The position numbers and the translations under genes are program-made. 64,000 nucleotides of DNA from Malachius bipustulatus (taxonomy: Eukaryota > Arthropoda > Insecta > Coleoptera > Melyridae): contig OU342635.1 of NCBI GenBank assembly GCA_910589415.1, positions 40,884,929-40,948,928 on the forward strand. The letters are read 5' to 3'. Position 1 is the first letter of the stretch, and each line of letters starts with the position of its first letter. The notes beneath the pieces were generated by a model. The model did no database searches. It worked only from the letters and a program-made list of their open reading frames with translations, and was not told the DNA's origin. Shown here one piece after another: positions 1 to 64,000 of this stretch.

Positions 1-1
1 T

Positions 2-376
2 AGTTCTTTTGACCCAGTCGATTTTTCCAATCGACTTAAATGGCAGTCCGAAGTGAGCAAAGTTCCTAAACTTTATCCCCAAATCCAGGAGAAAATTAGA
101 AAGTCTTTTGAGAAAAATGTTAAGAGGTATAACCTTCGTAGGCGAGAGGTTAATTATCAAGAAGGTGATAAAGTGTGGAAGAAAAACTTCGTTCTTTCCA
201 AAGCGGTTGATAAGTTTTCTAAGAAATTAGCTCCGAAGTATGTCCCGGCTATGATAAAGAAAATTAAAGGTACTGGTAAGGTTGTTGTTCTTTCAGATCT
301 GTCAGGAAAAATCCTGGGAGATTTTCACGTAAGTGATATTAAACCATTTGTTGAGATCCAGAATAGCCAGTGTTAG
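2..376 (+). CDS. Ty3/gypsy-type Pol polyprotein, C-terminal end of integrase (partial)
   Basis: The frame is open from base 2 to the stop at 374-376, so the gene enters from the left edge and only the last 124 residues are visible. They resemble the C-terminal (GPY/F-like) end of gypsy-family integrases. There is a basic segment with RYNLRRREVNYQEGDKVW, then KLAPKYVPAMI, then DLSGKILGDFHVSDIKPF, matching the usual pattern of KLAPK(Y/F)-G-P, a beta-rich stretch, and HV-DLKPF. In the family this tail helps position integrase on DNA or chromatin. No in-frame stop interrupts the visible part, so the copy may be fairly young. No second ORF (env or other) follows; instead about 3.5 kb of non-coding DNA precedes a probable 3' LTR. 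The element runs antisense to the acetyltransferase gene in whose intron it sits. The gypsy assignment is solid, the lineage is not. Confidence 0.8.
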   Translation, partial: SSFDPVDFSNRLKWQSEVSKVPKLYPQIQEKIRKSFEKNVKRYNLRRREVNYQEGDKVWKKNFVLSKAVDKFSKKLAPKYVPAMIKKIKGTGKVVVLSDLSGKILGDFHVSDIKPFVEIQNSQC

Positions 377-1335
377 TGTAGAGCGCGCTTTAGGGGTGAC
401 CTAGTTGTGTTGTATTCAAGTTGGCGCCCCTAGTGTAAAGCTCCGTTCACACGCAAAGGCGAAATACATCCTATTTGTTTGTAGTTTGAGAATTTAGAAA
501 GAATTCGTTTAGTGTGTCAATAGTAAGCTTTTCAGTAAATTTAGTTACGGTTTTGGAGAAAAAGTAAAGGTTGTTTAGAGTCAGGAGTCTTTGTAGAGGT
601 TGAGTCGAGTTTAGAGAAAATCCTTTTATAGGTACTTAGGTTAAAATAATTTGAGACTGGTAACGTTAGCGTACAAATTAAATAAATTTAGCTAACCTAC
701 CAGTAAATGTTGTTGAGGTAGAGGTTGAGTTACACTTTAGTCATGGCCAGACTAATTTGTAAAATATTTTTAAACGGTCGCGTTAGAGCCCCATGCAAAT
801 AAGTGAGCTACGTGACTAGGCGTTGGGTTGAGTTGATTTAGGTGAGTTCTTAATTGAAAATTTCGAGTTCTGTTAGAGTTGATAATTGGCATAATCTAAA
901 TATAAATCTGAGCTGTTATCATCCTAACAGTAACTTTCAGGAACGATCCGTTGAGTAGAGTTGAGAATTGAGGTAGTTATAATATTTTTAGGTTGAGATT
1001 TTGAAGAAAAAGCTCCTGACGATGAAAATCTTTTCCATTCCTTTGATTAAGGTTAAGTCGAGTCAATATTTTTAGCTAGAGTTTGAGATTCAATAAGTAC
1101 AGTTAGTTTAGATTTAAGAATTCTTTCAGTTGACACATTATCTCGAATATCTTTGATGGTGTTTAATTTTGGCGGAACAACATTAACCGGGTGGTTAATG
1201 AGTTATGATTGGAAATTAACTATACAGATTTTGACAAGAAATTTTGAGTTTTAAAAGTCTCTTCATTTGTAAGAACTTTTCAAGTTTGCTCTTTTGAGAA
1301 CATTTGAGTAGTGTGACAGTTAAAAGTAAAAATCT

Positions 1336-1612
1336 TTCTCTTTGAAAATTTTTATTTCCTTAATAATTGAGATAGAGTTCGTTGGTAGGTAAAACCACAT
1401 ATAGGTCCAACGTTTGAGATTTGATTTTCTTTTTGAAAATTTTATTCTATAATAATTGAGATAGAGTTCGTTGGTAAGTAAAACCACATATAGGTCCAAC
1501 AGTTGAGATTTGATTTTCTTTTTGAAAATTTTATTCTTTGAGATAGGGTTCATTGGTAAGTAAAACCACTTCATAGGTCCAATGATTGAGATTTGGTTTC
1601 TCGTTTGAAAAA
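1336..1612 (+). repeat. Three tandem copies of a roughly 90-bp unit
   Basis: The unit contains GAGATAGAGTTCGTTGGTAAG, then TAAAACCACATATAGGTCCAAC, then GTTGAGATTTGATTTTC and a GAAAATTTTATT spacer. Copies begin near 1336, 1436 and 1528. The third differs most, with GGGTTCATTGGT and an added CTT before CATAGG. Confidence 0.85.
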
Positions 1613-2569
1613 TTTTCTTTAGACAATGACAACATCTTTGGGGTTATTTTTGGTACTTTCCACCCTGGTGCTACCTAAAGAGAAAGTATCCAGCCATTTT
1701 GAAAATAGGTCCAGTGGCTGATTTCTTGTATATCTTTCTATACGCTTCTTTCCTTTCCTTTTTCGCCGTTTACGGCACACATATAAGTTCGTCTTTAATC
1801 TTTTTCTATCTCTTTCAATCTAAATTTATAATAATTCATATCTTCATAGCGGGTGAACGAACCACTTTGCAACATATACCATTTCGACATTTAATCTCTT
1901 TAGCCCTTTTTAAAGTAGTATATGCATAATACGTTTAAGAAGCAACATTACACATATAAGGCATGTTCCTATATGCCATCCCTTTTTGGGCCATAATTTA
2001 TAACATCCATTCTAATTATGAATGGCGGTTATCCTGGCCATTAGACCCGTCCCGGTAAATGAGGATTCTCTTGGACTTCTCCATCCATTTAAGGTTGGAT
2101 CCAATTTCTTTTGGTCCTTCAAATATTAATTCAGTTTGGAGAATTATTTCCAAGTTCTTTTAAGTAAAGTAGGGACTTTACTCCCTATATTTTGACGTCG
2201 AGTTCCACCTTAGTCAACATATCAGTATAATTCTGAAGGTCTAACACATTTGTGTAAGTTTTAGAGTAATAATTTGGATTTGAGATAGTTTTGAGTCTTT
2301 GAGTTTAGGTGTCTGGGTAAGTCTCGACGGGTTCTTGAGTAAGAATGGCCGCACAGTTCCAGTACCACTTTGAGTCGTTCAGTAGAGAAATTTAGTGACG
2401 TAGGTCTCAGTAGAGGGAAATCTTGGAAAATTAAATCTGTCTCACTACTGATACTTAGCGTTTGCGTTAAAGAATTTTGAGAAATAAAATCCGAGTTGGA
2501 GTTTCAGAATTTCATCTATTCTTGTGTTTTTGATAACCACTTGACTGAATCTTGTTGAATAATTTGGAC

Positions 2570-2745
2570 GTTTTTGGAAAACAATTTTGACATTTTTGAG
2601 TATAGATAATTTAGATATCCCGATTTTGACATTTTTTGAGTATGAATATCTTCGATATTTCGGTTTTGACATTTTGAGGTATGAATAATTTTGATTTGGA
2701 AGTGTCCAGATCAAAATACTTTGAGTATGAACAATTTTGACATTT
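2570..2745 (+). repeat. Degenerate tandem repeat, roughly 55-60 bp unit
   Basis: Repeated TTTTGACATTTT-GAGTAT(A/G)(A/G)ATAA phrases occur three to four times with variable filler. They lie within the 3' non-coding region of the retroelement. Confidence 0.6.
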
Positions 2746-2939
2746 GACCCGATTTAGACGTCTTGGAGTTTGAGGTATAAGTAGAACTCTTAGATTTAAA
2801 ATTTCTTTAGGCTTTTCTATGTAGAAATTTAGTTTTGGCTCTTTTAGATTTCTCTATGATTTCCTTTGTTAGGAATCATATTTCGCTCCAAAGTCGTTAG
2901 GACGTTACTCTTAACTAACTAACGATCAAGGAAACCTTT

Positions 2940-3705
2940 TAGCTTTTGACGTAAATCTCTAGTCGCAGGGAAACGCACTAGAGGGGTGTATTTTGGCATT
3001 TCCGGCCTCATAAGCGGAGAATTGCCCTGTCGTCTAGTCAGCTGCTTAGCCCCCAGCTGATGAAGTAGGTGGTATTGTCTGGCGACATACCGACCATAGG
3101 GGCCGAATCTTTATGGCTTCGTCATCCTGGCAGTATTGCCAACTCACGAGTTTCGGTCACTGAATTTCCTTGAGGTGTTCAGGCAGACCCAACTCCTTGA
3201 TTTTTTTGTGTGTAGGACGAAGTCGGTAATCGATTGACGACAGCCGGAGTTTCTCCAATGGAGAACTCTGTTTCACATAGTTTTAGTTTTATTTTATGGA
3301 TGAGTATGGTGGTGGAGGTTATTGGTTCTGGTATAGTCTGTTCAACCAGAGGTTAGGGAAAATATTTAGCTTTCTTTTGAAAAATCTTTAGTTACAAGGT
3401 AGTGTACTAGAGGGGTGCATTATGTCATTTCCAGCCTTATAAATGGAAAGGGCCTGCCGTTTAGTCAGTTGTGGAGCCCCCGACTGATGAAGTAGGAGGT
3501 ATAGTCTTGCGACATGCCAACCACAGGGGCCAATTATTTGAGCTTCGCTACATAGGCAAATATTGCCACCATAAGAGTTTTGTCTTTTTGAGTTCCTTCG
3601 TGTTCTCATAAGACTCAACTTACTTTATTGAATTATGTGTAGAGCGGAGTTAGTTTCCGAATAACGGCAGTCAGGTTTTCCTCCTGGGAGCCTGTTTAAC
3701 CTAGT
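2940..3705 (+). repeat. Two direct copies of a 431-bp unit inside the retroelement
   Basis: Copy 1 (about 2940-3290) and copy 2 (about 3370-3705) share CACTAGAGGGGTG / TACTAGAGGGGTG starts (2976 and 3407). They also share CTGATGAAGTAGG(T/A)GGTAT, GCGACAT(A/G)CC and a final CATAGTTTTAG / CCTAGTTTTAG. They differ by scattered substitutions. A short hairpin (GGTAT-TGTC-TGGC-GACATACC in copy 1) keeps pairing in copy 2 through a paired change (GGTAT-AGTC-TTGC-GACATGCC). Confidence 0.8.
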
Positions 3706-3893
3706 TTTAGTAACCAGAGTCCTACTGGCGGTTTCCGAGGTCAGGGCTCGCCCATATTGCTTTGTGTTTGAAACATGGAGTGTTTAAAACTTGTTCTTTC
3801 TGTCTTTTCTTTCGGTTTGTTGGGATTTGTTGATTGTTGATTCGAGAGGAGTTCTCTCGGAAAAGTTTCTTGTGGAGACTTTTCCTTCCTTTT

Positions 3894-3905
3894 TACAAGG
3901 GGGGG
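3894..3905 (+). other. Polypurine tract of the LTR element
   Basis: ACAAGGGGGGG lies directly before TGTGCAGCG. This is the expected plus-strand primer site at the 5' border of a 3' LTR, which begins with TG. Confidence 0.65.
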
Positions 3906-6394
3906 TGTGCAGCGTGCCTTGCACGCTACGTTTTCTTTTTCAAAATTTTAATTCTCGATTTGGAATATTTTTATAAAGTTCAGAAAAGTTATGATTGACT
4001 GTACATTTTCGCTGATGTAGGAGGCTGTATTAGGCAAAGATCACGAACGAACACCTGACAGCTATTAAGAAATCCTTGTCTTTGTTATTTAAGTAAGACG
4101 TAGAAAACATGTCTGGTCGATTTTCTGTCCCGGTTCTGGGTTTTCAGAGTTTGAAAAGTATATCATCTTATGTGAATTAATTTTCCGCATCTAATGAGAC
4201 CACTCTCATCTTGCTACTCAAGATTTCCGATTAGTTATCCAGATAAAACCTAAAAGATTATTTCTTTGGGTGTGGGTTAAAAAAACATGAAAGGATAGTT
4301 GAGGAAACATATAAAAAAAACTTGCGTTTTGTTCTGGGACACGACAAGCCTCGAGTATAAGCGGATTCACGATTGTGAAGTTTAAGTTTGGATATAGGGA
4401 GAACGGGAGAGGTTGGTCGTACTGCCGAGGGTGTACTAGAGTATATGAGAATCGATCCGTCAATGTCGCGTGCGAGTTTTAAGTGTTGCATACTGTCGAT
4501 GATGATATTTGGAGTGAAAGTGGGTCACCAAGTTCGGTTGGACAGTGGTTAAGGCGCATGCGATAGCGTCATCCCAAAAAAATTATAAAGGGAGGTAAAG
4601 GACGCTTCAGGTTCATTTTTCGGTCTTACTGCGGCAGATCATGTAGCCTGTCTACAAGTTCGTAAATTAGTATTAGTCCCTTGTGTAATGGTGAAGTTGT
4701 TTCCGTGAAAGATGCAGTCTTACGTGAGTAATCTTTTGAATTTAATTTTGGTCATCATAACTAATGTTCGCTTTCTTGTCTTTACAGACAAGGGACGTGG
4801 TTTTGGACTTACGTACTACTAGATTAAGTTTTTGAACGTAGTCTTGGACGTAGTCTTGGACGTAGTCTTGGACGTGGGTTTAGACGTAGTCTTGGACGTA
4901 GTTTTGGGACGTGGGTTTGGACGTAGTTTTGAACGTAGTTTTGAACTTTAGTTTTGATTTACTTTTGAGTTTCAAGTTCTAGAATGTTAGGTCCCGACTT
5001 CCAGTTTTGATTTTTAACTACTAATTTCCGATTTCCAGTTTTTGATTTCGATCTTTGAATTTCTAAGTTTTAACTTTTGATTCCTGAATTTTAATTTCGA
5101 ACTTCTAGTTTCTGAGTTTTGAGTTCCAACTTTCAATTTTCTAATTTACACGAAAGTTTACATAAAGATTCGATCATGTGGAGGCTTAGGTAGGTACCTA
5201 CCTAGGTAGGTATACTAACCTGTGTGAAGGGTGATATTTGTGGAAGCTTGGAAAAATAAAGAAGAGTGGTGGAGTTTAGTTTGGAGACATGGAAGGTTTC
5301 ATCAGGCAGAGGTCCTAGCACTTTGATATTTGGTCGTCACAAGGTAGCAGGGAGAGCAGTCCAGCTCATCCGGCACCTGGATCACCAACCAAGGGGTGCT
5401 AACACCAGCACAAAGGCAGTTCCAGTAACCATGCCGGCCTATGCTTTGATCATCGCGCTTAATTAGGTTAGAGGAACCTTAGTTCGTCAGTTTTGAGATG
5501 GAGTTTTGAATAATAAGGTATGTCTTTATGAGTGAATAAACTTTTGCTATTTTCCGACAATCCAGAAAATTAAATAAATTCAAGTACAGTGTTTAATTGA
5601 TTTCATCACCTATGACTTTCTAAGTGAATCTGATTTTTGATAATATGTTATGAACTTTTATTGTGGTCAATGAGTGACTAATGTAATGGTTATGTGTAAA
5701 AATAATTTATTAAATTTATCGTGTGTGTTTAGGATTTCGAGTTGGAGATGATCATTTTCTAAATTAAATTTTGAATTTTAGATTTTGTAGGTAGATACCG
5801 ATTTTTATATTGAAACTTTTGCTTAAGATAAATTTGAATTTTTGATAAATAATCTCTGATCTAACTCCGAGTTCTATTCAGAATCATACCTATGTGTTAT
5901 AGTTTAGAAATTGTTTAATAGAATTTGAGCTTTGGAAATTTTTATCTGAACTATTGAAATGATATAGGTACCTATCTTGAATTTTAGTCAAGTAAGTTTG
6001 ATATTATTGGTAATAAGGTAATATTTATGTTTGAATATTTGAGTCAGGATTACTGATTTTAATTATTAAATTGATTGTTGATATGTAAGATCTATTGGTG
6101 ATTGCCAGTCTATTGTACTGATGATGAAATTGATTTTAATAAATCTTTGTATTAAAATTCAACAATTTTAGAGTTTTGAGAATCAACCCTCCTCATGTTC
6201 TTTTAAATTATTTATTCAATCAGTGGAGTAACATCAAGAATAAGGCGATATATCCTGGTATATTTTGGTGAGGTTTATTAATTTTTGGTTATTGTTTTTA
6301 AAATTGTTAGGAGTTACTACGGGTCCAGTCTGGTTCGGTGAATGCTGGATTTTCCAGAGGAAGGCCACATTTATCTGTCCCGGGCTGGATAATC
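3906..6394 (+). mobile_element. Probable 3' LTR of the gypsy-type element (end uncertain)
   Basis: The LTR starts TGTGCAGCGTGCC right after the polypurine tract. Its first 25 bases fold into a perfect hairpin (AGCGTGC-CTT-GCACGCT). The interior holds a 12-bp minisatellite, T-rich simple sequence, a TACCTACC palindrome near 5190-5215 and AATAAA-type signals near 5535 and 5572. The end at about 6394 (...TAATCACA) is a guess: the 5' LTR is outside the window, so neither the LTR length nor the target duplication can be fixed. Confidence 0.4.
4838..4950 (+). repeat. 12-bp minisatellite (GGACGTAGTCTT)
   Basis: About nine units of GGACGTAGTCTT and variants (GGACGTGGGTTT, GAACGTAGTTTT) run head to tail, decaying at the 3' end. 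The block lies inside the probable LTR. Confidence 0.85.
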
Positions 6395-6705
6395 ACAACG
6401 AATCTTTTGTTTAAGTTTGGTTTTGGTTTGATACTTTGGAAATTTTAGACGATCACTTTTCAAAATTTAAAATTTATTTTCTTTCGACATTTAGAATATT
6501 TGGGTGGGGCATTCGAAATTTGATATGTCCTACTCGACAGGCCAATGTGGCTAATGTTACAAATTTGCCTAGTCACATTGAGATCTGTCAATAGCCACCT
6601 CCTTCTTTTCGGGGTTAAGGTAAGTGAATTATTTTTTTTATTGTTCAAATTTTTGAGTGGGAGTAAGCGAGGGGGAGGAAGGCTCCATATATTATGCAAC
6701 GAGCT
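6395..6705. other. No gene recognised
   Basis: AT-rich sequence between the probable LTR and a hairpin. The reading frames on both strands show no family resemblance. Confidence 0.4.
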
Positions 6706-6800
6706 TATAATGAAGGCTATTAATACGCGAGTATGATGGTTAAGATACGAGCCGTAGGCGAGTGTCTTAACCATCATAAGAGCGTATTAATAGCCATTAT
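6706..6800. repeat. 95-bp fold-back hairpin
   Basis: The left arm 6706-6745 (TATAATGAAGGCTATTAATACGC... ATGATGGTTAAGA) is complementary to the right arm 6765-6800 (TCTTAACCATCAT...GCGTATTAATAGCCATTAT). A 19-base loop, ATACGAGCCGTAGGCGAGTG, separates them. It probably belongs to a small fold-back transposon. Confidence 0.75.
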
Positions 6801-7573
6801 CTGCGAGTTCCATACACTATTTTTTCTACGACCCTTTTTTATTTCATAGAAAAGATTAAAAAATTATATATTTTAACAATGACCCGTGTACAATTGCAGA
6901 TCATTGAGGTTAAGATAGGTTGCTATTTGCTTACGCATATTACCCAATTTTCTGTTCGTCGCTAAGGTTATTCTGCTGAGACATGTTTTAGTATCAAGTT
7001 TAAAGGGCACTACTCACTACTGCGTAATTTTTATTATGCGAAGTTCGAATTCCGAATTTTACGCTTCGATTTTGAGATTAATTAATAATTTTAATAACAT
7101 CGACAGCCATTAATTACGATATTGTATGACTGCGCAACGCGGGTCGCAGCGTTGCCGCTTTGAATACTATATCACGGAGCGCTACGAATGATACCTATAA
7201 TACTTTATCTTCCCATCTTTTACACGATATACCTACTTATCAAATTAATTAAGGTAACATAAAATCTTGATAAATTTTCTTTGAATGTTACTTATGTTCT
7301 AAATTAAATAAACGTTCAGAATTTTTTTTCAGAAATACAGAACTTATATCACAAGGCAATTTTTGTCGTGAGTATGACAACTCTGTGACTTCGGTTGGCT
7401 TGCCGACCCGATCGTGAGCGAAAAGGAACCGATTCGATTGCAAATGCTCCTCTGCCATTGGATAGCTTGACCAGTGCTTTAATGAAAATTTGTATCTTAA
7501 TGAGACCCATTAAAGCACTGGTGATTCGTATTTAATATGCATATTAAAAGTTGGGAGTAGAAAAAAAATTTTA

Positions 7574-7962
7574 TAGGCTTATTTGTTGTCATAAGGGCCT
7601 TCCTTTGATGGGAATAACATGAATTTATTAATTCCAGTGGCGTCTCAGGGGGCTACCTGAATTAAATTAAATGAATCTCAATAATCGATCTGAATTTATT
7701 ACTTGTTGTGTAATAGGGCCTGGCACAGATCTTGATTTTTTTCTTGGAAACAAAGCTAGATACGAGTAAAGCTCGGGGAGGCAAGAAAGTTACATTATTG
7801 ACCGCTTAATCTAAAAAAAAATATAAATTGTCAAAAGAGCAGTGGCGTACCATATAATTTTACCTATAAGTCTCAAGTAGGTAGCCCCTGAGACGCCACT
7901 GGAATTAATAAATTTATGTTATTCCCATCAAAGGAAGTTCCTTATAACGACAAATAAGCCTA
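7574..7962. mobile_element. Fold-back element with 85-bp inverted arms
   Basis: The left arm 7574-7658 starts TAGGCTTATTTGTTGTC. The right arm 7879-7962 ends GACAAATAAGCCTA and is its near-perfect reverse complement. Both contain CAGTGGCGTCTCAGGGG / CCCCTGAGACGCCACTG. The 220-bp spacer has no ORF. A CACCCTGTATA motif at about 8132 may mark a larger host element. Confidence 0.7.
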
Positions 7963-8329
7963 CCAATTATTTAAATCGGCTGAAAGGTTTTTGAGTAATT
8001 AATAAAAAATCGGTTTTTTTTTTTAATTTTACAGCCTGTATCTAGAAAACGAAGCAATCACGATTATATGAAAAATTTTTCTTATTTTTGGCTGGTAAAT
8101 ACGCCCTTAAAATCTTTGCACTGAATTTTTAATCACCCTGTATAATTTAATAAATAATATAATTATAATAAAAAAAATTACTGTAATACTGTAATAAAAT
8201 TTCAGAGTTATTCCCACACTTTAGCAGGGGGTGAAGGAACGAAAAAATAAAAAAAAATAGCATTTTAACATTTTTAAAAACTCATGTACCTACGCTGTAT
8301 AAATAAATTATAAAAAAATAAATAAATCA

Positions 8330-9479
<1,150 letters not shown>

Positions 9480-9480
<1 letters not shown>

Positions 9481-11510
9481 ATATGGTACGTTGTCAAATT
9501 TACAAAAAACTTGTAGCTGCACTAATAAGAAGGAATAGAAAAGTCACTCACTGCCCTTCGCCACCAACCAAACTTTGAGACAAACCATGTGAAAATGAGA
9601 TAAACCAATAAGAATCCTGAACGGCGCTGAATCCTGAAGAATTTCTTTCAAAGACCCTTAATAAAGTGGAAGGTGCATGGGCGCGGTCAAAATGGTTCAA
9701 TAGAAAATTTTGAAAAGTTTAGAAAAGTTCAAATTCTTAAACGTCAAAATCGTCGTCTAAATCCAAAAAATGTCAAAAATGGCGGTTTATTGACAGGGCG
9801 TAAATTTACTTCGCTGCCAATCGCCATCTTATATGAACTCTTCTGAAGGTCGCCATCGTCGTCTAAATCCAAAAAATGTCAAAAATGGCGGCTTATTGAC
9901 AGGGCGTAAATTTACTTCGCTGCCAATCGCCATCTTATATGAACTCTTCTAAAGGTCGCCAACTGTAGCAATGGAAATTTGCTTGCTGTTGAACCGCCAC
10001 CTTTCAAAGACCTTTAATAAAGTGGACGGAGTCTAAAAGTATGAGGCGTTGTCAAATGTGTTAAAAAGCAAAAACCCATCAAATTCTTAAAAGTCAAAAT
10101 CGCCGATGCAATACAACAAATGTCAAATATGACGGCTCATTGACAAGATGTAAATTTGCTTCGCCACCAATCGCCATCTTATATGATCTCTTCTCTAGGA
10201 TCATCAATGAGGGTTAGTCAAATTTGTTAAAAAGAGACAAAACAATGAAAAGCCTGCGACAAACTTGAACACAACTGTCATAGATGTCGGGGAATCACCA
10301 AAAATATTAAAATTTGTTTAGCTAACCGCTAACTTATAAAGAATTGCTTAGATATGTTGCCATATTTTTAAAAATGTTACAGTACCTATGTAGTTCCAAT
10401 ACTTAAACTTTGAATGTAACTACGAATGAATTGGACTAAACATAAAGAAAAGTCATTGATGACAGTTAATCAGAAAGTTAAAAAACTAGTTAATTAGCTT
10501 GTTGATCACAATTTAAGAAAATTAAAATTTGCTCCGCTGGCAACTAATGCTACCTTGCAACCTCTTTGGGAAATATTCAAGGAACGTTGTTTCAAGGCGG
10601 CGTTGTCAGATTTGTTAAAATATTACAACGCTATCATTAAAACCTCTAAATATCAAAGACTAAAAAAGGTTTAAACAAGAAAGCCTAACCTATTTCCAGA
10701 TGAAACAAAACAATGCTTAATTGTTACTTTCCATTTTATAATCTTTCTTAACTGCACTGTAAAATTGCCAAAAAAATTCTTTCAGCATCCATGACAAAAA
10801 TGTATACATCTAAATGACTAAATATTATAATGCAATTTCTTAACAGCAGTAGCAAAGACCGTCGTCCCTCTTAATCGCAACTAGCAAACTTTTTTCACGA
10901 CTTAGAATCAAGCAAACAATAATTTATAGCTGGACGATTATACGGTCTAAATGTCAAACTTCTGTCAAAACATGATCATCAAAGACTGCCTATCAAACAA
11001 TTAGCTACCCTCAGCTAAAATTGTTATCTGTCAATGTCAATCTTTCTCCACGACTCGAAATCACACAACGTTGCCGAATTTCTAAAACATTTTTGACTGT
11101 AACTGGACCAGAAAGGTCGCAAAAATACCAAAAAAAGTCAAAATACGAACGTCAAAGAATCTGTCATTGAAATAATTACCCGTAACTTCTAATCGCCACC
11201 TTGCAATCTTTTCCAAAAACTGTAGAACCAAGCTACGTAGGTTGCCGTATTTAAGAACAATTTATAGCTGAAAGATTAATAATTCTAAAAGTCAAAATGT
11301 AGTTAAAAACATTTACACGTAGTTAAACAACAATCTTTGTCCCCGATTTAAAACAAGCAACGTTGCCGTATTTGCTAAAAATTCCTTGATGCATCATCAA
11401 AGGGTCTAAATATAAAAAAAAAAACACGAACGTCACTTTACGTAAAACCTCTTCCCGAATATGGCGATATTTTCCATTCGCATCGGCAATGAATAACGTC
11501 AAACGATACA
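9480..11510. repeat. Strongly diverged repeat field
   Basis: Phrases of the type CGTTG(C/T)C(A/G)(A/T)ATTTG(T/C)TAAAAA recur near 9490, 10050, 10600, 11070, 11245 and 11365. They sit beside recurring TTAAAAGTCAAAATCG and GCCACC words. The field looks like an old tandem array decayed to partial units, with one recent 106-bp duplication inside it (9749-9960). Confidence 0.5.
9749..9960 (+). repeat. Tandem duplication, 2 x 106 bp
   Basis: Two adjacent units starting ATCGTCGTCTAAATCC and ending AAGGTCGCC are almost identical, differing at only two or three sites. This implies a recent duplication inside the older repeat field. Each unit includes ATGGCGG and GCCATCTTATATGA words. Confidence 0.9.
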
Positions 11511-11559
11511 AACGATGTTTACATCCGATTGCCCATTTTTACACCTTCATATTATTCAG

Positions 11560-11830
11560 ATCCGAAATTAGCGTAACGGCGTGTGACGTCGTTTTTACGA
11601 CCGACCGGCCGCCGGCCGTTCTGTTTTCTGTTTACTCGCATGCCATTCGGTTTGGAAAATCTCCCGCTTTCCATTCATGATCGCCCCGATGAATCGCCCT
11701 CCCCCCGGCGCGCCTCTCCGCAACGGGAAATGCGTGGTCGCGCGAAGAATTATTGAAGATCTATTTCTAGTCCGGAGATTGCAACGACGACGAGAGCGAT
11801 GACGCAACGGGAAGCCTGCTGATGGTGGTA
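11560..11830. other. CpG-rich island in the intron
   Basis: The segment has many CG dinucleotides (e.g. CGACCGACCGGCCGCCGGCCG) against an AT-rich background. It also contains GTGACGTCG, and TGTGACGTC recurs at about 11859. The open frames on both strands here look like by-products of base composition. It is a candidate enhancer or promoter; no motif decides this. Confidence 0.3.
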
Positions 11831-12751
11831 TTTATAGAGATGAAATCTGCATGTCGTGTGACGTCTTGTCTGCGGCCTGCCTGGATCCCTGAAATCTTGC
11901 CTTCCATTATGATACTCAAATCACGTCCTAATCTATCATAGTTTTAATGGACTGAATACGTCACTCCATTTAGACTGTTTGTTATGCTGTCTTTACCTAA
12001 ATGGGAAAGTATGCTGCACGGTATTACAAAAAAAATTCTTGTCTATAGAGTGTCCCACGATTTACGATCCTGTCTATGTAGACTAGTTTTCTGGTCTCAA
12101 ATTCTTATGATTTTGGTTCTAGAAAGCGACTTAGTGACTGCAATTCAATATTAGTTTAAACAACACAGGTGTCCCGTATAAAACTGCCCCATCAAAGGCT
12201 TGTTTAAAAAAGGTTCCCTGTAGCTGCACCTTTCAAATTTCGCGAACAAGCTGTTCTTGTGACTTGATGTCACAGTTTTCAATCTACGGAACTGAAATTT
12301 TGCAGCAGTCAGACAACTGGAAAGAGTTATTGTCTGGTGTTGCATTTGAGAAGTAGCGGTAAGTGGTTTCAAAATGGCGGTCATTTGAATCGTCGCGAAA
12401 ACTGGTATTTTTTTTAACAAGTCGCGGTAATAAAACCAGCTCAATCCAGTTCTAATTCTAACAAAGGGATTCTTCTGACTATATAAGTTTCAAAATCGGG
12501 TAAAAAAATTTTTTGCGAGTAAAGTGGTGGTAATTAAACCAGTTCAAACCAGTTTTCATTTCGCGGAAAGGGCCTCTTCTGATTCATAAGCTCAAAGATC
12601 CGCTCATAAAGTTGAAGAGTTGATCTGAAGTTGTGATAAATTATAATTCCAGTCCAAACAAGTTCAAATTTTAGACATCGCCTGGTTCCCAATCTTCCCA
12701 ACAATATCACGTTGTTAATTTTTGCGAATTTTATTGCACCACTCAAGTTTT

Positions 12752-12919
12752 ATGGGCAAAACAAAAGATGAGACAGCTTCTCATGTGATATTCGAGTGTC
12801 CAGCACTCGCAAGAACGCGCTATGCAGTCCTGGGACCAATCAGTCCCGGGAGCCATCTGGCGAAAAAAACCTTGGTTAGCAGACTGCTGAACCTTGTCAA
12901 AGGAACGGAGCTCTTCTAA
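12752..12919 (+). pseudogene. LINE 3'-end relic (Jockey/R1-like C-terminus)
   Basis: An open stretch reads KDETASHVIFECPALARTRY, then GPISPGSHLAKKTL and a stop at 12919. The (H)VxFECPAL-RxRY pattern is typical of the zinc-knuckle/RNase H-proximal tail of Jockey- and R1-group LINEs. Nothing upstream in the same frame continues the protein, so only the last 55 or so codons survive. Just after it, CTAAATGTGAGAAA and TCTCACATTTAG form a small inverted repeat (12932-13001), possibly part of the 3' UTR. Confidence 0.65.
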
Positions 12920-13778
12920 TCAAGGAAAATCTAAATGTGAGAAATACAATAAGCCCGCTGGCTTCAGTGTTTGGGACCACATAAACCATCTCTCACATTT
13001 AGTTAAAATACCAAATACCAACACCAATGGGCAAAACAAAGATTTTTCAACATTTTAGCTGGTCGTGACTGAAGAGATGCATATCAGACAAAACGATTGC
13101 ATTACTTGAAAGCGAAGCAAATTTTCACTATCGTCAGCATCAGAATTCTGCCATCAAGCTCCGTTTTCATGGAGGCGAGATCAATCTCAGTAATCTCGTA
13201 ACTCCTGTCATTACGAGATTAATCTCAGCTAGATCCTCCTACAGACAGGCAATAATAGGCCAAGCAACATTCCAAATTTCTCTCCATAATTTTTGTCTAG
13301 TTCTGGTACCACCCCCATCAGTCCCACCACCACAACACGAGACAAGCATCCAATTCCAATTCCTTCAGCTGTCTCTGGCATGCGTTACCCAACATCGCAT
13401 TAATCAACCCACGATCGTTTTGATGATGAGTCAGGGACACCCGTTGCGGATTTTTTTAACAAACGACGTTAACAATGATGGTAGCCCAGATCACGCCTAT
13501 CTCGCCATTTCCGACCAATCCGCGGCCAGTTCCGTCGCGGTGGTACCTTGGAATCGGACGATGGTGGATCGCCTATCTATGTATAACATAGCGGCAGGTG
13601 TATCTCGGTCAGATCTAAAGACGCTAGCCTAACACGAGGAATCGCTCGAGTGAAACGTGCGCTGTCACTGATGTCGGTCGGCGTAATGATCTTGCCTTGA
13701 CGGTTCTTAATAAGAGATTGGATTTGGTCTTCTGTTGAAACTATCCTTTATGTATGAACGCATCAATATATGTAGGTA

Positions 13779-14204
13779 CAGTGTGTTTCGAAAGTCTGGA
13801 ACGACATGATTTTTTGGGCACCGCCGGGACCCTCGCCACAATTGGCTCATTCTTCAAACACGGCAAATGAGCCCGCAGATCTTTTTCGTAAAAAACGAAT
13901 TAACATCTCAAAATTTTGTAATTCTCCTTTCTTGCCTTTTTATAAAAAGCTACAAAGGAGGTTGCCAAATTAGGTAAATCCCAATGCAGTTGACGAATGA
14001 CTAGGTATCAGTGTGATGGAGTCCCGCCTCACTATGATGACATTAACGCCCGTGATCAGATAAGTCTGGCATAAGGGTTGATACGGCGGTAAGAATTCCC
14101 CCCAACTCCCTTGCAAAATTTTAGTCCAGTGATTGGATTGTTGATTAATCATCAACATAAGTGCCACGAAAACATGATTTGTTTCAAACTTTCCTGACAC
14201 ACTG
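13779..14204. mobile_element. TA-flanked MITE, 426 bp
   Basis: The ends CAGTGTGTTTCGAAAGT and ACTTTCCTGACACACTG are inverted, with TA on both outer sides. No transposase remains. Confidence 0.65.
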
Positions 14205-14596
14205 TATATCAACGATGTGCGAGGAATGAGCGTGCCAATTTTAAAATAAATGATAAAATCTACAACGTTATAATTAGGATTATTATGGCGAACCGATACG
14301 TTTCCAGTCCATATTATATAGTCACATGCGAACCGGATGCCAGAAAAAATCGTCTGCCACGACTTGATACCATTGAATCTCGTGATGACTTTACATACCC
14401 CTGCAGTTTTCAGTTATTTCATTACCAGTACAAACGAAAAGCTACATTTTGTATAGCTATAATAAGAAGTTGCAGCAATAAGCTGTTGTCAGTTTTTTTT
14501 TTTTTTTTTTGAAGAGGAGTTTTCATAAGTAACTTACACTTTCTTATCATTCGGAGTCAGTTTACAGTCAGATTATAGGGGGTTTTGTCTGCAGAC

Positions 14597-14680
14597 CTTG
14601 AGTTAGAATCGGGACACGAACCCGGTAGGGTGGATTCCTCCTTCCCAGCTTACCCACTAGTGACGAGCCCACCAAAGTCT
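14597..14680 (-). repeat. Possible tRNA-derived SINE head
   Basis: On the minus strand TGGGTAAGCTGG resembles a pol III A box (one mismatch to TRGCNNARYNGG). It is followed about 21 bases later by GGTTCGTGTCC, which resembles a B box (one mismatch to GGTTCGANNCC). No cloverleaf or tail was found. Confidence 0.3.
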
Positions 14681-15119
14681 GGACCCTCGTGTCGCGTGTC
14701 CTCTCAACGTAGGAAGCTCGGAATCAATACCGCAGACACTTTTTTTCCTGATTACACAAGCATCACGTGCCACCCCAGGTGTTCTTTTAAAACTGTATTG
14801 AACATCCAGCAGAGCTATTAGGTTCCGCTGGACCAAAATTTGGTCAGAGGTCCTGATACTGCACTATAGACACCTGAAAACCCCACTGGGAGGCAAGTAG
14901 AGCCTTATCCCCTCTTTTAAAAAAAATAAGTTTTTTACGTGTTCTACCGTTTGACGAAGTTATAAACACACAAACTAAAACATCCTGTATATAAGGTTTC
15001 CATATGAGTTTCGTCACTGCTGGAACCAGCTCCATTGTCTCAGGCCAGCAAAATTTTACATGACTTCGATCTGCTAAAGGGCTTGCTAATAGCTAATGGC
15101 CATAAACCCTAAAGAAGTA

Positions 15120-15795
15120 GATTCCCTCAGCTTTTTTTACAGATTGGGTCAGCTTGATTTTCACCAACTTAGGCCAGTCTGATTTTGAATTTTAACTGAC
15201 TTAGGTCAGCTTGATTTTCACCAACTTTGGCCAGCCTGATTTTGACTGACTCAAGTCAGTTCGCATTTATTTGACTTAGGTCAGCTTGATTTTCAACAGC
15301 TTAGGCGAGTCAGTCTGATTTTGAGTGACGCAAGCCAGTTCGATTTTCAACAGCTTAGGGCAGTTTAACTGACGCCAGTCAGTTCGATTTTAACTGACTT
15401 AGGCCAGCTTGATTTTCAACAGCTTAGGCCAGTTTGGCTGACGCCAGTCAGTTTGATTTTAACTGACTTAGGCCAGCTTGATTTTTACCAGCTTGATTTT
15501 CACCAACTTAGGCCAGCCTGATTTTGAATTTTAACTGACTTAGGCCAGCTTGAATTTCACCAACTTGGGGCAGCCTGATTTTGACTGACTCAAGTTAGTT
15601 CGCATTTATTTGACTTAGATCAGCTTGATTTTCAACAGCTTAGGCGAGTCTGATTTTGACTGACGCCAGTCAGTCCGATTTTAACTGACTTAGGCCAGCT
15701 TGATTTTCACCATATTGGGTCAGCTTGATTTTCACCAGCTTAGGCCAGCCTGATCTTCACTGACTTTGTTTGACTGACCCAAGTCAGATATAGAT
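15120..15795 (+). repeat. Minisatellite built of TTAGGCCAGCTTGATTTT units
   Basis: Around 25 alternating modules are present. One type is (A)CTTAGGCCAGCTTGATTTTCACCA, the other TGACTGACGCCAGTCAGTTCGATTTTAA. Together they make higher-order units of about 45-60 bp. Several modules contain the palindrome CTGACGCCAGTCAG or CTGACTCAAGTCAG. Confidence 0.9.
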
Positions 15796-15799
15796 GAAG

Positions 15800-17520
15800 T
15801 ACCTGCTTGATTTTAAACGATCTTCATAATGCATTATTATTAATTAAACGTCAGTCTAGTTTTTAGTTTATAGTTAGTTTAGGTATAGAAATACGAGTAG
15901 AACGCACTTTTCTGCCTCCAAAAAGCAGTAATAATATTAACAGATCGTGCATGATACTACGGTTATTATTCTAGACAGAAGTGCCTATAAGACGCATGCG
16001 TATCGTTCGATAATACCAAGACAATAAAATCAAGTCCTCCTTTCACTTGGAAGGAATGATATTCCAATTCCATCCAAGTCAAGTTTTACGAGTATTAAAA
16101 CGCAAAGTCTGCGTCTCCTCAAACCCTCTCTCCTCTCCAATACCGAGATGGCAAAGATCAAAGACCGTCTGCTGAATTTAAAGTACCGCAGAATGACGGA
16201 TAAAATTCACGGGGCGCTTTTCTAGATACACATTATAACTAACGGTCATTTTCGACGGTTGAGTTGTGACGAACGCGGCAATTGAATCGGTATTAATGCC
16301 GAGAGTGCACGTTTCTTCTACGTGCCGCATTAATAAAATTACATCAAGTACCTACAAGCAATGAAAAAATCCTGGAAAGACGTAGGTAAGTAATTACTCA
16401 TACCGTCTGCTATTTATGCAGAGACCGTTACAGTCCGCGGGACCAGTACACGGGTCCCATGGAGCTTTCCCCCTGAGACTTCATTGAAATTTAATTGGTA
16501 TGTCATCAACCATCATCCTTTCCGTTGTCGTACGTGGAAAGGTGAAACGGTTAAATCGGAACGTTTAAATGATTCGTTGGAAGAAATAATAGTTAAAGGA
16601 CATTAAATTAAATAAATAAAAAATCCAAATTATTAAATAAATAACTTATTTGACTTGACAACACTGTGAGATAATAAAACGGAAGAGTTGGACGAAAAAA
16701 TAATTGCAGAGAGAGATAAATGAACGATTTATTGATTAATCTCACAACACCGCCAGCGTCACTAAAACAATAATCAATTATTGATTATCATCCGTCATCT
16801 TTTCCGCCGTACGCGGAAATGTTGAAACAGTTTGATCGGGAAGAGGTTTTTGTTAAAACGAAAAAATCAGACTAGAACGAAACAAATTAGAACACAGAGG
16901 CTCAAATTAAAGAACCAATGACTTGGCAACATTGTTCAAACGGTACTAAAAGAACCAAACCTTACAGCGATATTCTTAGATTCATTCAGTATGGGAACCG
17001 CATTAATTAAAAGCAAACTAATAAAAGAAAAACGAACAATCGTTCATTCAGATCTTTAAGCCTGAGAAGAAAAGTTCAATCTGACAATGCCGTTACGGGA
17101 AATAGATGCCCCGAAATTCACAGAAAGAGCCCAGCGATCCGAGACGTTAAAAGTTTGAACGTTACCCGCGATTACTGGACTGGGAACCACCTTGGAAGCT
17201 CTTTAAACAAAAAGAACGTTTTAAATTACACCAAGTAGGTATTCACACACAAATTTAGTCGGAATCGTTTTTATTTCTCTATACAATCAGCATTCTACAA
17301 ATCAAGAGAATTGAAGAAGACCCAAATAAAAATAAATTGCTCGTGATGAATATGCTGATATACAATAAAAATACGGGAAGGTGCGTACTTACAAACGCGT
17401 TCACTGATGACAATGCAGGATTGCGATTTTCTATACTGATGTAGGTACTGTGCATGATACTGCGTACTATATCAAAGAAGTGAACGCTTATTCTTGCTGC
17501 TTCCCTTCACATGCAGGCAA
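15800..17520. other. Intron sequence without recognised gene
   Basis: It includes one diverged pair of TTTCCG(C/T)...CGTACG(T/C)GGAAA blocks near 16515 and 16800, suggesting an old duplication. No coding or RNA gene was recognised. Confidence 0.35.
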
Positions 17521-17529
17521 TGCAATAAC

Positions 17530-17943
17530 ATAGACCGGGGACAACTTTTGTGGCCAGGAGCCTGTACTTGGTCTGACCAAATGTGTTTTAGTCGAGGCCA
17601 TCAAGGAATTGACGCAAAGGGAAGTATTAGGAGGCAACAGCGGCCTGCAAACAAGCCAGACGGTTAATAGAGCCGCTTTCGGGGGGAAACAGGTTGGCCA
17701 ACTTGACCAAGCTGAACCGGGGGAGCCAGGGACAACTTTTGTGGTCAGGAGTCTGTACTTGGTCTGACCAAAGGTTTTCTAGTCGAGTTTTCTATAGTCG
17801 ATGCCATTAAGGGATAGACGCAAAAATGTTTAGAGAATCATTTTAGGAGGCAACAGCATGCTACAGACAAGTCAGACGGTTCATATAGCCGCTTTCGGGC
17901 GGAAACAGGTCGGCCAACATGACCAAACTGAAACGGGGGAAGC
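17530..17943 (+). repeat. Tandem duplication, unit about 191-215 bp
   Basis: Two units start GGGACAACTTTTGTGG at about 17538 and 17729. They share TCAGGAG(C/T)CTGTACTTGGTC, GGAGGCAACAGC and GCCGCTTTCGGG(G/C)GGAAACAGG. The second has a small internal insertion. Confidence 0.85.
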
Positions 17944-18110
17944 TTAGAGAACTGTTCTGTGCAACTACAGAACAGACTGAGTCTCATCGGTCACAATACC
18001 CCGAACATGCAGGCGCTTCCCACTTATATGAGCGAGGGGGGACCCAGGCTGTCCCAAATGTGGAATAGACGACGAGGACTCCTCGGATACCACCATATAC
18101 GTGTAGGCCA
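17944..18110 (+). pseudogene. LINE C-terminal zinc-knuckle relic
   Basis: The translation GDPGCPKCGIDDEDSSDTTI (ending at a stop near 18105) matches the CPxCG...DDxxHxxxxC tail of R1/Jockey-group LINEs. The preceding bases read like AGASHLYERG in a shifted frame. The final histidine and cysteine are lost, and at least one frameshift and one stop are present. It sits directly after the tandem duplication at 17530, which may derive from the same LINE. Confidence 0.5.
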
Positions 18111-18149
18111 GATAGCGTGAGACTCAATCAATCTCTTTCGGCCAGAGGA

Positions 18150-20430
18150 ACATTTCCCTTTGCGGAATTTATCCTCCTCTTGCACAACCCTTTTGTCCAT
18201 CCATAGACATTATGGCTATTCACGGCAAAAGGAAACATTCATGTGCGTAACGCGAGTGGTGAGACTGAACGTTCAAGATTTTCACCACCAACATAAGTCG
18301 CAGTTGAGCAGCAAGACGAGTCGGATCGCAGCAGAATGCCCCGTGGGCAATTAACGCGTCCTAAATAGGCCTATCGCATTAATTGAGGCTGATGTACACC
18401 CAGTACCCTTCCTCTCATCGCAGAGAACATTAATTTGAACATTCGCATTCCCCGCACGGGTTGAGTGATTCACATAGTGGCACGAGAATAAACAGTGAGT
18501 ACACAATAAACTATTACGCCATAGTATTAATTGTTGATCCTGTCTATTGTTGTTTCCCGGTGTATTCTGTGCCCTGGTCCTTCGCCCAGATTAGATCAAG
18601 CTTTTCGGTCTTACAAACCGACCTATTAAAAATTATTTATTTCAGCATCATTTTCACCCAATTAGTTCCCCATTACGGGAATCATACATTATTTGTCCTG
18701 CACATCCGATTGATTCCCCATTAAGGGACCATACAATAACACCATAGCGCCTTATTTAAAGAACAGAGAATACCAGGCGAAAAAAAAATTCAAAAAACAA
18801 GTGTAACAGAATAAGGCAATACATTTAATTGTAGCGATTCTGTCACCGTTGGTTTTGAACAATGTAATAATTATTTGTGATACGTATAATAGTTTGAATA
18901 ATTATGTCAAGTGCGATACGGTTAGATCACAGTAACGGTAACCGGCAATCAACAGTCACTGATAACGCCATCTCTAAGAGCCTCTTTGGTCGGATACTCG
19001 GTTATAATAGTGAGAGGTAAAAACCACTGAATCATCATCGTCATCGGCATCGCCATGGTTTCCGAGAAGAATGTCGACAGCCGGATGCGACGGTGCCTTA
19101 TTTTATTTACGTTGAACGAACGACATAATTTCTATACGGACTATATTTATCAAAGGAGATTAAGTGCGGTTTTCGCACTGCGGGAAACTAATAAAATGCA
19201 AACTTTCCTGCAAGCTCGTTTCGTTTCGGTTATCAAACGCTCGGCGGATAGACTTCCAAGAGCGTTTGCACGTTGCGAGAACATGCCACGGAGATTATCA
19301 GGTTGTGGGAAAATTTCACGACCAGGTATAGAGAAAACCTGGTGACAAAACCGAATCACGCATTACAGCATAAAATATCCTGCAAGGGAAAACTTCCCTT
19401 ACTTCTGTGTAGGTAGTAGCCACGGCCTTAGCGCGCATACAAGACCGAGCTTATAGATTCCATGTTTTTGATTGATTATAGACACTCGCATGAAGAAATC
19501 TGGAACACTACTCTGCCTTCCACCTGTTTTATTTACTTTGGATGACAATAACTTATCACAAATAAAATCATCACAATAAAACAGATTTTTCGTTATAGTT
19601 CTTGTTCAACTAACTCTTCCATCTTTCTTGTTTGTGTGAAGGACACTAATCCGGAGGCACCATTTCTCCACAATGTTCAGAACTTCTTGGTATTAACGCC
19701 GAGGTTGTTTTAGAATATTTCCCCATGACATAGGTATTTTTTATAAATATGAAACCTCCAGCTGAGACGTCGAATAAAATAATAATAATAATTAATAAAC
19801 GAGACCATCCCCTTCATAAAAAAACCTATCGTCCTGTAGAATGACACAGATTCTTGACGTAAGCCGTATAGTATAAGCAACATCAACTCGATTTTTTATT
19901 AATTATTAATCTATAACTTTGTTCCATAGATTCCAGTAGCAGTCGATGTAAAACTTCCCTCCCGAATTGGAAAATAATTCATGTGTTATGAAATGTTTAA
20001 GACTTGATACTTACGTCATCGCAATCGATCGAAAATAATTCTACCCACATGGGAAATTTTAACAGCACCTACGACGTCAAGCCAGGTTTCTCCTTAACGC
20101 CATTGAAAATTACATACTTCTTCGGTAGGTTAGAGAAAGACTCTATAACACAAGAGCTGATGGTGTCTTGTTGATATTTAATTTCATCTACAGGTTGATT
20201 CAGTGACTATCACAAACTTTGACACATGAAAGCTGACATGATTCTGAGAAATGACTTCTTTCTGCGATTAGTCATATCTGTCACGATTCATCATTATTAA
20301 TCATTATCACCACGATATTATTATAATCAATATACCGAGTGTCTTAGAGATTAGTGCCAAGTGCCATAAAGTATACAGGAGATACTGGACCTTAGAAATA
20401 AGTCAAAAACTCCAAAAAATATGTAGGTGG
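18150..20430. other. Intron sequence without recognised gene
   Basis: No repeat family, RNA gene or protein homology was recognised. Open frames near 18160-18724 and 19055-19345 have no family-like motifs. Confidence 0.35.
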
Positions 20431-20459
20431 GGCATATTAGGAATAAATTGGGGATCCAG

Positions 20460-21235
20460 AAGGAAATTTTGCTATAGTTTTGATTTTCTCACCCTCTATG
20501 TTTTTGGGATCCTGAACACGAATTTTAATTGGCCTGGATTTTTTTTGCACATTTTGTCCAAATTTTTCCACAATTTTTTCGGCTTTTGGCCTAAATCTCA
20601 GGAAGGCAACATTTATTTTTGAAGTTCATTCTACACAAAATTAAAGTAGACAAAATTTCTTACATTTCTCACATAATTCACGTTTTTTTTTTCGAAGAGT
20701 TAACTGTTCCGCCGGTACAGCGCGCAAAAAAAAATTCCCATTACGTGGGGTTTTGGAAAATAATGCTATAGTTTTGATTATCTCACCCTCTATGTTATTT
20801 GGGTCGTCGAATACGAATTTGAAGTTTGTTTGTAGAAATTTTGGCCGCAACTTCGGTTTTTTTCGCACTTTTTGCCCAAATTTTTTCAGTTTTTGGTCTA
20901 AACTCAGAAAGAAAATGTCTTTTCGACAAGTCCATTCTATCAAAATTAAAGTAGACGAAATTTACTACATTTCTCACAAAACATGTTTTTTTCGGAGACT
21001 AACCGCGCGTTCTGCCGGTAGAGCTTTCTAACTGAGCTTCAAAACTTCCTTTATAGCGCTTCTTTTCTGAGATTTATGCAAAAAAACTGAAAAATAGTAC
21101 CTACACGAAATTTGACAAAAAGTGCAAAAAATAACAAAAATCCGGGCCAAATTTTTGCCAGCAATCTTCAAATTCATGTTCAGGGACCCAAAAAACATAT
21201 ATTAGAGGGTGGGAAAAATGAAAACTTTCCTCTGA
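20460..21235. repeat. Three copies of a roughly 290-bp repeat, two direct and one inverted
   Basis: TGCTATAGTTTTGATT(T/A)TCTCACCCTCTATG marks direct copies at about 20470 and 20760. Each ends in a CGGAAC/CCGGTA...GCGCGC-type block. A third, inverted partial copy (about 21060-21230) has CATATATTAGAGGGTGGG and AAAAAAACTGAAAAAT. The inner pair flanks a GCCGGTA(C/G)AGC inverted motif. Confidence 0.65.
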
Positions 21236-22284
21236 GAATTCTAATATGTCTAGCTTAATGTCTTGATACGTCCTAAAAAGCACACAAGATAGGGGGTGGG
21301 ATAGAAGGGGACTGGAGACGTTGCTGACAAGACAACAAATGAGAGGGGTAATTTCAAAACTACCCCTCTCAACTAGGTTATGTTCCTGAAATTCTACTTG
21401 ACAGGCGTAGATGGCGAAAACTCTTTGCTGCGAGTAATGGCATAAGAGTCAACGTTATCGTTGACACATTTTGGTGGGCGCGGCTAAACATGTCAAAAAC
21501 CTGTCGAAGTTCCCCCATCAGTTTACGGTATGGAACGACTCGAGATGACCACAAAACAGCGTATCTTTGCTGTAATTTCATTATATCTGTATCTCTGTAT
21601 ATCTGTGCGATCTGTGTGTAATTTGAACCAGAAACGTACGGTTCAATGGCTGCAACTTTTTTACCCCCCAATTTTAACGCCATTGCATAAATTTTGGTTT
21701 TGATATACTTTTCCAAAAGCTAGGCATTTCTGGTATCCAGAAGCTTAGTGCATAAGGTTTGCTCCTTATAAAAAACCCTCGCTGGCTAAGCCATCTCGTG
21801 GAAATCATCCCCAATTAAAGATGAGCTCATAGCACAAAAAACGTTGCTCGGATTTTTCGTGGTCGGGGAGTCCGGGGATGAATAAGAAGCCCTAGATCAA
21901 ATCTGTAAATTTTTCAAGAAGTTGAAAAAATTTACAAAAGACGCCTTATAACTTTTTGCCCTCTTGAATATCTTGATTGTACCGGGTGTCCCAACACTAG
22001 TGTCCACCCCCTAAATAGAGCTTAATTTTAAAGATAAAAAATTGAAACTTTGAGGATTTGTGTACTTGATATAGGACCACGGAATGGCATAATCAGTTTC
22101 ATTAAAAAAAATATAGTTCGGGCGCCAGCGATAAAAAACTGTAAGATGGTGGTAAATTGTCGAAAAAAAAAATTGATTTTTTTTCAATACATACGTAGAA
22201 ATCGATTAATAAAATCAATATCGCTTGAAAGAAAAGTGAAAAAAAACTAATTATAAGGCTTTAATTAAATAAAATATAATTATA

Positions 22285-23482
22285 CAGGGTGTCCCATAAT
22301 ATGTGGGCAATCTCCCGGATTTGGGTAAATTTCGTAAAAATAAATGAAAAAATAGCTATAAAATTAATTCCTCAGAGACACCCTTACAAAGATCTTAGCT
22401 GTTGAAGTTGAGGGTTGAAAATCAATTTTTTGCAATAACTTTTTTATTTCTTGACCGATTTTGATAATTTTTGGTTTTAGTTTCTATTATTTGGGACTGC
22501 TTAGAATAGTGTTTCATAATCTTTGGTAGCACATACATAGACCTCGAGATGGCATAACCCCCTCATTCACTTGAAAGAAAACAATAAAAATAATAATTTT
22601 ACAGTTTTTTAAGGTTAATTTTCTTTTTATTTGACATTTTTTACATAATAAATGTATCTTTATTTATTTCGATAGAGCGAACCGTTATCGAGATAAACGT
22701 CCTTCTAATAGGTGATGCGTCGCAAGAACTTTCTAAATTTCAAGTAAATTTTAACAAGATGGCTGACCTTTGACAGTAAATTGAGCAGGAAACAAAACAA
22801 AAACTGAATTAAATACACGTCAGTGTCAAAGATTTCATTTCATGCAGATTCAATTCTAACTGATTTTCTGCGTATTCAGCATTTGTGCAACTCATTTTGA
22901 AATCAGTTAGAATTGAATCTGCATGACATGAAATCTTTGACACTATTTGACGTGTATTTAATTAAGTTATTGTTTTGTTTCCTGCTCAATTTAATGTCAA
23001 AGGTCAGCCATCTTGTTAAAATACTTGAAATTTAGAAAGTTCCTGCGACGCATCACCTATTAGAAGGACGTTTATATCGATAACGGTTCGCTCTATCGAA
23101 ATAATCAAAGATACATTTATTATGTAAAAAATGTCAAATAAAAAGAAAATTAACCTTAAAAAACTGTAAAATTATTATTTGTATTGTTTTCTTTCAAGTG
23201 AATGAGGGGGTTATGCCATCCCGAGGTCTATGTATGTGCTACCAAAGATTATGAAACACTATTCTAATCAGTCCCAAATAATAGAAACTAAAACCAAAAA
23301 TTATCAAAATCGGTCAAGAAATAAAAAAATTATTGCAAAAAATTGATTTTCAACCCTCAACTTCAACAGCTAAGATCTTTGTAGGGGTGTCTCTGAGGAA
23401 TTAATTTTATAGCTATTTTTTCATTTATTTTTACGAAATTTACCCAAATCCGGGAGATTGCCCACATATTATGGGACACCTG
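22285..23482. mobile_element. Palindromic element, copy 1 (1198 bp)
   Basis: The ends CAGGGTGTCCCATAATATG and CATATTATGGGACACCTG are inverted. The whole element is two nearly perfect complementary arms of about 580 bp around a spacer of about 40 bp near 22865-22905. It is flanked by TA. No protein is encoded. Such elements are non-autonomous and need a mariner-like transposase elsewhere. Confidence 0.9.
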
Positions 23483-23486
23483 TATA

Positions 23487-24679
23487 CAGGGTGAGAACTT
23501 AATATGTGGGCAATCTCCCGGATTTGGGTAAATTTCGTAAAAATACATGAAAAAATATCTATAAAATTAATTCCTCAGAGACACCCCTACAAAGATATTA
23601 GCTGTTGAAGTTGAGGGTTGAAAATCAATTTTTTGCAATAACTTTTTTATTTCTTGACCGATTTTGATAATTTTAGGTTTTATTCTGTATTATTTGGGAC
23701 TGTTTAGATTAGTGTTTCATAATCTTTGGTAGCACATACATAGATCTCGGGATGGCATAACCCCCTCATTCACTTGAAATAAAACAATAAAAATAATAAT
23801 TTTACAGTTTTTTAAGGTTAATTTTCTTTTTATTTGATATTTTTTGCATAAAAAATGTATCCTTATTTATTTCGACAGAGCGAACCGTTATCGAGATAAA
23901 CGTCCTTCTAATAGGTGATGCGCCGCAGGAACTTTCCAAATTTCAAGTAAATTTTAACAAGATGGCTGATCTATGACAGTAAATTGAGCAGGTAACAAAA
24001 CAATAACTTAATTAAATACATGTCAGTGTTAAAGATTTTATTTCATGCAGATTCAATTCTAACTGATTTTCAGCGTTTGTGTAACTCATTTTAAAATCAG
24101 TTAGAATTGAATCTGCATGAAATGAAATCTTTGACACTATTTGACGTGTATTTAATTAAGTTATTGTTTTGTTTCCTGCTCAATTTACTGTCAAAGGTCA
24201 GCCATCTTGTTAAAATTTACTTGAAATTTGGAAAGTTCCTGCGGCGCATCACCTATTAGAAGGACGTTTATCTCGATAACGGTTCGCTCTATCTAAATAA
24301 ATACAGAGACATTTTTTATGTAAAAAATGTCAAATAAAAAGAAAATTAACCTTAAAAAACTGTAAAATTATTATTTTTATTGTTTTCTTTCAAGTGAATG
24401 AGGGGGTTATGCCATCCCGAGGTCTATGTATGTGCTATCAAAGATTATGAAACACTGTTCTAAACAGTCCAAAATAATACAAAATAAAACCAAAAATTAT
24501 CAAAATCGGTCAAGAAAAAAAAAAGTTATTGGAAAAAATTGATTTTCAACCCTCAACTTCAAAAGCTAATATCTTTGTAGGGGTGTCTCTGAGGAATTAA
24601 TTTTATAGATATTTTTTAATTTATTTTTACGAAATTTACCCAAATCCGGGAGATTGCCCACATATTATGGGACACCCTG
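23487..24679. mobile_element. Palindromic element, copy 2 (1193 bp)
   Basis: The second copy lies immediately after copy 1, with TATA between them. It starts CAGGGTGAGAACTTAATATG and ends CATATTATGGGACACCCTG. The arms match those of copy 1 with scattered differences, and the left-terminal 10 bases differ. Confidence 0.9.
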
Positions 24680-25019
24680 TATAGCAATGACAGGTAGACA
24701 ATATAATCTGAACAATATAATCAATATAATCTGAAAACGGTAGGTGCAATAAGTTTTATGACAAAGTAAATAAGGCCCAAATAAATAGACGGCTCTTGCT
24801 GGGCTAGCCGGCACACTGAACCTGCACTGAACAGTGTCGTAGTATGGACTCATGAAAAAGGTGATTATTAAAAAGATATTAAAAATGTTTTTTAATGAAA
24901 CTAACTATGCCATTCTATGGTCCTATATCAAGTACACAAATCCTCAAAGTTTCAATTTTTTATCTTTAAAATTAAGCTCGATTTAGGGGGTGGACACTAG
25001 TGTTGGGACACCCGGTACA

Positions 25020-27290
25020 AATCTCAAAAACTGTTGAGAAAAAAAAATTACCCAGTGGCGTGAAAATTGGGGAGTAAAAATTCGGAGCCCTATTTAGCGT
25101 ACGTTGGTTCAAATTACACGCAGATAATATTATTGCTCTGTCATTAGACAAATTAATAGAAAAACGGAGCAAAAAATTTCATAAAAAAATGTTGAGAGTC
25201 TTTTTGAAGCTATACAAGAAAATGTATTTTTTTTAACATGTAATGTTTGAGAAATTTTTGGGATTTAGATTTTAATTCAATTGCCATATAGGTTCCTTTT
25301 ACAGAACGAATTAGAAAAACTTCGCACAGTATGTGAGGTGAAACTGAAGACATGGACGGTACCGTTTCGTCCTTATTTGGACTCATCAGCTGTCCCATCT
25401 GTCAGGGACACACTACATACTATGCGAAAGCTTGCGGAACTAATATTTAGTCTTAACTGGTGTTCGATATAGTTGTAGTGACTAGGAATTATGGAATTTT
25501 ATTATTATTATTATTATTTTTATATGCCCCGAGATCTATCTCTCCCTATGAAATCGCTAAAAACTGCCATCAGATACCCTGAACACATCCGACTCCGGAA
25601 TGATTACATCCAGCCCTGGGATTTTTAGTTTATCTGCGCTCTCTCTTCTAGTTGAGGGAACAAAAGCTGATAATATTTTTTTCCTCATCTCCACTCGTAA
25701 GTGCCTATGAGGGGAGGGGTGTCCTCAATAAAATCACCTAATTCGGGATTGGAAAAATGAGCTGGTCCAGCTGATTAAGAAATGAGCTCACCTAACTCGA
25801 TGTTAACCTGGGCTACAAACGAGCTAAAGCAGTTATGGGCTTTCCAGAAAATGAACAAACCTGCTTTCTGGTAATAAGATTTTATGCAATAAGAAAAACT
25901 GAAACAATTGGAACTATAAAGATCTTTCTGAACATGAATTATTGATCATCAGCTTTCTGAAGAAAAAAAAACCTGAAAGAAATTAATGGAAACTGTCCAT
26001 GTTAGCGTCTAAATTCCTGCACCATGACCGAAAAAAGCCTGAAAAAATTCTGAAAGATCACTTTTTTCACTAATAACGAAAGTTGCATTTCGAGATGCAT
26101 CTTATTTATCGAAGTAGGCATCTCAATAAAATCCACTTACACATGCAGTAACAATTTCTCGAGGCGCCATTAAAGAGCAAAGACTCCATTAAACTGACTA
26201 AGAACTATAATAAACTTTTTCTGTTCACATCTAGAATGGAATTCAGTCTAGTCTATGACAAACTTACAAGGAGCAACGACAATAATAATATTAATGGTAA
26301 AATAAAGTAATAAACGACGTGCCGAAGAGGAGAAAGCCCGTGTCGGTGACTCAGAACCGGGATATGACGCCCAGAACAATGATGCAAATCAACGGAATTC
26401 CTCGTGGACAGTGAGTGAATCACCATCATGCATCCGCGGTCAAGTCGCTGCATGGTAACAGGGTAATAACTGTGTTCTTGTTCTTCGCGGTTGATAAACG
26501 TTCAAGCTGCAGCTCCAGCTGGTTCTAAAGTTCAACAGAATACGAAAAACTCCATTTCTAATTAAACTTCTCTCATGGCTGGATTCTAAACATAAAATTA
26601 TCTTCGAAATGGACATTTGACATAATCATTTTAGGGTAAAGTGAAGACCTGTAATACCTGATTTTTTTGGTTGTTAGGTACCTACTAATTTGACGAGTAG
26701 TTTAATTTACCCTACTATACTCTCCTGATGTTATTCCCTATTCGTGGAATAACTGTTAATTAGATAAATTAGCTCATGCTCTATTTCGAGAGAAACGTAG
26801 GAAACGGGAATCTCCAAAACAGGCTCACGTACAGTGTCAGTGCAGTGACGTATGCGATCTGGATCCTCTGCAAACAAACAATTGCGTGGGCGAATTCCAA
26901 TGGGATGACTTATTAATCGATTTTACCGTTGCTTCCGCGAATAATCGCGAATGTAAATATTTTCATCACGACACGGCCCGTCTATTTTTAGCTCTAGCGC
27001 CGCCCATTGCTGGAAATATTCGCAGACTTTACCGTCCATTAATTATTATTAAACTTCAATCGGTCTTTCTACTTTTAAATACTCATTGTTTGCAATGGCT
27101 ACGTGGGCGGTTTAAAAAATTACCAGACAACGCAATGTTGTCAGATACGTTCGCGTGTACGTTTGGTTGAAACGATTAATCGTCACGACACAGCTCACGA
27201 TCTCCGCACCGGACTTATTTGACATATTTTAATGTATACCGTTTGAATTGTTGTTGGTTGTCCTTTTCTTTCAAAAACAAAAAGTTCAAT
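25020..27290. other. Intron sequence without recognised gene
   Basis: An (ATT)n run lies at about 25498-25519. Open frames near 25281-25472 and 26886-27170 show no recognisable domain. The latter lies in moderately GC-richer DNA (26860-27180) that could be conserved non-coding sequence. Confidence 0.3.
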
Positions 27291-27296
27291 TGTCAA

Positions 27297-28160
27297 AATC
27301 AAATATCTTTGACGATAAACGAAATAAATAGAAGAGAAACTGTCAGCAAGCGCTTAATAGTGACGTAGTGACGACCACGTGAAAGTTGGATTGAAATCAC
27401 AACTATTGTGACGTTTACTATTTAGTAGCTGAGCACTAGGCTGATATGAAATATTTTGATAGTTTGATGGTTGATGTCTAAATTTAACTGTCAAATTGAA
27501 ATATCTTTAAAGACAAAGCAAAATAAATAGAAAAAAGTCAAGCAAGCTATTAGTGACGAACACGTGAAAAGGTGGGTTGAAACAATCGCGACGTTACTAT
27601 TTGGTAGCTGCGCACTGGGCCGATATGAAGTATTTTGATAGTTTGACGGTTGGCGTTTAAATTTAACTGTCAAATAAAAATATCTTTGATGACAGAGCAA
27701 ACGAATAAGAAAAAAAACTGCCAAGCAAACTATTAAGAGTGACGATTATATCGGTTACAATAGCCAAGCTGCTAGAGTTTCGGTCAAACGATCTCTAAAG
27801 TGCAGCATGACTTTTCTTGGTCAGTACTTAGATGGGTGACCAATTATAGTGGTAAATAAAAAAGTTCCGTGGCCGATCGTGCTCCGGGAGGTACGTTAAA
27901 AAGGGGGTCCCGGCTGCTTCACAGCAGTCGTTAAGTTACGTCAGAGGCCCTTGAGGCTACTTGAAAACTTCTGACACTTGGGCTTTACCACAGCCATAAG
28001 ATATTTATTTATTTTTTTTTTAGAGTGACGATCACGTGAAAAGGCGAGTTGAAACAATCGTGACGTTACTATTATTTAGTAGCTGCCACGGTGTATAGCT
28101 GCGCACTGCGTTGATTTGCAGTATTTTTATAGTTTGTCGTTTGAATTTAACTGTCAAATT
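27297..28160 (+). repeat. Three tandem copies of a roughly 190-bp unit, the third split by a SINE
   Basis: Each copy contains AGTGACGA(C/A)CACGTGAAA, TTGAAA(T)CA, GTGACGTT(T)ACTATT, GTAGCTG(A/C)GCACT, ATATTTTGATAGTTTG and AATTTAACTGTCAAAT. Copies begin near 27350, 27545 and 27733. The last is interrupted at 27747-28021. Confidence 0.85.
27747..28021 (+). mobile_element. 5S rRNA-derived SINE (SINE3-like)
   Basis: The head contains GGTCAGTACTTAGATGGGTGACC, almost the 5S rRNA internal control region, preceded by CGATCTCTAAAGTGCAGCA (5S: CGATCACCGAAGTTAAGCA). The body continues to a T-rich tail. An 11-bp duplication AGAGTGACGAT flanks it (27736-27746 and 28022-28032). Uninterrupted neighbouring tandem units show the empty target sequence. 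In the family, transcription is by pol III from the 5S-type promoter and mobilisation is by a LINE. Confidence 0.85.
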
Positions 28161-31100
28161 TGAATATTTTCGTTTAATCAAAATGGAAAAACATTTGCAA
28201 GGTGCAACGATGGGGAAAACGGTAACACTGCAGAAACGATCATAGGTGTCGTTACTGATGATTTCAATGTTTGACCAAGACGATGTCTATAAACTGATCA
28301 GATCCGACACTTTTCCAACCCCTTCGTTAAAACTTTTCAACCGCTTCATAAAAAAATACGATAACAATAAAAAATAAGCCAGTAAAATAAAACAGTAAAA
28401 TGATAAGAAATTCTGCAACAAAGTTTCACCGACTCCCGATTTACTGTCTGGTGCTCTTTTCTTATATCGTTATTTTATAGCAGTCGTTGTCCTCGAATAA
28501 TGTTAAGATAACGTAGACTCCGGTAATAGTGCAGGATCGAGTACTTGCGAGAAGTGCATTCCGGACGGTCGATATCACTGTCTGATCTCTCGTCCTTAGA
28601 GGAAACGGAGCGACATTATCTGATCCTACAGGATAGCTGCAGAAGTAAAAAAAAAACACTGGAATATTGAAAAGTGTTTTGGACAAAAATGTGTTCCTGA
28701 AATTGCAACGGTTTCTTTAGTATCTAGTTTCAGACGTATCTCTCGGGTTTCAGTATATACGTCAAACATCAAAAAGATCTCTCAGACCAAGTCTTTTGAG
28801 AATTGCGGTAAATTCTCCTTTGAAAATTTATAAATAAACTATAAAAAGATCGTCGAGGATAGTCCAATCATGATGACTCGAGAACTTAACGTTCAACATA
28901 ACGAAATTCCCTTCAAAGTAAGGTTATGAATCCAAATTGATTTTCTTACATCACAATGATCATAAATTGAACGTCATTGTATGCGTATAAGCAGAAAGTC
29001 GCCCTATAAAATTCAATCCTTTCCGCGAAGTAATTCATCTATTTATGACACGTCTGTCATTTGTCAATTTATTGCGGAAGTTCACAATAAATAGGATACC
29101 ACCTGCATAAAATCTCCCCACAAATCATAGGCTTTGTTATTTTTCATATTTTCTTGTAAGGATAGTACTCTCACTTGCGTCTTTATAGTTTTATGTGTAC
29201 ATGCAGAAGAGTGCTAAGGCGATAAAACAACAACAAGAATAAGAACGTTATTAAAAAACGACTGCTGCTGTCTACTTATCCGAGCCCGAAAATTTCGCTG
29301 GGATAAACAAGATGAACCATTCATAACAGTCACAACAATCTCTTCGTTCCCGAGTTCCCCACCGATATATTTCCATTAAGGCGGACGGCCAAGCATAGTA
29401 TGTAATCCCATTTTCATGCAAAGTAGTTGCCACTTTTCATTTCAAGAGGTGACCATTATATTATTGCGCTTTCAGACTTTGCATCATCTCCGTTTAATTA
29501 AAATTCCCGACGGCGCATAAAATCGGCCGGGACAGACGTCCACAGTCATAAAAGCTGAACATTTTCGACAATTTATCGTTTTTACGACGCGAAACAATAT
29601 CGTAAAACGGGCCGAGTTGAAGTCACGTGTGTGCATGTTCTTCGCCGTCCGGGATTGCTCATGCTCTCGACACGGGCGTATTTAATGGCGTTTTCGGGAG
29701 GTTGGCTGGGGGTAGACGGGTCTTGGAGAGATCTATCATTCTCCGTATTTGCATAAAGACAAAGGACGACGTTCCTTTGCTGCCGCTGCCGCGTCCTTTC
29801 GACGTTACAAGACGAGTCTGTCGTTTTTGTTTCTATGCCACTCATTGTTCATCCGCAACATACCACCCCTCCCCCGCCCAAGGGGTTAAGAAGAGCCTGA
29901 TTAGAGCTGGGATCTTCTTAGAAGATTTTTCTATTAAGTAGGTACATATATAAACTCTATTTTTCTAGAAGATGTTTTCTAGAACATTTCTGTCACTTGT
30001 CAAATTGTCAGGAATACAAAACACAACAAAATATCAAGTCGAGACTCTTTTGTTTTAATATTCAGCTCTGATGATGGTTCTTTTCTAGTATCAGAAATAA
30101 GTTATTTCGTGCAAGAGGTAACTTTTAAAAAGTCGGAATTAGTTCTTCTATTTATGAAACTTCTGTCACTTGTCAAATTGTCTACAATGCTAGTACAAAA
30201 AAAAAACGATAAATTCAAAAAAATGCAGCCCATTTGAGCAAATTGCGCCCAATGCAGCATATTTGAGAAAAAAGGAATCAAAAAAAAAAAAATCTGGAGC
30301 ATTTTTATTTAAATTTGTTAAAAATGGTAATATTCAGCTCTGCTGATGGTTTCTTTTAAAGTACCAGAAACTTGTTCATGTGATTATGATTTTTAAAATT
30401 TGCAAAGCACTAGGAAGCTACTTATCCTGGAAATTTCGATGATTTTCCTTTCGGCTATTACCTCTTAATAAGTCTCGGTTTTCCATTAATAATTTATATC
30501 GTCAGGCTTATCCAGTGTCTATATCGATCTCGCTACACCCAAATAACAGGGAAATATCCTGCAATCACCGTGAGGATTGGGAAACCCAAAGGTATAGGCA
30601 ACTTTTCCGGAAACGAACCACAATCCTGGTCTTTACGGCGGCAGTTAAAATCAATTTGCAATGCTTATTTTACGACTTTATACGAAGCAGAAATCCACTT
30701 TGAGGTGCAAAAGTCTGGAGAAGGGCGCCGGTTTCACTCAACACATTCAACCCTGATGCACGTTCCGTTCGTATCTTGCGGCATCATCGGGAATTCGTCG
30801 AGACGTAAGAATTGCCCGTCTGGATCGAGAGTCTAGACGTCGAGATTGACTTGGACCGGGGAGGTAAATGCCTATATTTTTGAAGGTCCCTATAAAGGTT
30901 GTGTGTTCTCCTTATCATATTCGGTCGGTTGCTAGTGCTACGGAAAATTTTTGAAACCTTGTGATTATGAAACTTCCGATCGATAATATCGGACGAATGG
31001 AAGGAATGTGAGGAAAGGTTATCAGAAATAACGCGCTTTCGACACGTGAACGTGAGAAATTTAGGATCACAGCTCCATTCGGGAGAGAAGAATGTGGCCG

Positions 31101-32175
31101 TGATGGCTCTCTCAAATTTTATTAATGGTGCAAAAATAAACTTTGGCTAATGTAAAATCGTCTGGGAATTTTATGTTTACATGACATCATCTAAAACGTC
31201 GTAGACAAAACAAACCGGGATCCAGGAGTTCTCTGGTCGGTCGCTCCCGTGTTGAAATAATTATTGTCACAGACGATAATAATAATTAATTCACATCAGC
31301 TTTAAACCGCTTATTGGTCAGGAGAACAAAAGTGAACCGAATTTGTTACTAGTTTTCTCTAGAATGATATAGAGTGTTCCATAATATTGTACCTATCTAA
31401 AAGTATATTATCTGGATTCTCGAGAGAACATTTTTTATAATATATCATGTGGTATATTTTTGGGCAGTAAGTAGAAATAATAATTATGAGACGCCCTTGT
31501 GTATTATACAGGATTGTCTATAGAGTGTATTTATACACAACAGGGTGTAATCAATTGTCAATGCAAAACAATTCAAAGGAGGAATTCTCCTTGAGGGATC
31601 TCCTGTCAAATTTTCTCCCAACATCCATCCTCTCTCGCTAATGATCGACAATTCCTACCCTTTCGCTAGGATCTTTCAGAAATAATTGGAGGTAGGTAGA
31701 TTGATAGTAATTGGTAGATTTATACGTAATTGGGGTTAGAAATATTTGCTAATTAAAAACAGTTCATGGAACTTCATTATCAGGCATTAAAGGTAGGTAG
31801 GTACCTAACGCAATTCTTGTCAAGGGATAATTTTAAGGTGTTTATTTCACCTTTTTGCTCACTTGGTAAGCAAAAACAGCAAAAACTTACGTCTTGGCTG
31901 TCATTAAGTCTTATACGTTTCCAAAATTGATTTTAGTCGATTGAAATTTCTTGAAGGTAAACTATCTTGGATTTCACATAACTTTGTGTTAGTTTCTATC
32001 ACTGACTACCATTTGTATTTCTAGAAGGAAACACGGAAGACATAAGATGATAAAAATAACTTCAAGAGTCTTTAAAAATTAACGCACGTACTCAATTAAG
32101 TACTAATAGTAACAGGAAGTTCAATATCGTTCTTTGATTTCCCGTAAACGGAAAAGACACTTATCCAGACCTATA
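28160..32175. other. Intron sequence, few recognisable features
   Basis: A short repeat (TCTGTCACTTGTCAAATTGTC, with ATTCAGCTCTG(A)TGATGGTT) occurs twice between 29985 and 30350. A CpG-richer segment lies at 29570-29870. TAGAGTGTTCCATAATATTGTACC near 31373 and ACAGGGTGTAATC near 31541 resemble DNA-element ends but were not paired. Confidence 0.35.
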
Positions 32176-32728
32176 CAGGGTGTCCAGGTATGAGTGTAAG
32201 AGCTATACACGTGGCGACCTTCCTTGGACTATTTTGAATAAAAAATCTTAATACAATAATGTTCTAAACCTCTTCACGGTGCCACACGAGGTCATCAAAG
32301 TTAGAAATTCTGGGTCACAAATATGCATATTATTGAACTTCTGTTTCCTTTTGCAGTTGCGGTTAACATTTTCAAAGACTTTTGCAAAGTCTTATTTCAT
32401 TTAATTTTCGTAACAGTGCAATTATTCACTTTTTTAACATTTCCTAATTTTTTTTTTTAGAAATGTTAAAAAAGTTAATAATTGCACTGTTACGAAAATT
32501 AAATGAAATAAGACTTTGCAAAAGTCTTTGAAAATGTTAACCGTAACTGCAAAAGGAAACAGAAGTTCAATAATATGCATATTTGTGACCCAGAATTTCT
32601 AACTTTGATGACCTCCTGTGGCACCGTGAAGACGTTTAGAAGAGCATTATTGTATTAAGATTTTTTACTCAAAATAGTCCAAGGAAGGTCGCCACGTGTA
32701 GCTCTTACACTCATACCTGGACACCTTG
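32176..32728. mobile_element. Palindromic element, 553 bp
   Basis: The ends CAGGGTGTCCAGGTATGAG and CTCATACCTGGACACCTTG are inverted, flanked by TATA/TA. The arms of about 265 bp are nearly identical, folding back at about 32430-32475 around a poly-T spacer. No coding capacity. Confidence 0.9.
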
Positions 32729-32729
32729 T

Positions 32730-35640
32730 ATAATCAGCATGGTGAAGACATTTAGGTACTCATATCATATCGAAATGCAATTTTGTCGTAATTAATCGAG
32801 ATTTAAAAAAAGGTAATTTTGGGGGAAACAACTTCAAATTACCTTCAAAACATGCGATGAAAGTATTATTGGGGAGGACCGAAATACCTCAGGATAAAAA
32901 CTGAAATGCAGAACTCAATTTAATGTTATTATGATTTACAATGTCAATGATTAGTACTTCGCACGCTTCTTGCCTGATGTCTCGTTGCCCGCGCCCATCT
33001 AAAAATTTCTAGGTTTCTCGCGTCGCGTTTTCTTCATTTCAGCAAATAAAAACGCCGAATCATCGACATTACCTAGGGACATTGCCTAGTAAGGAACTTC
33101 TATCATTACTATCCTAGATTTAACTTCAGGTTTGTTACCTTCGGTCAATGATATGAATTTTCGCGCCTCAAATGCGCGACTATTATCACGTGATCTCTCC
33201 GGGTTGCGCCTTTCGGAACCGTCCCTTCACGTTGAACAAAAACGTTGAAGTTACACAGGATATTTTCGATAAAAAAGTCGTTGAGATTCATTTCTACTTT
33301 ACCCTGAGAAAAAATGTCTCTTTCATTTTTTTATTAATTTAAGGTAGGTAGGTACACATAAATAAACTTTAATAACGCACTAAGGCGTTACACCCCTATA
33401 CAGAGCGTTTTTCATCTTTTTCGCCATTGGGATCTTGGTAAGTAATGTCAGAGATACAGGGTGGGTTAAATTGGAGAAAAGTTGCGACAAACTGGAAAAA
33501 AAAACTGAAAAATCGAGTTTTATTATTTTCGCAATATTTTTTTTATCATTGGGAATAAAAAAAAATATTTTTGTAGATTGCAGAAGGCATCCATATTAAC
33601 ATTTAAAAAAATGTCAAAGCCGACTAGATCCCAGAGTTTTCATAGTACTTTTTTTTTCTTATGGCCGCCATCTTGTTTTTTGTTTCCGTTCAATTGGATG
33701 ATTATTGGGTTGCCTAATTTTTACCCAATAAGACTTGTGAATAGAATTCGAAATTCAAGTAGATATGCATTAAGAAATTGCCACCCAAAACCGCAATAAT
33801 TTGAGCATCCTCATCGTAGTTATAGAGATATCCTCACCTACCCCAGCCCTAATTATTGGTACTGTAAGTACACACACTTTCCCATATTTTATTATACCCG
33901 CAATCCGCATATACACGAATTTTTTTTTTATCCAAGCAAATTAGATTCTATTATCCCAAATGTATATAACTACCCCTATAATACAATAATGATAAATCGT
34001 GCAAAATTACGAAGTTGGGGGGTCATCAGACGTCGTTATACAGATTGGGGGTTGATCGGCACGATGATTAGACAACGCCGCTCTCGTCTAGAAGGACATC
34101 ATACACATACAGGGACATCAAACACGCAACGCACCCTCTTCGTTTCATTTCAAGCAGTCCGTCTGCACCCTGCAATCAACATCTGCATATGAGGGCGGTG
34201 GAAGGGGTGCGAGGAGAGTACGAGTCTGTCGCCTTGGAGGCGGCCGGGCCGCCGACCGCCCCCTCCCCGCCGTCACTTCATCGGATCTGCGATAATCTGA
34301 ATTCGAGCGCGACAAATTAAACCTAACGACATAGACATAGACGGTCGTAAAACGTATAAATTCGAGGACGTCATGTATATGCATGCAGACGTCGTAGGTA
34401 GGTAATACCTGCTTGAAATGTACCGACAGAATCTGCCGCTTCGTTAGTTAGAGTGGAAGCAGATTGATGGCTAGCGTTGTAAATTTCCGTTAAAATATTG
34501 TTACGTTTTAAATAAGCAAATTGTAATAAGTTAGCTATTAGGTACATATGTAGTAAGTCTCTTTCTTGTGTATCTGTCCGTCTGTCTGCACAAAATTTGC
34601 AATCAATTTTAAACTAACTCTCCGAAGAGCTAAAGACTTGAAACGTTAAACATAGCTCAAAACTGGATAACAAAGTTTTACAAAAATACTAACTCGCTTT
34701 CTTGTCTCTCCATTTATCTGGGAGCAAAAATTTTCGAAAATAGGGGGTGTAGCTATGTCACTGCTACAAGTAGACACTAGACGTAACGCTTGTTAGTAAT
34801 AACTAATAAATTAAGCTGTCCAACAGCTTTCGAGGCATTAAAATCTTGTAGTAAATATGTACAACACAAAGAATGTTCCTTAATAGTCGTCATTACGCAA
34901 TTTACGCACTAAATGAAAGAAACTCAAGTGAGCGAAACCGAGAGTGAAGTTAAAGCGAATAAACCGCGGACTCGCACCAACGTTCACCGTCACCGTTCTA
35001 TGCGAACGAACGTAACGTACGGTACGGACGGCGTCTCCTGCAATTTCAGGAATTTCCGGTTGCAGGATGCGTCTCTCTCGACTCGTGTTACTAAGCCATT
35101 GTGCAAACCGAGTCCCGATATGGTAAGGCATCCGATGATTCATGCTCTAGCTAGGCAATCACCTCCAGAAGACAGCTACAACTCTGCCCGTTTAGTAGAA
35201 AACTCTCTTGTTTTTTTTTTCTGAGCAAGCATTCCGGGCATTCTTCAACTTTTTCAGGATTTCGCTTCATGGAGGTAGGTTTCTTTGCCGTACGACCAGC
35301 GATGAGATCGCATAATCAAATGCAGGCGTTCCAGGAAGTATCACTGCTTGCTTTTATTATCCCATTATAAATTACTAAATAATTGAAATATTTGCGCGTC
35401 CAAGTAATATCGCAGCAGCGGACTAGTCGATAGATTGGATATGATCGAAACGGTTGATCGGCGATAATAAAAACCAAATTCCAAATACAAGTAAGTCTTC
35501 CAATATCTACTAATGTACAGGCCAAAAATAGTTCTTGAAAAAGAGACGCATAAATTAGTGGACTTTTATGCGGTGATTCAACTGTGAATACTATCGCCAT
35601 TTTGGAAATTAGGTTGCTGAAAATTTTCAAAGTCATATCT
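32730..35640. other. Intron sequence without recognised gene
   Basis: ACAGGGTGGGTTAAATTGG near 33458 looks like one end of a further DNA element. A CpG-rich patch lies at 34190-34320. No partner end, RNA gene or protein match was recognised. Confidence 0.3.
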
Positions 35641-37680
35641 TGTTAGTGTAGTTTGATACCTACTCTAAAAATTTCACTTCAATTGCTTTAAAAATGCGCT
35701 CATAAATGGATATAAAAATTTAGCAATTAATACCCTGTTCCTACCCACGCCACTGGCTTATTAAGGGATTTTTTTTAGATTTACACTTGCGTAAAGAAAG
35801 TTCGTGTAAAACGTTTCTGCCGTCCTGTTAATTTAATTTCTAAGCTTTTTCTATCTCGCATAAACAGAGGTTAAAAAATACAAATTGCACGAAAATTCAA
35901 ATGGCCGCCATTTTAAAACAGCTCTAACGATTTTGCTCAAATGCAACATCAGACCACTCCTTGTGAATATCTTACTCCCATAAAAAAAAATTTCCTAGAT
36001 TGAAAATGCAGCCTGGAATAGTACCGCAAAAACGTTTATTTTTCGCACTTTGAAAGAGCACCCTGTAGTAGAAGTCATGCAATTTTTGGAAACTTTTTCA
36101 ACGAAAATTAAAAGTCACTCATAAATTCTACAAGATTGTAAAATTTCGAGTAGTAATTTTGAAAGATAAAGCTACAGAGATGTGGTGAAAATCACAATAA
36201 GTTTGAAATTTTAGAAAAATAATCGCTTTAAAATTTTTTAATATCTCCGCCATTTTAATAATTTGCTTAATAATTAATTAATATAGGGGTGTCTACTCTA
36301 AAAACTTCAGATCGATTCTTTCAAAAATGTGCTCATAAATGGTAACAGAATGCTACCAATTATTTTTCCCCTTTTACTACACACGCCACTGGTTACTTAA
36401 AAAAAAGTAATTTTTTCCACTAATGTAAAGTTCGAAAAATGTATTAGCAATTTTGACGAAGATTTCAAATGGCCGCCGTTTTGAAACGGCTCGACCGATT
36501 TTGGTGAAATGATATACCTACATCAGACCACTCCTTATGGTCTGATAAAGATTGGAAAGGTTCTCAAACCTTTCTCAAACATTTCCGTAACCTTTTGCCA
36601 AATCTTTCCCAAACCTTACCGAAACATTTCCCTAACCTTTCCCAAACCTTCGATACACCTTTTCTAAGCCTTTCCCTAACCTTTTTTAAACCTTTCCGTA
36701 ACTTTTTTCCAAACCTTCCCCAAAACTTCAATACACCATTTCCTAACCTTCAATCCATTTTTCCCTAACCCTACCAAAACCTTTCCCCAACGTCTCCCAA
36801 ACCTTTCCATCTTACTTACTCTCATAACAAAAATTATTTCCTAGATTGAGAACTGCGGCCTGAGATGGTGTCACAAAAACGTTTTTATTTTTGGCACTTT
36901 GAAAGGACACCCTGTAAAACTCCTGCGATTTTAGGAAACTTTTGCAACGAAATTTAAAAGTCCCCCATAAGTTCTATTTCCCCCATAATTTCGCGTAGTA
37001 ATTTTGAAAGATAAAGCTACAGGGACGTGGTGTAAATCAAAAGTTTGAAATTAAAAAAAAAAATAAACATTTCATATTAAATTTTTTAACATCTCCGTCA
37101 TTTTAATTATTTGCTTCCTAAAAATTTCACGGCTAAAGGTTATTAGTGTAGTTGTGTGTTTTAAAAATTTCAGATCGATTAATTCAGAAACGTGTTCAAA
37201 AATCATTATAGAAAATTAGCAATTTTCCCTCTTTAACTACCTACGCCACTGGCTTTTTAATAGGAAAAATGAATTATTTTCCCAATAAAATAAGGTTCTA
37301 AAAATACTCATCCATCCATGTTAATTGAGTTTCAAAGTTTTTTCTACATCTGAACAGGCGAAAAATTAATATTTTTTTTCCAAAATTCAAATGGCCGCCA
37401 TTTTGAAACAGCTCTAATGATTTTGCTCAAATGAAATCCCAGACCACTCCTTATTTGGAGTGGTCTGGGATCTTACTCCCACAAAAATTTCAGTCCCTTA
37501 GATTGAAAACTGCGACCTGAAATTAGGGGGGGGGATGTCTTTATTTTAGAATTTTGAAGAAACACCTGTGGAGTAACACCGCGACTTTAGGAAACTTTTT
37601 TAACTAAAATCGAAAGTTCTCCAGTTCTCCTATCTTGAAAGATGAAGCTACAGGGGCGTCTTTAAAATCGAAAAACCCAC
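35640..37680 (+). repeat. Three diverged tandem copies of a roughly 630-bp unit
   Basis: Ordered landmarks recur: ACGCCACTGG (35748, 36376, 37235), AAATGGCCGCC (35900, 36470, 37390), AGACCACTCCTT (35950, 36525, 37440) and CACTTTGAAAG(A/G)(G/A)CACCCTGTA (36050, 36895). The second unit is enlarged by a minisatellite. A dispersed fragment of the same family occurs at 46985-47110. Confidence 0.8.
36555..36810 (+). repeat. CCTTTCCCAAA minisatellite
   Basis: About twenty variants of CCTTTCC(C/G)(A/T)AA(C) run head to tail. The block is expanded inside the second unit of the surrounding array and absent from the other two. Confidence 0.85.
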
Positions 37681-37832
37681 TTTTCGAGAAATAAATAAAT
37701 ATATTTATATAAATAATAATAAAAAAAATTAACTCAGCTGTATGTTGAAAAACAAAGAAGAAAAATAACGGGCTTGTTACGATCGGGCTTTATGGCAGAC
37801 AACAAAACAGAGCTACGCAGAAACCTTCCAAA

Positions 37833-37878
37833 GCCACACGCAGTTGTTTCGGTCTCATTATGACCTCATCAGTGTGGC
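37833..37878 (-). ncRNA. Degenerate type I hammerhead ribozyme
   Basis: On the minus strand the order is GCCACA (stem I), CTGATGA core, GGTC-ATAATGA-GACC (stem II), GAAA, CAACTGCG, TGTGGC (stem I partner). Stems I and II pair fully. The cleavage-site triplet reads GCG instead of a permitted (N)UH, so U16.1 and the cleaved nucleotide are substituted. The motif is very probably an inactive fossil. Its sequence differs from the array at 55649-57412. Confidence 0.55.
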
Positions 37879-38339
37879 ACATCGAAAAGATAACTCCGGA
37901 TGATGATAACCAGTGGCGTATCAAAAAGAAGTAGGGTGTAAAAAAAAAGGTTGTATCACCAGCACCACACCACCACATTATATCACCAAATGTACGTACC
38001 AAATTACAAATCAATACCCCAAAAATGATTTTGCTCATTGATCAAAATGACAAAACAGCATTAAAGTTTCAACTCGAAAAGTGTCTCGAAAACTAATTTC
38101 GTTTATTGTGGGACCCTTCACGCAGTTACTCTAAACATTTGAACACACTGTATAAAAAAATTCCCACACCCGAGTTCAAGTGTCTAATTTTTCAATTAGC
38201 TAAAAGTGCGTTAAGCTAGATAAACTACATCAGTTAGATCGTTATTTTTTAAGTAACTTTCTAAATAAACACCATCCTCCGTCAGGATTAACGCGATTGA
38301 ATCTCCCATTCGGACAAATTTAATTTCTAGACAGACTTT

Positions 38340-38560
38340 CCTTCACCATGACGACCGCGTTCGTTTCCCTTCCTGGATGTATCCTTTTGGCGGCCCTGAG
38401 CGGCAACCCCGTCAGGTGGGCGCGGTCGTCTGCGGCAACTGCCAGACACCGACGACGGGTCGTTGACCCCGACGCGACGGGGGCCGTCCCGGCGACGGCC
38501 GCCCCAAATCACCGCCGTCAGGAGCGCCGGTGTCGCTCGTTGCATCATGCATTCGCGAAT
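38340..38560. other. CpG-rich island in the intron
   Basis: A dense CG block such as GACCCCGACGCGACGGGGGCCG lies in an otherwise AT-rich intron. Long frames are open on both strands at once, which points to base composition rather than coding. Candidate regulatory element or internal promoter. Confidence 0.35.
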
Positions 38561-40120
38561 TCCCGAGTATATGTCGTGCAAAATTTAACAGTAGTTATCC
38601 CGATAATGCGGGTCGGGTGGCGTGGATGTTGCCCGATAACGCGACAGGAGAAGAAACGACAATCAACCAACATGAGAACGAAGAAAATTGAATGTAATAA
38701 CACTGTTTTTCTAAATATTCTGAAGTTTTTTTTTTTATTAAGGAGATATCTCATTAAAATATTAATTAATTAATATTAAAACAATTAAAAATATTTTGAG
38801 AAAGTGTAAATGTCTATTTTAAAAGTTAATGACGTCACAACCTAGTATACCATATAGAAACTGGTAATAGAAAAATTCGACAAGGTGAAAAAAATCTACG
38901 ACGAGAAAAGTGAAAACATAAAAGTTTTAACTTCTGTAAAACAAGCAATTTGTGGCTGATTTTCATCCATACAAGTTAAAATATGGCAACGTTGTAAATT
39001 AATTAAAACATAAAACATTAAAGAAAACATCAAACGTCAAGCTTAGTTTTTTATTTTTTTAATTTTGGTTTCGGAATTCAAATAGAAAATATAATGGCAG
39101 AAAAGTCATTCATCAAGTTTGTCCTTAATAACCCAGAAAATATTCCCAAAAACATAAAACCCTGCCACATTGAAATAAAGTTAAAAATTGTACTTCCTCT
39201 TCTTTTTTCGAACAAATTTTTTTTAACGGAATGTCAGGAAAATCTATAAGGCGAGGAATATGACTTCATATCGATGTCCTTCGGTAAAAAATTCTTGGTG
39301 TTTTTCGAATTTTATTAAAGTTATTGACTTTTGGTTTCCTTGATTTTTTTAATTGCGGATGACATGAAAAACAATACTGCGCAAATAATAAAAACAAAAA
39401 TTGACTGAAAATTTTTGGATCTAGTGGGCTTTGAAAATTTTTGAAATGTTAGATGGATACCTCATGCACGGTGTTTACAAACAATAAGCAATTTATACAT
39501 ACAATTGTTTTATTTTAGTCAATTAAAATAAGAAAACTCGATTTTAGCATTTTCTCAGGACATTTCAGTAACGACTGAATTTAGCTGTTTGTTTCAGATT
39601 CTTAATACATACCTACGTACAAAATTGTGTGACTTTTCTCTAATTTAACCGCGCGACCCTGTATCTAGTTCTCAAGATTTCCATGGTGGCAGAGATTAAA
39701 AAACTCTCCGTAAAAAACGATTCTCCGAATTTGTTTCAAGGAGAATTTCAAAAACATTTTGGAGAAAAAACAATTCGATTTCGATCAATTCGACCTGCTT
39801 CAGATAAAAATGGTCAAAATAAACATTTTTGACTTATCTTTTTGGTATGCGTTTCAAAAATTCAATTTCGTTTATTTAAACGCGCCCTTTAAAAAAGCAA
39901 CAAAAATTGAAATTAATCAATAAGATCGTAATAGCTTTTCAGGATTTATACAGGGTGAGTCAAATTCGAGCTACATCATTGGGATCTCGGAGACTTTAAT
40001 ACGGACTCCGTTAAATTGGGACAAAGTGCGCTATTTTGCCGAGATTTTTTTTTTAGTTATCTCCAATTATTGTTTTGAAAAATGCGAAAAAAATTTAAAT
40101 TTATTAAATATTAAATTCCC
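38560..40120. other. Intron sequence without recognised gene
   Basis: AT-rich. ATACAGGGTGAGTCAAATTCG near 39950 resembles one end of a DNA element; no partner end was identified. Confidence 0.3.
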
Positions 40121-40388
40121 ATCTATACCTCAGTCGGTCAAAAGATATAGTAATAAAAGTGCGCGGCAAGTTTACAATCCAGGTAGGCAGACCTTATACA
40201 CAAGAATTATATACACAAACCTTAGAATGCCCTTCTGATTGGTTTACCGGAACCAGATAACCAATAAATAACGCACTATACAGAGTGTCCCACGACATGA
40301 CTGCCATAGCTTAAGGGTAGGTGTAATTTTTCAAGGCGATTCAGGATCTGGTTTTGAAATTTTCCTGAGGTCCTTCGTTTCAATTATA

Positions 40389-40581
40389 CAGGGTGATTTG
40401 TGCAATTTGCCGAAATCTTTGATGAGCGATATCTTTTGAACGAATTGATCGAATTTAACGAAATTTGGTAGATATGCTCTACTAATGACACTTGATACCT
40501 CGCATTTTTCGCCGATTCGAAAACTGCAGGGCCGTACTTAATTTTTTGATATCTTTCGGTTTTGTCGAAAACTTCACCCTG
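40389..40581. mobile_element. 193-bp MITE nested in the left arm
   Basis: CAGGGTGATTTGTGCAATTTG ... AACTTCACCCTG, flanked by TATA and TA. Its mirror copy lies at 42218-42410. Confidence 0.8.
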
Positions 40582-41124
40582 TATGCATTTTATTCAAAGT
40601 TTGGTGCCATATTCTAAAACTACGTGAAAAATGCTACAATTGTGGTAAAAAAATACTTGGCATCATTAAACTGAATCGAGAAGAAAATTCAGTTTTTTAG
40701 TTTTTTATTCGGGATTTCAATTCATGTATGTTGTTAATAATTTAAGAAAAATCAAATGTGGTTTTTTAAAACTTGCGTATTTTGTAGTTATTTCAAATAA
40801 ATTTACTTTATCTACAGATTTAGCCAAGATTAGGGACCCTTCTACAGATTGTTTCGAGCTAAAAATAAGTTTTAACAGCAAAATAAATAACACAATTTAA
40901 TACATTACCACATAGACAAATAAATATCCACATAAACGAAACAGGAAGAAAAATATACACACAAATTTTGAGAAGAAAAACTACAATTCAGTGCAGGTAA
41001 CGGTCCAGGAGACCACCATCAAACTCAACACATTTCCTAGACTTTTGGAGTAAATCTCGGTTACCCTGCGCATCACTTCAAACCTATCTAATTTACATTT
41101 CTATTTTCCAACAGGTGAGAGGTG

Positions 41125-41721
41125 ACGAAGCTGCTGAGAGGTGACGAAGCTGCTGCTAATTGTGCACTTTGTCAGTGGATTCTAGGACACAGACTGCATA
41201 TTCCTAGAATTATTTTCACATTGTTGGGCACTTGAAAATCCACGACTAACTCGGGAAACCCATTTTCAAGATAGATTTTCGGTGAATGTTTGGTGTGGCA
41301 TTATTGACGACCGCCTCATTGGTCCGTTTATAATGGAAGATCGTCTCACAGCCATTCGTTATTTACGTTTCATTGCGAAAATGATCTTCCAATATTACTG
41401 AATGAAGTTCCTATTAATGTAAGACAACGAATGTGGATTCAGCACGATGGCGCACCTCCACACTTTGGTCGAGAAGTTACAGAATTTCTTAATCAAGATT
41501 ATACAAACCGGTGGATTGGAAGAGGTTCTGCGGTTCCTTGGCCAACAAGGTGACCAGACTTTAATCCCCTGGATTACTTTTTATGGGGAAGACTGAAAAG
41601 TGTAGTTTATGCAGGGAATATTGAGAACAGAGAACAACTAGTCGCTAGAATCATGGATGCCGCTAGAGCTAGACTGTGTATACAGCAACTAGGTGGACAT
41701 TTTGAGCAAGTACTTCAATAA
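41125..41721 (+). pseudogene. Inactivated mariner-like (DD41D-spaced) transposase
   Basis: The translation shows ENPRLTRETHFQDRFSVNVW, CGIIDDRLIGPFIMEDRL, then after a frameshift near 41375 DLPILLNEVP, MWIQHDGAPPHFGREV, NRWIGRGSAVPWPTR, stop, PDFNPLDYFLWGRLKS. It ends at TAA 41719-41721. The second catalytic aspartate is the QHD codon at 41446-41448 and the third is NPLD at 41572-41574, with 41 residues between them. The expected SP is a TGA stop (41551) just before PDFNPLD, and the first aspartate region is eroded. This is a Tc1/mariner-superfamily cut-and-paste transposase, now dead. The family assignment rests on these motifs. Confidence 0.85.
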
Positions 41722-42217
41722 AGCGATTTTTTTTAATGGTTTTTAGATTAATTTCAAGGTCAAGGAAATGTGTTGAGTTTGATGGTGGTCTCCTGGACCA
41801 TTACCTTGCACTGAATTGTAGTTTTTCTTCTCAAAATTTGTGTTGATATTTTTCTTCCTGTTTCGTTTACGTGGATATTTATTTGTCTATGTGGTAATGT
41901 ATTAAATTGTGTTATTTATTTTGCTGTTAAAACTTATTTTTAGCTCGAAACAATCTGTAGAAGGGTCCCCAATCTTGGCTAAATCTGTAGATAAAGTAAA
42001 TTTATTTGAAATAACTACAAAATACGCAAGTTTTAAAAAACCACATTTGATTTTTCTTAAATTATTAACAACACATGAATTGAAATCCCGAATAAAAAAC
42101 TAAAAAACTGAATTTTCTTCTCGGTTCAGTTTAATGATGCCAAGTATTTTTTACCACAATTGTAGCATTTTTCACGTAGTTTTAGAAAATGGCACCAAAC
42201 TTTGAATAAAATGCATA

Positions 42218-42410
42218 CAGGGTGAACTTTTCGACAAAACCGTAAGATATCAAAAAATTAAGTACGGCCCTGCAGTTTTCGAATCGGCGAAAAATGCGAG
42301 GTATCAAGTGTCATTAGTAGAGCATATCTACCAAATTTCGTTAAATTCGATCAATTCGTTCAAAAGATATCGCTCATCAAAGATTTCGGCAAATTGCACA
42401 AATCACCCTG
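42218..42410. mobile_element. 193-bp MITE nested in the right arm
   Basis: CAGGGTGAACTTTTCGAC ... AAATCACCCTG, flanked by TA and TATA. It is the exact-length mirror copy of 40389-40581 at the equivalent place in the opposite arm. Confidence 0.8.
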
Positions 42411-42599
42411 TATAATTGAAACGAAGGGCCTCAGGAAAATTTCAAAACCAGATCCTGAATCGCCTTGAAAAATTACACCTACCCTTAAGCTATGACATGA
42501 TGTGACAGATGTGCTATGACAGATGTGACTACTTGGACCTTAAAAGTTTGTGCGCAGTTTTATTACTATATCTGTTGGTCGACTGAGGTATAGTTGTCT

Positions 42600-44090
42600 T
42601 ATTTGAAAAGATATCAAAAAACTGAAATCACATTCTCACGGCCACTGTTTATTTGCCATCAAAATAATTTATGTAATAAATAAGATTGAGGGTTACACGT
42701 TTCGAATTTACACTGCCATCATCAACTTTATTTTTTTTTAAATACGGACTTGGATTTTTTTCTTTATTTTGGAAGTAAATGGTGCATTTATTCTATTCAG
42801 TTTTTTTTTTTCTGAGATTTATTTACAAAAGTAGAGTAATGAAATTTATTTATTTAGAATTTATTGTTGTTTTTTAAATCCAGAACCGTATTCATTTTTT
42901 TTAATTTCTTTAAAAATAAAAAATTAACTAAATACCTATGTAGAATAAATAAAAATAAAAAAAAATAATTAAAAGGGCTATTTTATGAAACAACCCTCAT
43001 ATGATCGCGTATTTTTTTTTTTTTGAGTAGAGTTAACAACAAATAAACTGTCGGTTGGCCATGGAAGAGTGAGACAAACAGTAGTTACATAGTTCAAATA
43101 AAAATAAAAATCTAAAATTTACATTAAGATGGAATTCCTGCCAGTCGACAAGCGTCTCGCGACATTGGCTTATGGAAGATAAAAACAGGCGTGCATGCGC
43201 ATTTGGACTCTCATCATTATGAGTAGGTAGCCGTAAGGTATAGTCAGGTCAGAACATCTTCCCTTGAAAAAAAAACCTATAAAATGCGCCGCAGGTTTTT
43301 TAGTGTCAAATGAGACCTGTCATTTGAGGCGGGACACTTTTTGAGTTAAGATAGTTCAATTTGCTAAAGTGAATAGTTCCAATTTTCGGAATTGCATATC
43401 GACACACGTTTCATTTCAAGTCATGGCCTGTCATCAGGGTTTTTTTGCTCGGTCTTTATTTAATTATTATTAAGTAATTTTTCTCGAAAACTATAACTTA
43501 ATATGAAAAAAAAAATACAAGAGAAAATCAGTCAAGCTTACTTTTTTAATAAAATGAAATGTTTTGATACCCTTAGCGAGTTATTAGCCATTAGCCAAAT
43601 AAGGGTCTTTTTACCATTTATTTTTGAGCGGGAAGGAGGGAAGTGGAATCACCCCGCAGCTGATTTTTCTAGTTTTATTGTGTGTTTAAATTTTGAAAAC
43701 AGCGTGTTTAAAAATATTCAATATTCGAGACAATTTTTTCTGAGAACTGAATGAGATTTAAAAAATAATTTTTATATAAAGAAAACGCGGTGGCGTATGA
43801 TTTTTTTCTACAATAAAGTTCAATAAAAATCTAGAAACGTCACGAAATAAAAGAAAAAAATTGTTACACATTAAAATATAACAAATTAAAGGTGTAAATA
43901 CACGAAACATAAAAAATATCAAAGTTGGAGTAACTCTCTATTAAGTGTAAGTCCTACCTACGAAAGTGTTCATATATGTATATTTTTTTTTTCTTAAAAA
44001 AAAACATTTATTAGAACATTATTCGTTCTTCTTATTTTCCTAAAATGGTCCCAAGAAATATTCTCCTCCTGACTAGCTCTGTATAAAAAT
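42600..44090. other. Intron sequence without recognised gene
   Basis: Very AT-rich with poly-A/T runs. Nothing recognised. Confidence 0.35.
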
Positions 44091-44093
44091 TTA

Positions 44094-45068
44094 TTATACA
44101 ACATGTTACATACAAAATAAAGGAGGTGATTCGACGACTTATTTCAAGAAAAAACTTTCTAATTAACATTTTAATCAAACAGTTTTTTAGATACACAGTG
44201 CTCAAAAAAATATTATTTTTCCAAATTCATGAAGATATGAAAATGTTTTTCTTACTTTTTACGAATCTCAAGAACCGTTAAGGCTACAGGATCGAGCTTT
44301 TGTACAGATTTTTACATTAATAATAGCTGTTACTTTTAAGGCTTCTAAACCAATGTTTTGGTATATGTCAATGATGGAGAATTAAGGGTTGCTTAAAAGT
44401 CTTACCCCCACATCTTTTACGCCACTCGAGATTAAAATTGGCGTTTTGACACCGAAGTTCCAATTTTTCAAGAAAAACGGCATTTTTTATCAAAAAAACC
44501 TGCAAAATCCAATTTGAACAAAAAAAGTTATTTCCAAAATAAAGTAACAATTATTATTGATAAAAACTTAAAAAAAGATAAAAACCAAACAATTTTTGTA
44601 ATGATTATTGGTTTGTTCAAGTTTTGATCAATCACTTAATTTTGAAAATAACCTTTTTTATTCAAATTGAATTTTGTACGTTTTTTGATAATAGATGCCG
44701 TTTTTCTTGAAAACGGTGCCTCCTGCAGCTTTTGACCAGCTTTTGTTCTTTGTGTAAAAAACATTGGCGGTTTGGAATTTGCTGTCAAAACGCGAATTTT
44801 TCGAGTGGCGTAGAAGTTATTCGGAAACTTTTACGCAACCCTATAAAATTGGTTTAGAGCCTTGAAAGTAGCAATTATTAATGTAAAAATCTGTACAAAA
44901 GCTGGAGTCTTCAGCCTTGACAGTTCTTGAGATATGGCAAAAAAGTAAGAATTTTTTTTGAAGTATCTCGAAAACGGCTCGTTTGCAGACCCATGTCAAT
45001 AGAAACTTTTTTCATTAAATAATTCCTTGAATCACCTTTATTTTGTACATGTTGGTAGTTAACACCCT
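44094..45068. mobile_element. Diverged palindromic element, about 975 bp
   Basis: The left part (ACATGTTACATACAAAATAAAGG...) is complementary to the right part (...CACCTTTATTTTGTACATGTT). Both arms contain CTTTTGTACAGATTTTTACATTAATAAT or its complement. The arms have more mismatches than in the other palindromes here, so this one is older. The right end is AACACCCTGTATA; the left end is eroded. Confidence 0.7.
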
Positions 45069-45250
45069 GTATAACAGCAAACTATGCAACAAGTTTACAA
45101 TGGCGATTAATGGCGAATAGAAATAAAAATTATTACCGTCACTGTCACATCAAAGAATTACGGATCATCAGCTCTCTTTTAAAATAAAATTTTTCTCAGT
45201 TTCAATTGAAATAATAATTGAAAAAATCATTGCTAACAGTGAAAAGTATA

Positions 45251-46014
45251 CAGTGCGCGAGAAAAGTAAGGAATAAATTCGATAAACCGGAAAGCACTGT
45301 TTTTTTGAAATAATGAAAAAACAGGTCAATTTTGTTTTTAAGTTGTTTAACTTTTGACATAACATTCGGGTATACAGGGTGATGCGCGAAAAAGTGGTGA
45401 CGTCATCGGCATTTTTTTTAAATGGCAACCCTTATTTTTTATTCCATTTTTTGATACTTCATTTTATTGCCAATACGGTTATGTGATCATTTTGTAACCT
45501 TAAATGAGGAAATTTCTGAGAAAAGAACTTAACTTAGACAGATTCAATGTAATAGACAGATTTAATAGATTTAATTTAATTTAATTTAACAGATTTAATT
45601 TAATAGACTTAATTTAATAGACAGATCTTATAAAATTACCATGGAAACAATCATTTTATTTGATATCGTTTTAATTTTTATCGTTAATGTTCCGATTTTC
45701 ACATCACTAAAAAGTGCACACTTTCTACTCACAAGCTGTTTTCTCAGAAATTTCCTTATTTAAGGTTACAAATTGATTACATCACCATACTGGCAATTGA
45801 ATGAAGTATCAAAACATGGAATAAAAAATAAGGGTTGCCATTAAAAAAAAAAATGCCGATGACGTCACCACTTTTTCGCGCATCACCCTGTAAACCCGAA
45901 TGTTATGTCAAAAGTTGAACAACTTAAAAACAAAATCGACCTGTTTTTCATTTTTTTCAAAAAAACAGCCCTTTTTGTTTTATAGAATTTATTCCTTACT
46001 TTTCTCGCGCACTG
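45251..46014. mobile_element. Palindromic element, 764 bp, host of a nested one
   Basis: The ends CAGTGCGCGAGAAAAGTAAGG and CCTTACTTTTCTCGCGCACTG are perfectly inverted with TATA on both sides. The arms meet at TTCGGGTA/TAAACCCGAA, where another element has inserted. Confidence 0.9.
45375..45890. mobile_element. Nested palindromic element, 516 bp
   Basis: CAGGGTGATGCGCGAAAAAG and CTTTTTCGCGCATCACCCTG are perfectly inverted. The arms share GTGGTGACGTCATCGGCATT. The centre (45540-45635) is a (GACAGATTTAATTTAATA)n simple repeat. It is inserted at the TA in the exact centre of the surrounding palindrome. Confidence 0.9.
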
Positions 46015-46039
46015 TATAGATTGCATTAAACATTTTTGG

Positions 46040-46620
46040 ACGAGTACCTATTTTACGTATATTGTGAACTAACAGGAGTAAGCAGAGAACGAGACAACAT
46101 TATCGAACGGAAAAACGACACGGCAAGGCAAACTATCGTTGTGCCGCTCGTCGAGACTCGTGAGGAATTTTTCAGGATACCAGAAACGAGGCGACCAGGA
46201 GGTGGTTTTCGCCACCACGACGAGGAGGTCGTATAGAGCAGGGTCTCGAGCGCGCCAGAGCCAGACAGAAGCCATAACAACGGGACAGAGAGAGACGGCA
46301 TCAACGTGAGTGACCTGCAGCCTGCAGCTGCAACGACGGATGCATGCATGCACCGCGTCATCGCCGTTGCATCGGTGCATGTGCAACGGTGCACCTATTC
46401 CTGATCGCCTGGTGCATCGATGCACCGCTCCGAGAGGCTCTCACCTCCCGCGCGACCTACGTCCGTCCTATATGTCGTCGTTCTCAAGAAGTCATCCTCG
46501 AATTATTAACACGGCGCGGGGTATAATTAGACGACACCCGCACCCACGCCAATACTTCAGCAGGGTGGGTCTAGGCATTTAGTAGCCGCGGCTGGGAGTT
46601 CCGCTGCTGCTGGTGCGTTC
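46040..46620. other. CpG- and TGCA-rich island
   Basis: The core at 46310-46440 is dominated by TGCA words (TGCATGCATGCACC, GTTGCATCGGTGCATGTGC, GGTGCATCGATGCACC), several of them palindromic. The surrounding DNA is CG-rich. Several frames are open on both strands at once, as expected from composition. A regulatory role is possible but unproven. Confidence 0.35.
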
Positions 46621-48060
46621 CGGTCGGATGAAAGTTTGATGATTAACGGCCGGGCGATTAATTTTTTGACACCAGGTACGAGATAATTGGATGTGTTTAT
46701 TTATTTTATATAGTTGGCAACAGTTATGTTCTATGAAGATACCATTTCAGATGGTTTGGTGCTTGTGAAGGGAGAAATATCGATTGTTTCACTGTAATTT
46801 CAGCTCATCAGCCTGGTCTATCAACTAAGAACACGCCAGAAAAGTATTTACTATTATAATTTTTCTATATATTTCTTATTCAGTTTGTTTCTTCGCTTTA
46901 TCTATTCGTCCGTAATATTTTATGGAAAAAATCCGGCAAGTGCAATATTTTCAAGCCTTTTTAAATTGGCCTTCCATAATTTTCCATGGTCATCATGTTT
47001 ACTGTGAAAATTTCAGTTCAATTCCTTTGAAAATGTGCTCATAAATTGTTAGAGAAATTTAGCCGTTTTTACCCTTTTCCTACTGACGCTACTGGCTTAT
47101 TATTAGGAATACATAATAGGTACACTTTTTTAGACTAATATCAAGTTCAAACGAGTTTCATTTTTTCCATCTTGTTTGTACTGGGGGTTTTTTAAATAAC
47201 CACTTTTACGAAAATTAAAATGATCAGCAAGAGATCAGATTTTCAACTGTTTCTCCATTTATTCCGGTAACTTTTCAATCTGCCCTCGTACCCTACCCCA
47301 ACTGTTCAAATAGTGGAAAATTATTCGACAATGGATAAGCCTCGACTCGGAACGATCGAAACATCTATGCGAATGACTCCCTCCGACTATAGATCGAGAT
47401 CCAGACCCACCTCAAGGCTCTTTATCCGCTTCCAATCTGTCCCCCATCCCGTCCCGATGTCCAGACTTTCGAGAGCGTTTCCGGTATTCCACTAAAATTA
47501 ACAATTCTTGAATCCAGTTAAATTATTGTATATAATAAATTATATTGTAAGAGTTTTTCCAAGAGGACGACATGGAAAAATGTTTCCCTCCCTTGTTGTT
47601 TCGGGAAATGTTTCAAGTTTTTCGACTATAATCAACCAATTTCCTTGCTTCACACGAAGAAAGTCTGAAAGAAAATTGGCAGCTTCTTTTTCAAAGTTAC
47701 CCAACTTCTGACTTACTTTCCTCACCACATCCATTTCTCTCATACTTATACACTGACGCCCTCCTATCACACTCGATATCACAACTCAACCCTTCCATAA
47801 AACCAAAATTGTCACGGAAACTTTCACCAATATATGAACCGATAAGAAAGTTTGCTCCAACGCAGAGATATCTAAAAGGTACGGGTAAGAAACGTGGAAG
47901 ATGACGTAAGAAAAGAGAGATAAAATACATTTTAGAGCAATTCGTTACTTCCGTTTCATTAACGACTGTACAAAAACAGGAGAAAGTTTATTTTTCTGGT
48001 TCTTTAGGAACTGCATCATGAATTAATGGCATACTGTTTTACAATATGTTATTCATCTCT
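46620..48060. other. Intron sequence without recognised gene
   Basis: Contains the dispersed fragment 46985-47110 of the repeat family arrayed at 35640-37680. Otherwise nothing recognised. Confidence 0.35.
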
Positions 48061-48069
48061 TTTCTAGCA

Positions 48070-48250
48070 AAAAAAGAGTCCAGACCTCTCTTGGGCTGTA
48101 AAGAAAAAAAATCCAGACCTCCCTTGGGCAACAAAGAGTCCCGACCTCACCTAGTCAGCAGAGAGTCTAGACCTCCCTTGGGAATGGAAGAGTCCAGACC
48201 TCCCTTGGGAAACAAAGAGTCCAGACTTCACCTGGGCAACAAGGGTCCAA
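48070..48250 (+). repeat. 27-bp tandem repeat that keeps an open frame
   Basis: Six units of (A/G)A(A/G)GAGTCCAGACCTCCCTTGGGCAAC. Units are 27 bp, or 33 bp in one case, so the frame is preserved and reads (K/E)ESRPPLGN repeats within a 126-codon ORF (48046-48426). No splice sites, homology or codon signal support coding; the rest of the ORF is lysine-rich filler. Confidence 0.8.
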
Positions 48251-48439
48251 ACTTTAACCCAAACAAAATGAAATACAAAACAAGTGAAAAAATAAACAAA
48301 ATGTTAATAACCAAAAGGGACACAAGAAGAAGTTTAAAAAAATCCTTAACAATCGTTACCTATACGATTTATGGAGCCGCAACCGTCAGAGTCAATAAAG
48401 TCATGACTAACATAATTTCAATCTAATTCAATAACCACC

Positions 48440-48800
48440 GATGGTGGAGGTGGAATATACCGTCCCTTCGGGATGCGCCCTGCGCCCGCTTCAGAGTTCA
48501 GACGTCTGTCGTCGGGGCGACTGCACCCGCGGGCCCGCGCCCCAGCCGTCTGCACCGGCAGAAGGAGGAGGGGGGAGGGGGCGGAAAATCCCCCCGCTTC
48601 GGATCGACCCCCTCAGGCTGGCAGGAAGGAATCACCGACGTCTGGCTGCTAGTCTGCTGCACTCCAGACGTAATTATTGTATTACAAGGGTTGCGAAGGA
48701 GGTGGCCGCTCGCGCCATACAGCCGCCGCCGCGGCGATATCCAAGCAAGGGGCATCGAGAATGCGGAACGTCGTCCTCGTTACGTCCCGTGAGGGGAATC
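48440..48800. other. CpG-rich island in the intron
   Basis: A strongly GC-rich segment (e.g. GCGACTGCACCCGCGGGCCCGCGCC, GGAGGAGGGGGGAGGGGGCGG) lies about 1.2 kb downstream of exon 3 of the acetyltransferase gene. Both strands have simultaneous open frames. Candidate internal promoter or enhancer. Confidence 0.35.
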
Positions 48801-49825
48801 ACATTCAATTAGGCGGGGAATCATCAGATCCGAGCTCGTAATTGTGCAGGTAATAATGCGCGATTATGCGGTTCCAGTTTCGGAATTTCATTATTATTCC
48901 GTAACCGTTATTTCTCTATCTAGGTATTGAACGTATAAGGTAAGTAATAATAATCATTGGGACCGCAAAAAAGTACCTACAGGTCATAAGAAATTGTTCT
49001 TGAATGGAATTTATTCGCCCAGTCATGATGGTCTTAGAAAAATTTTAACACAGTCTCAAATTATTAGCATACTTTACTTTCTAATCCAGGATTATGGTCT
49101 TGTCTTTTTCGAAAAATTAACTTTTTTAAAATCGATTGATTGGAATTATTTAAGCAGGGCTAAATGCACAAGGGTGCTCAAACAAGCCGTTAAAGAATAA
49201 GAAAAAAACAGCAGAATTATCACTGCAAACTTCTACAGAAATTTAGGAAGGTGAGATCCATGCAGATAATTAATTAACCTGATGAAGGTTGAGCCTATTT
49301 TAAACGCCCAAACCGATGTTAATTAATTATTTATTAAAAAGCATAAATCAATTTTCCCTGGATTGGAAAAAATAATCAAAATTTATATATGTGGCGCCAT
49401 CTATGGTCAATCTATAAAAGTAGGGTCTCTGTCTTGCAATACCATTCCTGCAATGGCGTAAATAGTTGACGAGTTTCACAAGAGATGGCGATAAAAATAA
49501 GTTTACTATTTTCTGCAGTTGTTTGTATCTTCTCATTACATCAATTGCGTCAATAGTTCAAGAGTTATTTACAAGATGGCGGTAGCTACTAAAAATTATT
49601 CCAATTTTCCAATTTCAAAAATGAGATTTGAGATATAAAAATTGATACAATTATTATTGCAAAAATGCACACATGAGAGGAGAAAATTAATTGTAAAAAC
49701 AAACAAAAAGATTTATGAAATTATGAATTAATAAACTAATCATTATTCAAGGAACGTTTGGCATAAACATCAAACTTCATTTGACAATAATTAGATGAAG
49801 TCTCTAATTGATCAGTCAACTACTA

Positions 49826-50410
<585 letters not shown>

Positions 50411-50503
50411 CTAATTTTATTCATTTCAATTTTCAATAAAATGTCATCATGATAATATTGAAAAAAAAAAATTAAAGCAAAAAATGGGAAAATAACACTC
50501 CAC

Positions 50504-52061
50504 CTTTGGTGTTTGGTTGCATCTTCAAATCGTCCTCGATCTTCTCACTGGCCATCGCTTGGGCGTCCCTGAACAATTTCAAATCGTACTCCGGGACGAA
50601 GTTCATTAGATCTGGTTCGTGGTTCTTGTCCAGGAGTGGTTTCTGATCGTCGGCAGGCTCGCTCTTAAACTTGATCCGAGAGTCTTTAATTTTCTGCAGA
50701 TACAGCTTCTGATCCTGGATCACTTGGTTCCTCGGAGACTTCTTGAACACGTCCAGGGCCTTCTTGCGAAACTCCTCGCGCTTCCTCCGTTCGATCGCCT
50801 CCTCCCTGCAGAGCGCCTGAGTCAGATTGTGGTACGTGGGGCATGCTTCGAGCGTGAAATGCTTCTCGTACTTCCCGCTGAGATGACCGGAACTCTCGCA
50901 GCCTTCCAGGGGGCACTTACGTTCTTCTATGACGTGCGTCTCGTTCAGACGAGACTTCCCGTCGTTGCGTTTGCTGTTTTTCGTTTTACCTTTGCTGACG
51001 ATCGGGGCCTTCTTCACCGGGGACCGGCTGAGAGATCGTTTGGTGCTTTCGGTGTCTGAGTCGGTGTCGGAGTAAACGGTTTTACCCAGGAGGTGCTTCG
51101 ATTTTCTTGTACTAGCCGATCGGGTTAACTTCCTTGTAGCAGCAATTTGTTGTTTGGATTTGTTCTGATCGTCGTTTTCGGAGTCCGAGTTATCCTCCTT
51201 TGCAGTGACGGTGGGTTTATTGATGGGTTTTTTGGTGGGTTTCTTGGGATCTTCTGATGTATCGCTACTATCGCTATCGGAGCTGCTGCTGGAATCGCTA
51301 GTTGAAGACGTCGAGCTCTCAGAGCTCCCCTTCGGTTTAGATTTTTCGCATTTCTTTTCGACCGGTTTAATTTTCTCAACGGCTCTAACCGATGCTTTCT
51401 GTCTCGGTTTAGGCAGAACTGTCGGTTTAGAGGGACCTTTAGCGGGACTCTTTGAGTCACCCTCGGAATCTGAGCTGTTCTCGGGGGAGAAAATGCTCTT
51501 CTTTTTATTGGGATCGTTTTTAGCACTGGCGATCGCTCTTGGTGTTCCTTTCGCTTTAACTTTCGTGGTCGGCGGTGCTTTGTTGGCGTTCTGCTTCGGG
51601 GGTTTCTCGTTTGACAATCTCGGTTTCGGAGGTTGTTTCGGGGGTGCAGTAACGGCGACTGTTGCGCTAGCTTTAGGTTTAACTGGAGCTTTCCGCTTAG
51701 CCTGTTGTTTGGCTAGCACGCCTTTAGCATCTTCTTCTTCTTCCGATGAATAAATGTTAGTTTTAGCAGGTTTTGCAGTTTTGACCGGCTGCGCTTTCGC
51801 TTTAACCGTCGGTTTGATATCGGAGGATTTTGTCGAGGGGTTTGATTTTGGACCCTCAATGCTTTTTCGCGCGGTTTTTGTTAACACAGCTGCAGGTTTC
51901 TTGTTCTCAGGGCTGGACTGGTTTTTGGTGGTTTTCGTAGGTTCCTGAGACGATGAAGAATCAGTGTCACTGGAAGAGGATGAGCCCGAGCCACTTGAAG
52001 ATGAACTGGAACTTGAGGAGTCACTGGTTGAACCGGAGGTTGATTCGGTTGAGCTGCCGGT
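50504..52061 (-). CDS. chm: MYST histone acetyltransferase (KAT7/HBO1 type), exon 2
   Basis: A 1558-base exon encodes residues 7-525 plus one base. The acceptor is GCAATTTTCAG|ACCGG and the donor CCAAAG|GTGGAG. The first 380 or so residues are low-complexity: serine/aspartate tracts near 18-45 and 250-280, and lysine/proline-rich stretches with several SDSE/SDTD casein-kinase-like sites. No domain was seen there. At 389-413 lies the CCHC zinc finger of KAT7/KAT6 relatives (CPLEGC...GHLSGKYEKHF...C). A charged helical segment (about 425-470) follows, then EYDLKLFRDAQAMASE (about 498-513), a motif conserved just before the MYST domain. The N-terminus is longer than in human KAT7. The stretch upstream of 52061 is read as intron, not coding, because of the acceptor. 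Confidence 0.9.
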
Positions 52062-52166
52062 CTGAAAATTGCCCTTAATTTGAATTTGTTGCGTTCGAGG
52101 CAGTGTGTTGTGCATGCTGACTGTGGTAACTTTCCTAAAGGATTTAACAATTCGATTTTAGCTTAC
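52062..52166 (-). other. chm: Intron 1 of the KAT7/chameau gene
   Basis: A 105-base intron with donor AAAAAG|GTAAGC and acceptor TTTTCAG|ACC. Both exon borders are phase 0. Confidence 0.75.
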
Positions 52167-52184
52167 CTTTTTCTTGTTTGTCAT
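52167..52184 (-). CDS. chm: MYST histone acetyltransferase (KAT7/HBO1 type), start exon
   Basis: ATG ACA AAC AAG AAA AAG encodes MTNKKK, followed by a strong donor GTAAGC. The context CCACAATG fits insect start sites. It joins in phase 0 to TGSSTEST of exon 2. The alternative, an ATG inside the exon 2 frame at about 52113, would ignore a good acceptor, so this start is preferred. Confidence 0.7.
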
Positions 52185-52599
52185 TGTGGAGAAACTGGGA
52201 GGATTCCTGGATATGATATTGAGAAGAATTACACATTAAAAGCGGTTAAAACATTTAAATAAAACCATAAAACAGTCAATATTTACATAAAATCAATCAT
52301 TTAAAAACTATATCCATTTCATTTTAAAACTAAAATTTTTTTGGTAGTACCAGTTTTTCTTCTTATTAAAATTTAGTGAGGTTAAAGGCAACTGTCATGG
52401 CCTCCACAGTTAACTTAACTAACAACCACGTTGCGATAAATTGGCCGCGTTCACAATGGTCACATCTCACATCACGTTTTTTACATTTAATCTTCACGTT
52501 TTATTTTTAAAATGATCTACGAGTTCTACGACAATCTTATAATTAAATTTATAATATAATTCGGTCAATTTCAATATCAGAAACCAAACTTACTGTATA

Positions 52600-52660
52600 A
52601 TGTATCTTACACGTGTTGACGCCGTCAGTGTGACGTCACTGGGCGGGGCTAAGTGTATAA
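52600..52660 (-). promoter_or_regulatory. Promoter-like CRE and GC box upstream of the KAT7 gene
   Basis: The perfect CRE palindrome TGACGTCA (52631-52638) and GGGCGGGGC (52641-52649) lie about 450 bases upstream of the start codon. ACACGTG E-box-like words (52610, 52682) are next to them. Their position suggests the promoter of the minus-strand gene. Confidence 0.4.
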
Positions 52661-52699
52661 TTGCTTCCAAAATTACAAACCTTTCACGTGGCCGTTGTT

Positions 52700-54456
52700 G
52701 TCAGTTGTCGTGATTTAGTTGAAGTTTTAAGTTCACGTGGTCCTGAAGTTTGACTTATTGAGGTTGTTTTCAGTCATTGACCTGCGATCGTCATCAATTG
52801 AATTGAACTAAATCATATTTTAGGTTTTCGTCTAGCTCGAACCGTCAGTCGGTAGTTTTATTTTCATCATTAAAAATTCCGCATTTACCGTAATCAAAAG
52901 TTTACAGTGAAATTGGCAACCCTGCAACTGTCAAAATAATGCTTACCATTATACTTTCTGCTCTCTATAATAGGCAGTTCACCATACCATACCATGATAA
53001 AATTAATGTATCATGATGATGACCATCACCCAGTTCCTAGTCCATCTCTTTTTATTCTACAGTAAGCAAGAAAAAAAACTCTTGAAAACCAAACTTTGCT
53101 TCTTCAACTTGACCATCACACTTTGTTCACCTTCTCTAAATAGAGTGAATTGTGATATATTCAAAAATATATTATGTTGAATGTCCATTTTTTATTAGAA
53201 AAGTAATATTATTTTCATTTTCATCATTTCTCAGAAAACATTTGGCGCTAGTAATTTTTAATTTGGGTGAGTTTCTAAATAGTTTCTAAGCGTATCTAAA
53301 TTGAGCAGCCAACAAGTGAAAACATTACCCCTTTTCTAGAGTATCTGGATATTGACAGATTTTTATTGTAATTTTTTTCAAGGTACTCTAATAATCTTTT
53401 CTAAAATAATGCAGGCAGCCAAATCAAATCTGTTGGCTAAATTACTCTGTTTAGGTTTTAGATAGGTCAACATTGCGTCAAAGAAGTCAAAATGCCTAAT
53501 TTGACAATCTTACTGAGCACTCAACGAGTCAACGACAGATGACATTTGCGTTATTGACATTTATGCATAACTAATTATTAGTCATTTTTATCATTAAAAT
53601 ATATGTCATTGTCAAATAACTTCATCGTCAACTCAACAGCTGACATTGCTTGACGTTTTATCCAAGGTTGAGTATTTATAAACTCACCTTTATATCAGGA
53701 TGTTTGTCAGTGGCGGAGGTAAAGAGAAAAATAGAGAAATAAATAAATAAAAGAAATCCTTTAATAAGATAATAAATTACTTGTATAGTTTCAATGTTGA
53801 TTTATCTTGTATAATGTCTATTTATAATTTGCATAAGACAACATTCTAAAATGTAGTATATAGCTAATCACAATACTCAGATGTTTAATTTGGCGGCCAT
53901 CATATAATTAGAACGCCTGTGATCTCTGGCGCCAACCATTGACAGTTAAAATAAGGCAACATGGATCTCCAACTCCATCAACTGACACGATCTTTTTGAC
54001 AGTAACGCGACCTAACCTTGAATATCTTTGCACAGCATGAGATGATTGTCGAGTATGTGATATCAATAAAATGTATGTGATCCATAAAATTTTTCATCAA
54101 CTATAGTGCCTTGGAAGAGAGAGATGGCTATTGCAGTCATGTCTGAGCTCATTTTACTAAAATAATTGTGAGATAACTTTTGTAGTTCAAATTCTCATGT
54201 GTCATATTTAATTTCAATTCCTGTCAGTTTCATTAAAGTATTAAATATATTGCGAAAAACAATAATTTATGACTATAATAATTTAAGAACGTAATGAAAT
54301 TACTGGTATGTTACTAAACAACCTTCAACTTTCAACCTTAATTGTCACTTTTTTTATGATTCATGACATTTTTGACCACCATTCTTCATAAATTTTGTTA
54401 TTTTTGCTTTGGAAGTGAAATTATAAAATGGTAAATGTTAATTAATTGGCACATTC
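52700..54456. other. Intergenic DNA without recognised gene
   Basis: AT-rich. Several CATCATGATG and TGACATT words occur; no ORF or RNA gene recognised. Confidence 0.35.
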
Positions 54457-55228
54457 ATGGCCGATTGCACAGTCTCTACTTAAATCTGGACTTAACTAAG
54501 TGACATTTAAATTTAAGGGCCACTTAAATTTTAATAGCATTGCACCACTGCCACTTACGAAATACTTAACTAAGTCGCAGTGAATCTGTCAACAAGGCTA
54601 AATACTGGTTGCTTTTGTGCTAAAAGAGATGTTAGTGGTACTACTGACGTAAGAATTCTGTCGGTTGTCACTTTGATTGACGAATTGTAGTGGACACGAT
54701 GCCGGAGGCCGGTTATTGACAGTATGACGTCATAGTCATTAGTCAATAAAGGTAAAAAATATTCATTTCGAATATTGCGATTTGCCTTGGCAACCCATGA
54801 TCAATGATTTCTAATATTTCCAGTCCAGCGACGATCATCTTCCAAAATATGGTTTTCTAATACAACATCCATTTTCGTATTATGTATATTTAAATTAGTA
54901 AATCAAGGGTAGTTTTATTTTTATTAGCAGGGAATGCCAGGATACTGATGAACACACAACACGATTTTATGGTTATGTTGATTTCATGCATTATTCGATT
55001 GGCTCTTTGATTAGGCATTATTTGCTTCTTCTTATTTTCCTGGTATAATTTTTGTAAAACTACCTTATTTAGGTTAAGTGGGACTTTAAGTGGAAGATTT
55101 GCGGCCCTTAAGATAAGTGTCACTTAAAATTCTTAAGGTCTACTTAAATGAGTGGTGCAACAGAAACAGTCCCCCTTAAAATTTTAAGTGACACTTAAGA
55201 TTTAAGTGTGGGTGGTGCAATCGGCCAT
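54457..55228. mobile_element. 772-bp element with GGCCGATTGCAC inverted ends
   Basis: ATGGCCGATTGCAC and GTGCAATCGGCCAT are perfect 14-bp terminal inverted repeats. Inside each end, TTAAGTG(A/T)CA(C)TTAA-type subrepeats (54480-54535; 55085-55210) are arranged as inverted blocks. No transposase was seen. Target duplications are not obvious. Confidence 0.75.
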
Positions 55229-55326
55229 CAAAAACCTAAACTCGAACGGAAACGTCAAATTGAAATATTCTTTTATCCTCATTCAGAAAGACAGAATATT
55301 CCGAGTTTCTGAGATAACAACGATTT

Positions 55327-55388
55327 AGGGTACCTGTATTACCGACACTAGGGCTAGTAAGAATCAGTGTCGGTAATACAGATACCTT
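55327..55388 (+). ncRNA. miRNA-precursor-like hairpin (candidate)
   Basis: AGGGTA-C-CTGTATTACCGACAC pairs with GTGTCGGTAATACAG-A-TACCTT: 21 base pairs with one mismatch and one G-T pair around an 18-base loop. This is the size of a short miRNA precursor, but it could equally be a tiny fold-back repeat. Confidence 0.35.
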
Positions 55389-55636
55389 ACAGCGGCTCGA
55401 GTTGTTCATCCTCCTTGAAATACAACCAATGCAAACTGCAATTAGTAAGAAACTCAGCAGCACACGTACTCAGCAGATATCGTTACTGTTCGAGGTTAGT
55501 TTCTTTACTCTAACAAAGTTCATTATGCAAGTAGTTATGTTTTTGTTATTGTTATATGATTTGTAGATCATTGATTGGAGTAGTTCACTTACACACCTAC
55601 CATTCCTACCAATTGTTTGTGTTTTATCTGGCAGAC

Positions 55637-55648
55637 ATGCTTCATTTT
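55637..55648 (+). repeat. Left 12-bp target-site duplication
   Basis: ATGCTTCATTTT, identical to 57413-57424, borders the hammerhead array. Confidence 0.8.
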
Positions 55649-55858
55649 TGCATATTAAAAAGCCGAAGTATACTCAAAAGTCACAACAAACCGTAGGTAG
55701 GTAGGTCTTAATGAGTATAAAGACAAATCAATAGCCTGTCGTATTGGAGTCGGGTTTTAACCCATCGTCCTGACAGTTGTCAAGTCTGGAGCGCCCGAGA
55801 ACCCAAATAAAGAGTTTCAGACTCAGGCAGCAACACACATCCAACCAGACTACCAAAA

Positions 55859-55905
55859 GCACGGACGGCCGTTTCGGTCTCATTAGACCTCGTCAGATAG
55901 CGTAC
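55859..55905 (-). ncRNA. Hammerhead ribozyme motif, copy A (with 4-nt insertion)
   Basis: Minus strand: GTACG, CTAT insertion, CTGACGA, GGTCT-AATG-AGACC, GAAA, CGGCCG, TC, CGTGC. The insertion lies between stem I and the core and would probably weaken or stop cleavage. Confidence 0.8.
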
Positions 55906-56289
55906 TATATTGGAGAGTCCGGAAGGATATGAATCGCTGCATGAATCGAAAACCCTATATGGAATCTCATTCAACCGGTTACCAGTGACCTCGAGACAGA
56001 GCGACATCTATCAAGAGAAACAACAGGCTCCCAGCAAAACAAAACTCCAGTGTGTATTATGGGTTGCAGACACTCCAGGGGCTACGAGACTGACATCAAA
56101 TATGCATATTAAAAAGCCGAAGTATACTCAAAAGTCACAGCAAACCGTAGGTAGGTATAGGTCTTAATGAGTATAAAGACAAATCAATAGCCTGTCGTAT
56201 TGGAGTCGGGTTTTAACCCATCGTCCTGACAGTTGTCAAGTCTGGAGCGCCCGAGAACCCAAATAAAAGAGCGCCGAGAATCCAATATA

Positions 56290-56332
56290 GTACGCTGACG
56301 AGGTCTAATGAGACCGAAACGGCCGTCCGTGC
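56290..56332 (+). ncRNA. Hammerhead ribozyme, copy B (canonical)
   Basis: Stem I GTACG (56290-56294) pairs with CGTGC (56328-56332; one G-U). The core is CTGACGA, stem II GGTCT/AGACC with AATG loop, then GAAA. Stem III is the self-complementary ACGGCCGT (two pairs plus tetraloop, or a dimer). The cleavage site is GTC|C at 56327/56328. All invariant core positions are kept. Confidence 0.9.
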
Positions 56333-56739
56333 TTTTGGTAGTCTGGTTGGATGTGTGTTGCTGCCTGAGTCTGAAACTCTTTATTTGGGTTCTCGGGCGC
56401 TCCAGACTTGACAACTGTCAGGACGATGGGTTAAAACCCGACTCCAATACGACAGGCTATTGATTTGTCTTTATACTCATTAAGACCTACCTACCTACGG
56501 TTTGTTGTGACTTTTGAGTATACTTCGGCTTTTTAATATGCATATTTGATGTCAGTCTCGTAGCCCCTGGAGTGTCTGCAACCCATAATACACACTGGAG
56601 TTTTGTTTTGCTGGGAGCCTGTTGTTTCTCTTGATAGATGTCGCTCTGTCTCGAGGTCACTGGTAACCGGTTGAATGAGATTCCATATAGGGTTTTCGAT
56701 TCATGCAGCGATTCATATCCTTCCGGACTCTCCAATATA

Positions 56740-56786
56740 GTACGCTATCTGACGAGGTCTAATGAGACCGAAACGGCCGTCCGTGC
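56740..56786 (+). ncRNA. Hammerhead ribozyme motif, copy C (with 4-nt insertion)
   Basis: Same as copy B but with CTAT between stem I (GTACG) and CTGACGA. The predicted site is at 56781/56782. Confidence 0.8.
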
Positions 56787-57197
56787 TTTTGGTAGTCTGG
56801 TTGGATGTGTGTTGCTGCCTGAGTCTGAAACTCTTTATTTGGGTTCTCGGGCGCTCCAGACTTGACAACTGTCAGGACGATGGGTTAAAACCCGACTCCA
56901 ATACGACAGGCTATTGATTTGTCTTTATACTCATTAAGACCTACCTACCTACGGTTTGTTGTGACTTTTGAGTAGGTATACTTCGGCTTTTTAATATGCA
57001 TATTTGATGTCAGTCTCGTAGCCCCTGGAGTGTCTGCAACCCATAATACACACTGGAGTTTTGTTTTGCTGGGAGCCTGTTGTTTCTCTTGATAGATGTC
57101 GCTCTGTCTCGAGGTCACTGGTAACCGGTTGAATGAGATTCCATATAGGGTTTTCGATTCATGCAGCGATTTATATCCTTCCGGACTCTCCAATATA

Positions 57198-57240
57198 GTA
57201 CGCTGACGAGGTCTAATGAGACCGAAACGGCCGTCCGTGC
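57198..57240 (+). ncRNA. Hammerhead ribozyme, copy D (canonical)
   Basis: Identical to copy B over the 43-nt core and helices. Predicted cleavage is at 57235/57236. Confidence 0.9.
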
Positions 57241-57412
57241 TTTTGGTAGTCTGGTTGGATGTGTGTTGCTGCCTGAGTCTGAAACTCTTTATTTGGGTTC
57301 TCGGGCGCTCCAGACTTGACAACTGTCAGGACGATTTAAAACCCGACTCCAATACGACAGGCTATTGATTTGTCTTTATACTCATTAAGACCTACCTACC
57401 TACGGTTTGTTG

Positions 57413-57424
57413 ATGCTTCATTTT
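57413..57424 (+). repeat. Right 12-bp target-site duplication
   Basis: ATGCTTCATTTT, identical to 55637-55648. Confidence 0.8.
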
Positions 57425-57872
57425 ATTCAAGGCAATAGTTGATGGAAAATTTTGTGGGTCACACGAGCGAATATAATGCTTATTGGGATTTACCTTTTTT
57501 TAATCAAAAACAAGCAAAAACTCAAATAAACAAATAATGGTGGGCTCTGTTGGTAACAATTTTGGCCTGAATTTAATTTCATTAGCAATATTAGCATATA
57601 ATACACAATAATAAATGAGATATGATGGGAGTGTAATAAAGGTTGCTAATAATTTTAGTTGATTTTTGAACGCAGCAGCACAACTATCGTACGACAACAT
57701 GTCAAAAGTTAAATGTCAACAAGTGTTATGCACCGTCAACATCAGTCATCAGTCACAGTCAGTTATTTCATTCATTACGTTTTTCTTTTCATTTTTATCT
57801 GCTCTGTGTCTGCTGTCAAGCTGTATAAAATCAACATTCAACATTTCTTTCAACAACAATACAACAAAAAAT

Positions 57873-57920
57873 ATGGGTCCGAAGAAAGATTGGCGACAAA
57901 AAATCGAAATTATCGCGTAA
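57873..57920 (+). CDS. Upstream ORF in the Rab3GAP2 leader (candidate)
   Basis: An ATG opens a 15-codon frame (MGPKKDWRQKIEIIA) ending 34 bases before the main start. A second minimal frame (ATG AAC AAA TGA, 57922-57933) follows. Both would lie in the 5' UTR if transcription starts upstream of 57873. Short uORFs like these usually lower translation of the main frame. No conservation data are available. Confidence 0.3.
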   Translation: MGPKKDWRQKIEIIA

Positions 57921-57954
57921 AATGAACAAATGATCATTAACAAGATTGCCCAAG

Positions 57955-58039
57955 ATGTCTTGCCAGATCCAGGTCACCGCAAATCTCTTAGATACAGCAA
58001 CAATAAGACGCAATTTGTTCCCAGCAGACGATCTTAGAG
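57955..58039 (+). CDS. Rab3GAP2: Rab3 GTPase-activating protein non-catalytic subunit, exon 1
   Basis: Encodes residues 1-28 (MSCQIQVTANLLDTATIRR...) plus one base. It resembles the family start M(A/S)C-I with an aromatic/hydrophobic helix and RDFLFP/RRNLFP. The in-frame TTG at 57946 is not a start; ATG at 57955 is chosen because it matches the family N-terminus. The donor TTAGAG|GTAGGA joins by a split glycine codon to exon 2. Confidence 0.85.
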
Positions 58040-58611
58040 GTAGGAAAGAATGTGGGTCTTTGATCATATCAGTCTTTGTAATACACATGATATTGTTAAT
58101 AACAGGTCAATATATTATTAACTTGCAATAAAAACGTAGGTTGCTTCATAGGACGGTTGGCACATTGTCTGAATTTTACAAAAAAATGGGGCCCCCGGGA
58201 CTACATGTTGGTTTACCCTAGAGTAGTCATACATCCAGGGAGTTTGTTAGATTAGATTTAAGTTATATATTCCTGGATATGAAACTTTCACTGGCAATAG
58301 AAAGGCTGAATAAGTTTAAGCTGTAAATGCCTATTATTGTTGGAACTTCTTTCAGGAATTAGTGTATTGAAATAAAGACTGGAGCAGCTTTGGATGGTTT
58401 TCAGAAACATACTGTTAGTCTCCTGCTTTCCTGTTATGGCACCATTAGCTCTGACTTAGATTATAGGGGGGGGGGGGGGGGTACATACATACCAAGAGGG
58501 GATTGTATTGAGCTGAAGGGGCAGCAAAGAATGTGACATGAAGTATCATTTCAACTCCAGGAGAACTCCAGAATAATTTTTGTTCCTCTCTAACAAAAGA
58601 TTTATTTGCAG

Positions 58612-58832
58612 GAGGAGATGCCTGGCTTCAGAGTTGCGTGATCTCCGTGTCGCCCACCGGTGACATAATCGTTTTAGGACACAAAACGAAGATTGTCGTT
58701 TTGGCAGCGAAATGGAATTCAAGCTCAGCGTTATGTCAATTCGTGTCCACTTATTCGGGCACTCTAAATGATAGCGAAAATGTCAGAGCTATTGCTTGTT
58801 TGCCCATCGTTGGACAGACACAGAGCTCTCAT
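58612..58832 (+). CDS. Rab3GAP2: Rab3GAP2, exon 2
   Basis: Residues 30-102 after the split glycine. The acceptor is TTTGCAG|GAGGAG and the donor CTCAT|GTAAGT. GDAWLQSCVISVSPTGDIIV matches the first blade of the beta-propeller-like N-terminal region of RAB3GAP2 (WLQDCVLSLSPTNDLMV in vertebrates). The preceding 572-bp intron contains a run of 16 G at 58466-58481. Confidence 0.92.
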
Positions 58833-58936
58833 GTAAGTTTGTCACAGTGTTGCCAAATACTGTTAAAAATATTGCAAAGGTAGCAACACCAACTTGACAG
58901 TTGTTTGTTGTCTGTCATGTTATTTATTCTGAATAG

Positions 58937-59207
58937 GTCGGACCAGACTGGACTTGCATCATGGTGGGATTCGATTCCGGCTATGTCAGATTCTACACTG
59001 AGAACTGCGAGCTGCTCCTCGAGGAGCAGCTACACAATGAAGCCATCGTAAATGTCAAATGTCAATCCCAGCACAGCCCTCGGCCTGACATCTGGCCTGA
59101 AGTTCGCGTGGAGGAAATCTACGTCCACTATCAAAGCAATCTCTGCGTTATAAGCGGCAATCAGCTTTTCCCCTTGCTAAGAGCGTGTCGCACTCAATTA
59201 GCTCGAG
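58937..59207 (+). CDS. Rab3GAP2: Rab3GAP2, exon 3
   Basis: Residues 103-192 plus one base. The acceptor is GAATAG|GTCGGA and the donor CTCGAG|GTAATT. It includes the family signature PDWTCIMVGFDSGYVRFYTE (about 105-124) and LFPLLRACRTQLAR at its end. The region belongs to the RAB3GAP2 N-terminal domain. Confidence 0.95.
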
Positions 59208-59262
59208 GTAATTATATAACAAAAAAAATAATGAAAAATCCTATTCGGTGAATTGTTCACAG

Positions 59263-59581
59263 TTCAAGCGAGAGGAGAATCGATCGACCTAACCCAGACG
59301 CCGTTGAATCCAAAGAAATGGGGCTTCCAGGATCAAGCGACTGTCAACGACATGGAAGTGGTCGGTCTGAATTTGACCAACACCTTCGATCACCTCTTGA
59401 CCGCTTCGCTTTGCGGCGGGTTCGATGCGAAATATCGGACCGCCCCGCCGCACAATACTCTTGTGATGGCCGTCGGGGCGAGACCGTTCGTTGGATTCCA
59501 CTACGCCCTCGAAGGGGGCAACGTGCCGGTTTTGAGCGACGTTGCTAAAGCAGTCGCTTCCAAGCTGAAGTCGGCCTTACC
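59263..59581 (+). CDS. Rab3GAP2: Rab3GAP2, exon 4
   Basis: Residues 194-298 with split codons at both ends. The acceptor is TTCACAG|TTCAAG and the donor TTACC|GTAAGT. Contains NPKKWGFQDQ (family KKWGLQD), AVGARPFVGFHYALEGG and DVAKAVASKLKSAL, all conserved landmarks of the subunit. Confidence 0.95.
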
Positions 59582-59664
59582 GTAAGTTAAAAAAACTCAT
59601 GAATGGTTCATGAGTATTTAATTTAATACATTAACACCCTACAATTGGTTGATTGATTGTTCAG

Positions 59665-62413
59665 AGTAGTTAATATAAACCTTGGTAATTCCAGAGGATG
59701 GTTGATGGGTACGAAATCGCAGATCGAGAAGCAGCTGACGGTCGCGATGCAGCCGGCTGAGCCGATGGGCTGCCGATTCGGTCTGTGCGACATGAGACGG
59801 ACGGGCCTGAGGGTGATCCTGTCGCCGGACCACCGGCTGGGCGCCGTCTCGGACGCCCTCGGTCGCGTCATGCTGATGGACACCTTCCGGGGGACCATCC
59901 TGAGGATATTCAAGGGCTACAGGGAGGCGCAATGTTCGTTCTTGCAGGTACCGCAGGAGACCAAATCTAGCAAGACCCACTTTGGCAACAAGGTGGCCCT
60001 GTTCCTGGTCATATACTCCCCGAAGAAGGGAACGGTCGAGATATTCACGGTGCAGCAGGGATCCAAGGTGACGACGTTCACCGCCTCCAAGCACAGCAGG
60101 CTGCTGTACGTTAATTACGGGCTGATGGGGTACGAACGGGCGACCAAGTCGAGGTATGTCTGTCAGTTCACGACCGTTTTTATCGATAACGACGGGTTGG
60201 TTAAGGAGATCGTGGTCCCGTTCCATTTCGCCCTGCCCGAGAAAAATAATAAACGAGCGAAAGATATTCATCTGTACAAGAAACTGAGGCAGTCGATTAA
60301 GAACGAGAGTGAGAGTGATCCCGGGAAGCTGTCGGAGGAAGCATATAAAGCGTGCACCGAGCTGCAGACGATGGAGATAATGACTCAGACTGTCGAGATG
60401 CTCATTACTAATAAAACCGTGTCCGGCGATGTTATAATGAGATGCGTCGAATATTTTATTGGAAGATTTAAGGAAGAGCAACTAGAAAAAAATGAAGAAG
60501 GAGGAGAAGAAGAGGCGGTTGTTGAATCGAGCGGTTTACGGTTGTTGTGTGAAAATATTAGAGACTTGTTAGGGTTCTATTTATATGTAACTAGTAGTGT
60601 TAGAGTAGTAGAGGAAGGTAATAGTTGCATCATTAGTAGTAGTACCAGTGCTAGTACTAGTGGTAGTGGTGATAGTAGTAGTAGTAGTGTAGTTGTTGAT
60701 ACTGATAGTGAGAAAAATGTGTTAAAAAATACAAAAATAACATTAGGTGCTAAAGAATTGAGTAATTTACAGACATTAATAGATTTAAATGTAAATTTAA
60801 ACGTAACTGATAAGGATAAGAAGAGCGAAGCGAGAGTATTGTTTGCCGATCAGGAGGAGTTTTCCGTCTCCGATCTCCTATCTCTGTTCGTTCTGAATTC
60901 AAGCGACGGGAATAAACTTAAAGCGAATATCGATACAGGGAAACTATTCAAAACTTCCGAGGTATTCTTCAAGAAGTTCATCACCGAACCGGATGAATTG
61001 GTAAACACCCATGAAACCTTAGAGAGCGTAGTTAGTAAAAGTAGAATCACCACAAAAGACTTATTCAAATTAGTCATAAATTATTGGGTAAATCGTTCGT
61101 TAGATTCGTATGTAGACATAGAAATAGAGAAAGAAATGAATAATTTATACAGCGTAATACACACCATCGTTAAGATAAGTGATTGTTCAGAAATAATCGT
61201 AGATTATAGCGAAGTGTCCGGATTTTGGTCCGAAATTAGGGAGATCCTAGCAGAATCCGCTAAACCGTTCCCGGCGTTAACCGCTGCGATCGTAAGCAAG
61301 CTGGTCGCCCATAATATTGAAATGGAAGCAAACTCCGGAACGACCGATCAATCTGGTTCCGGTCTGGAAGACGAATCAATTGAAGTCCTATCACAAGAAA
61401 ACTGCGAGTGGACTCTCCTGATCGGGAAGTTGGAAGACATTTCGCTGTTAAATATAATTCTCTCTAAGAAACCGGCATCGACCGACTGCACCTTGCCACC
61501 GCTAAATCACGACACCGTCAATGTTAGTCTGAATTACGTCTTAGAAAACGGAAAAGGCTCGGTTAGCGAGCTCGTCTCTAAATGGTTAACGTCGATCGGC
61601 GTGAACCCTTACAACATCGTAGTAAACGATCGCATACACGCTCAAAAGCAAAACTCTACTCAGGAAGAAGACGAAGAAGCCCTAGAAGACATCCCGAAAG
61701 AAAAAATCAATCAAGTCAAGTCGCAAACCGTATTCAATCATCTAAACTTGATGAGATCTGAGTTTCCTTACAGTCTAGAGCCGAGCAGGCTCCTAGCGAA
61801 CATGTGCTGGGAGTACTGTCTAGCCTGGCAGAAGGATGTGCAGAATTTGGGCAACCTCGAAGCCTCAATGAAATGTCTCCGAGAGATAACGAGTCCACAC
61901 ATCCTGCAGGGGTTGCACAATTTAATCTGGAGCACGCATTTGAAAGTCCTATTCGAGAACGCCTCGAAATTGATCAATAAGGTCGGGAAGCTCCCGAAGG
62001 AGCGTTTCTGTCGCCAAGACACCGGACTCGCCGATTATCAAGTCACCCTTTTCATAGAGATTTGCACGAATTTCCTGGACGGTTTCCTCGACGTCGTTCA
62101 GGCAAGCTATAACACTCCGAAAACGCCCCTCAAGTACGAGCAGTTGTGGGAGAACGGGACGCAGCAGCCGCTCGTTGAGCTGGCTCAGCAGCACTCGCAA
62201 ATCAATTACGAGCTGCTGATGTTACATTATCAGTTGAGCGTGTGCTTGCAGATGATGACGACGTTCTTCATAAAGCAATCGAAACCGATTCAGAACCTGT
62301 TCGATTCCTCGTTGTTGTCCCTCTTCTTTAGCGATCTCCAGAGGAAAGTCGAGCTCGACCTCAGGAAGACCAACACCAAGCTCAATTTTACCCGGACTGA
62401 GTTCCTGGTCAAG
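59665..62413 (+). CDS. Rab3GAP2: Rab3GAP2, exon 5 (large exon; gene continues)
   Basis: About 916 codons in one exon, residues 300-1215. Landmarks in order: GWLMGTKSQIEK, RFGLCDMRRTGLRVILSP, LGRVMLMDTFRGTILRIFKG, VALFLVIYSPKKGTVEIFTV, VVPFHFALPEKNNKRAKDIH, then helical C-terminal-domain segments such as CLPREIT-like and NKVGKLPKERFCRQDTGLAD. The protein is the regulatory partner of the catalytic RAB3GAP1; together they stimulate Rab3 GTP hydrolysis and act as the Rab18 exchange factor at the ER. A serine-rich insertion (about residues 610-650, AGT repeats) is not in vertebrate proteins. Two in-frame acceptors exist (59665 and 59695). The donor GTCAAG|GTAATA ends the exon at K; about 200 residues should follow beyond the window. 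Confidence 0.93.
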
Positions 62414-62539
62414 GTAATACCACTATTTTATTAACTCGCTTTCTTGTCTGTCTGTCCATGCAAATCTTGCTATCGATTTTAAAGTAACTTTTTGAAGAGT
62501 TGAAGACTTGACCTTGACTGACTATTTAGATCAAATTAT

Positions 62540-64000
62540 ATCTATGATATAATAATAATAATAATAATAATGTTTATTAACAGCAGTTCCAAGCGATGAC
62601 AATATTCACCATCAACAACAGTAACACTTAATATATAAACTAACTTAAATTAACAAACATATTTGTCACATAGGCGTAAGACGCCCGTCTGTGATTTATA
62701 CACAAATACAAAGTACAATAAATACAAAAATACAATAAAACAATAATACGTATATATCTAAAATACAACAAAACCAAACATAACATTTCCACATCAATCG
62801 CACAACTTTCACATCAATCGGTATGATCACTCACACGCGAATTAAATCACAATCACACGCAAAAAACAACGCAACAAGACTAAACCACTCATGCATCCGC
62901 TCTGAGTGCTCAGCATCATACTTCCAGACCTATGAATCCCTCAGATCAAGCTGCCTCTCTACAAATTTACGGCCCTTCTCAAGAATAAATTCTTTCACGG
63001 CTCTTGCAAAAGCTCTATCATTTCTTATATCTTTGATGTCTCGCGGTAAGTTATTAAATGCTCTCGGAGCCAAAAATGTGATACATCTTTGTCCAAAATT
63101 CCTATTCATATGTGGCACCGGCACTGATAGCATGCCTCTAGTTTCCGGTAGTCTGTCTGTCCGAACCTCTGCATTCCCATTTAATTTCCTACTATAATTT
63201 AGTATTCTCTGGTAGAAAAGCTGTTTTATGTCTAGTATTCTCGTCTCATTATATAGCTCACTGGTCGGATACCTATAGCTTTTGTTCATCATAATCTTCA
63301 GGATCTTTTTTTTTACATTTGCTAAATTTGCTAGATGACAGTTAAGTGCCCCGCCCCAGGCCAAGATGCCATATCTTAGATGAGACTCTACTAGTGCCGT
63401 GTATACCATCTTTAACTCCTTCAGATCCAGGAAGGTAGCCAAAACCTTAAACCTATGTAGTACACATCTTAATTTTTTTGTGATTGCGTTTATATGTCTG
63501 TCCCATCTAAGGTGTTTATCCAATTCAATACCCAGATACCTTACATCCTCAGACAAAGGAACATTTATACCGTCGATGTTTACATTATCGAAGTCCGGCA
63601 GTGTACTCTTGTAGATGGCAAAAGGCAAAATTTTGGTTTTTTTCATGTTCATAGTTAGTCCCTTGCTGTCGAACCATCTTTTTATATCTGGCAAATCTGT
63701 CTCTATCATCTGCCTTAACTTATTCCAAGCAGTGTCGTTATAAAATATAACTGTGTCATCCGCATATGAGCTCACACTACCTGCCATCGGCACGTTGAAT
63801 ATTGAGTTTGTGTACAGTGTGTATAAAATCGGTCCCAATACACTTCCCTGAGGAACTCCAAACTTCATGCATGCAAAACCACTGTAGGCGTTTCCAATAC
63901 GTACACACTGCTCTCTGTCTTGTAAGTAACTCTTCATTAGTTCCAATGCGACGCCCCTAAAGCCGTAATTTTCCAAAACACAAAGCAATTTAGACTGATC
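62540..64000 (-). mobile_element. Non-LTR retrotransposon (LINE), 3' part
   Basis: Read on the minus strand, the coding region ends at 62930. A 3' UTR of about 350 bp follows, then a simple (ATT)n tail at 62556-62577, as in LINEs whose 3' ends are microsatellites. The 5' end lies beyond the window. Confidence 0.85.
62930..64000 (-). CDS. LINE reverse transcriptase ORF, C-terminal part
   Basis: The frame is open from the window edge to the stop at 62930. About 356 residues are visible without stops or frameshifts, so the copy is recent. Motifs in order: LLCVLENYGFRG, GVPQGSVLGPILYTLYTN (RT motif 4), SSYADDTVIF with the catalytic YADD, KTKILPF, RYLGIELDKHLRWDRHI (thumb entry), YGILAWGG, and a tail FLAPRAFNNLPRDIKDIR. 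This order is that of Jockey/CR1-group LINE polymerases; I cannot fix the clade. The endonuclease domain would lie outside the window. It inserted antisense in a host intron. Confidence 0.92.
   Translation of the reverse strand, partial: DQSKLLCVLENYGFRGVALELMKSYLQDREQCVRIGNAYSGFACMKFGVPQGSVLGPILYTLYTNSIFNVPMAGSVSSYADDTVIFYNDTAWNKLRQMIETDLPDIKRWFDSKGLTMNMKKTKILPFAIYKSTLPDFDNVNIDGINVPLSEDVRYLGIELDKHLRWDRHINAITKKLRCVLHRFKVLATFLDLKELKMVYTALVESHLRYGILAWGGALNCHLANLANVKKKILKIMMNKSYRYPTSELYNETRILDIKQLFYQRILNYSRKLNGNAEVRTDRLPETRGMLSVPVPHMNRNFGQRCITFLAPRAFNNLPRDIKDIRNDRAFARAVKEFILEKGRKFVERQLDLRDS

What the first reader, a model, noticed from the sequence alone, without database searches (positions are those of the whole stretch)
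55649..57412. Hammerhead-ribozyme retrozyme concatemer in an insect intergenic region
Four copies of a type I hammerhead sit in 454-bp tandem units with no coding capacity. In copies B and D all invariant positions are present (CTGACGA, GAAA, GTC|C) and stems I and II pair. Stem III is a loopless self-complementary ACGGCCGT, the kind expected to cleave well as a dimer. Known precedents are animal retrozyme-type elements, Penelope-like elements and the Dolichopoda hammerhead satellite. A dedicated 454-bp family in this lineage may be undescribed.
Basis: partly seen in the sequence, partly recalled or inferred. Interest (0 to 1): 0.9.

Follow-up and report, generated by a model that had tools for sequence, protein, structure and literature searches.

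The report
Beetle retrozyme with PLE-style insertion ends
This is a small non-coding jumping element in a beetle that carries a self-cutting RNA motif, and its copies end in the same two-site pattern as Penelope-type retrotransposons in that genome, which suggests whose enzyme moves it and how.

Summary
Confirmed and extended. Window 55649-57412 is one insertion with a 12-bp target-site duplication (TSD), built of ~450-bp non-coding units with type I hammerhead cores. It is not simply tandem: the left arm (55649-56267) is inverted, the right arm (56281-57412) direct. Rfam Hammerhead_1 matches the four cores only below its gathering score (25.9, 25.9, 19.5, 19.5 vs 34 bits). The 28-nt core occurs 586 times in the host genome, probably a cucujiform beetle, reversed-pattern control 0. 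Forty insertions in 39 loci were mapped. Of 26 with arms on both strands and a TSD of 12 bp or more, 25 have one outer end near unit 180 (A) and the other near 217 (B), on opposite strands; none is A/A or B/B. Of nine other two-armed insertions five fit, three do not, one is cut off. Penelope-like elements (PLEs) of the same genome behave alike: 40 of 41 classifiable insertions have one short and one 'tailed' end. Units within an insertion are nearly identical across both arms. Best reading: a retrozyme copied by PLE machinery from one circular or multimeric RNA, primed by both target strands at two RNA sites. RNA cleavage, circles and PLE action were not tested.

The parts
55637..55648 (.). 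left target-site duplication ATGCTTCATTTT
   Evidence: 12-bp identity with 57413-57424 at the exact element ends
55649..56267 (-). left arm, inverted: unit 53 at the centre to unit 219 (site B, the tailed end) at the outer end
   Evidence: BLAST map of the unit dimer, inverted repeats, TSD-corrected end
55858..55902 (-). hammerhead core, copy A, with a 4-nt insertion at the base of stem I
   Evidence: RF00163 19.5 bits, below the gathering score; variant list
56268..56280 (.). centre junction: 13 nt that match neither arm in register
56281..57412 (+). right arm, direct: unit 408, two full units, then unit 1-180 (site A)
56289..56333 (+). hammerhead core, copy B, equal to the family consensus; putative cleavage after 56327
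   Evidence: RF00163 25.9 bits, below the gathering score
56743..56787 (+). hammerhead core, copy C, with the same 4-nt insertion as copy A; putative cleavage site after 56781
   Evidence: RF00163 19.5 bits
57197..57241 (+). hammerhead core, copy D, equal to the family consensus; putative cleavage after 57235
   Evidence: RF00163 25.9 bits
57413..57424 (.). right target-site duplication ATGCTTCATTTT

Best explanation
The element is a non-autonomous retrozyme of the animal, non-LTR kind, most likely mobilised by a Penelope-like retrotransposon (PLE) of the same genome. Inferred steps: arrays are transcribed, hammerheads cut the RNA into units, and units are ligated into circles; the PLE protein binds the RNA and cuts the target with a ~12-bp stagger; both free 3' ends prime reverse transcription of the same kind of RNA, one starting at site A (~unit 180), the other at site B (~unit 217); both cDNAs run toward the 5' side of the RNA, often through several units, and their growing ends are joined in the middle. 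That leaves head-to-head arms, scattered centre junctions, a TSD and exactly one 'tailed' end per insertion. Shown from sequence: the arms, the TSDs, the A/B end pairs, near-identity of units within an insertion, and the same end rule in PLEs of this genome. Not shown: RNA cleavage, circularity, the PLE protein as the enzyme, the order of events.
For: A/B ends in 25 of 26 two-armed insertions with TSDs of 12 bp or more, 0 A/A, 0 B/B. The same one-short-one-long rule in 40 of 41 classifiable inverted insertions of four PLE families; two PLE insertions read directly. A second, unrelated retrozyme family with one end near 76-79 and the other near 224-227 in 3 of 3 loci. PLEs are present: GIY-YIG matches in long ORFs (150 scored), RVT_1 in one copy, minimal hammerheads downstream of the ORF in six of seven fetched regions. 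Units within an insertion differ at a median of 2 positions, also across arms, vs 7 between loci; loop variant G29A in all 6 hammerheads of L025 and all 4 of L035, on both arms. Precedent in vitro: the Anolis PLE cuts and extends both strands and starts at two adjacent internal RNA sites (PMC11167929, parts 1-3 of 4 read). The 450-nt RNA is highly self-paired: z -9.66 against shuffles; one-sided changes keep a predicted pair in 75 and break it in 26 cells, slid controls keep 25-50 and break 55-87.
Against: No sequence kinship between the unit and PLE tails: one of 18 tests at p 0.007, not significant after correction, and that one for the other retrozyme family. L013 has an end at 147 in place of A. 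Three two-armed insertions without TSD do not fit as mapped: L018 (216/205), L019 (188/306), L029 (180/244). In the 319-bp family the two sites lie ~148 nt apart, not 30-40. In PMC11167929 the start sites did not differ between strands in vitro. The window's own units are not identical: a 4-nt insertion alternates along the arms, which a monomer circle does not give; L031 mixes variants too. No compensatory two-sided changes in the predicted pairs (0), and the lower variability of the hammerhead columns is not significant (4 of 58 vs 56 of 392, p 0.15).
Confidence: 0.68

Rival explanations
1. Same two-site priming by PLE machinery, but the template is an uncut linear multimer transcribed from an array, not a circle. 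The hammerhead would then serve something else.
For: Units differ along the arms in the window, L029 and L046 in a way that suggests templates of two, three and four units. In PMC11167929 (part 2) hammerhead mutants of a PLE did not lower insertion in vitro.
Against: Most insertions look like copies of one unit sequence on both arms; a homogeneous source array could give that too. A dimer circle with one dead hammerhead also explains the window.
Confidence: 0.35
2. Fold-back or self-priming: one cDNA is made by target priming, then its end folds back and copies itself, giving the inverted arms (self-priming is the idea offered for PLE palindromes in PMC3846280).
For: Head-to-head arms are of nearly identical sequence. 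Inner ends lie within 10 nt of each other in 2 of 32 cases, and mean inner-end distance is a little below shuffles (94.7 vs 110.9, p 0.07).
Against: A fold-back copy cannot run past the first arm's start site, so A/B ends on opposite strands in 25 of 26 do not fit. Most inner ends are far apart.
Confidence: 0.06
3. Mobilised by another non-LTR element (a LINE) with twin priming, the likeness to PLEs being coincidental.
For: Animal retrozymes were said to be possible clients of LINEs or PLEs (PMC7229834, part 4). No sequence kinship with PLE tails was found. LINEs of this genome were not searched.
Against: Twin priming starts the second cDNA at variable internal sites (recalled), whereas here both ends are fixed. 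PLEs of the same genome show the same rule.
Confidence: 0.12
4. An ordinary satellite DNA spread by unequal exchange and recombination, the hammerhead being a passenger.
For: Tandem units exist, and L029 and L046 show higher-order periodicity.
Against: Short dispersed insertions with TSDs of 12 bp or more and fixed ends; a spliced-mRNA copy inside one insertion. Array sizes were seen only in the fetched loci.
Confidence: 0.03

Closest known systems
Animal non-LTR retrozymes (Cervera and de la Pena 2020, PMC7229834; parts 1-4 of 6 read)
   Same: Type I hammerhead in short non-coding tandem units (150-450 bp quoted), low G+C, long TSDs when present, co-occurrence with PLEs, highly self-paired RNA.
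   Different: Head-to-head arms, fixed two-site ends and 12-bp TSDs are not described in the parts read. Expression and circles, shown there for coral, mussel and axolotl, are untested here.
Penelope-like elements (PMC3846280 passages; PMC11167929 parts 1-3 of 4)
   Same: Head-to-head insertions, 3' tail of 30-40 nt on one end, TSD, A+T-rich target, hammerhead near the ends.
   Different: No coding region in the unit and no sequence kinship with the PLEs of this genome. PLE hammerheads here have a minimal stem III. A. vaga TSDs quoted are 8-10 bp.
Dolichopoda pDo500 hammerhead satellite (PMC2837043, PMC2808323; listing and start of abstract only)
   Same: Insect repeat with a hammerhead.
   Different: Described as a satellite DNA family of several hundred bp; here short dispersed insertions with TSDs. 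No sequence comparison was made.
Plant LTR retrozymes (PMC4918200; listing only, and as described in PMC7229834)
   Same: Non-autonomous, hammerhead-bearing, thought to move through circular RNA.
   Different: Type III hammerheads, LTRs and 4-bp TSDs there; none of these here.

Membership tests
Animal non-LTR retrozyme | Type I hammerhead in each unit | tested here: met
   Full-length RF00163 alignments but below the gathering score; 57-nt consensus unchanged in 128 of 161 copies of the fetched loci, some of the rest cut by junctions.
Animal non-LTR retrozyme | Short tandem units of ~150-450 bp without coding capacity or LTR/PBS/PPT | tested here: met
   Units mostly 450-451 nt (78 of 89); 0 Pfam families for the longest ORF; PBS and PPT not searched for.
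Animal non-LTR retrozyme | TSD longer than 4 bp | tested here: met
   12-15 bp in 26 of 35 two-armed insertions, 21 of the 26 exactly 12.
Animal non-LTR retrozyme | Self-cleavage of the RNA | not testable with these tools
   Needs in vitro transcription; the lone 68-nt copy does not fold as a hammerhead in its minimum-energy state.
Animal non-LTR retrozyme | Abundant circular RNA of unit length | not testable with these tools
   No RNA data held.
Animal non-LTR retrozyme | PLEs with minimal hammerheads in the same genome | tested here: met
Penelope-like element (as a member) | ORF with RT and GIY-YIG endonuclease inside the element | tested here: not met
   No such ORF in the element or recurring in the 39 loci read.
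Penelope-like element (works like one) | Head-to-head arms with one tailed and one untailed end | tested here: met
   25 of 26 TSD-bearing two-armed insertions; PLEs of the genome 40 of 41.
Satellite DNA | Long arrays without TSD or fixed ends | tested here: not met
   In the fetched loci only; longest arm seen ~10 units.

The most novel reading that the evidence does not exclude
PLE-type integration is a two-primer reaction: the two 3' ends of one staggered cut each prime the RNA at a different one of two fixed sites, so every insertion gets exactly one tail, head-to-head arms and an end-joined centre. Retrozymes carry such a two-site element plus a full hammerhead and so hijack the PLE machinery with circular or multimeric templates. 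This would explain the 'optional' tail and inverted copies of PLEs and name the mobiliser of animal retrozymes.
Probability: 0.55. Interest if true: 0.82.

Novelty: new variant of a known kind. Interest (0 to 1): 0.66.

Why it matters
Who mobilises animal retrozymes is left open in the papers I read, with PLEs named as likely candidates (PMC7229834, PMC7761336). How PLEs come to leave inverted copies with a tail on one end is also unsettled there (PMC3846280, PMC11167929). The one-tail rule, seen here in two retrozyme families and four PLE families of one genome, ties both questions to one mechanism and predicts the start positions of reverse transcription on a 450-nt RNA.

Tried and rejected
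Full-length PLE carrying this unit as its pLTR: considered because C1:17721536-17727182 has arms ~3.8 kb apart; rejected, since the interior has a 987-aa gag-pol-like ORF (RVT_1, RNase H) and the same reading at both of its edges, as LTRs give. Sequence kinship of units and PLE regions: blastn gave nothing better than E 0.004, on the opposite strand; of 18 local-alignment tests one had p <= 0.05 (319-bp family vs the 841-aa PLE, p 0.007), not significant after correction. Difference in length between A and B arms: 28 pairs, p 0.17. IMG/VR scan for the 28-nt core: 0 exact matches. Genome-wide ends of the 319-bp family: the listing stopped before the ~79 ends, so only 3 loci count. RF04128 MIR8562 on both strands of L056 is below its cut-off and lies in an inverted repeat; not pursued.

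Rows dropped: 14 of the 40 insertions (five without arms on both strands, nine two-armed without a TSD of 12 bp or more; their ends are), and a spurious short window hit at 37796-37875. In one search, seven loci were left out of the arm-length test and two of the centre test. In one search, six clusters not of the form minus..plus, and single matches, were not counted; class limits were set after seeing the end positions, and each of the four lists is capped (40 candidates scored of 51 to 110).

Full report
What is there. Window 55649-57412 lies between two copies of ATGCTTCATTTT. Tandem Repeats Finder sees 2.5 copies of a 454-bp unit on the right; the left part is the reverse complement of the same unit (inverted arms of 487 nt, 100%). 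With unit position 1 set just after the putative cleavage site GTC|C, the left arm runs on the minus strand from unit 53 at the centre to unit 219 at its outer end, and the right arm from unit 408 to unit 180, with 13 nt between them.

The ribozyme. Rfam gives no hit at gathering scores in the whole window. With the threshold lifted, Hammerhead_1 matches all four cores over its full length (25.9, 25.9, 19.5, 19.5 bits; cut-off 34). The 28-nt core occurs 287 + 299 times in the host genome with up to 2 mismatches, against 0 + 0 for the reversed pattern. Over the fetched loci the 57-nt hammerhead is unchanged in 128 of 161 copies, some of the rest being cut by junctions; hammerhead columns vary less than the rest of the unit, but not significantly (4 of 58 vs 56 of 392, p 0.15). 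The unit RNA is highly self-paired (z -9.66; circular energy -167.5 kcal/mol, 69% paired). One-sided changes keep a predicted pair in 75 cells and break it in 26, against 25-50 kept and 55-87 broken when partners are slid; there are no two-sided compensatory changes.

The host. The RAB3GAP2-like ORF at 59657-62434 (Pfam) has its best named relatives in beetles (Rhamnusium bicolor 54%, Anoplophora glabripennis 52%, then Phaedon, Aromia, Brassicogethes), so this is probably a cucujiform beetle. The assembly has 544 Mb in 52 contigs.

The family. The listing (212 matches, cut short) held 38 clusters besides the window; I fetched all 38 that I read from it and mapped the unit on 39 loci with 40 insertions. 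The set leans to high-identity, hence young, copies. Thirty-five insertions have arms on both strands; in each the minus arm is left of the plus arm. The one plus-then-minus neighbour pair is between two separate insertions in L040. Five insertions show one strand only by BLAST.

The ends. Of the 35, 26 have a TSD of at least 12 bp (21 of them exactly 12; 83% A+T). Their TSD-corrected outer ends are at unit 172-182 (A) or 214-219 (B), except one. Twenty-five are one A plus one B (13 with A left, 12 with B left); none is A/A or B/B; L013 has B plus an end at 147. If the two ends chose independently and evenly, 25 of 25 mixed pairs would have a chance of about 3e-8 (hand arithmetic). The other nine two-armed insertions: L015, L032, L035, L044 and L045 have A/B ends by BLAST; L018, L019 and L029 do not fit as mapped (216/205, 188/306, 180/244); the first copy in L040 is cut off by the fetched stretch. 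Of the five one-strand insertions, L041 and L043 seem to have a second arm of only ~9-12 nt of the B end (by eye); L016, L028 and L036 are unresolved. My reference unit has a 4-nt insertion between A and B, so the interval is ~33 nt in the common 450-nt unit.

The same rule in PLEs. The genome holds 150 scored GIY-YIG matches (a lower bound), many in ORFs of 823-855 aa and in tandem or inverted pairs; a 220-aa stretch from the middle of one copy matches RVT_1. Hammerheads with a minimal stem III lie downstream of the ORF in six of the seven regions fetched. Queries from the hammerhead past the tail, for four PLE families, show match ends in two main classes each: ~117 and ~160, ~105 and 141, ~123 and 177, ~108 and 146 nt; there are a few others, notably four at 163 in the 848-aa family. 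Of 46 clusters with a minus-strand left end and a plus-strand right end, 40 pair a short with a long end, 1 is long/long and 5 could not be classed. For two insertions of the 841-aa family I read both ends and saw the tail on one only. A second hammerhead family (319-bp unit, Hammerhead_1 58.7 bits, 260 matches) has one end near 76-79 and the other near 224-227 in 3 of 3 loci, with 12-13-bp TSDs; its two sites are much further apart.

One template per insertion. Among 89 full units, units of the same locus differ at a median of 2 positions within an arm (115 pairs) and between opposite arms (25 pairs, 9 identical; mean 7.0, raised by L040, which holds two insertions), while units of different loci differ at a median of 7. 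The loop variant G29A is in all six hammerheads of L025 and all four of L035, on both arms; L031 is mixed. The window is an informative exception: the 4-nt insertion alternates (absent, present, absent on the right arm; present on the left). A circular or linear dimer with one dead, uncut hammerhead would give that pattern; this is inference from one case. Unit differences in L029 and L046 hint at templates of three and four units.

The centre. Thirty-five centre junctions lie at scattered unit positions, mostly with overlaps of up to 12 nt or fillers of up to 19 nt; L013 has 759 nt and L029 maps with a 57-nt overlap. Inner ends of the two arms are within 10 nt of each other in 2 of 32, and their mean distance is slightly, not significantly, below shuffles (p 0.07). 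Fold-back of one cDNA predicts near-equal inner ends and a second arm that cannot pass the first arm's start, so it does not fit. L013 carries between its arms a complete, intron-less TRAPPC2-like coding region (PF04628, E 1.2e-50). The likely parent gene lies on C6 in two exons ~685 bp apart, 98-99% identical. A template jump from retrozyme RNA to a spliced mRNA would explain this, although no poly(A) is seen at the junction and both arms stop at nearly the same unit position (346 and 348).

Mechanism and literature. The PLE of Anolis cuts and extends both target strands in vitro and starts reverse transcription at two adjacent internal RNA sites, the interval being the 'tail' (PMC11167929, parts 1-3 of 4). 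There the start sites did not differ between strands; here each insertion uses both, one per strand. PMC3846280 (passages) describes a tail 'optionally present' on one of the inverted pLTRs and suggests self-priming. Retrozyme papers propose PLEs as likely mobilisers; I saw no end data in what I read (PMC7229834 parts 1-4 of 6; PMC7761336 passages). My searches of the open-licence library listed no title or abstract on retrozyme end pairs or inverted retrozyme insertions; I did not open most listed papers, and subscription papers, including the PLE papers of 2014, 2017 and 2021 cited there, were not available.

Verdict. By the features tested it is a retrozyme with PLE-type insertion anatomy. 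The new part, as far as I could see, is the two-site, one-tail rule shared by two hammerhead families and four PLE families of one genome. The RNA steps and the PLE protein's part remain to be tested.

Noticed in passing
L013:1789-2547 (C14:41151288-41152046): A complete intron-less TRAPPC2/sedlin-like coding region sits between the two inverted retrozyme arms, inside one TSD; the two-exon gene is on C6.
   Followed up: partly
L054-L056; C1:2206015 and many other places: A second hammerhead family with a 319-320-bp unit, scoring 58.7 bits with Hammerhead_1, 260 matches listed or counted, also in inverted pairs.
   Followed up: partly
C11 of G000 (84 kb), C2:60807070-60830523, C3:53638669-53655452: Tandem arrays of PLE copies at ~3.3-kb spacing; on C11 the array switches from minus to plus strand between 20235 and 26056.
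   Followed up: no
L009:3619-7018: A Gypsy-like LTR retrotransposon (987-aa ORF with RT and RNase H) nested in a retrozyme copy.
   Followed up: yes
L029 and L046: Long one-armed arrays whose unit variants recur about every three (L029) or four (L046) units.
   Followed up: partly
L041:1974-2780: An 808-bp stretch of unknown nature interrupts the plus-strand units at unit ~165.
   Followed up: no
window 55330-55386: A short inverted repeat (GGTACCTGTATTACCGACACT ... AGTGTCGGTAATACAGATACC) just left of the insertion, seen by eye.
   Followed up: no
window 50472-52157 (-) and 59657-62434 (+): Neighbouring host ORFs: one with a C2HC zinc finger and one matching RAB3GAP2.
   Followed up: partly
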